Of a stretch of DNA of 64,000 nt, positions 1-64,000 are shown one piece after another. How positions within the stretch are numbered: the stretch's first letter is position 1; every line of letters starts with the position of its first letter. The notes below the pieces were generated by a model. It had not been told where the DNA came from and did not search any database. It saw only the letters and a program-made list of their open reading frames with translations. The stretch comes from Cavenderia fasciculata (Eukaryota > Evosea > Eumycetozoa > Acytosteliales > Cavenderiaceae), in assembly GCF_000203815.1 (NCBI RefSeq), contig NW_004457723.1:1612001-1676000 (forward strand), given 5' to 3'. A program made the position numbers and the translations under genes.

Positions 1-2
1 CA

Positions 3-3000
3 GTCATCGATATCCTCTCACTTACCAACTATCTCCCACTGTTTTTCAAGATTCTTCTCGCACAATTTGATCCAACGGTCATGTTTGATGAACTTCTCAA
101 GAGAAACAATGATTTAACACCTCGAGAGACATCAGCCAGACACATATGGGTCAATAGTGTTGCCATTGCCATTGGTTCAAACAACAATTCATATCTCTAC
201 CACATGGTTGACAATAACCCATTCTTGGTCGCTGGACAATGGTATCCTGCATGTGAAGGTCTATTCAGAGACTGTGGTATGCAGTACGATATGGGTACCA
301 CCATGAAAATAGAGTGTATGAGTGAGAGCTACCTCAACAAATACTTGATTGCCGTCACTTTTTGGAGTTCTTTTGCATGGTACGGTTCAATTTGCGACCA
401 AGGAGTTTACGAAAAGTTGATGTCCTCAAAACTTCATTTTGTCAACGATGAAGACTTTTTGGACCCCAAACGCAAAAACGGCGGCCCTACCCACAAAAAA
501 TTTATCGACTTTATCAACCATCGTGCAACCACATCGTTTAACGAAATCATTGGCACCAAAGAAATCATCGACGACAAGATCGAGACTGACCATTTCGTGT
601 CTGAATTGCTCTACAGCATTTGGAACGATTGTTACGACTCACCTGCTCCTCATAAAAAGTCAACCTTTGCAAATCGAGCTGAAGTGGTCGTCTATGAAAA
701 CTATCTCACTGAAATGATCAAGAATGTCAAATCACAATACACACAACTCAAAGCAGATCGTCTACAAGTTTATTTTGCCAACAGCCTCATCACATCAGTT
801 CGTCAAAACCTCACCAACGTATTTTCATCACCACTCTATGAATACCAATCAATCTTTAACAACTTGTTCGAACAGTTTGTTATTGAAGAAAGTCAACCAG
901 ACGGGTCACCCAAGGATATGGACCTGTTAATGTATTTCACAAAGAATGTATCAGCTATTTGCATCAGCAAATATTTCAAGAATCTGATTCGTTTCCTCAA
1001 GTTGTTCTATCAAATGTTTGCAAGAAGATTACCAGAGAATTATACAAACAATACAATCTCGGAATGTATGGAATATCTCACGAATCAAAAAATTGAAGAT
1101 GAATCCAACATTGAAGAAATGACCAAATCATGGGAAGAATTGAAATCAAGTTGGATTGAAATCACCAAACATCTCAATGTTCTAGAAGGTGGTTGTCGTG
1201 CTCGTCCAGAATACGAAAAGATCATTCCACCAATCGATGATACCACACTAGTCAGTCAACTAATCAACATGCCAGAGCTTAAAAATGGAGGTGGTGAAAT
1301 TATTAGACTGATTAACAATTGGATGACCGATACCCAAGGAAAAGTTGTCTCAAAGATAACTATTGCTCCAAAGTCAGCCCTATTTGAATCTATTCTCGAA
1401 AAAATGATGGATAGATTGGAAACAATGGATATTGGTGAAATTCCATTCGACTATGGAGACAACTATCTCTTGTTGGGATCCAACTTTGAAGTTGCAGACT
1501 ATCAAAAGTTCCTCATCGAATCAGTCTCTCATTACCACCAATTCCAACGAACCAATTTCCATCCAAACTTGGCACTTATTCAACAAAAGTTGATCTACAA
1601 ATTTGCATCTGGAAAGAGTACTGGTCGACAACTCAAGAACTTTACTGGTGAATTCCCATTCAAAAGAGTTACTGAAAACAAAGATCAAACCATTGAAAAG
1701 CTTCCACACTCTCGACTCGTTCCAGAACCAATCAAAAACTTGATAGATATGAAAGATCAATTGGAATCAAAGCTCTATGCTCATGAAATCGTCACATCAA
1801 CATGTATCCCAATCACAGCTACATGTCGATCTAAATTGAGTTCAGTCAAGTTGGAATCATTTGCCAGTAGTTTGGTATCAACCATTACTCGATTGGTTCA
1901 CAAAGAAAAGGATGCTGAAGATATCGGTCTTCCAATCATGCATTTCAACTCAAAGTTTGGAATTGACAACACCAACATCCCATCTCAGGTCACTAAATTG
2001 TTGGAGAGCATTAAGATCAACAACATCAAGACATTGGCAGACATTGTAATTCAAGGATATCTATCTTATGGTTATTTGTACTCAAATGTAACCAAAGAAC
2101 CAACTGATCCAAATCCAGACTTCATTGACCAGCTAAATACCATGAAGAGTTATTATATTACAGCCATCAGTGGTGGTGGATTAGAGATACACAAAGGTAT
2201 CCAATATCTCAAAGGTATTGTTCAAGATTTATGTTCTCAAGACTGTATCAATGATATCAAAAAGTCACAACCAGACCATCACCTCAAACTCTTATTCTCA
2301 CATATCAACAACTCAAGTATGCCATTGGATATCATCAAAGTTGAAGAGATGACATCACCAACTCTTCCAATGTCATACTATGCATACTTTATGAGAACAT
2401 TACATGAAATCCTTTCAATTCTCTATTTGGATTCTCAAAACAGTCAAAACCAAATCAAAGAATACAACGAACCTTTTATCACTCAATTCAACGATCACAC
2501 AAAGAAACTAAAAGAAAAAGAAGAGGAAGAGAAAAACAAACAACAGCTCGATAAATCTGATCAAGACGAAAAAGAATTAACAATCGAGGAAAAACAAGAC
2601 CAAGATCAAGAGGAAGAAGAAGAAGAGGAAGAGCTTATAGAAGATAAGAAAAATCCGGGCAAAATCAATTTCAACTTTTATGTCAACAACTATTGTTTCT
2701 TGGATGATGATGGTGATGATACCAAGGAAGAAGAGGAGGAGGAAGTTATCGAAAATGAATTCAATTTTAGTCTCAGACCAATTCTTCCAATCAAGAATGT
2801 AGACATTGTTCATTGTCTATTCAATTGGATCAGATATGCCAATCACAACATCCCAATGATGATCTCCAAACAAAAAGACTTGGGACCACTCTCCTCACTC
2901 TTTCAAAGATTCTGGTCAAGATGTCAAAAGAACCAAACATCTCCCATCGATATCTCTAAACTCTATCTCCAATTCCCAACTGGAGCCTTCACGTTGTCAG

Positions 3001-4932
3001 GTGATTTATTGATTCAACTATTGGCAATACTCGCTCAAATGGAAAATGATAATGGTATCAAGAAACTTTACAGTGCAAAGATTCAATCGATTTGTGGTAA
3101 ATGTAAAGCAACAGTTCCAGACAGTCAAAGAAATGAAAGCATGCTCTTTGAAAGAGTATTACCATTACGTCAAGATACCAATGTCCAAGATCTAATCAAA
3201 GACATTGTCAAAGATCAAAGTTCAAATACATTCTTGTAAGTTAATCTCGTCGACGGGGAATATAATGCTTTAAAGAAGAAATATTCTAACATTTTTTTTC
3301 TCCTTTTTTTACTTTAGCTGCAAATACTGTGGAACATATAAAGCTCCAGCAGTCAAACAATTAATGGAAGCTCCACAATATTTGTTTGTCAGTTTCAAGA
3401 GATATAATGATGAAAAGGAAAAACATCATTTACAATATCAAGAAACTATTAAATTGAATGAATACTATAATTCCTCTGGAATGAGATACATGTATAATAT
3501 TCAATCAATTCTCGTATGTATTTTAAATATCAAAATATCATAATTATTTATTTATTTATTTACTAAAAATTATCATTTATGATTCTAGTGCCGTGAAAAG
3601 AACCTAAACAGAAATGAAGAACCAGTATTATATATCAAACATCGAGAACAAGATATTCATCTTAGATGTGCAACCACTAACAGTGTGATTACGTCAAACA
3701 TTGAAGAGAGTCTATCAAGAAATTGTGTGTTGTTGATTTATGAAAAGGTACACGAGCACAAGATATCAACTCCAGAAGCCGCCACACCCATTGTCGATGA
3801 AGTACCAGAGAAATTGAAAAGACCAACCTTCAATCCTCCAAAGAAACAACAACCAATTGTTGATGCAAGCTTCCAACCTGGTTATTTGGCCGTTTACGAT
3901 CCTCATTCAACAGAACAACAGCAAAGAGGTGATACACCTGCTGTACAGCAGTACCAGGATAATCCAAATCGCACTGTCACTCCAATCCCAGCTACCCTCC
4001 CAACAAACAGTACCCCCAACACTGTTAATATGACGTTGACCCAAACCAAACCAACCCCTCAAGTCGGACTGACGCAATCAATTGTTGATGGTACCAAGGA
4101 TGCACATTTCCAACCAGGCTATCTTTCAGTAAACGACCAACTTTTCCCAGGAGGAGATAAACCAAAAACCAACCCACAACAAGATATTTCTTCCTCTTCC
4201 AAACCAAGTCATCTACGATCCACTTCGACACTCCACTTAATATTTAAAAATGAAGAGCTCTTTGATTGGATCAAAACTACCCTCAAAAATGACGCCTGTG
4301 TGAATGATTTCATTTCAGATCTACAAAAAGAAGGCATTGACACATTTGAAAAGTTGTTTTCAGCAATGGACCAAGATCTCGAGAAGATAAAATCTAAATT
4401 CTCATCTCGTTTGAAAGTAGCCAAATTCAAATTTATTTGGAGAGATGCCGAGACACGACGTCAACAAAGACCCAAGGTTTTCGGAAATGAAGATATATTT
4501 AATTGGATCAGAGCATACCTTCCAAATGAAAACAATATTGACCAAATTATCATGGATCTCGAAAGCAATTCTATAGACACCTTTGATATTTTGTTTGCAT
4601 TTATGGACGAAGATTGGAATGGTATTCAATCTAAATTCTCATCTCGTTTGTCTCAAAACCATTTCAATCTCATTTGGAACAACGCTGAGGAACGACGCCA
4701 GCAACGAACGCCAATTCCAGGCCACCAAGAATTCATGGAATGGGTTAACACTATTGGTTTCAGCAAGTCCTCATTGCCTCAAATTCATGAAGTCCTCGAT
4801 GAGCTTGGTGTTGACGATTACCCAATCCTCGAGGGTGAATTGGAAGATTTATCAGACTCTGGTAATTTATCAGTCTTTAGTTTAGCTCATCGTCTATTAT
4901 TCAAATCTGCTTACAATAGAACCATTTTCTAA
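3..4932 (+). CDS. C-terminal part of a large ubiquitin-specific-protease-like protein with C-terminal repeats (5' end outside window)
   Basis: The frame is open to the left edge, so the start lies upstream. Exons: 3-3235, 3318-3513, 3589-4932; both introns are GT-AG and keep the frame, giving about 1,590 visible residues. The first ~880 residues I do not recognise; an Asp/Glu/Lys-rich linker follows. The part encoded at about 2780-3760 matches the C-terminal half of a USP (UCH) fold: the zinc-finger pairs CGKC and CKYC, the strand LFVSFKRY and the end LLIYEK. The GHY-type catalytic His motif, expected before LYIK, reads EEPVLYIK, and I see no Asn-x-Cys box upstream, so protease activity is doubtful. 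The tail (about 4240-4932) has two clear copies and one diverged copy of a ~75-residue repeat containing KFSSRL and E/R-RRQQR. Likely a scaffold of the ubiquitin system; function inferred only from fold. Confidence 0.75.
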
Positions 4933-5052
4933 TAAGATTCCCAATCAATAAAAATAAATATATAATGTTTTACAATTAATGTTTTATTATAATAAATTTT
5001 ATTGTTGTATTAATCAAATAAGTAAACTATTATTATCTATAAGTTATCAAAA

Positions 5053-7447
5053 TTAATTCTTTTTCCAAATTTTTGATAATCTTTTTAAAAAACCTATATT
5101 ATTATTATTATTATTATTATTATTTACTTTATCTTGATTTGATAATTTAAGTTGTATTGATTCCAAGTATTCTAAAGTGTAAACTTGGTTTACTTTGTGT
5201 ATCATATTCTTATCAAAGTGGGGTAGGAGATGAGATGGATCATTGAAAAGGTTGAATAAGAATTGAATACATTCGTATCTGACAGTAATTTCTTTTATAC
5301 ACTGTTCTCTTGATATTTCTTCAGCATTGCTGTGGTCATGTATGAATTTTGCCACCTCTATGTGTCCGTATTTAATAGAATAAACAAAGGTCATAGAGGT
5401 ACCTCTGTAATTTGTGTTGGTGTAGATATATTGGATGGATTTATAGTCACCAGATGCTGCAATAATATCGATGCAGTGGGGTGTTAGGTGACAACAATCA
5501 TGTTGGTGAAGGAATCGAATGATATGGTATGTAACTGGGTTGAACCTGCTCCTAATATTACGACAAAGAACCTTCACATACTTTTCAGTGTTACCTCGGA
5601 AGACATTGTTGTCTAGACTGTACAAAAACGATACAATCTCGAGCGATGGTGTCCCTCGTACAACCAAGTCTCTTAGAGCCTCGGGGTTTAGAAGTTCTCG
5701 GTATTGGTCGAGAACCCAAACCAACATGGAGAAATGTGAGTTGTCGATCAACTCTAGCACACATTTACCAATAAATTCATTCGAGAGTGGATCCTGTATT
5801 TTGTCATTATGATCCTTGACGAGTGGAGAAATATCCTTGAACGTTTGGAATCCAAAATAACCCATCATCCAGGTCATAAGTTCCATGTTGCCTCTTTTCG
5901 CTACCAAAGCAAATAATGAATGACTATCGACCGATGGATTCCTGCTGTATGGTGTAAGATTATTTTCCAATAAATATTTTGCTACTGAACTATAGTCTCC
6001 CTAAAAATAATTAATAAATTAATAAATTAATTCTTTTGTTTTTTCTTTTTTTTTTTTAATCTTATTACCTTTCCTTTACTACAAACAAAAGCAATTGATT
6101 GATCAGGTAAATCAAATTGAAGATTTTTAATCAAAAAGTCTACAACTTCAAGATGTCCGTTGATGGTAGCATTATGAAAAGTGGTAGAGTCTAGATAACA
6201 TGATGTTCTTTCCACAATGTACTTTACAAGATTTAAATGACCCGCCGAGCATGCAGCAGACATTGCCGATTCTGTGCATGGTTCTGATCTATTCTCGTGC
6301 ATGTAAGAATAAATATCCAAATATCCGTTACCTGCTATATATGACATTGTCGATGGATTGGTTGGAATGGTAAGTTGTTGTTCCAAATAAATGAGAATAT
6401 CCAAGTTGGCCATATAGTCAAAGGCAAACCCAGACACTGAATTCTCTCCAAATCGTGTGTAATAGAGTTTAACAAGGTCCAAAGAGTTTAATCGCACTGC
6501 AATGTCTACAAACTTGACATTCAACAATACCTCTCCAGGTAATAATCGCTTTGGAATATTATCTATCAATAATTTTGAAATATCATATTTATCTTTTAAA
6601 CTACCTTTACCATTTAATCTTGAAATAACAAATAAATTAATTAATTAAAATAAATAAAAAAATAGATAAATAAATAAATAAATAAATAAATTATAATTAT
6701 AACTTACATATTTAATAATGCAATAGTTTTGAACTTTAAAGATGGATAATGTTTGAGTAAATATACAACAATGCATGTATGACCATTAAAACAAGCAATT
6801 TCAAAGGCATTTTGAGTGATTTTAATTTTATGGACGGTGTTTAGATAGTGGAGGATGTGTTCATGGCCATACTCGCATGCCATCAATGCAGTGGCTGCAG
6901 AGGGAAGGATACCCAGCTCGTTGACGACGTACTCGAGACACTCTAGATTACCACCTGCAGCGATATTATGAGCAAACCAAAAAGGTGAGCCTGTGCAATC
7001 CTTGCTCGTTTGGTCAGGCACATCATTGGTTTGGTCAACCTGATCGAATATGGTCAATGAAAGTGTATGACGAGGGTAGAGAGGAAACCTCCTAACTATC
7101 TCTTTTAGTATCTTTACATCTCTACAGTGTCTAAGAATAGATGGTACTGCTTTAAATGCCAATATAAAAGTATCATCATGTTTTAGTTTTGAATACAATA
7201 ACTTTAAACTTCTTTGATTAAAGTTGTCTTTAGACTTTTGATCATTATCATCATCATCATTATTATCATGTGATGACCTAAGATCTACTTTAAAATATGA
7301 TACTATATAACTTGGAAGAGATTGAAAACTATGTTTGGGTTGATTGAAGCTGATGGTTGCATGTATCTCTGGTATTGATTGAAATATCTTTCTAACTATA
7401 ACCTTGTTACCAAATACAAATTGAAAGGTTCTATAATCTACTGACAT
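5053..7447 (-). CDS. Dictyostelid ankyrin-type repeat protein (three exons)
   Basis: Three minus-strand exons, 7447-6708, 6618-6069 and 6000-5053, join in frame through introns with GTAAG and GTAAT donors and AAG/TAG acceptors, giving 745 residues. The start is the ATG at 7447 (MSVDYRTFQFVFGNKVI), matching the usual family opening, a short 'FRNKYL'-like head before the repeats. Diverged ankyrin-like units recur, for example AAGGNLECLEYVV, ACEYGHEHILHYL, ACFNGHTCIVVYLL, ACSAGHLNLVKYI and ATINGHLEVVDFLI. There is no signal peptide or membrane segment. Length and architecture match the 747-residue protein at 22386-24629. A role in protein binding is inferred from the repeats; no substrate is indicated. 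The C-terminus has a short poly-Asn tract. Confidence 0.85.
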
Positions 7448-7488
7448 GTCTTTAATCTATCTATCTATCTATATATATATAGACTTAA

Positions 7489-7537
<49 letters not shown>

Positions 7538-7643
7538 CATGATGATAAATTTGTGTTATATCAATGATCATTGTTCGTTTGTGGATCTTTTTTTGAGGAC
7601 TAAATCGATTTGGAAATTACTGAGTACAGTTATTATTAATAAT

Positions 7644-8336
7644 TTAGTAGTGGTCTTGTTTATTCTTCTTGTGATTATATCTATTCTTTTTTCCTCCACC
7701 TTGGTAGTTATTATTATTACTATTATTATTACGCTTATTATTATTATGAATATTGTTATTATTATTATTATCATTTTGATTGTCACCCATTGATTCTTGT
7801 TCGATACTATTTGTCTCTTCAGTAAATCTATTATTATTATTTTGATTGTTATTATTTCTATTAAATTTAATTGATCTATTATTGTTATTGTTATTGTTAT
7901 AATTGTTGTTGTTGTTATTATAATTATTTTGATTATTATGATGTTTATTGGTTGTATATGTTTGTTGATGGCTGTGATGTTGATGTTGATGTTGTTCAGC
8001 AGGTAATAATAATTTTCTAAGTTGATCTGGTATTAATTGAGGTCTCTTTTTGAGTGCATACACCAATCCACTCAATATAGCAATGTTACCTGCAACGGCA
8101 CTAAAGTATACATTCTTGAATGATTGTTTGGCTCGTTTGTGTTTGAATTGTTCCATGGCCCACATGCCACCGATCCAACCACCTGCCAATGCAGTCAATT
8201 GCAGTGTACTCTCTCTGACACGCCATTTATGTTGAATGGCTTGTTGCTTGTCATAGTAGAACATGTATGCTGCTCCTGCATTCACTCCTACTCCGTAGGT
8301 TGTAATGATTGCCATTGGTCCTTTTAATAGATTCAT
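7644..8336 (-). CDS. DUF1294 family membrane protein with low-complexity tail
   Basis: A single exon of 230 residues. Residues ~20-95 carry the DUF1294 signature: YYDKQQAIQHKWRVRES followed by GGWIGGMWAMEQFKHKRAKQSF, then a hydrophobic stretch. The family is a small membrane domain best known from bacteria, of unknown function. Residues ~112-230 are a His/Gln/Asn-rich tail (long Asn runs, ending in Lys-rich sequence), typical of dictyostelid expansions. It is transcribed divergently from the GGDEF gene at 9299, with about 960 bp between the two starts. The stretch 7446-7643 downstream is mostly AAT/ATT repeats. The domain call is firm; function is unknown. Confidence 0.8.
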   Translation of the reverse strand: MNLLKGPMAIITTYGVGVNAGAAYMFYYDKQQAIQHKWRVRESTLQLTALAGGWIGGMWAMEQFKHKRAKQSFKNVYFSAVAGNIAILSGLVYALKKRPQLIPDQLRKLLLPAEQHQHQHHSHQQTYTTNKHHNNQNNYNNNNNNYNNNNNNNRSIKFNRNNNNQNNNNRFTEETNSIEQESMGDNQNDNNNNNNIHNNNKRNNNSNNNNYQGGGKKNRYNHKKNKQDHY

Positions 8337-9298
8337 CTTTCTCTCTTTCTCTCTCTATCTAATTATATCTATCCTATCCTCGCACTCACACTATTTCTCT
8401 TTTTATATAAAGTAAGTACTTTGGTTTGTAGTAAGTATCTTTCTGAACAATAGAGATTTGATTTACATTGTTCAAAGAAGAACTTCTCATTAAAAAAACG
8501 AGCGAAACATGATCGATCTCAAACATACAACAATTCATTTAAATTAGCATTACTCTTAATCTCTTATACCAAAAGAAGCAACAAACAAATTCTCGTCATC
8601 TCTAAGAGATATTCCCTCTCCTCTCTCTCTATATATATATTACCACACACGATCAGAGTAGATTAAATTTGAACTTAACACACAATTGTATAAACACCGC
8701 ACCCTCCTTATTTTTTTTTGTCTAATAAGTTTGGTGGTGTGTATTTTAAAACAACAACTCATCAATGTCAATGATCACCAATCATTAAAGTCGTTGTTGA
8801 CAGTTTTGAGTAAAGGTATCATTATGCACACCGGTGGTAGTAGATATATATCATCATCGGCCAGCATAGCAGATCATTTTAACAATTACACAATTTCATT
8901 CATTCGATCATTGGTATCATCAATCACTACTACAGATATGGATACCATTTCATTCTATTCTTGATCAAACATAGAAGTAGTTTAAATATGGTAATCACTG
9001 ATCATTGGAATATTATCATTTACCAAAGCGAGAAGATGCTTAAAAATGGTAATCATTGGTATGTTTTCATGTACCCAAAACTAGAACATGTTTAAATAAG
9101 GTAATTAAAATGATCATCTATCAGTTCCACCGATAATTATTAATATTGATGCCCATCCTCTTTTCATGCAACCGTTTAGTATAAATAGAGCAATTTTCGA
9201 TTCATTATTTAAATCACAAATCAAACAATCAACAGTTTAACAACTAATTAAATTCACAACAACTACCATACACACTAATAATAATAATAATATTAAAA
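8337..9298. promoter_or_regulatory. Divergent intergenic region; 5' flank of GGDEF copy 1 (duplicated)
   Basis: From about 8560 this stretch is shared with 20525-21235 upstream of GGDEF copy 2, with small indels that are not multiples of three, so it is non-coding. It holds repeated short elements (GGTAATCA, TTTAAATA-GGTAAT) and a TATA-like AGTATAAATAGAGC near 9179-9192, about 110 bp before the ATG, conserved in both copies. The high conservation may reflect shared regulation or simply recent duplication. Confidence 0.5.
9179..9192 (+). promoter_or_regulatory. TATA-like box of GGDEF copy 1
   Basis: AGTATAAATAGAGC lies about 110 bp before the ATG. The same motif precedes copy 2 near 21117-21130, where the base after GAGC differs. 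Position and sequence fit a core promoter; inferred from sequence only. Confidence 0.45.
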
Positions 9299-10285
9299 AT
9301 GGCAATTGAAATCATCAACTTTAACCAACTCATCCAAAGACAATCTTCTTTGGATAGATTCCCAACCACACTATTCCCAACCAACTATTTCTACATTGCT
9401 TTTTGTATCATTGTCTTCCTATACACCATCCAAAAGCGTGACAAGAAGTCATCAAGTCGCTTTATGGAAATACTCTCATCCAATCAATCAATAAGTATTT
9501 TAGAAATCAACTTTAATAACCGTATTGTCAGAACCAATAATAGTTCAGTATCACTCGAACAATTCTGTCAATCATACGTCATCGATTCAATCACCCTCCA
9601 AAACAACATCATCTCATCAATGAATCAATTCTCTCCAAGTGACGTACAAATCAAGAGCAAGAGCTGCTCTTCATACTATCGTCTCACTGGAAAGTACGAT
9701 GCTTCGACCAATGTCTTCCAAGGAATCATGATTGACAACACTCAAGAGAAACAACAACTCAACAAGCTCAAGAACACCTTGACTCACGATGCACTCACCG
9801 GTCTCCAAAATAGATACCATCTCAACAACAAGATCCAAAAGTTTTGTGCCAAGTCTTCATCAGAACAATGCTCAATCTATTTCATTGATCTCAACAAATT
9901 CAAACAAATCAACGATACCCACGGACACGACAATGGTGATGTTGTCCTCAGATCAGTTGCCGATCGCTTCCAACAATTCGCCGACGAATCAGTTCTCCCA
10001 GTCCGCCTTTCTGGCGACGAATTCCTCATTGTCAAGCGCAATGTAGAATCAAACACACAAGCTGACCAATTTATCTCCAGCTACCTCTCAAGTGTCCAAT
10101 GCGACACTGTCCAACTCAACAACTCAACGTCAATCAAAGTAACTCTTTCCTTTGGAGGTGTTGTATTCAACAAATCACAATCAACTCAAACCGATAAGTT
10201 GATTAAATGTGCCGATGAAAGAATGTATCAAATGAAAAAGAACCTTTTACCAAACGGCAACTCTACCGTTACCTTTACTGCTTAA
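9299..10285 (+). CDS. dgcA: GGDEF-domain protein, probable diguanylate cyclase (DgcA-like), copy 1
   Basis: A single exon of 328 residues. One membrane segment lies at about residues 29-46 (FYIAFCIIVFLYTI), followed by a ~100-residue region and a GGDEF domain at about 155-320. Visible motifs are LTHDALTGLQNRYHL, the metal-binding FIDLNKFKQINDTHGH and the signature RLSGDEF, in which Ser replaces the first Gly. There is no RxxD product-inhibition site before the signature. Family members make cyclic di-GMP from two GTP. In Dictyostelium, DgcA and c-di-GMP trigger stalk-cell differentiation, which suggests the role here. A near-identical paralogue lies at 21236-22201. Relative to it this copy has in-frame N-terminal insertions (IQRQSS against QRQS, plus TTLFP), consistent with selection to keep the frame. 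The symbol is given by family resemblance. Confidence 0.85.
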   Translation: MAIEIINFNQLIQRQSSLDRFPTTLFPTNYFYIAFCIIVFLYTIQKRDKKSSSRFMEILSSNQSISILEINFNNRIVRTNNSSVSLEQFCQSYVIDSITLQNNIISSMNQFSPSDVQIKSKSCSSYYRLTGKYDASTNVFQGIMIDNTQEKQQLNKLKNTLTHDALTGLQNRYHLNNKIQKFCAKSSSEQCSIYFIDLNKFKQINDTHGHDNGDVVLRSVADRFQQFADESVLPVRLSGDEFLIVKRNVESNTQADQFISSYLSSVQCDTVQLNNSTSIKVTLSFGGVVFNKSQSTQTDKLIKCADERMYQMKKNLLPNGNSTVTFTA

Positions 10286-10467
10286 ATTAATAAATATTAA
10301 ATAATAACAAAAAAAAAAAAAGTAGTGTACTTTTTTTTTTCTAAACACCTAAAATACTTGTCTTCTTTATTCTTTTTATATTAATTGTGCCAATAACAAA
10401 GTGACTTTCATAAAAGTAAAAACCAATTATTGTTGACGCCCTCTCTCTCTCTAGTTTGTTCTGATTT

Positions 10468-10509
10468 ACACCCACTATCTTTTGTTTGCAAAATTGGTTT
10501 TTTTTGCAA
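10468..10509 (+). repeat. Left terminal inverted repeat of the pogo-like element
   Basis: It starts ACACCCACT and ends GGTTTTTTTTGCAA. It matches the reverse complement of 12656-12697 along 42 bp except for three adjacent positions after ACACCCACT (ATC here, TGT in the other arm). Confidence 0.85.
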
Positions 10510-10674
10510 TGAGTAATTTAATTTCTTTAAGTCAAACATCTACTATGGCAGTTACGGGTAGTAGTTGGAGTACAAGATTAAAATAAATAATAGAAAAGTT
10601 TTTTACAGCAAATGAATGTCATTATTATATTCAGCACATATATATAGATATTATTGGTATAAGATAAAGTCAAA

Positions 10675-12595
10675 ATGGAGGAATTAGCAAGCACAAAGCA
10701 AGATCAGAAACAGGTGTATGGAGAGATTTTAGGTGTTTTAACAGTCTTTTGGGAATGTAAATCAGGGCTAACATTACAAAAGGTCTTGGTGAGAGAACAA
10801 AAGGAGCGATTGGAAGCATCTGTGATGCTTACACTAGAGCACGGGGAGATTAGCAACAAAAATATTAGCTTCGTTTTGGGATTAGAAGAATATGAAGTAT
10901 CAGGGGCACTAAAGAAGAAATCTATAGTACCTCGCCAAAAGACACTTACACAAGAGGAAGAGGAAAAGATAATAGCCAAGATCAAGATATCTATTCAGCA
11001 GAATAGACCTATGACAAAGACAGATGTCAAGATTTTGGCACTCAATCTCTGGAAAGAGTGAACGGGCACAAAGAGAGAAAAGATGCTGTCAGACTCTTGG
11101 TGGAGAGGTTTTAGATCGAGATACGTAGATCTCAAGCTTAGATATGTTCGCTCTCAAGATTATAAAAGGGCACTTGCTGAACAAAAAGGTGGTTCTGACG
11201 CATGGATCAAGGAAACTAGAGATTTCATAGTAAAACATGGTATCAAACAAGAAAATATATTCAACATTGATGAAAAGGGAGTTCTCTTCACAGATACTAA
11301 ACAAAAGGTAACTATAGACAGTAGTGATTATACACATGCAATTGATTAGAGTTTACTAATAATTCAATGTCTTTGTCACAGGTTGTCATGTTTGTTTATA
11401 AAAATGCAAGGGAGACACTCAAACCAAAAGTTTTTAAACAAACTCAGTCCCAACACTTTACATTGGTAGGAGGAATAACAGGATTAGGTGGTAGTCTAAA
11501 GCCTTATTACGTTTTGCAGTTTCCAATCAAAAAGAATTGGTCCATTACTAGTAAAAATGAATATGGCTATCTGGAAGTTAATAAGAGTGGCTATGTAAGA
11601 TGATTTTTTAAAAATTTTCTTTTTCTACAAAATCTAAATATTATAATTAATTAACACACTCTTGTCTATAACTAATCGTATATAGGTAGATGAGTCAATC
11701 AAGCTAGACTGTGTCCAATTTTTTGTTAAACAGCTGACAACACCTGGCGACAAGTTACTTTTGGTCGACAATCATGGAAGTAATTTTAGTCCTGAATTAC
11801 TTCAATGGGCCAATGAAAACAAGGTTCACATTAAGAGCTTTCCATCCAATATGACACATATCTTACAACCTTTGGATCTTGTCATTTTTTCATCATTCTC
11901 TCAATCACTAAAGAATATGATACTAAAACAACTTCAAGACAAACCCAACTTTAAAATCGCACCCGAACACTACCAACAGTTTTCATGCTTTGCATGGGTC
12001 GAAGCAACAAAGCCAACCAACGTAATGGCTGCTTGGAACAAGTCAGGTATCATTAATTGTTCGCCACTCTCACCACAAGATCAGGGATTGATACCAAAAC
12101 CACCCAAGGCAACAAAAAAATCTTCAAAGGCTCTTGCTCTTGTTCAAACCACTTCTAATGCATTGGTAACGACAGATTCTTTACCACACAAGCAAAGATC
12201 AATGATGATGAGAGATAAGATGAGTACAGGCACTGTCTGGACCGACGACACAAATCGGTATGTTTAAACGATAACAACTACTACCCATTTTTTACTAACC
12301 TAATTTTCATTTAAATCAAAGAGACTTGGTTATTCATTATAAAAAAGAGACACGAAAGAGAAGACAGCCAAAAAAATCAGACTCTGGAGATGTTAACCTG
12401 AGCCAAGTTAACAATTATAACACCTTTAACCAAATTAATGTGGCTACCGGCGAAATGCGAGATGAAAATAATAGACCAGCTAAAAGAATAGCCTATGAAA
12501 GCAATACCAACTCATCATCCCAACTGTCAACCACTATTCAAAATCCTTCCTTAGTCTCTTCCGTCAAATCCCTATTTAATAAATTCTTGCATTGA
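10675..12595 (+). pseudogene. pogo-family (CENPB/DDE_1) transposase, one in-frame stop
   Basis: Proposed exons: 10675-11307, 11382-11594, 11686-12257, 12322-12595; all junctions are GT-AG and stay in frame. The N-terminal part has a CENPB-type helix-turn-helix: LTQEEEEKIIAKI, then MTKTDVKILALNL. A TGA at 11059-11061 interrupts exon 1; reading through it continues with TGTKREKM and WWRGFRSRY as the family expects. The DDE_1 catalytic region has the three Asp in FNIDEKG, LLVDNHGS and THILQPLD, with 35 residues between the second and third. The C-terminal tail is Lys/Asn-rich. The intact frame elsewhere points to a recent lesion, stop readthrough or a sequencing error. Confidence 0.8.
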
Positions 12596-12655
12596 ACTGT
12601 CTTCCCCCATATTCCCCATATAAATTGGGTCACCCCAAACTTTTTATTTTCCTCT

Positions 12656-12697
12656 TTGCAAAAAAAACCAATTTTGCAAACAAAAACAAGTGGGTGT
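12656..12697 (-). repeat. Right terminal inverted repeat of the pogo-like element
   Basis: It reads TTGCAAAAAAAACC and ends AGTGGGTGT. It is the reverse complement of the left arm with three mismatches; the A and T homopolymers have the same length (8) in both arms. Confidence 0.85.
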
Positions 12698-13439
12698 TAA
12701 CTAGTGTACACAATTATCATGGTTGGACCATTGAGCTAAAGAGTTGATGCACACTCATCTTCTCTCCTCTTAAGCAAGCAAGCAAGCAAGCAATCAATCA
12801 ATCATGACAGCACCACATAGTTGAACTGAACTTGCAACACACACTCTGCTGCTGCTGTGCTTAGTGCACTCGTTTGTTAGAGTGTGTGTCAGTGTGTGAC
12901 AGACAGCCAATGAACATCAAATTTAATTGGGTGTGTTCATTGCATTCCCCTTTTTAGTCAAACTCGTTCAAGACGACAGACTGTGAGACGTGCAACCCCC
13001 GCCACCCACAAACTCATCATCATCCAGCAATGAAAATTAATTATGCGTATCAGATATATATAAACCCCCCACTACCCACACTAACTAATATTAAAAATAT
13101 TTAAATAATTACCGAGTGTTTCTTGGTATACCCTAACCAACCTGCTCACTCTCTCATACTCTATACTTATCCACTGATCATCCACTTTATTTCTTTTATG
13201 AAACTTGTTTCAAAAATCGTATGATATACAGATAATAATAGTGTCCTACTATTATCTCTCTCTCTCTCTCTTTTACTTCTCTATACTCAAACTCTTAAAC
13301 TTTAATTAACCATTTAACTTTCTCTTATTTTTTATTTTTTTTTCCATCTATCTATAGTCTTAAATCAACACAATCATTACTACTACGACCTATCAACAAT
13401 CAAAAATCAAATCATATATTTTACATTCATTATCCAATC
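12698..13439. other. Intergenic stretch without a gene
   Basis: Contains tandem AGCA/ATCA tetranucleotides near 12774-12803, GT/CA-rich runs (12880-12905), a C-rich patch near 12995-13010 and CT-rich tracts near 13255-13275, then an AT-rich leader before the ATG at 13440. I see no ORF or RNA gene. Confidence 0.6.
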
Positions 13440-16335
13440 ATGAACCCATTAATTATCATCTTTATTTTGTGTATCGTTGTATCATCTGTTTTTGCCAATA
13501 TGTCTTGCAACAACCAATATGTCTTTGTCAACGACACCAACTCATTGTCATCATCTTTTTCATTGTTCAACCATGTTGAGCAACAATCGACTATCATCCA
13601 AAATAACAATATTTCTTTGTCTATGATGCCATCATCCGTTTCATTGCCATCTTTTAATCATTTTGAACATCCAATCATTCTTATCAAAAACAAAAACAAC
13701 AAAAACAACATCAACTACAACAACAATAATAATAATAGCAATAATAATAACGATATCCATTCATCTATTTCACAAACCCAATTTGATTCAAATCATATTG
13801 TTTCTCAATGTCATTTACCATCAAACCATACTTTTATTCCTGTCTATAACAACAAAAATAATAATAACAATAATTTATCTTTTAATTCATCAATTTCAAT
13901 TCCTTTTAATGTTTTGTCCCAATCCCATTTCCAGTTACCATTAAATCACTCAACCAACAACCATATAATTTTCTATGACGACAAAGAGGAGGAGGAGGAA
14001 GAGGAAGAGTATGTTCAATGGAACAGCAACAGCAGCAACAACACAATCTCATGTTTCAACCATGTTAAACATCAATTAATTTCCATCAACTATCCATTGC
14101 CAATTAGTAGTTTTCCATCCTTTTCACACAACATTCACTATAACTCAAGCCATGTTTTGTGTATCTCAAATCATTCAACAACCAAAAACCATATTGTTTT
14201 AGAGGAGGAGGAGGAGGAGGAGGAGTCTGTTCAATTGAACAGCAACAGCAATACAATCTCATTTTCATATTTCAACCAATCAATTCCCATCGATAATAAT
14301 AATATTATTTCATTCCTCAATGTCCATCAATCATCGATTCCATGTTTTAAATCTAGTGATATTTTAACTCATTCAACAACAAACAACCACATTCTTGTAG
14401 AGGAGGAGTTTGTTCAATTGAACAACAGCAGCAAAATCACACATTCATTAACTTGTTTAGACAATGTTAAACATCAATCAATTCCAATTAGTAATCAATC
14501 AAATAATAATAATAATAACTATTTTTCATTAATTCATTCATCATCATTGAATTCACCTATTCCATTTTCATCTGATTATTTTAACTCTGCAAACACTTCC
14601 ACATCATCATCATCAACATTATCAAATACAATCAATTCAACAAGATCAAAGACAAGCCCATTTTCAAGATACTCCAGCAACATCTCAAGAATAGAAAACA
14701 ACAACAACGCGGTAACAAGCTCTGACAATTTAAACCAATTTACTGATACCTCTTCTTTTATTTTTATAGATACCAAAGTTGCCAACAATTATTTTGATTC
14801 TCTCAATTGTTTCGGAACCAATCATTCAAATCATACAATAATACAACAATCATCATCACCAATCAATCATCATACAATCCTCACCACAACCCACACTCAC
14901 AATCAATATTCACAAATCACTCCACCATCTTCAAATAATAATAATAATTCCTATTCATTTATTCACCCATTATTATCCATTAATACAGATTTTATTGTGC
15001 CCCAATGTCAATCACAACCATTAATTTCAAATTACTCAACAACCAACAACCTCATTCTTTTAGAAGAAAGGGAAAAGACTGTTCAATTGAACAGCAACAA
15101 CAACAACAACACAATCACAATCTCATTGTTCACCCATGTTGAACATTATTCAATTCATAATAATAATAATCATAATATTTCTTTCCATCAATTAAGTGAT
15201 ACATTATATCAAAGTCAATGTCAATCCAATCATACATTCTTTCCTATCAACAATAATAATTATAATTTATCTTTTCATCCACAGTGTCAATTCCTTTTAT
15301 ATATGTTTTGTCTCAATCCATGTCACCCATTCCATTAAACTCTAGCGATGTTTTGTTTCATTGTCAATCACCAAATCATTCAACAGCCACCAACAATTTT
15401 AATTTAGATCAGGAAGAGTCTGTTCAATTAAACAGCAGCAGAAATACAATCTCATTTTCATATTTCAATCAATCAATTCCCATAGATAATAATAATAATA
15501 ATATTTCATTCTTCAATGACCATCATCATCGACTCCATGGTTTAAATCTAGTGATATTTTAACTCATAGTCAATCATCATTGCCACAATTAATATTAAAC
15601 CATTCAACAACCAACAACCACATTCTTTTAGAGTTTGTTCAATTGAACAGCAACAGTAGCATCACAAATTCATTAACTTGTTTAGACCATGTTAAAAACC
15701 AATCAATTCTTTTTAATAGTAATCAATCAAATAATAATAATAATTATTATTCATTAATTCATTCATCCATTTCACCTAATCATTTCAACTCATTCTCATC
15801 ATCAAACACATCATATATATCAAATATAATCAAATCAACAAGATCAATTGCAAGCCCATTTAAATCAAGACACTCCAACATTTCAAGATTAAAAAACAAC
15901 CCGGTAACAAATAACAATAATAATACCAACACCAAATTAAAAAATACAAATATCAACAATAATAATAATAACTATGCCAACAACAACTCATCATCATCAT
16001 CATCATTCTCATGCTTCAACCATGTTGAAACATTCATCTCAACCAACAATCAACCAAAAAATATTAATAATAATAACAAAAATAATAACAAAAATAACAA
16101 AAATACAAAAACAAATATTAATAATAATATCAACAACAATAATAACAAAAATACAAAAACAAATAACAACATCAATAACACAAGAACAACAAACAATAAT
16201 AATATTATAATCTTTGCCGAACACTTCAACCCACAATCAATCATTCATTCATCACCAATCCTCAAGTCAGTTGCCCGTCCCAAACCCAGTGATCAAGAGT
16301 ACCAGTTTCCAAGCAACAATCACCACCATTCGTAG
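13440..16335 (+). pseudogene. Asn/Ser-rich repetitive secreted protein gene with two 1-nt frameshifts
   Basis: It starts with a clear signal peptide (MNPLIIIFILCIVVSSVFA). The rest is Asn/Ser/His-rich with a recurring module: (N)HSTTNNHI, an acidic run, VQLNS, then CLDHVKHQSIPI or FNQSIPI. Copies start near 13937, 14168, 14368, 15033, 15370 and 15595. The frame runs 13440-15338, then continues in two other frames (15284-15562 and 15580-16335). Comparison with the paralogous internal repeats shows a 1-nt deletion near 15281-15290 and another near 15525-15535, so the 3' third is a frameshifted duplicate. A possible last intron is 16332-16413, ending at a stop near 16447. Function is unknown. 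It is either a decaying gene, or an intact one with sequence errors whose full product would exceed 950 residues. Confidence 0.6.
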
Positions 16336-16640
16336 ACCAACATAATTAACTCTGTATCAAAAGTTGATAATTAATTATAAATTTACTGACTCTTTTTCTT
16401 TTTATTTTATAGGTACACTAATCATTATTCTCTTCAACTCTTTTGGTAATAACAACATCTTAATAAAACAACTAATAATATTAATAATAACCAACCACAA
16501 TAACTAATAATAATAATAATAACAATAATAACAACAATAACTAATAATAATAATAATGACAACAACCAACAGCAATAACTAATAATAATAATAATTACAA
16601 CAACAACAACCACCAATTACAATCCTCTTCTTTTCTAAAA

Positions 16641-16876
16641 AAAAAGATATTCAATTACTTTTACCCAAGTGGTTTCCCTCTATTCCTACTCTTTTCTTTT
16701 TATACATTTTCCGTTGCCATCGTCCGTGCCCAGTCCAGTCCAGTCCAGTCCATCATCGTCCATCCATGTTCCACGTCTCCCTAGGCTTTTATACCCAAAA
16801 AAGATATTCAATTACTTTGAACCAAGTGGTTTCCTTTTAAAAAGATATTAAATTACTTTTACCCAGAGGGTTTCCC
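16641..16876. repeat. Three ~37-bp direct repeats with (CCAGT)n between them
   Basis: Copies at about 16641-16678, 16797-16835 and 16838-16876 share AAAAAGATATTCAATTACTT, then (T/G)AcCCAAGTGGTTTCC. A CAGTC tandem lies at about 16730-16752. No protein or known mobile element is recognised. Confidence 0.65.
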
Positions 16877-16877
16877 A

Positions 16878-16967
16878 GGTTCGCCCCCGTGTAAGTCGAT
16901 TTTCTTCGCATTGGGGGGCTTTTTTTTTTTTTGGACTGTTCCCATGGTCTAAACAACCATGGGAACA
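16878..16967. other. Two adjacent hairpins, the first followed by a T-run
   Basis: A short stem GCCCCC/GGGGGC (about 16883-16919) is followed directly by a run of about 14 T. Then comes a 12-bp perfect stem with a 7-nt loop at 16937-16967 (TGTTCCCATGGT and ACCATGGGAACA). The stem plus T-run resembles the end of a small RNA transcript, but no RNA family is recognised. Confidence 0.4.
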
Positions 16968-18183
16968 ACCAAAACTATATTTTTCTATTTCTTTCTTTCT
17001 CTTTTTTCTCTTTTTCCCTCTCTTTTTTATTATTTTTTATTTATTTATTTATTTATTCTTTTACCGCCAATTCAATATTATTTTTCTGACGATTTTAAAA
17101 TTAATTAAACCATCATCAGAATTGTAATAATTATTATTTGTAACAAATATTTGTGACACTACAACTGTAGCAATATGTGTCTTTATAAAGGTATGCACCC
17201 AAAGATGGTTTATGGGTTTGTAACTTTAATTTATTAAAATTAACACTTTTAAAATAAAAATAAAATAAAAAAGCAACCACACCACTTCACCAACTCTGAC
17301 TTTTTGATCAGACCTTTATTATTTTATTTTTCTTGTATTTATAAATATAATTAATGACTTGTTACTCACAACATATCAATATATACTGATACATATAACT
17401 ATAGATAGAAAAGATGATACGAATAAATAAATAAAGACTGTTTTTATGTGCACTATCTATTTCTTACAATCATTATTTAGCTCCATCATCCCCCAACTAT
17501 TCCTCGTGACACATCCTCTATAGTCCATTGCCCATGATCCACAATCATGCCTAGTACAACCATCATCCACCACTGGTGGAAAATCAAGAAAGTATAAAGT
17601 CTTATTGTGACAGATGAATTTTATAATGTTTTAGTTAGTATTGGAATCGATTGATCAAGATAGATTCTTCACAAAGGAAATAATATTAATATTAATTTAT
17701 ATTATTTTAAATATATTTAGTTATTTTAGAGACACCAGCAAATTACTATGTTGATACGTGATAGATTAAGGATTGCGGATTGTATATAGTGGACCCAGGC
17801 CGATGTCTGCCATCCTCCACCATCATATACCATCTATCAATCAATCATCTATAGTCCATCCACTATCCATGGTAGACTATAGTCGTCCATCTTTGTCAAT
17901 CTCAGCCACCATTGTACATATTCAACAATAGTCCAAGTGGAAAATCAAGAATGCATCATGTTTTATTAATATCGATGGTTCAATGCATTGGAATGATGGA
18001 TCAATTAAATAGAATCACAATAGTCCAACTGTGGATATCGTATTATTATTTGATTTACATCAGCAATGGACTCTTGTAGATACAGTACATTTTGATTATA
18101 ATCATTGTTTAATACAAAGAATCCAATAAACTTATAGAAATCTTTAAACTACAATTCAATCTAAGACTAAAATTTCTATCTAT
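16968..18183. other. Gene-poor AT-rich stretch
   Basis: No ORF of note. It contains homopolymer and TTTA runs near 17020-17060 and a short element GTGGAAAATCAAGAA repeated near 17578 and 17938. Scattered CCATC words increase towards the minisatellite that follows. Confidence 0.55.
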
Positions 18184-18948
18184 TTCCACCATCCACTATC
18201 CATCTTCTATCCATCCATCCACTAACCTCTATCCATCCGTCCTCATCCATCCATCCTCATCCAACCATCCTCTATCCTCTATCCATCCATCCTCTATCCT
18301 CTATCCAACCATCCTCATCCAACCATCCTCATCCATCAGCCCTCTTCATCCATCCGTCCTCATCATCTATCCATCCGTCCGTCCTCATCATCTATCCATC
18401 CTCTATCCTCTATCCATCCATCCTCTATCCACCATCTTCTATCCAACCATCCTCATCCAACCAACCATCCTCCATCCATCCTCTAACCATCCGTCTTCAT
18501 CCAACCAACCATCCTCCATCCATCCTCTATCCACCATCTTCTATCCAACCATCCTCATCCAACCAACCATCCTCCATCCATCCTCTATCCATCCGTCCTC
18601 ATCCAACCAACCATCCTCTATCCATCCATCCTCTATCCATCCATCAGCCCTCATCCACCATCCTTCTTCATCCATCCGTCCGTCCTCATCCATCCATCCT
18701 CTATCCACCATCCACCATCCACCATCCCTATCCATCCACCATCCGACCATCCTCTATCCATCCAACCACCATCCTCTATCCATCCACCATCCGACCATCC
18801 TCTATCCATCCATCCACCATCCATCATCCATCCACCATCCACCATCCACCATCCATCCTCTATCCTCCATCCATCCACCATCTACCATCCATCCTCTATC
18901 CATCTACCATCCATTCTTCCACTATCCGCCATCCACTATCCATCATAG
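18184..18948. repeat. C/T-rich minisatellite of CCATCC/CTATCC/CATCCAACC units
   Basis: About 765 bp is built almost only of CCATC, CTATC, CCATCCT, CATCCAACCAACCATCC and CCACCATC words. The plus strand is nearly free of G, giving extreme strand asymmetry in an otherwise AT-rich region. Higher-order copies (for example CATCCTCTATCCACCATCTTC near 18420 and 18523) show unequal tandem growth. Apparent Trp/Met/Gly/Asp ORFs on the minus strand are by-products of the repeat. Confidence 0.85.
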
Positions 18949-19684
18949 GTGCGGTACACCTTGCTTATCTTTTTTAGAGTCAACAATAATTAATTAATTA
19001 ATTATGTATTTTCTTTATAACAATTGATCAAATAGGATTATATTTAGGAAAGATTTGGATATAAAATCTTATTTCTTTTTCAACATCGAATCAATGATAT
19101 TAGATCGATTTCAAATTGTAGAAATGCTACATTGTTGTGTAGCTTGTCCACACGTTTGATGTTGGGGATGGTCGAAATGATATTAGACAATTTCTGGTGT
19201 ACTTGGGTTTGAATGTTATTACTCTCGGTTTTAATCCTTTAAAAAATAGATTGATTGATCTTCAAATTAATTTTCATCAATTGCAATGCAACACTCAAAA
19301 TATTATCACTATAGGATGCAACAATTGGTAAATGTTCCAATCCGAATCCTCTTACTATCAATTGATAATATTGAATTGTTTGATTTGTTCAACAATTGGG
19401 TATAATAATGGTAATTGTCTTCCACGAAGATGAATCATAGAAAAGATGAATTAGAATATTAAAATGGGATCAAATAAATTTTGAGGAAACCCTTTTAAAC
19501 TAAATCATTATTGGATCACCTAACCCAATAACTATACTAACAGTTCCCTTTACCGATATTTAAATTAATAGATAATAACAAAAAAAAAAAAAAGGTTATT
19601 TTTCAAACACCCTAAATACTTGTCTTGTCTTCTTAATTCTTTTTTTAAAACCAACTTGAACAAACAAATAATAATATTTTAATA
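18949..19684. other. Intergenic stretch; includes a third copy of the GGDEF 3' flank
   Basis: Positions 18949-19550 hold no gene I recognise. About 19560-19684 matches the sequence after both GGDEF stop codons: AATAATAACAAAA, a poly-A/T stretch, CAAACACCCTAAATACTTGTCTT, then AACTTGAACAAA. No GGDEF coding sequence precedes it, so it looks like a remnant of a further duplicate. Confidence 0.6.
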
Positions 19685-20149
19685 ATGTCAACAATCACAT
19701 TTCATTGTATATTCAGATCTAAATACATTAGACAAATGATATTCAATCATATTAATGATATATCAAAACAATTGTATCAAAGATCATTGGTAGGAAGAGA
19801 CATCATCAAATTACCTCTTCTTGAAATGATATCAATCTACGCAGTGCCGTGGGACTTTATTCGTCATTATCTACCAACTGATATTGATCAAATACAATTA
19901 AAAGGAGTGATCAGTAAATACTGTTGTCATGACAATGCAACATTGGATAAAGTCAAACATCTATTGGAGTGGTCTCACGTTGACTTTGATTGGGATCTCT
20001 TTAAAAGTAATGGTAGATATATACCAAATAAAGAGATACTGGAATATGTCATAGAGAGCTGTCATGATGATTTTACTAGCTTTGTCATACAGATAATGAA
20101 CACTCCTTTCAAACCTCTAGGTTACCAAATGGACACCATAATTAATTAA
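19685..20149 (+). pseudogene. Truncated dictyostelid ankyrin-family gene, N-terminal fragment
   Basis: 154 residues starting MSTITFHCIFRSKYIRQMIFNHI, the typical head of this family, then a region like the N-terminus of the 745- and 747-residue proteins in this window. It stops at TAA (20147-20149) after the head and has no repeat array; downstream 20150-20330 shows no continuation in any frame. The first ~50 bp of this gene also lie just after GGDEF copy 2 (22313-22362), so the pair GGDEF plus ankyrin head was copied together. It may be transcribed but is probably a remnant. Confidence 0.6.
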
Positions 20150-21235
20150 TATTAAAATCGTAAAGTATTTGCAGTACACAATGGTAAGAATTCTTCATGA
20201 AAATAGAAATAAATAATAACTGATAAAGATGTAAATAATAATCTGATATTAATTAAATCATTTGATTAATCATAATAGGAACAAACTAAAGCATTTCAAT
20301 CAATGAAATGAATAATGTTGCAAGATCGCCAAAATAGCTATATATATAATATTTATAAATTATATAACGACAAAACATGTTTCCTTTTGTCAAGATTTCC
20401 ATTTAGTCTTTAGATCTGGTATGTACCATCTTTTCACTTACAACAAACACTACTTTTAAAAGTACTCGAGTGACAATTAGTCAGTGTCAAGGTTCTGATT
20501 CGGTAATCGCATACTCTCAGAGTTTATACCAAAATAAGCAACAAACCAAACCATCATCTCTAAGAGAATATTCCCTCTGCTCTCCTCTCACTCACTATGA
20601 CCACACACGATCATATTAGATTTGAACTCAACACACACAATTGTATTAACAACGCCCCTCCTTATTTTTTTTTGCCTAAACAGTTTGGTGGTGTGTATTT
20701 TAAAACAACACTCATCAATGTGATCACCAATCATTAAAGTCGTTGTTGACAGTTTTGAGTAAAGGTATCATTATGCACACCGGTGGTAGTAGATTTATAT
20801 CATCATCGGCCAGCATAGCAGATCATTTTAACAACTACACAATTTCATTCATTCGATCATTGGTATCATCAATCACTACTACAGATATGGATATCATTTC
20901 ATTCTATTCTTGATCAAACATAGAAGTAGTTTAAATATGGTAATCACTGATCATTGGAATATTATCATTTACCAAAGCGAGTAGATGCTTAAAAATGGTA
21001 ATCATTGGTATGTTTTCATCTACCCAAAACTAGAACATGTTTAAATAAGGTAATTAAAATGATCATCTCCATCTGATCACCAACTGATGCCCATCCTCTT
21101 TTCATGCAACCGTTTAGTATAAATAGAGCTATTTCGATTCATTATTTAAATCACAAATCAAACAATCAACAGTTTAACAACTAATTAAATTCACAACAAC
21201 TACCATACACACTAATAATAATAATAATATTAAAA
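20150..21235. promoter_or_regulatory. Intergenic; 5' flank of GGDEF copy 2 from about 20525
   Basis: 20150-20524 holds nothing recognised. From about 20525 to the ATG it parallels 8560-9298 closely, including the repeated GGTAATCA words and the TATA-like AGTATAAATAGAGC near 21117. Frame-breaking indels against copy 1 argue against coding. Confidence 0.55.
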
Positions 21236-22201
21236 ATGGCAATTGAAATCATCAACTTTAACCAACTCCAAAGACAATCTTTGGATAGATTCCCAACCAA
21301 CTATTTCTACATTGCTTTTTGTATCATTTTCTTCTTATATACCATCCAAAAGCGTGACAAGAAATCATCAAGTCGCTTCATGGAAATACTCTCATCCAAT
21401 CAATCAATCAGTATTTTAGAAATCAACTTTAACAACCGTATTGTCAGAACCAACAACAGTTCAGTATCACTCGAACAATTCTGTCAATCATACGTCATCG
21501 ATTCAATCACCCTCCAAAACAACATCATCTCATCAATGAATCAATTCTCTCCAAGTGACGTACAAATCAAGAGCAAGAGCTGCTCTTCATACTATCGTCT
21601 CACTGGAAAGTACGATGCTTCGACCAATGTCTTCCAAGGAATCATGATTGACAACACTCAAGAGAAACAACAACTCAACAAGCTCAAGAACACCTTGACC
21701 CACGATGCACTCACCGGTCTCCAAAATAGATACCACCTCTACAACAAGATTCAAAAGTTTTGTGCCAAGTCTTCATCAGAACAATGCTCAATCTATTTCA
21801 TTGATCTCAACAAATTCAAACAAATCAACGATACCCACGGACACGACAATGGTGATGTTGTCCTCAGATCAGTTGCCGATCGCTTCCAACAATTCGCCGA
21901 CGAATCAGTTCTCCCAGTCCGCCTTTCTGGCGACGAATTCCTCATTGTCAAGCGCAATGTAGAATCAAACACACAAGCTGACCAATTTATCTCCAGCTAC
22001 CTCTCAAGTGTCCAATGCGACACTGTCCAACTCAACAACTCAACGTCAATCAAAGTAACTCTTTCCTTTGGAGGTGTTGTATTCAACAAATCACAATCAA
22101 CTCAAACCGATAAGTTGATTAAATGTGCCGATGAAAGAATGTATCAAATGAAAAAGAACCTTTTACCAAACGGCAACTCTACCGTTACCTTTACTGCTTA
22201 A
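21236..22201 (+). CDS. dgcA: GGDEF-domain protein, probable diguanylate cyclase (DgcA-like), copy 2
   Basis: A single exon of 321 residues. It is almost the same protein as copy 1 (9299-10285) from residue 40 onward; the only C-terminal difference I see is NRYHLYNK against NRYHLNNK. The membrane segment (FYIAFCIIFFLYTI) and GGDEF domain are kept, including FIDLNKFKQINDTHGH and RLSGDEF, so the predicted reaction is 2 GTP to cyclic di-GMP. The N-terminus lacks the small insertions of copy 1. The 5' flank (from ~20525) and 3' flank (to ~22290) are also shared, so the duplicated unit is about 1.75 kb. Both copies look functional. Confidence 0.85.
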   Translation: MAIEIINFNQLQRQSLDRFPTNYFYIAFCIIFFLYTIQKRDKKSSSRFMEILSSNQSISILEINFNNRIVRTNNSSVSLEQFCQSYVIDSITLQNNIISSMNQFSPSDVQIKSKSCSSYYRLTGKYDASTNVFQGIMIDNTQEKQQLNKLKNTLTHDALTGLQNRYHLYNKIQKFCAKSSSEQCSIYFIDLNKFKQINDTHGHDNGDVVLRSVADRFQQFADESVLPVRLSGDEFLIVKRNVESNTQADQFISSYLSSVQCDTVQLNNSTSIKVTLSFGGVVFNKSQSTQTDKLIKCADERMYQMKKNLLPNGNSTVTFTA

Positions 22202-22385
22202 ATTAATAAATATTAATTAACAAAAAAAAAAGTAGTGTACTTTTTTTTTTTCTAAACACCCTAAATACTTGTCTTCTTTATTCTTTAAAACAAACTTGAA
22301 CAAATAATAATATTCAACAATCACATTTCATTGTAAATTCAGATCTAAATACATTAGATTTAATTTGTTTGTTTCTAGAAAAGAT

Positions 22386-23572
22386 TTACATTATATTACA
22401 ATTTGATTGATAGCTTGCTTTCTTTTTAGAGTTGGCAAGAAGTGTTTTGGTATGTTTGGAAAAGTATTCTTTGAGAAAGAATCTAATGTCATCGCTGAGT
22501 GACTCTTGATTGAGTGCTCTAAAAGAGTCTAGAGAGAGGAATAGATCGTTTGGAGCGCACGGGAACAACTCTGGATTCTGGACAATGTAGAGGAGGGTGT
22601 CTACACGGTTGGCAAACACAAGGGCATGTACAATGACGGTAAAGGAAATATGAGGACAATGCTTGATGATGTGGTGGAGCACTTCTACACACGTAATCGA
22701 TTGAATGTCTGGATATACTTTGACAAAGTTGACATGTCTAAGAAACTCTAGTCTACAGTATTTGGTGGCTGCTGTAACCATGACTAAATTGGATTGATGA
22801 AAGTTTGGTAGGTAATCAATTAAAGAGACAAGTCCCTTTTTACCAATCAAACTGTAATGACTGTGACTAACCAACTCTAACTCTTGAACATTAAGTTTAG
22901 TGATAATATAATCGATTGCTCGATATCCTTTGTTTACCAAATTAATTCGCATCAAGTCTGATCCGTAGGCAGCGTGGTATCGATCGATTGATTTAAAGTC
23001 GGCATTGGCACATACACCCGACAAGAGATACTCCATCTCCAAGTTACGTACTCTTGCATCGCTGGTGTTGCCGTAGGCTAGTGCTTTGTTGGTCTGGTGA
23101 CTGTCAAATAAAAAGTCAAATGCCTCTCGAGTAACTTGGAAGTGTTGGTGGTCAATGATATAGTACCATGCACTCCACTCGAGGTTGCATAGCATCTTGA
23201 GCACCTCAAATGACACTACCTTTCCTTTAATCCGATCGATCAGACGAACAGCCTTGGTAGTCGCCATCTTGTACAACCAGTCTATAATCTCCAACGTCCC
23301 ATTACTCGCATCTCTCTTGCTTGCCAACCCAAATAACCATTGTATCTCTTCTCTATTAAATTGACATATATCATCAAAGGTAGTAGTAGGGTCAGGTAGA
23401 GAAAAACTTGTACGTTGTTCAATGTCTAGTTGATTAATCTTTTTTAAAATTGTGATGATTTGGTCTTTGGTACAATGTTTAAATAGTGCACCCAAGAATG
23501 ATCTCAGTTGTATCGATCCAGCTTGAGGGGATATTGGTGGTGCCAACGGTGGTGGATGTGGTAGTGTGTCAC

Positions 23573-23603
<31 letters not shown>

Positions 23604-24629
23604 GTTGTTGATGGGGACAGAGACATCGGGATACTTGGTATAAATAAGTTTGGCCAAATAATCAAGACTGCATCGATCCGGACCAAGTGTGCGTATCTCC
23701 AACTCTACCAAATTATTTAGAAAGAATGTTTTAGAGTATATCGTGATTAAATGATGATACACCAACTCTTCCAATAATAATGGCGACGACGACAAGTTGG
23801 GATGGAATTGTGCAAGTGACATTCTGATCACAGCAACCTCTTCTTGTTGGATTTTTGCAAAGTGACATGCCAACTCTACCCTCTTGTCCAACGAGTGTCT
23901 AGCAATCTCTTTTATAATCTTTTCATGTCCAAACTCTGTTGTCTCGCAAAAGGTGGTTGCCAAGACACCGCTAAACTCTTTAAACACTTGCATACATCCC
24001 AACCGATACAAAAAGTGTAACCAGTGTTTTCCATTCATTGACCGTGACACTGTAGCCGCTCCAAAGTGAGTGACAAACCAGTTAAACACCGATGCATCGT
24101 TTAGATGTGACAAACTAGACAATAGGATCTGCTCGACGATAGTACCATCCTTGTCACGTGGTGAAACACACTTTTCCTTTAATAGATAATCCATTACATG
24201 CAAATGTTTGCCTTTGGCAGCACCCACATAACATTTGTCGTCTAGGTTGAGTTTGGTTGGGTTTTGTTGTGCCACCAACAACTTGATAATCTCTAGGTTT
24301 CCAGCTTGACACGCCAATCTGATAAGATCATCCTTGTAGAATCGGTGTTGGTACTTGTCATAGACCACTCGAAACTGGTCATAATCAGACATCTTCTCGC
24401 ACACCAAATCGATTGCCTCAGCTGAAAAGTAGAGTGGACAACCACGACTAATCTTGTCAACTAGCAGACTATAATGGTTATGTGTCAAGATATCCTTTGC
24501 CTTGAACCAATCATCATAACGATTAAACTCTATAGAGTATTTTTCTAATTCTCCATGACTCTCTAAACTTGATAATATCCTCTTGAATAGATATCTATTC
24601 TTGAATACTTGATCAATTGAATTCATCAT
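22386..24629 (-). CDS. Dictyostelid ankyrin-type repeat protein (single exon)
   Basis: 747 residues in one exon. It starts MMNSIDQVFKNRYLFKRIL, the family head, with a second Met at residue 2. Diverged ankyrin-like units follow (ACQAGNLEIIKLLV, AKGKHLHVMDYLLKE and many weaker ones). A poly-Asn run followed by a Pro-rich patch lies at about residues 345-375. The tail is Lys-rich. There is no signal peptide or membrane segment. It converges on GGDEF copy 2, with the ends 184 bp apart. The role is unknown beyond probable protein binding. It is the intact counterpart of the fragment at 19685. Confidence 0.85.
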
Positions 24630-24861
24630 CTTATTAATTTTTCCTCTCTCTTTTGTTATTTAAACATATCTACTCTTTTCTTTCTTCTATTATATAGGTA
24701 GTGGTAATAATAATTAATGGTATATATATATCACCAATTTGTGTTGTGCATGTATTTATAATTGATTGTTTGTTCGCACTACTTTTCTAACCTTTCAACA
24801 AAACCACGCACACACATGACTGTAGTTTTGTCGCCATGAAGATAAACAATTCACTTAAAAA

Positions 24862-25086
24862 ATGGAATATTCTATGAAGTGTTTAGTAGTGATCACTATT
24901 ATTATTATAAATTTTTGTTGTTGTTTTTTAATTATTTTATTATTATTATTATTTTATTACTGTATACATAATAACATGGAAGTATCAAATAAATATAATA
25001 TAGATTGGAATAATAATTTTATCAAGAATCCAAAAGCAACAAAACAAATAGATTTAAATGTACTTGTATCTAAAAATACTGTATAG
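24862..25086 (+). CDS. Possible small single-pass membrane protein
   Basis: 74 residues from ATG at 24862, preceded by a run of A as is usual for dictyostelid starts. Residues 7-34 are strongly hydrophobic (Ile/Leu/Cys/Phe), followed by a short polar Asn/Lys tail. No family is recognised, and part of the hydrophobic run comes from ATT repeats, so it could be a chance ORF. Confidence 0.25.
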   Translation: MEYSMKCLVVITIIIINFCCCFLIILLLLLFYYCIHNNMEVSNKYNIDWNNNFIKNPKATKQIDLNVLVSKNTV

Positions 25087-25145
25087 AATGAGGAAGGAGA
25101 GATAATTAATAAATAAATAAATAAATATTATTATAATTATTATTA

Positions 25146-26045
25146 TTAAAAATATTTTTGTTTTTTAATCAATTTACCTTTAATTGCAACAACATTTGAA
25201 GTTAAAACAAAAACATTTAGGATGGTTCCAAAACTAAATGGATAATCCCAAATCATCATTAAAATAAGGAAACCTTTTCCAAAACTTGATAGAATGATTG
25301 CCATTAATAGATAGTTGTATTTGATGATTGCGTATCGAGAAGAGTATATAAGTTTGACTGCTAGTACAATCGACAGAGCATATAACGCAAACTCTGCAAT
25401 CGCCGTCAAAAATATAAACCAGTATCTATCATAGGGTACGTCATCTTGCCAATCATAATAATAAAATGCACTCTTTGGTTGTGTATATTCGCAATCTTCT
25501 TTTAATCTTAACCATTTAATATCTAAAATCAGACAGAAAGAATAAATGATTAATAATCCATTCCAAAAACTCTTTAGACTCCAACAATCCATGTTAAGAC
25601 ATACATGACTCGAAAAATATATATACTATTAAAACCTTTACATATTGTATCTATAAATAAATTAAAATGTGTATATTAATAAATAACTCTCTCTCTTTAA
25701 ATATTGCATCAAACCAACCAAATTGGTTTAAACACATACAGATATTCCAAAATCTCTATATAATTGTCTATTAAATAAAAGGTGTCTATATGCTTGAGGT
25801 TTATGAAGGAATAAGTCTAGAAATACAATAATGAAATCAAACTCTACATATTTATCTGCTATTTGATGACAATGAGACTATATGTATATAAATAAGAGAC
25901 ATCAAGTTAGTATCAAACGATATAGATATAGACATGTTAAACACAAGACACATACACATCTTGTTAATCTAATATTTCCACTACCCGATTTACCAAACTC
26001 TTTGTAGACATCGTTTACCGGTCTACCACATTCAATGCAAATCAT
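25146..26045 (-). CDS. arv1: ARV1 homologue (ER sterol/lipid homeostasis)
   Basis: Three exons on the minus strand: 26045-25956, 25877-25740 and about 25625-25146. Exon 1 starts MICIECGRPVNDVYKEFG and ends at Cys; exon 2 opens SHC, completing the CxxC...CxxC zinc ribbon, and continues DKYVEFD and HKPQAYRHLLFN, the ARV1 homology domain. Exon 3 holds the membrane part with LSSFGK and LNVFVLTSNVVAIKG, matching the end of animal and yeast ARV1. ARV1 is an ER membrane protein affecting sterol distribution and GPI-anchor synthesis. Exon 3's acceptor is uncertain: TAG at 25627-25626 keeps the frame, and an AAG further in (before SFWNGLL) does so too. It is divergent from the glutaredoxin gene. Confidence 0.8.
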
Positions 26046-26454
26046 GATTCAATCTCCTCTCTTCTCTTTGTTTATATGTTGTTGTTGTCGTAGTCGTCGT
26101 AATTATAAATATCTTGAATGATGAGATGATGAAGTTATATATTGTTGTGACTAATCATTGATGTGGACAAGAAAGATGTGATGCTTTTAAAAAAAGAACT
26201 AAAAAAAGTATTCTTTTGTGAATCATTGTAATTCTTCGTCTCTTTCATTTCATTGTTGGTTTAATCTTTAATATCACTATATATAAATTTAAAAATGGTA
26301 ATCTATCTATCTATCTATATAGTACTATTCATATATAATATCACATTATGAAATATGAATATGATGATGATCAAAAAGAAAGAGTTGTATGCAATGAGAA
26401 CCAATTCTAATCCTTCATCCTCCTCCTCTACCTCCAATATACACATAATAGAAT
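26046..26454. other. Divergent intergenic region between ARV1 and glutaredoxin
   Basis: AT-rich with a GTCGTAGTCGTCGTAA run near 26087-26102 and CTAT repeats near 26304-26320. No ORF or RNA gene is seen; it presumably carries both promoters. Confidence 0.5.
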
Positions 26455-26995
26455 ATGTTCAACAGATTAGCAGCCACTGGTAAATACATCAGTAGCAATA
26501 GCAGTAGACTTGTCAACAACAACAACACAATGATGATCAATAATGGTCGTTTATCATTCCAAAGATACTACTCTAGCATCACTGAAGATTTCAAAAAGAA
26601 GGCTCAATCACAAGTAGATGCTGCTCCATGTGTCCTCTATATGAAGGGTACTCCACAAAACCCACAATGCGGTTTCTCAAACACTGTAGTCCGTATCCTC
26701 GATACTGAAGGTGCTACTTTTAGTTCACATAACATCTTGATCGACGATGAACTTAGACAAGGAATGAAGGAATTTTCGTATGTATTAACATATAATAATC
26801 AAACAAACATAAACAACATGTGACTAATTATCACCATTTATTTGATATTGTTCATTCACTAGTGACTGGCCAACATTCCCACAAGTATACATCAAGGGAG
26901 AGTTTGTAGGTGGTGCCGATATTATGATTTCAATGTTCAAGAGTGGAGAATTATCAAAGTTATTAAAAGAGGCTGGAGCAATCAAACAAGAATAA
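26455..26995 (+). CDS. grx5: Mitochondrial monothiol glutaredoxin (GRX5 type)
   Basis: Two exons, 26455-26777 and 26863-26995, joined in frame to 151 residues. Residues 1-41 are a basic, Ser/Asn-rich presequence with no acidic residue before it ends near RRYYSS-like sequence, fitting mitochondrial import. The glutaredoxin domain shows [13 protein letters not shown] with the single active Cys of the CGFS motif, then WPTFPQVYI and GGADI, the glutathione-binding elements. CGFS glutaredoxins carry [2Fe-2S] clusters from the ISC scaffold to target proteins in mitochondria. The length is normal for the family. Confidence 0.9.
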
Positions 26996-27738
26996 AATCA
27001 ACCAAAACAAAAATCACAAATAATATATATTAGGAAAAAAACAAAATCAATCAATGATATATATGGTAAATATTTATAATGGATGATAATTAATTATAGT
27101 AGAATATTCAATAATATCGGTAGAGTATTATTACATGTATTAGTTGTTCGGAAAATCCCATAAGAAAAATGAAAAAAAACAAACACTTGGCAAGGTACTA
27201 TCGTATTTGTTCGGTTTTGTCTAAAAAAATGGGTTGCTCGACATATGCTCGGGATTGACCGCATTTGATTATCTATGACCTCCGAAAGGATCTCAAAATC
27301 GAAATATAAAGAGGAACCATCAAAGGTGTAGTCGATAAGATTCTTTACGCTCGTCCCTCCCCCCCCACTTTTTTTTAAATTAATTTTAATGATAATGAAG
27401 TAATATAACAAAATGGCAGAGGCGTGATCACTCGCAGACTTTGATGACAATAAGAACGAATCATCATGGAACAGCTGACAAGAAATAGAAGCTCTTCTGG
27501 GGGGTATAAAAGAAGAAGAAGTTTTGAATTCTCTTCCAAATCTCTACCAAAAATTCATTTTATTTTAATTTTTAATTGTTTTTTTTTGAAGCAATGATAA
27601 AAATCAGAGATAGAGATATTTTAGACTTTTATATCTATCTATCTTTTTAACACTGAATTAAGATAATGACATAAGACGAAAGAATAATAACATAATAGTA
27701 TTAGTAGTAGTAGTAGTAGTAGTAGTTATATATATATA
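26996..27738. other. Intergenic stretch without a supported gene
   Basis: Contains a run of nine C followed by A-C-T8 (27359-27376), and GTA/TAG triplet repeats (27700-27726) shortly before the OPT gene. A 118-codon minus-strand ORF (27094-27450) has no recognisable domain and is not called. Confidence 0.5.
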
Positions 27739-30112
27739 ATGTCAACAACATATCATTACGATGATGACGAAGAAGATGAAAGAGTAAATGGATCAGTCTT
27801 GACGACAACGACTACCACCAACGAAGAGAATGAATACAATGATCATATAGGTGGTAGTAGTGATCCAACTGCAGAGATTAATATGTCAAGTAACAATATA
27901 ACATCTTCTGATGCACTATTGCCTCAATTTACTGTATGTTATGTACTATTGTAATCATATATACAAAACAATCATCTATTCAAGTTCTAATTCTCTCTCA
28001 ATCTACTACTACTACTTTTTAAAAAAAGTGGAGAGCAGTAATAGCAGGTGTAACAGTTGGAGGATTAATGTGTTTTAGTAATATGTATTTTGGTTTACAG
28101 GTATGTATTTTTTTACATACAATCAATGGTTGGTTAAAATTTTAGGTTATAATACTCACAACTTCCTTCCTTTTATTTGTATTTGGTATCCACTTATTCC
28201 AGACAGGGTGGGTTACAATGGGATCACTACAGTCAACGCTGTTAGGATTCCTATTCTTTAAGTTGATTGAAAAAAAGTTGACTCTAAAATTCAATCATTT
28301 CGAAAATGTATTATTACAAACGATTGCTGTGGCAACAGCGACAATGCCATTGGCAGGTGGATTTGTAGGTATTATCCCTGCACTCCAAATGCTAAACGAA
28401 CAAGAAGCAGCTGCAGCTGGAAAACCAGTCGAAACACCATCCTACCTGTCATGGTGGGGTCTTACACTTTGGTCATTCTCATTGGCTTTTTTGGTGTATT
28501 TTTTGCCGTTCCTCTTAGAAAACAAACTATTCTCGTAGAAAAGTTAAAGTTTCCATCTGGTACTGCTACTGCTCAAGTATGTAAATTGGAAAAATAATCA
28601 ATCATATATATATACATTTGTTAATTTAATTTTTATTTATTTATTTAGATGATTAAAGTATTACATAAATTAAATAATAATCAAGTTAATCATGAAATGT
28701 TTGAAAATTCATCATCACCAAATCAACAACAAGATGAAAATTTATTATTAGATAGCATAGATAAAGATCCATTGGATAGCATAGATAATAGTCAAGAATT
28801 ATTAAATGATATAGATATGACAACAGACTCTTTTCAAGTGGAATCAATGACAAATGAGAGTAACAAGGAATGGAGTAAAAAATGGAAAATATTATTTATT
28901 TCTTTTGGTGTATCATCTTTTTATACATTTCTCAGTTATTGGGTACCGGCGGTAAAGAATGTACCTATATTTGGTATGTACTTGGCAAATACTTGGAGTT
29001 GGTCATTGACACCATCACTTAGTTATGTTGGACAGGGTATGATTATGGGTCCCAAGACTGGTGTATCAATGATGATTGGAACGGTACTTGGATGGGCTAT
29101 ATTGGGTCCGATAGCACATAGTAAAGGATGGGCACCTGGAAAGGTACTGGATTGGAAGCATGGTGTTAAAGGATGGTTATTGTGGATATCTTTGTTTGTC
29201 ATGTTGGCCGAGTCGATTGTATCGCTGCTCGTCCTACTCGTCCAAATGATACGTGCGAGAATGGGGTTACGTCCAGTCATTGATAGTCGTGATCCTGCTA
29301 AAGAGTCACAACGTGTACCTCGCAACTGGTGGGTCATCGGATTGGTCATCTCGTCGGCACTCTGTATTATCATTGTTTCACCATTATTTGGTGTAAAGTT
29401 TTATGAAGTGTTGGTGGCTGTTGTCCTAGCACTTCTCACTAGTATCCTTGCAGTGAGAGCACTTGGTCAAACCGACATGAACCCAGTCAGCGGAATTGGA
29501 AAGATATCTCAAATTGTATTTGCTGGTGTCGCACCGCACAATGTCCTCGCCAACCTTGTTGCAGGTGCCGTGGCAGAGGCTGGTGCACAACAAGCAGGTG
29601 ACCTTATGCAGGATCTCAAGACTGGACATCTTCTCAAGGCATCTCCACGAGTCCAGTTTTTTGGCCAGTTGATCGGTTCGTTCTTTAGTGTCTTTTTCGC
29701 AGTTGGTGCATACAAGCTCTATTCGACAGCCTACACAATACCCTCACCCGACATGCCCGCACCTACCGCCAGTATCTGGCTCGACATGGCGTTACTCGTC
29801 AACGGCGGCTCGCTAGCCGACCACGTCCTACCCTTTTGCATCGTGTCGGCCCTTCTTGTCTCACTCATCCCCATCCTCGAAGCCATCAACCCCAAACTCG
29901 AACACTATCTCCCCAGCGGCATCGCACTCGCCATTGGCATGTACGTCACACCCAACTGGACCATTGCACGTTGTCTCGGATCACTTGCCCAATGGCTCTG
30001 GCACCGCTTCTTCCCCGTCACAGAAGGTGAATACATGATCATCGTTGCATCTGGTTTTGTCCTAGGTGAAGGTATCACCTCTATTATCACTGCATTATTA
30101 AGTGCCTTTTAA
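27739..30112 (+). CDS. OPT-family oligopeptide transporter, with one apparent 1-nt frameshift
   Basis: Exons: 27739-27933, 28029-28100, 28203-28576 and 28649-30112, all GT-AG. The cytosolic head is acidic and Thr/Asn-rich; TM helices follow (IAGVTVGGLMCFSNMYFGLQ, TGWVTMGSLQ). Later family features are NPVSGIGKISQIVFAGVA, GAVAEAGAQQAGDLMQDLKTG and PSGIALAIGMYV. Members move small peptides or metal chelates across membranes with protons. A T6 run at 28487-28492 puts the end of exon 3 out of frame; one more T would give the expected FFGVFFAVPLRKQ and restore the frame to exon 4. This is either a sequencing error in a homopolymer or an inactivating mutation. Everything else is intact, so error is likelier. 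Confidence 0.8.
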
Positions 30113-30206
30113 AACCAAAAGCACCTACAAATAAACCTTCATCCTCTATTCCAAACTTTTTGTAGAAGCAGATTCCTTTTTTTGGTAATTCGAAAAATTA
30201 ATTTAA

Positions 30207-30944
30207 ATGTCTGACCCCAATACTGATAACATAAAGCAAAGATTAGACAAAAGTAGGAATATATATTTATTCTAAAGTAAACTTTGTGTAAAACACATTA
30301 CTAATAATATCTATCCACAGTCAAATCATTAGCCTTGGGTGACAAACTCAAAGAAAGTGATATCGCTGATTTACTCCAAGAAATTGGTGTTCCCTCTGGT
30401 CAAGTAGATGTCAAGTCGCTCTTGAAAGATAATTACGATTCCAAATATCGCTTACTCGATCTTATCCATACCACGGGTGTGCCAGGTTTAGCAAAATGCG
30501 ACCATGGAGATCTTGAACGCATACTGTTAGAAACTACAGGTAATCACAAACAAACAATACCTTTATTCTCCTTTTATTTTTTCATGGATTCTTGATACTA
30601 ATCAATTTCTAATCATCTCCACAAGAAAAGAGAATCGATTATGTTGCAACCATCCCAATCCAATTTATAGATAGTTCGCCCCAAGGAATCATGGACCAAA
30701 TCAAACAATTTGAAGCAAGATATCCTGGTAAGTTTTCACTGCCAGAACTATGCATGCAACATCTGTTGGTATTAGTCCACCTACATGGATCACTTCATGA
30801 ATTCCAGAAACGAACGTTGAATCGATTTCAAGCAATCCCTCTACTTTCTCCCAACCCACTATTCTATTGAGACAACAACTCAGTCGGTTACTCTCTCTCC
30901 TATCCCCCTCACATTGTAAATGTGTTCATCGTTGGAACTGTTGA
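30207..30944 (+). CDS. Small unknown protein, four exons
   Basis: Exons: 30207-30252, 30321-30539, 30626-30727 and 30808-30944, all GT-AG and phase-consistent, giving about 167 residues; the product starts MSDPNTDNIKQRLDKIKSL. The second exon encodes a compact helical region (DIADLLQEIGVPSGQVDVKS, then YRLLDLIHTTGVPGLAK) reminiscent of a SAM-like or helical bundle fold, and the third has IDYVATIPIQF. The last exon is Ser/Leu-rich and ends HCKCVHRWNC; if the third intron is not spliced the protein ends instead near 30870. No family is recognised and no role is proposed. Confidence 0.5.
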
Positions 30945-31929
30945 CATCTCGAATGAGATACCATTAAAAATCTGTCTTGCACAAAATAAAATAAAAGCTT
31001 AACATTAAATAAAGATCTTTATACACCTGCCCTTTGCCAAAATATCGTGACGAATTATTTAAATAAATGGGGATCCCCACGACCCGACCAGCAATAAAAA
31101 TAAAAATCGATGATAGATCTGGTTTGGCGACCACTATGCCCTCGAATATCTTGTTTTGGGTGAGATCATTGCATGATTTTTTTTGAGACAACCGCCAACA
31201 ACAATCACACTCTCTGTAGCTACTTCTCTTGACACACTCACATCGAGACACGCCCACCACACCATACTTTGTTCTATCAATCGATCACCACCAACAACAA
31301 CAAAAATAATTGTATTTGTATTCTTTTAAATAAAAGATAGAGATAAAAAGATAAAGAGATATCTTTAATCAGTCAATAAATAAATAATTATAAATTAGTA
31401 GTTAGTAGTACTTATCAATAGATTAATAATATTGATAGCAACAACAACAACAACAATAATCAAGTAGTATTTCATCATCAACTCATAACAATATCTACAC
31501 AACACACACAAACGCGCGCCAACAATCATACAAATTTGTATTTGATTCAAACCACCACTAAATCATAATAGTAGTAGTAGTAGAAAGTAGTAATCATATC
31601 ATAATAATATCGATATTCAACCACCCACACACACAACTCAAAACATAATATCCGCAATTCGAATATATTTATACTTTCATTACAATCAAATCAGTCAAAT
31701 TCAATAAGAGAGAGAGAAAAAGAAGACTAAATAATAATAATAATAATATTTTAGAATAAGAAACAAATAATAATAATAATAATAGTCAAAACTTTCTTTA
31801 TAAATCACTTTTTCCTTCTTCTTCTTCTTTTTCTTCTCTCACCAATCCACCACCCATTGTAATTTTAAATTATTAATATATTTATATATATAATAAGTAA
31901 AAAAAAAAAAAAGAATAACTTGATCAAAT
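30945..31929. other. Intergenic region upstream of the LRR-pseudokinase gene
   Basis: Contains a 12-bp perfect palindrome TGGGGATCCCCA at 31068-31079 in a less AT-rich patch (about 31030-31260). AT-rich sequence with CAA, AATA and GTA triplet repeats and AGAGAG runs follows, presumably a long leader. No gene is supported. Confidence 0.5.
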
Positions 31930-34900
31930 ATGTCATCAACAGAATTTGATAAAAGAGACCTACTTAAAAGGAGTGGAAGTGTATTGGGAGGTGGTAGTAA
32001 TAGTAACCTTTTAGTGGTGAGCAAGAACTCACCCAAAGTACCAGGAAGAGACACAAAGTATGACGAACGTACTCTCACCAAACCACCTTTGGCCGATGGT
32101 GGTGAATCCAAACTCGCCGATTTCACTGTAAAGGATAGTAGAACCTTTTTCGCAACTAAATCCTACCCCATCTTTTTCGATGCAAGTGATGCCAACTACA
32201 ACTTGGAATCTGATGAATTTTTAAAGAGTTGTCCAAATATTTTAAAATCGTAAGGAATCAAGTATATTAGATGTTTGAAACCAAACCAAGCCAAACCAAC
32301 CTAATCATTCTTTTGTTTTTAGATTAAATTTAACATCAAATTCATTGATTGAATTTAGTTCTGCTAGTCATCTAACTAAATTGAAATGGTTGATTTTGGA
32401 AAAGAATAATTTAGTCGATATTTCTATTCAATCATTAACCGCATTGGTCTATCTATCAGTTGCCAATAATCGTTTGGCTCATGTACCAATAACAACTGAT
32501 TTAAAGAAAATTGTTCATCTTGATTTAAGTTTTAATAGATTAATTGGTAAGGCAATGCAAAGAAGAAGAATATTAAAATACAATACAAACAACAAAAATA
32601 GAATGAATATTTATTTATTTATACTAATTTATTTGATTTATTTATTTAATTATATTTTTAGATGGATTTGAAGAATTATCAAAATTGAAAACATTAAAAG
32701 TATTGGATTTATCAAATAATAATATTAATATTCCATTGGATCAATTTAACAAGGAAGTATTGGGATCGTTGAAAAAGGTAAAGACATTGGAATACTTTTC
32801 ATTGCAGGGTAATCCAATCGATCGAAACATTCAAGAGTTTCGTTGTTTTGTAGCCAATGAACTCAAATCGATCAAATATTATAATTGGAGTTTAGTAACA
32901 AAGGATGAGAGATCAAAGGGTGGCAAGTTGGAAAGTGAGAATTTTTGGGCGTCTGTCATGACCACCCAATTCCAAATCTCAACTATTTTCAATAATGCTG
33001 GTAGTGCTTTGAATCTAAAGTCGTCCCAGGGTGGTGCTGCTGCCGGTGAGGAAGAGACTGAACGAACACCTTACAAAAGTCCAATACTTTTATCCAAAGT
33101 ATCACAGTCACCACTACTTAAAAAGATTGTGTCATCGAGTAATGGAAGTGGGTTGAATAGTAGTACTGAAGATTTCAGTCCTTCATCATCACTCTCTTCA
33201 TCGGGCGGATTTGGTACACCTTCTAAATTAGAGTCTGTGCCATTGCGTCGTAAGCTATCTTTTACGGGTAGCTCTGACCAGGCATTTTCCAAGACCGGTG
33301 GTCCAGTTCAAGAGGATAGCTTCACGTCCAAGTCATCTGGAACATCTACCCCATCAACCTCAAAGTTGGATCTTGATCCATCGGTACAAGTTGTTGTTGT
33401 GAACAAACGATCGTCCAATGATAACCTATCACCTATCAGTCTCCAACCAACTAGTCCACCACTTCAAATGTACATTGAGCCAATCGATCCACTCGCTGGC
33501 AGAGATGATCAAAGTATGTCTGCCTATCTTGACCTACTCCTCGAGGAGCTAGGTCCTATCAACCTAGAGGTCGGTCCAAACGTCCACCACTCTACCTACC
33601 TCGACATGTTGTACCGTGCAATCGTCGACGATGTCATGATGCCCGAGCTTCTCCTCGCCGATGTTCCATCACAGGTCTCTTCTGACATTCCATCACATGT
33701 CTCATCCTCCCAACCCATGCCCATTTCACAGGCACCCATCATTCGAATGTCCGAGGATGAGATTATCAAACCTGTCGAAGAGGTGTCTACAGCAGCACCA
33801 CCACAATTCCCAACAACTGCACACTCTCCTTCAGTTGCCACCTCATCACCAAGAAAGACATCACAATGGGTCAAAGTTTCAGATCAACAAGAAAAGATGT
33901 TTGGTGGAATGGATGTTATTATTAAAAAGGATGCTACCCCAGCTGTAACGACTACAACTACAACTACATCTACAACAATTGCAACCGAACCAAAACCAAT
34001 TTCATCATCACCAATCATATCATCTTCTAAACCTGCAGCAGCATCTTCACCATCAATATCGACACCAAAACCAGTAGCAGTATTAAAGAAATCACCTGCT
34101 CTTTCGAGTAGTCCATCTAGTGGTAGTCCAATGATGTCATCATCACCCAAACCAACAGGAGCTGCTGCAGGATCACCCAACCCATTTGGAGTTGTTTTAA
34201 AAAAGGCACCTGCTCCAGCCAGTGGCTCACCAGCTTCTGGACCATCACCTGTATCTCCCATTTCACCAAATGTTACTTCTCCACCAGCTGCTGCCTCTCC
34301 ACCAGGTTCACCACTTATCCGCAAGGTACCTGTTGCAAAGAATCCAGTCCCACCATCCCCATCTACTCTCTCAACCATCATCTCCAAACCACCACAATCC
34401 AAACCATCTCCACCAACTCAATCTCCACTTGCTAAACCACCTGGTAGTGTGGCTCCACCAGTTGCAGCTGCTGCACCAGTTGCTCCTCCATCAACATCTA
34501 CTGATTTCGATGTAGATACTTTCAAAGATGATATTGAAAAGACATTAAGGGATATTGAAAACACATATAATAATAATCAACTATCACAACCAACATCACC
34601 AGTTGTTGCTGCTAAACCAGCTGCAGCAACAGCAGCAGCTACTCCAGTAACAGTACCAGTTGTAAAGAAAGCAACAGCTGCAGATTTTGATATTTTAGAT
34701 GATTTATCAAATGCAATTAAACAAGATGAACAATCAACTAGTACAGCAAGACCCAAACTATCACATGTTGATTCTAGACAAAACTTGCTCAAAGAGATTA
34801 GTCAAAAGGATGTAACAATGAAATTGGATCAAGTGTCTAGTGCAACACAAAAGCTCAACGAGATGATTGAAGAGTACAACCAAACCAAGGACAAGGTGGT

Positions 34901-37900
34901 CGATGACAATTTGTTAAAGTTGGACAAGTTACTCAACACTTTTGAGCAAACTACTCAACTACAACAAAACACCTACTCAATGACTCCACCCACCGACACG
35001 TTGTCACCCAAGTTGACTCATCGATTGTCGACATACAACGTGCCACGTCCATCCAGCCAGCCATCGTGGATCTGCAACTACAGCGATGTACAAGTCAACG
35101 CCAAGCTTGGAACGGGTAGTTGGGGAGACTGCTACCTAGGTAGTGTCTGGCAAAAGACAGTTGTATTCAAGAAACTACGTATCCAACGATTCTCTGATCA
35201 GTTTATCGATGCATTCAAGGAAGAGGTTGACAAGTTACGTCAACTCGGTCCACATGACAATGTAGTGCCTGTGATTGGTGGATGTGCCGACACCAACATC
35301 ATGGCAATCAGTCCACACGTAGAAGCAGTCACATTGCAACAGATTATTGCCGAGACACCCGCCAGTGTTACACCAGACTTTATCGTTGCGATTGCTGCCG
35401 GTGTTGCACGTGCCATGTGTTATCTCCACCAATTCAACATCATCCATCGTACACTCAAACCATCCAATATTTTATTAGATACAGAGGGACGTGTCATGAT
35501 CAGAGACTATGGTTTTACAGCCATTAAAGATAACTTGTACAAGTCATCAGCCACACATGGAGGTGCAGTCAATTATTTTGCACCAGAGATTTTTGAATCG
35601 GGTGCTTCCAACTATGACCAAAACATAGATCAATATGCATTCGGTCTCATCCTATGGGAAATGTTTACACATCAAAATGCATTCCCATCGTCGGTTGCAC
35701 AACACCAGATTCCCGATCTTCTCAAACAAGGGTATCGTCCAGAAGTACCATCTCAATTCCCAATGGTATTTGATCGTCTCATCCGTGCTTGTTGGAATCA
35801 AGATCCATCAGCACGTCCCAATTTCCTTACCATTAGTAAGATCCTATCACAACCTACTCAACGTCTATTTGCCAATCAAATATCAATGACACTTCCCATC
35901 CCAATCACCGATAATCATGGGTCACTTCCAACATCCCAAAAACCAATCTATCCTCATCATCAACAAACCTCTACTCCCACCACTGCATCCCCACCAACAT
36001 CTTCACCAACCATCACTTCTCAACAAAATAATAGTAATAATAACTCTACAACAAATATAAAATCAGAATTGGAGCGCAAGATGAAATTAGTAACAGAAAA
36101 AGTAATGTTAATGATAAAGAATGGTGGAGAAAGAGTTATGATGGACAAGGCATTCAAGGCACTTGAGAATCTTGCAGCCAATGAGGAAAATGCAGAGACA
36201 TTTATTGGATGTGGATTAGTACCATTATTGATCCAATCATTTGCTCAACACATCCATTACCAAGATTCAATCTTGTCATCGTTGAATCAACTCTGTTTGA
36301 ATGTATCGTTGTGTGCCGAGTTTGTTCATAATGGTGGATTGACACAATTGGTACGTCTCATGAACTCTTCAAGTATCAATACATCAATCCTTGCCTGTAA
36401 ACTACTTACAACTGTTGCCGATGAAGAATATCTCCGTGCTATTCGTGATAGTGGTGCACTTAAAGTACTCTTTGTCACTTTACAATCGACCAATGAACTG
36501 TTGCAAATGCAAACGGTTTGGGCATTATCTCGTGCCCTTTTGGATGTTGGTAACCAACAATACTTTATTGCATGTGGTGGTATTCCAATCCTTCTAGGTA
36601 TGGTGTCTAGTACAAGACAAGGATTATCGGTACGTGCACTCATCTCTCTATGCTGTCTTATCACCAACCCACAATGTCAACAACAATTGGTCAATGCTGG
36701 TGTCTTGTCAAGATTAATAGAGTCTATTGACCGATCACCCAAACTACTCAAGATTCCAACCATTCGTATCATTGGAAATATTGTAGACAAGGAACAAAAG
36801 GTCGATGCCAACCAACACTCACTTCGCGATCTCGTCATCCAAAACAACTTTATCCATGTTCTCATTGACCAAATTCAAACGACCGATGATCAAGATCTCA
36901 TTGATGTAGCCACATCATGTCTTGTACCCATCCTTCAAAATGATCCAAATGCCCATCAACTATTCTACCAACTTCACGGTGTCGATAAAATACTCTTACA
37001 TTTTAATGTCAACTCTCAATCAAATGAAATCCTTGTCAACATATTAACCATCTTTACTTTAATTATTAATCATGGTAAATATTTAAATATTAAACAAAGA
37101 AATAAGAAACAAAAGAAATAAGAAAGAAAGAAAGAAAGAAATATTAATATTCTTTTATTTTAGATTTATCAAGATTAAAATTAAGATTTAGTATTATAAA
37201 ATTGGTAGAATTATTAAATAATGGTAATGTTGGAGATGTTGATAGTTTAGTTGTTATTAAAGCATTACAATGTTTGACTATCTTTGCTACACATGTATCT
37301 TGTGTACCAATGATTCTGGAATCCAATGCAACTGCATCGGTCAAGGCATTATTGGTATCACCAACAAACCAAGATGTTGATATTAAGATTTCAACCATTC
37401 GACTTATTTCCTCGTTGTCAAAGACTGGAAATTACTTTATCAATGCTATCATTCAATCTGGTATAGTTGCAGCTTTACTCGATAATATTCGTGACCATGG
37501 ATCATCGTCGTTGGTAAAGGACGAATCGATTGCTTCGGTTGCTTGGTTATCTGCCTCTGCAGAGTGTCGTCAATTGTTTATGGAAAAGAATGTGTTCCAT
37601 CGTCTGCTTGAATACACTCAGGCCAATATCAATAGACTTACCAACTATCTAAAGGAATCATTGTTGTGGGCCATTTCATTCTTTGCTCTCGATGCCACCT
37701 GTCAAACCCTCATCTGTCAAGTCCAAGGAACACTCGAATTTGTTGTATCCAATCTACTCACCGACGCTCAAATCTCTGGTGAAGAGGGACAAGTATGTAG
37801 AATGCTTGCCATCAAGACTGTATTGATCCTTTCACAAAAACAAGTCAACCATAGATTCCTCAAACAAACCAACATCATCGATTCCCTCACTAATTTGACC

Positions 37901-37969
37901 GATCACACCTCTACCGATAATCAATCCATTCAAATTGCTTCAAAAAAGATCATTCAATTGTTACAATAA
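31930..37969 (+). CDS. LRR - pseudokinase (TKL-like) - armadillo repeat protein
   Basis: Exons: 31930-32249, 32323-32546, 32662-37074 and 37164-37969, giving 1,920 residues. Leucine-rich repeats lie at about residues 107-270 (LTKLKWLILEKNNL, LVYLSVANNRL, IVHLDLSFNRL, LKVLDLSNNNI). A long Ser/Pro/Ala-rich linker follows. The kinase fold lies at about 984-1248: the glycine loop GTGSWGDCYLG and a lysine in VVFKKLR are present, but the catalytic loop reads HRTLKPSN (Thr 1112 for Asp) and the DFG is DYG (1130-1132); APE is present (YFAPEIFE). Armadillo-like helices fill ~1320-1920. Lack of the HRD Asp predicts weak or no phosphotransfer, so a scaffold or allosteric role is inferred. No transmembrane segment is seen. 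Confidence 0.88.
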
Positions 37970-39163
37970 AATAATTAAATAAATAATAATACTATAGCAG
38001 CAGATAACCAATTGTTTCAGATCGGCTTTACATCAAAATAGTTCACTATTGATAATGATTCCTAGTCTCTTTTAAAATAATTATCGGGTTATCGGGTTAT
38101 ACTCGCGATCTCCTTTTATAAACTACTTGTGTTGATGAATATCTTGGTGAATAAATATGTCTTTAGTATACAATGCGAAATGATTGTACTATACATTGAA
38201 TTGCCAATCGATTTCAATGGGAATTAGTTAAAGATGGGTTGATGTTTCTTTATGTATTTAGATAACCTTTATTTTTCTTATTCTTTTTACTCATTCATTC
38301 ATCTTTGGATATGTTGATAGAATGGATATCATTGTCGATACACAAACATATATGATCCATATACATATCATTGATGATTTCCCAAAAAGGGAGTTGGTTG
38401 ATTAAAACAACCAAATTGAAAACAAGTACTTTATTGATTCTTCTTTCTTTTGACATCCATCTCATCCAAATTAAATTCAATTGAATTGATTTCTTATTAT
38501 TCTTTCTTGATCCTCTCCTCGAACCCAAACAAACGGGAGAGTTGAAAAAAAAAAACCAAACACAAAAAATTTTAAAACAATTATTCTTGTGCCCATTTAT
38601 ATTATCATTAACTTATCTAATTATTTGTTCACAAAAATCATAGGGAAAGATCGGAATATTGTACTTGCAACATAGAGGAATCATCAGAACAACAGGGTAA
38701 TCCATCAGATAGGACAAGTTCCATCAAAGGTATGTTTGAACAGTTCAACAGGGACATGGCAGTAGGTGCTTGTATAGATTCAGCGTTATTCGGTCTCTTT
38801 TCAATGGGTACCCATACCAATTCCAATGAACCCATACTTGAATCCATTGTCCCATCGCATGCACAACACAATTCAAACAAGAATACCCAAGAAATTGTAT
38901 CATTTCTAACTAATCTACTCGTTTTCCATATATTATATTAGAATCTCATTATTCATTCATTCATATCTATATAGCTATACAACCTACTATATTCACACTA
39001 TTGAAATCGTTTCAACAACAACAACAACAGTACAATTAGCATATATTTATATATTTACTACACACAGAATATCTAAATAATAATTATCGAGAGACGACGA
39101 TCATTGAAAGCGCAAAGATTCATCTTTTATTTATTTATTTATATTATATTAATACTTTTGAAA
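37970..39163. other. Intergenic region with a possible orphan exon
   Basis: Contains a tandem TTATCGGG (near 38083-38099), a poly-A run at about 38545-38555 and, at 38642-38941, the open frame described separately. The 3' part is AT-rich with CAA repeats. No complete gene is seen. Confidence 0.45.
38642..38941 (+). pseudogene. Possible orphan last exon of an unknown gene
   Basis: It follows an acceptor-like ATCATAG and is open for about 100 codons to TAG at 38939-38941. The composition is protein-like, not repeat-derived (for example IKGMFEQFNRDMAVGACIDS, LFGLFSMGTHTNSNEP). No upstream exon or ATG fitting it is visible within 600 bp, and the opposite strand is also open for 80 codons. It may be a gene fragment, or the end of a gene whose start I cannot see. 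Confidence 0.3.
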
Positions 39164-40658
39164 ATGAATGTTAATCCACAACCACATTTAATCATACCAT
39201 TGAATCTAATGCCAATCATGCATACACTGCTAACTAGTAAGCAGCAACCACCACCTCTCACCAATGAAGAAGAAGAGACTGCATGGAAAATGGCCAAAGA
39301 GTATCGTATCTCGGTGTATCGGTTCCCGGGACCCCTTGCCAGCACTGCACGTGCATTGCAAGGGGCACAGAAACACTTCTTTAAGAAGTTGTTTACCTTC
39401 AAGGAAACACCACAACACGCCATCGTCGAGGATGAAGCTGTTATATACCCACTCGACGAGATTGACCGTGAGCGTATCGTCTTTTATCAGGGATCGTTGC
39501 TCGATCTGTTGACGGACCGGTCACTCAAGAAACATGTCCACGATGAGACCCGTATTCGTTGGAATCAAGTAGGTCGACAAATCAAGGTCATGTCGTCAAA
39601 GTTCCGTGCCACTTTGAAGCGTATGGGTGGTGTTGCACCTGCTGAAGAAGAGGTTACTGCGGTAGCTAACCCTAGCAACGACGAAGCGTCTGAAGGAGAG
39701 TCTGGTACGACTGAATCCAGCTTGGACACACAAGATGCCAGTGCTATGATTGTGCCACGCGCATCCAAGGAACCCGTCCCTCTCATCACCATCATGGAAC
39801 CACTCGCAGCATACAACTACACCACCGACTATACACCACCTGCCTACGATGCACAAGGTTCTAAACCTGCTGCAGCAGCTGTCCCCATGGTAGTCGAACC
39901 ACAAGAACCAGCATCACCCGAACAATCAACAACAACTCCATCCTCTCCACTTCCCAAACCATCAAGCCAAACCGAATCAACTCCAACCCCAACCTCGACC
40001 TCTACCACTACTACACCTCGTGCCGCTGCTGCTGCTGCCGCTGCTGCATCTAAATCCAACGCCAACAATACCAATACCTCTACCTCTACTACAACAACCA
40101 CGCCACAAATTACTAGACAACAACACCAACAGGGTTCAAAGGCAGTTTCATCTCCAGTCGTCCCTAAACACCAGCCATATGGAGGGTCACCCAAAATCAC
40201 CATTGTCAATGGTAACAACAAACAACAACCACCACCTACTCTACAACAACTCAAACCACCTCTACAACCACATCATCATCATCATCATAGCAACAACAAC
40301 AATAATGTAAATTCATCATCCTATCAAAATATTTCTGCTCCACCCGAGAGAACACCAGAAGAGGTTGCTCGATTGGCTGCGAGATCAAGAGAGTTGAGGA
40401 AACAAAAAATGATAGACTTTGTTTCGACTCCACCTCCACCAGTCCAACAAAATATCATCCGTCTCACAGACCAAAGCAAACAAATTACACAAATTCAAGA
40501 AATGAAGAATACATATTTGACCATGAATAGAATTGATGATAGTTTTTATAATAGAGGCAAGATACCATTTTTTAAATTAATTTCAAATACAACTAATATA
40601 ATTAATCAAAGTAATAATAATAATGATGATAATAATAATAATAATAATAATAATGATG

Positions 40659-40690
<32 letters not shown>

Positions 40691-40735
40691 TCACGACAAC
40701 CTACTTCTTCAATTGCATCTTCTTTCAAAAAATAA
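39164..40735 (+). CDS. Unknown protein with conserved N-terminal region and low-complexity C-terminal half
   Basis: 523 residues from the ATG at 39164 (MNVNPQPHLIIPLNLMPIM); the frame is open upstream but only through a non-ATG start. Residues ~35-185 look like a folded domain (ETAWKMAKEYRISVYRFPG, ALQGAQKHFFKKLFTF, IDRERIVFYQGSLLDLL). After that come Thr/Ser/Pro/Ala/Gln runs, an Ala10-like run, a His run and Asn/Asp repeats, with one helical island TPEEVARLAARSRELRKQKM. I do not recognise a family. There is no signal peptide at the chosen start. Confidence 0.65.
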
Positions 40736-41125
40736 TAATAATAATAATAATTATCTTTTGTCCAATCGATTTTAAAACATATTTATATATATCACACAAC
40801 CCGAAACAAACCTACCTTTTTTTTCCTCACTCTCTCAAGTATTGTTGGTAATTAATTTAAATAGATAACATATCAACACAATCCATCACCTATCATGTTA
40901 ATAGTAATAATAATAATAATAATAATATAGTATAGTTTACTATTTGATTAATACAACAACAAAATTTACAACAACCAATATACAAACAAATAAATGAATA
41001 ACTTTTTTTAAAATAAAAAGTTAAATCTGATTTAAAAAATATACAATGGGGAAATCAATCAATTACTCTTGATTGATTATTACCCCAATTTAAAAATTGA
41101 TTTATTACTATTATTATTATTATAA
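40736..41125. other. Convergent intergenic region
   Basis: AT-rich spacer between convergent genes, with AAT repeats at 40736-40750 and 40907-40928. Presumed 3' ends of both genes; nothing else is seen. Confidence 0.5.
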
Positions 41126-41232
41126 TTATTTTGATAAACCTTTTAATGCACCAGGTGACTTGTATGAATTTCCATGATGGTGATTATGATGATGATTATT
41201 ATTATTATGATTTCCATTATGATGATTATTTC

Positions 41233-41263
<31 letters not shown>

Positions 41264-43234
41264 TGGTTGTGGTATTGATTGAATGACTGATAATATAGAA
41301 TCACTAGTTGTACGAAGTTGTTCAATTGCTTCTTTTAATAATTCCTTTTCACTCTTTTCTGTACGTTTGTTTTTGTTTTGGATTTCATTCTTTGCGTCTT
41401 TTTCCAATTGAATTGCATTTAATATTTTTAGTCTTGCTCCAAGTGTAGGGATTTCCAAATCTTCAATTAAATGTTGTTCCGTTACGTAATCCAAAATATC
41501 CACTGTAATTTCATTTCTAATAAAGTTGTCTTCGTATTTTGATAGATTTAACTTTGATAACCATTCAATGATTCCTTTGAATTTAATGTTGGCTGCTGTA
41601 GTAGCTGGAGTTGCTGCACCACTACGATTATTTAAATTAATTGTTAAATCTTGTTTAATACTAATACTACCATTCATCATTGGTAATGGAGGTATTGGTG
41701 GTAATTGAGATGATGCAGATGTAAATGATTGTTGTTGTTGTGAAAAACTAATGGTTGGTATGATTGGATTTGGTATTGTTGCAGTCGTTGATTGTTTTGG
41801 TTGTGGTAATAATTGTTTTGGTTGTTGTTGTTGTAGTTGTGATTTAATTTGTTGATGTTGAACTTCATTTGATTTACTAGTTGCTGCTGGTTTTGGTGGA
41901 TTTGGTGGGATTGGTGGAGGTGGTTTAACCATGGTTTCAACTTCCTTTTGTTGAGGTTGTTGTTGTTTTGGTTGTGATACTGGTACTACTACAACTGGTT
42001 TAGGTTTATCTGCACCATCCAATGTTTGTTGTTGTTGTTGTTGTTTTGGTTGAGATGATGATATAATTGGTTCATTTCCATTTTCTGTATTTACTTGATC
42101 AGTTGTTGGAACATTTTTAAATGGTCTTAATCTAATTCTTTTTTTCTTTGGAGCTTGATCTATTTTGGTCATAACCTTTTCAGCATCTAGAATGGCAATA
42201 TCTTTAAAGTAACGGTGACCGTCACTACCACCAAACATGAATATTTGGTGACTGACAATCTCGGCGGTGTGGGAGCATCTAAAGGTTGGGGTGTTATCGG
42301 CTGTAAACTGTCTCCACACGAGTGTGACGGGATCCAATACAAAGGTGTCATTGAGGATCTTGCCACCATCTCCAACACCTCCAAACACTACAAATTTGTT
42401 GTTGAATGGTGTAAAGGTATGGCCGGCACGACTGGGCAGCTTCTTGTCCTCTTCTTCGGGTGACTCTACGTTTAGACGCCAAGTAAGAGTGGTCAAGTCC
42501 AAGATGGAGAGTCCGTTGTAAGTGGGATCACCCGAGTTGAGGGGACTGGCACTATTGCCACCGTAAAAGTAGATGCTGTTGCCTGCTGCATAGTAGATGG
42601 CACCGTGTCCCCAAGAAGCTGGTGGTGATCCTGTGCAATTAGGAATTGACCACTTCATGGTCAACGTATCCAAGCAATAGAGTGAATTAAAGGTCATGTG
42701 ATTATCACTACCTCCATAAATATATACATTTGATCCTACCACTGTAGCAGAGTGTCGTGATCTTGGCATTGGTACATTGCCGCTAGTCTTCATCTCCTTC
42801 CACTCCATCGTATCAACATCCAATAGATAGACATCAGATGTATAAAACTCTCCCTCTATACCTCCAAACACCAATATAGTATGTGAATTCAATGCTACAC
42901 CTGAATGACCTGCTCTACTTGTTGGTTTCTTTCCATGAGTTAAAGGAAATAACCATGATGATGTTTCTATAATATATATAATAATATATTAACCATGATT
43001 AGTTAGGAGGGGGGGGGGGGGGGGACTATAATCATAGTAAATGTAATGCAATGAATATATATATATTTATGTGATGTACATACCAACATGAAATTGAGAC
43101 AAATCACCTTGTACATTCTTTCCATCCCATCCACCAAAGATATAGACACTATTTGTCTTTGAACAATAGGCTGAAGAATGTGCACACCTTGCAGGTGCTA
43201 CCTTGCCACTGACACTACTTCTTGTCCATGACAT
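41126..43234 (-). CDS. Kelch-repeat protein with SAM domain and coiled coil
   Basis: Exon 1 is 43234-43084 (MSWTRSSVSGKVAPARCAHS) and exon 2 is 42966-41126, 663 residues in all. About six Kelch motifs fill residues 1-310, each with a GG pair and spaced Tyr/Trp (YIFGGWDGK, LVFGGIEGE, YIYGGSDNH, YFYGGNSAS, VVFGGVGDG, FMFGGSDGH), forming a probable beta-propeller. A Gln/Pro-rich linker leads to a SAM domain at about 512-572 (IIEWLSKLNLSKYEDNF, LGARLKILNAI), then a Lys/Glu-rich coiled coil and an Asn/His-rich tail. Such proteins act as adaptors; the partner is unknown. The intron contains a run of 16 G. Confidence 0.85.
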
Positions 43235-44332
43235 CTTCTTTTCTTTTCTTTTCTTTTCGTTGTAATATATATATAAACTATTGTTCTCTCTCTTTCTCTC
43301 TCCCTATTTATTTTGATTCAAGATCTAATAATAATCTCTCTCTCTCTGTCTGTAGCTGTATTTGTTCGATAGAGTAATGTAAAAAAATACATCAATAAAT
43401 ACTAATGATGATCTTGTGTGTGGTACTTTATTTATTAAAGCTGATTTTTTTCGGTGGTTTCATTGAAAGAGAGAAGAAATTTGTCCAAATTTTAACCCAT
43501 TCAAGTCATTTTGGGTTTGTGTGTGTGGTACTTTATTATTACAGCTTACAGTATCTCCCTCACTCATTAAATAATAATAGTATTATTATTAGTATTATTA
43601 TTAGTATGATTATCACGAACCGTAACATTCATTTATTACCTATAATTTGCATCAGATCAACTCACCTTAATTTAACTAGTAGTTACTAGATCATCGTCTG
43701 ATGTGATCACCTCCCTCTCACTACAACCAAGTTATTTTTGCATTGCAATCTTTGCATTCCCCAAGATAAGATGGTGGGTTCTAGAAAAGAAAAACTATAG
43801 AACGAAAGAACTTAAAAATATAGTTTTAAGTGTGTATGCAAAGTAAGCTGAAGATCCAAAGAACTCTTCATTTGTCGTGCGGGGCAACCGTTTAAATCGA
43901 TGAAAATATCTTGCGTTCGAGGGTTGGGAAAAACACAGATGCTCAATGGGGCTCTGCCAATAATTGGGGGGCCCCATTGACTCTCAAAGAGATTAATCGA
44001 CAATGCACTTTTCGGAGAGCTCTCCAGAAATAGTTTGGTTCCTCTCTTTGCCCTCTTCATCGTGTGATGTACCTATTTTTCTAGTTTGAATCAATGTTTA
44101 AATTGGGAAAGGGCATGATGTTGTGGGTGAGTTAGCTCCTCATGTTCTTTATCTCTTTCTCTATTTATTCATCTCGCTCACTCTCTCTCTCTTTTATTCC
44201 TTCCATTTTCACTTTTATGATTATCATATTCATAACTTCATCTTTATATCAATTTATATAAATATCACTACTACCACTACTACTCACAAAATATAACACA
44301 AGAAAAGAAAGAATAAAAAAAGTAAAATAATA
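43235..44332. other. Intergenic region with a less AT-rich island and hairpin
   Basis: The sequence is AT-rich except about 43850-44060, where base composition rises in G+C and a 10-bp inverted repeat (TCAATGGGGC at 43943-43952, GCCCCATTGA at 43971-43980) flanks an 18-nt loop. An 82-codon minus-strand ORF there has no recognised domain. Upstream of the receptor gene are CTCT runs and a TATATAAATATCA leader. Confidence 0.5.
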
Positions 44333-46467
44333 ATGAAAGTTCTTCAAAAACATCATCCAATGTTGATGATGTTATCGTTGACATTGGTCATCATATCATC
44401 ATTATTGTTTGGAATTGTCAATTCTTCATACCTTATAGATGGTCAACAACCTGGTACATGCCAAGTATTGACATCTAGTTCCTATTGTTATCCACTAGTA
44501 TCACCACAAGGTCAACCAGTCTACATTCCATTCAATGTCACCATCGATCAGATCGAAACAAATATCACCTCACTCTTATCACTACCATTGAATGATGAGT
44601 GTTTAAAACCAGCCCAACTTTTATTATGTTCAATGTACTATAATCCATGTAATAATGTTACCATTGATTATGGTAATGGAACTACAACTCCTATTCTTTT
44701 ACCATCATTTCCTTGTTTCAATGTTTGTGGTATGTAGCTATATATATATATATATGATGATAATGAATGGGTAAAAAAATCCAAACTAATTTAAAATATT
44801 AATTATTTTTGATTTATTTATTTTAGAAACTGCATTTCAAGGATGTTCAGATTATATTCAATATTTACCACCAAATTTTAAATGTGATATGAATACTAGT
44901 AGTGGACAACAACAATATCCACAATACCAAACCTCGTTTAATATAACATTGGAGAATGTAACCGGAACAGGTGAAAATAATTATACAACTGAATTAATAC
45001 AATGTAATGATAAATATACTGGAAATATTGTTGGATGTATGTATTAAAAAATAATAATATATTTATTTATAAATATATATTTATATTTTAGAGTAGTTTA
45101 TTTACTTTGATTATTTATTTACTTTTTATTTTTTATTTATTTATTTTTTAGCATGTCCAATACCATTAATATTTGCACCAAATAGAAGTAAAGATACATA
45201 TTATACAATTAGTGATAATTGTGTTTTACCATGTCCATTCCAACTTTGGAATGAGAGTGAAGAGAAAGCAATCAAAGACGTTTCTCTCATTCTATCTGTA
45301 CTTAGTTTTGTATGTTCTGTATTCTTGATCATTTTCAATGGAATCTTACCAAACAAAATATCAACAACCAACGAATCCATTCTCTATGTTGCACTTGGTG
45401 CATTATTTCTTGCCATTTCTCAATTTCAAAATGTAATTATAATATTTAAATCAAAATTTGAATCAATAATATTAATTAATATTTCTCAATTTAGCTTGGA
45501 CAAAACAATTTTAGTTGTTCAGAAGATCCTGGTAGATATGTAACACAGAGTGATGTGGAATGTGGAATTAATGGATTTTTATTTCAACTTGGAGCGATTC
45601 TAGGATTGTTTGGTTGGGGTTATGCTAGTTATGATTTCTATAGAACTATTCGTCTAAAATCTATTGAAAAAATAAGATATATTCGTATAGTCATTTGGTC
45701 ACTGGTTGCATTGATGTGTTTTATTCCTTTTGCAGGTCAAAGATATGGTTCTACATTGGCAACAAGTGGGTGTTGGATAACAGGTGATAAAAACAATCCA
45801 TGGCCATACCTTTTCTTTTATGCTGAGGCTATCCCCACAGTATTGATCATTCTACTATTCACAGGATTAACAACTCAAAAGTTATATTCTGTATACAAAC
45901 AAATTCAAAGTCAATCAATGTTATTATATGATGTATGTAAATCAAATCAAAATATATAAATTAAATATTAATTTACTAATCTCTTTTATTTATTTTTAGA
46001 TTAAATTAATGGTAGTAATGGTATTAATTATTTTCAATTCAACATTTGTATTATCATTTAAATTCTATATGGATAAACAAACAGATGATATTAGAAGTAG
46101 AATAGCAGATTGGGTTCAATGTATAGCACAAAATGGTGAATCTAGTTGTGATTTGAATATACCAGATTATTCATTAAGAATTCTTCAAGTCATTACAACC
46201 AATAGTTGGGGTATATTAGGTTTTATTGCCTTTGCTCTTGATGCCAGTAGTTTGGCATTGATCCGTCAATCCAACAGAGCCAACAAATTACTCAAATATT
46301 TTGGATGGGAATTCAAACAAACAAAGTCACTTACAGGTACTGGGAACCATCGTCTAAGCAAGATTATTCCTTCAAATACAGCAACAACATCTATAGGCAG
46401 TACATCATCTACCAGTGATGGCACTACATCAACTATAACTATTCAATCAAATGTTCCAAATTCATAA
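44333..46467 (+). CDS. Frizzled/Smoothened-like seven-transmembrane receptor
   Basis: Exons: 44333-44729, 44827-45036, 45152-45432, 45495-45932 and 46000-46467; all junctions are in frame and the product has 597 residues. A signal peptide (LSLTLVIISSLLFGIVNS) precedes a Cys-rich ectodomain with many N-x-S/T sites, resembling the Frizzled CRD (LLLCSMYYNPC, FPCFNVC, CPIPLIFAPNRS). The seven-helix part starts near DVSLILSVLSFVCSVFLIIF and includes SDVECGINGFLFQLGAI and YLFFYAEAIPTVLIILLF; the cytosolic tail is Ser/Thr-rich. Dictyostelids carry many fsl/fsc genes of this class; ligand and coupling are mostly unknown, and I cannot assign a specific member. Confidence 0.9.
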
Positions 46468-47181
46468 ATATAACACAACATAACATTCACAACCATCCTA
46501 ATATTTATTTAAATAAAACGTGATCATCGTCATTAATCATTATTAATACTGTAACCTTAGTATCTACCTTAGGGTTAGTTTCTAAAAAAAAAAAAAAAAA
46601 AAAATATTCTATTGATAAACAGATCCCTGGGGGGTTTCTTTGATATTATAGTTTTGAATTGTAGGAAGGGATCTTGAGAACGTTCATAAAGATTATCATT
46701 GAATTGTTTGTTTGAATAAATAGATATACAAAATTTATGGGTTAATATTCCCAAAGTTCCAAAATCATTCCATGTCCAATTCCTTCATTGTTCTCAAAAA
46801 AAAAAAAAAAGAAAAAAGTCTACAAACTTTTTAATGAAACACCCATAAACGATAGTTTCAAATTAAATAGTGAAGAAATGTATATCGATGAGAGTAGGAA
46901 ACATTCTCAAGATCCCTTCCTACAACTCAAACCAATCAATCATCTGAAAACCCCCCAGGGATCTGTTCTACAATACCTTTTTTTAAAATTACTATTATTT
47001 TTTTTTCCTAAAGAGAAAAACATCATAAAAAGAATCTTAAAAAAGATATATATATATTTTCTTATGTACGAAATATTATTATATATTACTAACTATATTT
47101 AAATTGATTGATGGTTCATTATGATGAGCGAGAACTTTCCAAAGGCCAATTAAATTTTCCCTCCTTTTTTTAAAAAAATCC
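46468..47181. ncRNA. Intergenic long inverted repeat, possible hairpin RNA
   Basis: Two blocks pair in order: 46618-46637 (AACAGATCCCTGGGGGGTTT) with 46948-46967, and 46652-46684 (TTTTGAATTGTAGGAAGGG...) with 46900-46931 with few mismatches. They are separated by similar-length unpaired patches and a ~215-nt loop. A poly-A run (46584-46603) precedes the left arm. The fold would give an imperfect stem of roughly 65-80 bp. Whether it is transcribed cannot be seen; it could also be a decayed palindromic element. Confidence 0.4.
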
Positions 47182-48401
47182 ATGCCGTTTGTGTTTGTCC
47201 CTCTCATTTTTTGTTTTGGATCATTTGCTGAGCAAGACTCGACTTGTTTGATTAAATTAGAGAAGAGTAATAACACACAAGTAATAGAAGAGAATAGAAA
47301 GAAGGAGGAGAGGATGAGTACTGGTAGTAAAAAGTCAAACTCAACAGTTATACATTACAAGAAAAACAATATATTCTACAAGATGATGGGATCTGGATTC
47401 CTCTTCTTTGAGATGACTGGACAGTCGGTCGTATCATTCTACGATCACATCCTATCATTCCCAGAGATGTTTAATAGAAGTCTAAGAAGAAAGAATGGTT
47501 TCTTTTTCAAGATTAATCAGTCTTATTTGAAATGGAGAAATCCAAACAAATCGAATATTACCATTAAGGCTGCTACCTCTACCTCTACCACCAATACTCA
47601 AGACGATTCAACTACATCATCATCATCATTTGACTCAAACAACATATATACTACTACTACACCAACTCCATTAGATACTGCCTTTATCAATACTACTGAC
47701 ACTACACCAACTATAATCTCTGCAACATCAACTCCATCATCTTCATCTCCATCTCCATCACAATCATCATCATCATCATCAAAAGAACAACATTTAGAAA
47801 ATGAATTAGCAAGATTGAGAGCAGAGTTTTCAAAGATTATGGCTGCCAAGTCAACCAACTCAACCAATACTACTACTACTACTATATCATCTACACCAAT
47901 GCCACCACCACCTCCACCACCCCTTCCACCAGTGTTCAAGGCAACAGCACTAAACATTAAGAAAAAGAATATCAATGGAGTTGCACCAGATGTCAATGTC
48001 AATGCCACACCCACAAAGTCAATGTCTATCGGTGACATTCTTCGTAGTGGCAACGGCAAGGTACAACTTAAAAAGTCAGATGTAGTCAGATCACCAGGTG
48101 GTACTCCAATTAGAGATGTCACCAATAAACCATCTGTCGTTTCAACTCAAGATTTTATTGCTATGGCTTTGAAAAAGAAGTTCCAAGTATGTCTCACACA
48201 ACAAATCAATATATATATATATAATGAAGATATTAATCTATTTATTTTTCCTCCATATAGAATGTACATGTAAATGATTCACCAGAAGTCAAAAAGAAAA
48301 AGACTGGAGTGAAGAAAACTTCAAATGATTCATTCTTTTCTGATTCTGATGATGATGAATTTGTAGACAACAAAGAAAACAAATTTATTACATCCTATTA
48401 A
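47182..48401 (+). CDS. MTFR1-family mitochondrial fission regulator homologue
   Basis: Exons 47182-48186 and 48261-48401. The start may be the ATG at 47182 or the one at 47314 (MSTGSKKSNSTVIHYKK); the second is preferred because the first 44 residues look like leader. Family features appear in order: a coiled-coil ENELARLRAEFSKIM, a Pro run (PMPPPPPPPLPP), KATALNIKKKNING, SIGDILRSGNGKVQLKKSD with RSPGGTPIRD, FIAMALKKKF, and an acidic tail (FSDSDDDEF). This is the layout of animal MTFR1/MTFR1L/MTFR2, which influence mitochondrial fission. The linkers are Ser/Thr-rich. The role here is inferred from family only. Confidence 0.75.
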
Positions 48402-48519
48402 TTAATTAATTAATCAATCCAATCCAATCCAATCCAATCAATCAAAACAACCACTCTTTAATAATAATAATAATAATAAGAAGTAATAATTAATTTTACA
48501 TGTAACTTACAACAACAAC

Positions 48520-48607
<88 letters not shown>

Positions 48608-48960
48608 CCAAGCATAATAATAATAATAATAATAATAATAACCCAATTATTTTAATTTTAATTAATTTATTTAATTGAAGTTCTACACTCTACTCTACAC
48701 TCTACAACTACTAGTATCTATCTATACCCAAACACAAATCAACCTATCTTCATTATTTATACTTGGGATGATTAGACCCCATTCTAAAATAAATAATTAT
48801 TTAATATAATAATATTTGATTTGTTTGATCTTTTTTTTTAAAAAATAGATACAATACAATGACCAATTTCTTTGTTAGTTCTTTTTTTTATTTCAAGAAT
48901 GAAACTAAACGATGAATAACAAAAGAATAATTTGACGACAACATATACATTCATACATAC
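48402..48960. repeat. Intergenic region with a long (CAAT)n microsatellite
   Basis: A nearly perfect CAAT/ATCA tetranucleotide array runs from about 48522 to 48606 (some 21 units). It is preceded by (AATCC)n near 48415-48437 and flanked by AAT runs. No gene. Confidence 0.8.
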
Positions 48961-50724
48961 ATGGAAGATTTATTTGGTAAATTACCAAATACTATTATAT
49001 ATCAATGTTTACATTATATTAAAGAGGATGTTGATCTTATTAGTTTATTGTTTACTTGTAAAAAGTTATGGAGTTTGGTTGTTTCAAAAACAGATGGATG
49101 GCCTTTTCAATTCAAACAATACAACCCGATAGCTTTGCCAATCGTCTATGTCTCTCAACTCAACCACCATGTCAACAAGGAGGATTATTATTATGTCGGC
49201 AGGACAGAAGGAGGTTACAAAGACTCTTGTACAAATTTGAAACTACGATCATTCCAACAATACCAAAACGATGTCTTTTCGGTGACTCAACACATTGTAC
49301 TTCATATGGTTAATCCCCTCCACCACGAGAAGAAGAAAAGAATACCAAGCGATACTATTCTATTTGTTGTAGATGAAGATGGTGATGAGTTTCAACAATA
49401 CATTCCAAACTTGCCAACAGAGATTAAACATGTCAAAGCAATCAATCATTGCACTAAAGATTTGGATTGGTCATCTTTGTATTGGTTAGAGTCACTCCAC
49501 CTGGTTGGAATGTTTGACATAAAGACGGTACTACCAGGACATATCAAGAAACTAGTGACAGCCTGTCTACCACAAGAGTTGGTTGAGCTGCCCGACTCGT
49601 TGGTTGACTTGGTTGTTTCAGATCCCTTGGGGTTGTTAAACACAGTACAAATCACACGGCTCCCAACCACCCTACTCCGACTCTCCATAAATGTCAACCA
49701 GTTGGCTGCTGGCACTACTTGTTCTCTTAAAGCATTGACGGTGCTCGAGCAATTGACCATTGAAAACGTGCCCGATCTAGTGCTCGAGTTTCCAAACCAA
49801 CTGTTGGATCTAACACTATCGACCGATGGCCTTGACCACGTGATCAACCTACCACCCAACCTCCAGTCATTGACCATACCCACCCCATCCATTGTACCTG
49901 TCCTACCAACCAAACTATTCAAACTGTGCTTTAACAAGTGTCAAAATAATATTCTTGCAATAGGGTATATTCCAGAATCAGTGCAGCATCTAACATTGAT
50001 TTTCAATGCACTCGGTATTGATGAAATGGATGATGGGATCATTCCATCGAGTAACCTCAAAGAATTGACAATTGCAAACTATAAACATGTCATCATCGCC
50101 AATAATGGTTTATCATCATCGTCATCGTTCCCATCACTCTTACGGTTAGATGCACCTGTACACTGTGTCGGTCGAAAAGGTCTTCCACCTAAACTAGAAC
50201 AACTCTACTTGCATTTGAATGATCAGAATCCCAATCCATTACAGTTTACATATCAGTCATCAACACTACAACACATTTCATTTTCCAATTACCCATCATC
50301 TTGGCCTCTTTTCGGGTCGACTACTCCACCTCCAGACTCTCTCACATCACTCGAATTTCAAACAACCAATGCATATGTACTACTTGATGTTTCATGTCTA
50401 TTTTCAACAAAAACAATTCCACCTTTGCTTTCAACCATTACATTTACTAAACAAACACCCAAAAATACTCTTGTACGAGATACTAGTTCTGGGTTTACTA
50501 TAGTGTTGGATGACACACTCATTCAATCTAAAGTTGAAACAATCAATGCCATTACTTTGCAATTTAAAATCAAAAGATTGGATAACCACCAAGTATTGGT
50601 GATTGAAACGTCTAGGTTGTATGGTGGAATTATTGATTTTAAAGATCGATCAAAAGTCTACCATATTCATTGTCATGATGATTCTGAAATACCAAATCTA
50701 AGAGAAATTAAAACTACCTCTTGA
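48961..50724 (+). CDS. F-box-like protein with FNIP/LRR-type repeats
   Basis: A single exon of 587 residues. Residues 1-40 (MEDLFGKLPNTIIYQCLHYI, then ISLLFTCKKLWSLV) look like an F-box. After a region of mixed sequence, leucine-rich FNIP-like units recur from about residue 140 to 460, with the pattern LP-x-x-L-x-x-L (LPTTLLRLSI, LPPNLQSLTIP, LPTKLFKLCF, LPPKLEQLYLHL). Such proteins are a large dictyostelid family, probably substrate receptors of SCF ubiquitin ligases; the substrate is unknown. No membrane segment. Confidence 0.75.
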   Translation: MEDLFGKLPNTIIYQCLHYIKEDVDLISLLFTCKKLWSLVVSKTDGWPFQFKQYNPIALPIVYVSQLNHHVNKEDYYYVGRTEGGYKDSCTNLKLRSFQQYQNDVFSVTQHIVLHMVNPLHHEKKKRIPSDTILFVVDEDGDEFQQYIPNLPTEIKHVKAINHCTKDLDWSSLYWLESLHLVGMFDIKTVLPGHIKKLVTACLPQELVELPDSLVDLVVSDPLGLLNTVQITRLPTTLLRLSINVNQLAAGTTCSLKALTVLEQLTIENVPDLVLEFPNQLLDLTLSTDGLDHVINLPPNLQSLTIPTPSIVPVLPTKLFKLCFNKCQNNILAIGYIPESVQHLTLIFNALGIDEMDDGIIPSSNLKELTIANYKHVIIANNGLSSSSSFPSLLRLDAPVHCVGRKGLPPKLEQLYLHLNDQNPNPLQFTYQSSTLQHISFSNYPSSWPLFGSTTPPPDSLTSLEFQTTNAYVLLDVSCLFSTKTIPPLLSTITFTKQTPKNTLVRDTSSGFTIVLDDTLIQSKVETINAITLQFKIKRLDNHQVLVIETSRLYGGIIDFKDRSKVYHIHCHDDSEIPNLREIKTTS

Positions 50725-50928
50725 AATAAATAAATCCTAAAAAAAACATATATTATATATTTTAAATATATATTATAATATAGAATATATAATAAAATAT
50801 TGATAGAGTCCAGTTCAAATATTATTAATTATTAATAATTATTATTGATTATTATTTTTTGGATTTTAAAAAATAATTTATTATTAGTATCGTCAGACCC
50901 AAATATATATAATATAGGACTGATATAT

Positions 50929-52067
50929 TTAAAGAACAAAAGTCTTTCTGTCAACATCCATATCAGCTTTGTGAAGATGTATATATTCACCACCGGTGGC
51001 ATCAAAAGTACCCTTTTGAAGATACATTAATTTGAGAGTAAAACGAGGACCGAGTTCTTGAAGATACGCCTTTTCATTGGAGGCAAACTCGTAACGATGG
51101 TGACGGAAAAAGATGAAATCACGTTGATTGTGCAAGGTAACGACACGTCTACCCTTGAAATTGGGGTCTTGTGGGAACATGGATGCAAACATACGTCCTA
51201 CCGTTAGACCCAAACGAGTTGTAAAGTTGTTAATGATAAGTTCTGGTTTGTGTGATGTCATCTTTCCACAGTTTTCAATTTTATCTGGCATTGTAATATT
51301 GGTAACTCTAAATTGTACTGTTGGTCCATATGGTAAATGTACCATCATCATTGTATCTATATAAAAAAAAGAGAAAGAGAAATAAAAAGTCAATAACCAA
51401 CCATTTTGACAATACTCTATTCTACTATCTATTTTCTACTCTATCTATTTTCTATACATACGAACAACTCCATTATCTTCATTTACAACTAAAAGATCGG
51501 TATAATCTCTATTGGCACAAAACTTGACAATATCTTTGAGTTTGAAATCTTTACGTGGAAAGTATTCACAATTGGGAAGAATCTCTTCGATCATTTTGAC
51601 AAATGGTGTAATGTGACGTCCTTGTGGTCTTGTATTGGTGGTAATGCATACCTTTGGTTCTTTTCCATCAAAGTATGATGCAAATTCATCTAAATTTACA
51701 TCTTCTGATACCTAAATAGTAAATCAAATTAAACATTAATACTCTATATTCTAAAACATAACTATCTATTTCTATTATTAATTTGATTTGTTCATACTTC
51801 TTCATCTTCATCTTGTACAATAGTTTCATCACCCTTTCTTAAACGTTCGATAGTTCTTGGTAACAATTTAGCGGGAGCTTGGTCACCAAGCTTCTTTGCC
51901 TCTTTAAGTCTATCTCTTCTTCTCTCTGACTTTTCCTTGTTGGTTTGTTGTCTTAATTTGTTCCACAAGATAACTCTACGAGCCTTATTCTTTATTTCAT
52001 TGGGTGTGAATTTGATATCGACCTTGCCGTCAATCTCTTCATCCTTTTTAGATTTCATTGGTTTCAT
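50929..52067 (-). CDS. rpf1: RPF1, Brix-domain ribosome production factor
   Basis: Exons: 52067-51798, 51711-51462 and 51356-50929, in frame, 315 residues. The N-terminal part is basic and matches RPF1 (PNEIKNKARRVILWNKLRQQ, LGDQAPAKLLPRTIERLRKG, DETIV-DEDEEV, DEFASYF). The Brix domain follows: CITTNTRPQGRHITPF, HLPYGPTVQFRV, IINNFTTRLGLTVGRMFASM, TLHNQRDFIFFRHHRYEF, LQELGPRFTLKL and LQKGTFD. RPF1 acts in the nucleolus in 27S pre-rRNA processing for the 60S subunit. It is divergent from the SSU-processome gene DCAF13/SOF1. Confidence 0.95.
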
Positions 52068-52502
52068 CTTTCTCTATATATGTGCGTGTGTTTTAAAACA
52101 ATCTTTTGTGAATTGTTCTAATATATGTGAATATGTAAATATATACTGTATGTACAAAGGGTATAAATGAAAGGGATAACAATAATAAAGTTGAAATTAT
52201 TACAAAAATTTTACTCGATCGCAGGTGGAGGTGTGAGCCGACTCGTTCGTTTGTTGCTCACTTGTAATTTTCGATTTTATTTGATAAATTTTCAAAAGTT
52301 AGCTCTTAAAAAAAAGAATAGAAAGAAAGAAAGAGAGAGATAAGATAGATTAATCTTCGAATCATATAACAAACACCATTGTACATAATTATTACACACC
52401 CCTATATACCCTATTTATAAATATATTTCGATATCTCTATTAGAACTCATTTCAAACAAACTAGATCACACTCATTCACACATACATATAAAATAGACGA
52501 AA
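52068..52502. promoter_or_regulatory. Shared divergent promoter region of RPF1 and DCAF13/SOF1
   Basis: 435 bp between two ribosome-biogenesis starts. It holds AAAAATTTT (52204-52212) and TAAATTTTCAAAA near 52283-52296, both resembling the RRPE element known for such genes in yeast, and a GTGAGC/GCTCAC inverted repeat (52233-52261) in a G+C-richer patch. In AT-rich DNA these A/T words are weak evidence. Confidence 0.35.
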
Positions 52503-54013
52503 ATGGTAAAAGACAAGAAGACAAGAGATTAGAATTAGAATTAGAATCAAGTTACTAATATATACTGTTATTTCTAAATATATATATTTGTAGAAAGTAA
52601 AAGTATTATCAAGATCAGAAGAAAAGGATACTAAAGAGACAAGTACAGATATTGTAAAGTCACACAAGAATTTAGATCCAAATCTACATCCATTAGAGAG
52701 ACCAAGAGAATATATGAGAGCACTCAACTCTGTAAAGATAGATAAATTGTTTGCAAAGCCATTTGTTGCTAGTTTGACTGGTCATCATGATGGTATCTTT
52801 ACAATGAGAAGACATCATAATACTATCAATTGTTTTGCTTCTGGTGCATGTGATGGTGAAGTAAAGATTTGGAATTTAACTACATTGTATGTAACTTTAA
52901 AATATGAATAGATATATATATATATATATTATGTATATTAATATTTGTTTGTTTGATTATATTTTATTTAGATCTGAAAGATCAACTATAAAAGCACATG
53001 AAGGATATGTTAGAGGATTATCATTTAGTTGGGAAGAGAATAAATTATTTACATGTGGTGAAGATCAGACTGTAAAGATTTGGAAATTGGATCCAATCGA
53101 TCATCAGTGTGATGGAGAGGTGGTATCCGTGTTTAGAGGCAAACATTCATTTACATCGGTCGATTGTCAACGTTACACTAATACATTTGCGACAAGTGGT
53201 ATTAATGTGGAGATTTGGGATGCCAACAGAGCATCGCCTATGCAGACATTGTCGTGGGGTCATGCTAGTGTGTCGCGTGTGCGTTTCAACCCAATCGAGA
53301 CACACGTGTTGGCATCTTGCACATCGGACCGCGAGGTCATCCTCTACGACACACGTCAACAATCACCTGCACAAAAACTGATTACACAGATGCGTAGCAA
53401 CTCGATTGCCTGGAACCCACAAATATCGCATATGTTGGCACTGGCCAACGAAGATGAAAACGCATACCAATACGACATTAGAAAGTTAAACAAGGCCATG
53501 TCAGTGCATCGTGACCATGTTGGAGCTGTGCTCGATGTAGACTATGCGCCAACAGGTCGTGAGATTGTCACTGGCTCCTACGACAAGACCATTCGTATTT
53601 TCACCAACGAACAATACAACAGTCGTGAAGTATACTTTACCAATCGTATGCAACGTATCTTTTCAGTGTTGTATACTGGTGATGCCAACTTTGTCTTGTC
53701 GGGTTCCGACGACATGAACATCCGTGTGTGGAAGGCCAACGCCACCGCCATGCTCGGTCCACTCTCTAGCAAACAGTTTAGCGACAAAAACTACAAAGAA
53801 AAGTTGCAAGAAAAGTTTAGTGAAATCCCTCAACTCAAGACCATCAAAGATCATCGTCGTGTCCCCAAAGCCATCTACAAGAAACGTTATGTCAAAAATG
53901 TCGTCCATGTTTCCAAAGAACGTCGTGAAGAGAAACAACGTAAATTCTCAAAACAAAATCTTGGTCCTAAAAAGAAACTTCTCTCTCAACATACTATTAC
54001 TGTTGAAAAATAA
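52503..54013 (+). CDS. DCAF13/SOF1, WD40 protein of the SSU processome
   Basis: Exons: 52503-52505 (only the ATG), 52594-52886 and 52972-54013, giving 445 residues. Exon 2 opens KVKVLSRSEEK, which matches the conserved MKVK start of DCAF13 and supports the one-codon first exon. Then come LHPLERPREYMRALNSVKI and LFAKPFVASLTGH, seven WD40 blades (for example CDGEVKIWNL, EDQTVKIWKL, SYDKTIRIF, GSDDMNIRVWKA), and the Sof1 C-terminal domain (DHRRVPKAIYKKRYV). It works in 18S rRNA maturation in the nucleolus and is linked in animals to CUL4-DDB1. Divergent from RPF1. Confidence 0.93.
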
Positions 54014-54631
54014 CAATCATAATAATAATAATAATAATAATATATTAATAATAATATTAATAATAATTATAATATTTTTTTTCCCTAATTTATCCATGGA
54101 TAGAGAGATGATATATCTCTATTATTGATTTATATCAACCATCCCTCCTACTACTTGCCACTTTATTTTATGAACTCTTGATCACCCTCCTGGGGGATTG
54201 ATTAAAGTCGCGTCACTTCATGGTGTCATGCCTTTCAATTGGATTAATGAAACTTGCCCTCACCTTACCTTCAACAACAAAAAACTTGTAAATCTCTTGA
54301 TTAGGTTAGGGAGGGGCTCTGTTGACTTTTTTTGTTGTTGTTATTTATCCAAAAGGTATCTGTTAGAGGTGGATTGTCTCCCCCAAGTTGCCTTTTTGGG
54401 ACTGTGTTCAAATTTTTGATGATACCACGTACAGCAATCACCCACTTTTGTAATGCATTTTGCAACCTACAAAATATTTCAAAGTAGCTAACTTGTTAAC
54501 AGTTATTCTGTCAGTTTATAGTTGTTAACCCAATCAATATTAATAAGATCATTAGAAAGAAAGATACTATCTGCAACGAGAGATCAAGAGATTTCAATCA
54601 TCATACAACCCAAACAAGAAAGAAGAGAAGA
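54014..54631. other. Intergenic stretch
   Basis: AAT repeats follow the DCAF13 stop. Then comes a less AT-rich patch (54180-54420) with CTCCTGGGGGATTG and GGTTAGGGAGGGG, not resembling a known gene, and an AT-rich leader of the DnaJ gene. Confidence 0.45.
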
Positions 54632-55900
54632 ATGAATACAAATCAAGAAGAGAATGGTCATCATCATCATGGACATAGCAATGAAATGAATAGCAATGAA
54701 CAAGGACAAGAAGAAGATGTCATTGTAGTAGAACCTATTAAACCATTCTATATGTATTTGGGAGTAGATACAAATGCTACATTTCAAGATATCAAAGATG
54801 CATACAAACAGCAATGTCTGATACATCATCCTGATCGACAAGGTGGAAATGCTGATCAATTTATCAAGGTAGCTAGAGCATATGAAGTATTGTCTGATCC
54901 TGCAAAGAGAAAGTTGTACGACATGAATATTGACGAACAAAACATCGATTTGTTGGTACAATTCAATTTCATTCATGACTTTGTCGATTCTTGTATTCCA
55001 ATCTTTGCATATGCCATCGCTGATCGTCTCTATCAATTCAAACCTCTTCTTTTGGCAAGTTCTGCAAGTATAAATTGGGAGAATATTAAAAATGTATGTT
55101 GTATAAATAATATATTTATAAATATTATCCAAACCATTAATATTTATATATGGATCATATTGTAGAGAGATAGAAATCCAATGGGATTTATTTATATGAT
55201 AGCATATCCATTGACAAATTTGGTGGTTGATAGAATATTATCTAGCGTGATGGAGAGATATAAAAGTAGACTATCGGAATCACAGATCAATAAACTATCG
55301 ATTTTGATTGATATTGTGTCGACTACACTGGCTATCCCATTCGAAGTGGGAGCATTGTACGCATGTATTAGAGGGTTCCCAACATCATCAATTCGAAACT
55401 ACTTTGCACTTGGACAGATTGATACGCGACCACTATGGAAAAGAATAGTGTTAAACAACTATGTCACCCAACTATTCTCAGTACGTGGATTAAAGTGTGT
55501 TGCAGGTGTCATCCTCTTTAAATTGGCATACAACTACACCAACTATTTCATCGCATCGATTTCAGAGTACTGTGGACATCGAGCCATCGCCACTCAAGAA
55601 GAATACAAAGAGCAGATGCAACAAAAGCTCCGCACACCTGTATCGTGGGTTGAAACTGCCAAGATTGTCCTTGCCAAGTACAAACCAAGTCTATGGCAGG
55701 GAGCTTCTCTCGCAACACTTGCCCTATCCTATTTCATTCCCTCACTACTCTTTCCAGCTCACCGTCTCATCTATAGAGTATCATTCCCATTTACAAAGTA
55801 TTGGGAGCCACGCCCACTCTTGCGTTATGCTTTCCTCGACTCATTTGCCACCCTTTCAATGGATGCACTTACTCGTCTCTATATGTCAATAAAGAAATAA
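54632..55900 (+). CDS. Membrane-associated DnaJ-domain (HSP40) protein
   Basis: Exons 54632-55093 and 55166-55900, 398 residues. The head is His/Asn/Glu-rich. The J domain lies at about residues 38-105 (FYMYLGVDTNATFQDIKDAY, HHPDRQGG with the HPD triad, ARAYEVLSDPAKRKLYD), so it should stimulate an Hsp70 ATPase. The rest is not a known co-chaperone module: it has several hydrophobic segments (FIYMIAYPLTNLVV, ILIDIVSTTLAIPFEVGALY, CVAGVILFKLAY, LATLALSYFIPSLLF) and no Cys-rich domain. It probably recruits Hsp70 to a membrane; which one is unclear. Confidence 0.85.
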
Positions 55901-56860
55901 ATGGATGCTAGAGTTGGTGGTACTAAACAAACCACGACCAACACATACCCAAGTATGATTACAATCAGACATCCTATCCACAAGTGTGGCAGGCAACATC
56001 AATCATGTTATCTGAGCTTTGCTGTTTAAAGTATAAATCATTTCAAAGAGATCCATCTTCATCATCTGTCTCAAGATCCCGCAGATTTCAGAAATTTCAG
56101 AATCTTGATGAAATTTATTGAATCTTGGCACTCGCCTTCATCTGTCCCAGTCAGTACTAATTAATTAAATCAAAAACTGTAATTGATTAGTCAACCGATT
56201 TATTATTATCATCATTATTCATCTCTTCTACAAATCTATCTTTTTGTCTCTCCTCTCTCTCTCTCTCTAACTTTTCAATATATTCCATCTCAACAACAAA
56301 AACTATCAAGGTAATTATTTATGATTATTTATTTTTAAAGGTTGATTCCTTTGATTATTATTTTTATAGTCCAAAAACATAGCTACTATAGTAGTAGTAG
56401 TTAGTAGTAGTATATATTAAGATATATTCAAAAACAGATACAAAGGGAAAGGGGGAGAACTTCTTTTGTTTGAAAAAATGGTGATTTGTCTTTTTAAAAA
56501 CAAAATCGGTCCTTCTCTCATCACACTTCACACAACACGAACTTTAGGCAGCTATTTATTTATTTATTCTTTTATCTTTTCAAAGATAACATTTGTTTCT
56601 TTCAATAGCAATGAACCATCACAATCATGAACATATATTGATTATTGCCGGTTTACCGCTATAGCGGTCATAGGACATCCTTTCACCAACCGATATATCT
56701 GTCCAACCAATCAATCAATCAATCAATCCACCAAACTAACTGTTTCTTCTCCCCTCCTACTCTCTTTAAATGCAATAGATTGTAAAAGTTGATAGGTTTG
56801 AAACAAGTATATATTGCCACATCGGACGAGTAACAACAAATAAGTACAATAAAGAATATT
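55901..56860. other. Intergenic region upstream of the JmjC gene
   Basis: Contains TTTCAGAAATTTCAG repeats near 56088, CT-rich runs, GTA repeats (56390-56412), a perfect 14-bp palindrome ACCGCTATAGCGGT at 56655-56668 and (CAAT)n near 56706-56726. No ORF is supported. Confidence 0.5.
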
Positions 56861-58506
56861 ATGTTTCAAAGTTTGGGTTCTCAACATCAACAACAACAAC
56901 AACAAGATCATCAACCGATACAATACCAACAACAACAACATGAATACCAACAACAACCACAAAAATTACCATTTTCTAACAACCCTCATGCTAGTTCTGT
57001 CACGTCCAATATATTAAAATCGGCCAATAAGGTCAATAATATCGTCTATGCGCCAAAGATTGACTATTCGCAACTCACCGAACAACTTGTTTACGAACAG
57101 GTCATCAAAGGTGGCAGACCACTAATCATTGCCAACGTCACTAAAAATTGGGATATGCCGTTTGACCTACGTTGGATCACTGAACGTTACAGTAATATTG
57201 AAGTCACGGTTCGAGTCAACAATGGTCCAGAGAAACATTGGAATCTTGGTCAATACATCATGTATGACAAAACAAAGAGTAATCCACACTCTAATTATAA
57301 TAATTTAACAACTACAATTAATGATATTAATAATAATAATAATAATACAATTAATGGTAATGTTGAAAATGGTGTAATGAATAGTCATCATTTAAATAAT
57401 TCACAACAACAACAACAACAATCAAGATCATCACCACTAAAATCATCGAATGGTAATTTACCACAAATAATGATTCCAGTATCTACCAATGTAGTCAATT
57501 ATAAAAAGGATGTACCATGTCCACCCGAGTGGAAAGGCTATATTATGGAGGAAGGTAGATTGTATCCGTTCCTAAGGGAACGTGGACCTGGTGACTTAGT
57601 GTCTGAACTACCACCAAACAAAATGCCAAACACTACCAACCTCAACATTGACTATCATGACTATTTCTCACCTGGTCGTAGAGAGGTTAGTGGATCAATT
57701 GGCTACAACCTAATGGTAGAATCTGAAGACAATGCATCCTCTTTTTGGTTTTGTACGACCACTCCAAATCATCAAGAAATTACAAAACATTGGCATGATA
57801 AATCAAGTATTTCTTTATTTGATAATGAATCAAAACAAAAGACTCTTCCTTTTGAAGGTAAATATTTATTATTATTATATTATAAATAATTATTTATTAA
57901 TTCTTTTCTTTTCTTTATTTCTTTTTATATTTCTTTTTAGAATTATTAAATTCACAATATGAAATGCATATATTTGAACAAAATGTTGGAGATTTGGTTA
58001 TATTGCCAAGTTGTGCAGTTTATCAATACCTGAATGTTGGAGGGAACACGGTAAAGGTTGCTTGGAATAGAGTGACAATCGATTCGTTGTACAATGGTGT
58101 CAAGTATATTCTGCCAATCTATCGAAGTATCAAACGTCGTGATATATTCAGTCTCAAGCATCTCTCCTACAACAGTTTCAAAAAGAGAATCAGATCGATC
58201 GAACAATTCTCAAACAATGGAGGTGATCTCGGCGAGTTGGTGCACATGACCGATGAAATTGTGACACTACACAAGATTGTATCAGAGATTGATTGGAATG
58301 AAACTATCGATCTTTCAATCATGTCAAATGAACGAAAGTGCAATGATATTGTCTCTACCGTCGTCTCTTCATCTTTTACCGGTGAAACCGAAGGTATGCA
58401 TCGACGAACTTGTTTTGGATGTAATGCATACATATTCAATCATTTCTATAGTTGTACTGAATGTTATGCCAATCATTATTCAAATGGTAGTAATAATATT
58501 AATAAC

Positions 58507-58581
<75 letters not shown>

Positions 58582-60361
58582 TCAGCTTCATCTTCTCCCA
58601 ACTCTAATAATAATCATAATTCAACACAACCACCTGGACACTTTGATTTATGTTTAAATTGTATTGCAGAGGCTACTATTTGTAAACATGCTAAAAAGGT
58701 GCAGTTGTGTCAATACTCTGATCAACAAGAGGTGAGGGAATTGTTGCAAGTGTCACGCAATATTTTGCATGCGTTGTTGTCGATACATCCACAACACAAG
58801 GATAATGTCGATCTCATCTTTCAAAACTTTAGTTATGACACGATGGTTTCGTACGCCACGATGGCATACAACCAAGTCACACTGACCAACGAGGATGAGA
58901 AGGCGACTTGTCATCAGTGCAAGCTTGCTAGACCACGCAGTAGGATGGCATACTGCACACGCGAGCAGGAGCACGTTGCGAGCGTCTCGTGTTACAGCTC
59001 TCCCAGAAAAAAGAAAAAGGCGGCCAAGGCATGCCAGAAAAAGTACTGTCAGCAGTGTCTGATGAACCGCTACAACATGACGTTGATAGACTGTCTCAAG
59101 GAGAAAAAGTGGGAGTGTATGTTTTGTCGCGACCGATGTGACTGTTCAGCATGCATCAAACGCAAAAAGGAAAAGGGGCTACCCGTTCCAGCATCCACCT
59201 CTGCCAAGTACCGCTCTCCACCCCCGTCGCGTTGTACCTCTCCTCCTCCATCGAATCTAGGGTTATTCAACAATATGCCTGTCGTTCCTACTAGTATGAC
59301 GTCCGCCGTCCACTATTACTCACCATCCTCCTCCCCCTCCTCTTCCTCTCACCAAACAACAACAACAACAACAAACGGGTATCACGGAGCCATTCAATAT
59401 GGAAGTGATGGTACTACATACGCCTATCCAGTCTATCATGATATGGCACCACCACCTTTACCCGTTGTACCCAAGCTTGGTCTATGGGGATTACCACCTC
59501 ACCAATATGACGGTGTTGTAATGTCACCTCACACTTTGATGATGTCTCCGCGATCGGCTGTCTCTTCACCTGCACTTTCCACCAGCGACTCTTCGTCGTC
59601 GCCTTCCTCTCATGCATCATCGTCTTCTCCCTCATCTCTAGTGTCGAGCATGCTAAAGCTCAAGACATCACACTCCAACTTGGCACTCATCCCATCTCCC
59701 AACTCTAACCCCCCTCCTCCACCCTTTGGCTCATCGTCAAGTGGACGAAAACCACCTCTTGGGTCAATGTCATCATATGAAGCAGCAGTGAAAAGGGACG
59801 GATCTTTCAACAACAACAACCAGACGGTTGTCCTCACACAATACCCAGTATTGTCTTCACCCGACAGACAAGTGCACGGTCGGGCACTCCTCCCCTCATC
59901 AACTAGTTACGAATCGTTCCATGGCGCGACACTATATAAACCTATCCACACACCATCATATTTTGAAGAAGGAGGACTGGAACCCCCAGTTGGCACAGAC
60001 CTAACCTTGGAAGACGACAAATCCAAAAGATCACTCTTTTTGAAAAAGAGAAAGTCAGAGTCGCAGCTCAGTCTCTCGTCGGATAGCTGGATGCCACCCT
60101 CTAAAAGAGACCATCATCAACATAACCAATCCTTGTCGTCTCCCCCCTCTCAATACGACTCTACCTCGGTTGTTTCTTCACCTTCTCCAGTTCCCTTTGC
60201 TACTCCCAACTATGAGCATGATCATCATCATCAACAACATCATCATCATTTCAAACAACCATCCTACCAAATCTACGGAGCTGGCAATCAAATGGATATT
60301 GTTGGCGGATTGCAAAACATCGATGACATTACATCCAACCATAGTCAAATCTATAATCATC

Positions 60362-60393
<32 letters not shown>

Positions 60394-60938
60394 ACAACTC
60401 AATATTATCAGAATCACCAACCACAGTATTACGACCATTCCAATTGGGAGGACAGAAGTAGAAGTTTGGCGAGTCATATGGGTGTACCAGATATGTTTGA
60501 TCAGTTGGCTCTTTCAAGTCAACAACAACCAATTATGTCTGTACCTTCATCACAATCATCACAATCACCATCATCCAGTATCCAAGGTGATCAAGGTGAT
60601 CAAGTACCATCATCACACCCAACACTTGATCCATTTAATCAACAATTTCATCCATACGACCATCATAATCATCACAATCAACAACAAATCCAGAATCCTT
60701 TCAAACAACAACAACCAATCTACCAAAGTCATTCACAACCACACCAACAACAACCATATACATATCCACCCGAAACCATTTTAATGAGTAATCAACATCC
60801 TATGCAATCACTTGATCATCAACCTTCACATTTCATGGTGAAATCACCAGACCAACAGCAACCACAACAACAACCATATTTTAATGGTTTAGGAACATGG
60901 ATTGAATCATGTATATTAGATCCAATTCAAACCACCTG

Positions 60939-60971
<33 letters not shown>

Positions 60972-61125
60972 TACTACTAACAAGGAAGATATCGAAGGAA
61001 TCGAATCAACCAATTATATGTTTCTCTCTTCAACTCCATACCATAATAATCATAATCACCAATCCAACTCGTCTTTTGAAAATGTCCAACCAGATGTTAC
61101 TCTTTTATATTCTCAACAACCTTAA
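56861..61125 (+). CDS. JmjC-fold protein with ZZ-like and 4CXXC zinc fingers
   Basis: Exons 56861-57857 and 57941-61125, 1,393 residues. A Gln-rich head is followed by a JmjC-type region at about residues 60-385 (GGRPLIIANVTKNW, FEELLNSQYEMHIFEQNVGD, LVILPSCAVYQYLNVGGNTV). The usual HxD near TTNLNIDYHDYF reads NID, and the distal His reads Tyr in CAVYQYLN, so the Fe(II) site seems missing. A ZZ-like finger starts near residue 487 (RTCFGCNAYIFNHFYSCTEC ... FDLCLNC) with a long Asn run inside it. A zf-4CXXC_R1 finger lies at ~650-745 (CHQCKLARPR, CQKKYCQQCLMNRY, CMFCRDRCDCSACIKR). The C-terminal half is low complexity. It probably acts as a chromatin-binding, non-catalytic factor; the role is inferred. 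Confidence 0.8.
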
Positions 61126-61320
61126 AACACTTCAATACTATATATCTCTATCTTATCAATATTTTTAATCAATAAACCATAAAGTACATACATACATTTA
61201 TTTGTATATTTCTTATTACAATGATATTAAATTAAATTAAATAATTAATTAAATAATTCGGTCTTTGCTGATTTTCATTATTAATTGTTCTGATTTTTAC
61301 AACCATTAATTGGTTATAAA

Positions 61321-64000
61321 ATGTTTACCAATCAGATTACAAATAATAACAATAGTAGAAAGAAAGAAATAGATTATGATGATGATGACGATGACAATCA
61401 ATACAATAATGAAAGTTATGATGATATAGGTAGATTTGATAATAATCAAGATAATGACACTGACGACACTGATGAAGAGGAACAGGAAGAAGAAGACTCA
61501 CAAGATAAAGAATATGAAAAGGATCTAAATTATACAAAGAGTGGAAGAAATGTAGATGTTAATGATGATATTGGTGAAATATTAGAGTCTATAGATCAAG
61601 GAGCATTGGAGAAATTGGGAATTAGGAAAGCTGATGGCACACCCTATCAATCAATGACCGAATTGGTTGAGGATTTATCAAAGGATGGTCATACTAGACA
61701 TCTTCTCAATATAACAGATACTGTTGAAAAGAAATTAGAGTCATTACCAACATCTGTCATTGATACTTGTATGTGAATGACATTTAAATCAACATAATAA
61801 AGAACCAAAAGATAAAGTATATCATATTAACAACTTCCCTTCTCTCATTTTTTTAGATTTAGAACAATCATCACAATTGGTACAATTACATAATGTTATT
61901 CAAGAGAATGACAAGATTCTTGCAAGTATTGAAGAGGTATTTCAATCATTTGATGATGAACTTCACGATTTAATCAAGGATATGCCAGACACGCATGTAA
62001 CTACAATGCTTGTTAGTCAATCATTGGAAAATAGAATGAAAACAAGAGATGCAGTATCTGCAATTGTCAAACGTATCGTCATCCCACCAAGCCTCATCAA
62101 CAGTATCACATCTGATGATATCAATGAGGAATATGTACAAAACATTCAACTTTTAACAAAGAGAGTAGAAAACCTAGAAGATTTAATGGGTATACAAGCA
62201 AAGTTTGGTGAAGATATTGCATTTGAAATTGATTTATTAAAGAAAAAGGTAATAATCGAAATGAAAGGAAGGATATGAAATATTATTGTACTAACAACAA
62301 TGATTGTTTGATTATTAATCAATTTGTAGGCATGCTATTCAGTTAGAGATTTCTTACTGAAACTAATTATTGGTCTAAGAAAACCAAGAACCAATGTACA
62401 AATTTTACAACAATCCAAATTATTTAAATATAGTGCACTTAATCAATTCATCTATGATAATTCTCCTTCATTTGCTGTTGAAATTAAAAATCTTTATGTA
62501 TGCGATAGATAGAAAAAGAGAAAGAGAAAAATAAGATAACTTGACTAACACTTTTATTTGTTATTTATTATTTATTTAGTTGGAAACAGTTTCAAGAATA
62601 TTTATTTCATATTTTAAAAATTATGGAGGATCATTATCAAAGGTATATGTACCAATTGCAACAAAATCAGATGTTGTTGGGTATTATGATAATACTATTA
62701 AAGGGTATTTTGGAACAACTTCAAAAGCAGCAGTAGATACATTCAAAGCATCGGCATTTAATTTGAATGTACCTAACCTACCAAACGACATTTGGACGAG
62801 TATTCGAAGCGAAGAAATTCTCGATAAACCAGATACTACCACAACCAACATGTTGAGAAGATCTCACATCTTGTTGAGGGCTACCGATGCACCACTTATC
62901 GTTCCTCATACAGCTATCAAAAATGCTAAAAAGTATCCATTTGAACAAATATTTAGATCAATGAATATTCTACTACTCGATACTGTATGCTCTGAATACC
63001 TATTTGATCAAAAATGGTTTGCTAAACCTTTAGTTTCAAACAAAGAAACATCAGGTTTAATTAAACCAATGTTTGATAAAATATTTCAAGTTTTCTATGT
63101 ATGTATCAAAAACAAAAACAAATCAAAACAATTATCTATTTAATTTATTAATTATTTAATTATTTTTTATTTTAGGAAAATATTAATCAATATGTTTCAA
63201 CTAGTTATGATTGTTTAGGAATTTTATTATGTATAAAGTTGAATCAAATGTTTGTAAATATATTAAATGAGAGACGAATCGATATACCATGTCTCAGTAA
63301 CTACTTTCACCAAGTCGATGTCATTCTATGGGATAAATTCAGTGAATTATTTAAAAGAAATATTGATAGTCTTAAAATTGCTCTAACCAAAGATAGTGGT
63401 GTTGTTGATTTTAGACCTCATATTGTAAGTTTCAAAAATATAAAAACAAAAGAATTGTATTGTATTTATTAATATTTCTTTCTTTCTTTTTTTAGTATAC
63501 AAGAAGATTTTCAGAATTTTATGCAAGTATCTCTGAAATTATTGGTGGAGGTGTAGCAGACTCTCGTGTTACAGCTTGGGTTGCTGTCCTTCGTTCATCA
63601 ATGGAAAGATTATTAGAACATCTATCAAATAATTTCCCAGACAAGAAAACAAAATCAATGTTTTTAATTAATAATTATGATGTTGTTTTATCTGTTCTTC
63701 GTGTATGTAATATATATATGTAAAAAGTCAAAACAAACAAGCAAAACTCAGAGTCTGGCATACAAACTTGTATGAGCCCCGCACAATTCTGTCAGTTCGA
63801 TGATTTTGACTTTTCACATATATAAATATTTATTTTTAAAAATACAAAAATATTAATCTTTTATTAATTAATGTAGGAAAATAATTTACCAGAAAATGAT
63901 GAAGGATATATATTATTTAATCAATTATTGATAGATCAAACAAATATTTATATTGAAGAACAATTATATTCACACTTTAAAACATTGATTGATTATATTA
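61321..64000 (+). CDS. vps52: VPS52, GARP/EARP tethering complex subunit (3' end outside window)
   Basis: Seven exons are visible: 61321-61768, 61857-62248, 62330-62497, 62580-63098, 63176-63424, 63496-63702 and 63877-64000 (cut by the window), all in frame. An Asp/Glu-rich head is followed by the VPS52 core: coiled coils around LVQLHNVIQENDKILASIEE, RIVIPPSLINSIT, LRKPRTNVQILQQSKLFKY, LIVPHTAIKNAKKYPFEQIF, DFRPHIYTRRFSEFYAS and FLINNYDVVLSVL. In the GARP complex VPS52 joins VPS51, VPS53 and VPS54 to tether endosome-derived vesicles at the trans-Golgi. Intron 6 (63703-63876) carries an unusual structured insert. Confidence 0.93.
63723..63818. repeat. Small structured insert with 11-bp inverted ends inside a VPS52 intron
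   Basis: AAAAGTCAAAA and TTTTGACTTTT are perfect inverted ends of a ~92-bp segment. Its interior is less AT-rich than other introns and holds a second stem CATACAA-AC-TTGTATG. It looks like a MITE-like insertion or a structured intronic RNA; no family is recognised. Confidence 0.4.

Follow-up and report, generated by a model that had tools for sequence, protein, structure and literature searches.

c-di-GMP is a bacterial-type signal and is rare in eukaryotes. In passages of an earlier review, DgcA of Dictyostelium discoideum was described as the stalk-inducing diguanylate cyclase, with c-di-GMP as the trigger of stalk differentiation, and single genes were given for Dictyostelium genomes (PMC4686194). 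In passages of another report, dgcA was described as single-copy in most Dictyostelia and as amplified to 13 genes in total in D. fasciculatum (PMC10559540), so that the amplification itself is already known in print.

In the present work, a window of 64,000 nucleotides from Cavenderia fasciculata (D. fasciculatum in the cited report) was analysed, corresponding to positions 1,612,001 to 1,676,000 of contig NW_004457723.1; coordinates without a contig label refer to this window. The genes described here are like DgcA of D. discoideum in being of the eukaryotic GGDEF cyclase type, and differ from it in that a single dgcA gene was described there (PMC4686194), whereas many copies, the function of which we infer, are present here. 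The 13 genes in print are equalled by 13 GGDEF places in this genome; the main text of that report is without an anatomy of the family (PMC10559540), for which eight full and five broken frames, blocks with ankyrin genes and a mosaic pattern of identity are described below. No prior account of broken copies or of gene conversion in this dgcA family was found in literature searches covering passages of papers. The counts of intact and broken copies, the arrays, the remnant of a third unit and the mosaic add to the printed account and are not a new kind of discovery. The GGDEF domain is also like that of the bacterial PAS-GGDEF cyclases (PA0861, DosC and PleD), both by sequence and by fold. Unlike these enzymes, the copies here have an SGDEF signature and a single predicted membrane helix, and have neither an RxxD I-site nor an EAL partner domain.

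Extent and predicted product of the duplicated unit

Two units on the plus strand, spaced by about 12 kb and each consisting of an upstream region, a dgcA-like coding sequence and a 3' flank, were delimited by blastn against each other as unit A (8564..10375) and unit B (20524..22286), respectively, with 94.1% identity over 1816 aligned columns (E 0). In the original prediction, two units of about 1.75 kb with a common promoter, coding region and 3' flank had been proposed, and the blastn ends fell within about 10 bases of the coordinates claimed. The coding sequences of A (9299..10285, plus strand, 328 aa) and B (21236..22201, plus strand, 321 aa) were each recognized as an open frame with a match to the Pfam GGDEF profile PF00990 (4.6e-35 and 121.2 bits for A, 6.1e-35 and 120.8 bits for B, at a cut-off of 23.8), in agreement with the proposed assignment to a dictyostelid GGDEF gene of the DgcA type. 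The two proteins differ in two residues (V39F and N176Y) and by three in-frame indels. Past residue 40 of A, from which near-identity had been predicted, N176Y is the single difference, and V39F lies just ahead of that residue. As had also been claimed, the indels in the coding sequence come in threes (3, 3 and 15 bases) and those in the flanks are of lengths that are not multiples of three.

The GGDEF domain covers residues 162-315 of A, with SGDEF at 238, and PF00990 was matched by all eight intact members of the family. The signature is SGDEF, not GGDEF, at all 13 places (the eight intact members and five other translations); SGDEF enzymes can be active. DESV was found at the position of the RxxD I-site, where DosC has RSSD, and RxxD is absent from the intact copies; this site is common in many GGDEF cyclases, not in all, and is no requirement for membership. 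In a model of protein A, which was of low confidence (mean pLDDT 56.7, pTM 0.49), a helix at about 28-47, a PAS-like mixed region at about 65-146 and a GGDEF fold were seen, and the helix is likely to be a membrane anchor, as predicted from the model. PAS-GGDEF proteins were the top Foldseek matches to this model (PA0861, 6.4e-7), and the GGDEF domain was matched by sequence to DosC (4zve, 4.4e-17). Pfam PAS was not matched in any of the eight members at E values of up to 1, and a close PAS relative is thereby made less likely. A and B are each probably a membrane-anchored diguanylate cyclase by which c-di-GMP would be made. A search for a bacterial donor, made with two peptide patterns as the only queries, led to 15 loci with 26-39% identity, and no donor is therefore named.

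The dgcA family and its arrays with ankyrin-repeat genes

PF00990 was searched against the genome from which the window was taken (30,995,898 bases, 21 contigs), and 13 GGDEF places were found on five contigs (C1, C3, C4, C7 and C8), such counts being lower bounds. A full open frame is present at eight of the 13 (A, B, C4_354, C4_356, C4_375, C4_378, C3_1322 and the divergent C4_896), and the remaining five are broken or truncated. The frame is lost early in C3_2304 and late in C3_2296, C3_2370 has two frame breaks and C8_471 is 5'-truncated; C1_1692 (L015, C1:1692635-1693096) is an older copy with a good GGDEF domain and a frame split in the linker, for which decay or an assembly error is possible. 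An intron in C1_1692 was considered and rejected, because the linker differs in length by only several bases, less than an intron requires, and the copy was scored as a split frame. Identity over the coding span is 92.6-98.7% among ten copies, C8_471 being omitted from the matrix because its start is absent, and DNA identity is 93-99% among the seven recent intact copies; the older copies C1_1692 and C4_896 have 74-76% and 65-67% identity to the remaining copies, respectively.

Selection was estimated from the ratio of changes. For the A/B pair, 11 synonymous and 2 non-synonymous changes were counted by NG86 (dS 0.058, dN 0.0026), and the probability of at most 2 non-synonymous changes among 13 without constraint was 1.4e-6, by which the constraint predicted for both copies was borne out. 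dN/dS was 0.03-0.26 in all 21 pairs of the seven recent intact copies. Private changes were 21 synonymous and 7 non-synonymous in these seven copies versus 5 and 10, respectively, in the three broken alignable copies (Fisher 0.011), C3_2296 alone being the source of 7 of these 10 non-synonymous changes.

The dgcA copies on C4, on C8 and at C3_2370 adjoin ankyrin-repeat genes which match one another at the DNA level, which indicates that dgcA and an ankyrin gene were duplicated together as blocks. Between A and B, the plus-strand stretch 19534..20062 contains the last dgcA codons and the 3' flank, followed by the start of the ankyrin-family partner gene, and was aligned with the arrays L009, L010 and L013 at 68-70% over about 600 columns. 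Its 3' flank alone matched that of unit A at 73.6% (E 5e-13), and a partner ORF fragment of 154 aa (19685..20149, plus strand) is 51.6% identical to the partner gene beside the C4 copies. By these matches, the stretch is identified as what is left of a third dgcA unit. Interpretation of A and B as an isolated recent duplication does not hold; both this 3' remnant inside the interval and the 13 places in the genome had been missed in the original prediction. The pair is a real duplicated unit, and a description as one duplication is too simple for two of 13 dispersed GGDEF places. L013 (C8:467500-475500) also carries a piece of an array that is truncated on either side, in which a fragment of a dgcA 3' end is followed by an ankyrin-type stretch and then by a fragment of a dgcA 5' end. 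Ankyrin-family genes with weak, sub-cut-off Pfam Ank scores lie on both outer sides of A and B (6027-7447 and 22386-24629, minus strand), and a gene with a DUF1294 domain (5.5e-20) and an Asn-rich tail is at 7644-8336 on the minus strand.

Downstream of unit A, a DNA transposon was recognized on the plus strand at 10469..12697 by its inverted termini (about 52 bp, 88%), a TA at each end and a DDE_1 match (1.8e-7). It separates a flank of unit A that is continuous at the C3_2296 locus, where a match to 12699-13999 (90.9%) follows the C3_2296 copy. From this comparison, the insertion is placed after the formation of the block common to A and C3. Since the C3_2296 locus is continuous without the transposon, A has more downstream flank in common with C3_2296 than with B; the coding region of A is nearest to that of B, despite this longer shared flank. 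The transposase frame holds stops and looks decayed. Long open frames rich in Asn and Ser and of low complexity extend over 13440-16335, and tandem repeats with a step of about 44 bp over 18231-18949.

Mosaic identity of A and B and its explanations

The differences between A and B were counted in mismatch intervals that were picked after inspection of the alignment. In the upstream region, mismatches were 28/196 (14%) at the 5' edge versus 5/343 (1.5%) in the core (Fisher 4.7e-9); the edge is rich in CT and difficult to align, and with 8564-8664 left out the contrast was 10/98 versus 5/343 (P 2e-4). In the coding sequence, mismatches were 9/226 in the 5' part (the first quarter) versus 4/740 in the 3' part (P 5e-4). 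There were also 8/54 mismatches at 9115-9179 and 8/89 (9%) in the 3' flank, and the internal tracts diverge by 0-2%. The core upstream region (8772..9114, plus strand, the 5 mismatches in 343 columns) is a candidate non-coding conversion tract, and the 3' part of the coding sequence (9546..10285, plus strand, the 4 mismatches in 740 columns, with 0 within 9840-10285) contains one or more candidate coding tracts.

The same pattern might be left by a plain recent duplication, in which B was copied once from A and divergence became uneven through hot spots of mutation (CT repeats, indels) in 9115-9179 and at the edges. It would account for a unit-sized match with sharp ends and for the relationship over the coding sequence, where twelve sites private to A and B are scattered along the entire length, so that A and B are sisters throughout. 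The third-copy controls are without the same contrast, however: for A versus C3_2296, mismatches were 48/192 at the edge and 51/289 in the core (P 0.065), and 11/244 and 47/740 in the 5' and 3' parts of the coding sequence, respectively (P 0.35), so the core upstream region is not simply conserved family-wide. Within the coding stretch 9420-9544, A diverges from B (5.6%) nearly as much as from C3_2296 (6.4%), whereas in the 3' coding part the corresponding values are 0-2.5% and 5.6-7.4%. Order tests, for which no intervals were chosen, were run with C3_2296, C3_1322 or C3_2304 (three of the eight other recent full-length copies) as the third sequence, and an even spread of the A-B differences was rejected, with P <= 0.03 for the longest run and P <= 0.002 for the runs tests in 9/9 cases each. 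In a GENECONV-like test of the family, A-B had a P of 0.0095 as a pair and of 0.54 after correction over 45 pairs, the latter being on the side of plain duplication, and C3_2296/C3_2370 was the only pair to pass the correction (0.006). The identity of A and B in the tracts thus exceeds the third-copy prediction, with significance lost after the family-wide correction. We regard gene conversion between A and B as likely but unproven; a plain recent duplication is considered rather unlikely. The duplication originally predicted stands, and its recency is doubtful in view of the internal tracts against the edges; judged from this pattern, A and B probably resemble homogenized older duplicates, which look younger than their probable true age.

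An assembly artefact, by which one locus or two alleles would have been placed twice, is hardly credible against the different outer flanks of A and B, the transposon after A only, the third remnant inside the window and the 13 dispersed family members, equal in number to the printed count. Spread of the copies as part of a mobile element, with which their dispersal over five contigs and the DNA transposon adjoining unit A might agree, is just as improbable and was rejected because the units are without shared ends: the match ends vary between copies, the units showed no terminal repeats in common, and the transposon arrived after the block common to C3 had formed.

The explanation that we favour, and hold to be likely as a whole, is that A and B both work, as paralogues within a lineage-specific dgcA family. 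The family would have grown by segmental duplication at the DNA level, promoter and flanks included, and partly as blocks with the neighbouring ankyrin-repeat genes, and the locus in the window would formerly have been home to at least three dgcA units. Sequence would later have been exchanged between A and B by gene conversion in the internal tracts, and both frames are preserved by purifying selection.

Upstream module and a possible role of c-di-GMP dosage

A module of 141 bp with imperfect repeats of about 51 bp was found upstream of A (8970..9110, plus strand) by genome-wide matches, and at 99% upstream of B (20919..21059, plus strand; C7:1632919-1633059). It is present at eight places in the genome, seven of which are upstream of dgcA copies (A, B, C3_2296, C3_2304, C3_2370, C3_1322 and C4_354), the eighth being about 3 kb upstream of C3_2370. 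In C4_378 the module is more weakly retained (74% over 85 columns), and C4_356 and C4_375 have ankyrin repeats at the site of the module. The stretch TATAAATA near the start is present in C4_375 and absent from C4_356. A structured RNA upstream of the genes was considered and rejected, since nothing in the entire window matched Rfam at gathering scores.

Several near-identical predicted cyclases would raise or buffer c-di-GMP output. No match to EAL, PilZ or HD_5 (HD-GYP-type) was obtained in a six-frame search of the genome, which an intron-split gene could escape, and with a genome of this composition synthesis might be the main determinant of output. It may be proposed, as a speculative and on balance improbable extension, that conversion and selection maintain the family as a homogeneous, multi-copy set because the dose of c-di-GMP matters in this species, and that C4_356 and C4_375, side copies from which the module has been lost, are under other control, so that a dosage set would stand beside re-wired copies. 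Work on this species must reckon with broken copies, with near-identical paralogues that are indistinguishable by short reads and with copies that have a different upstream region. Eight apparently intact predicted cyclase genes instead of one represent a natural dosage experiment.
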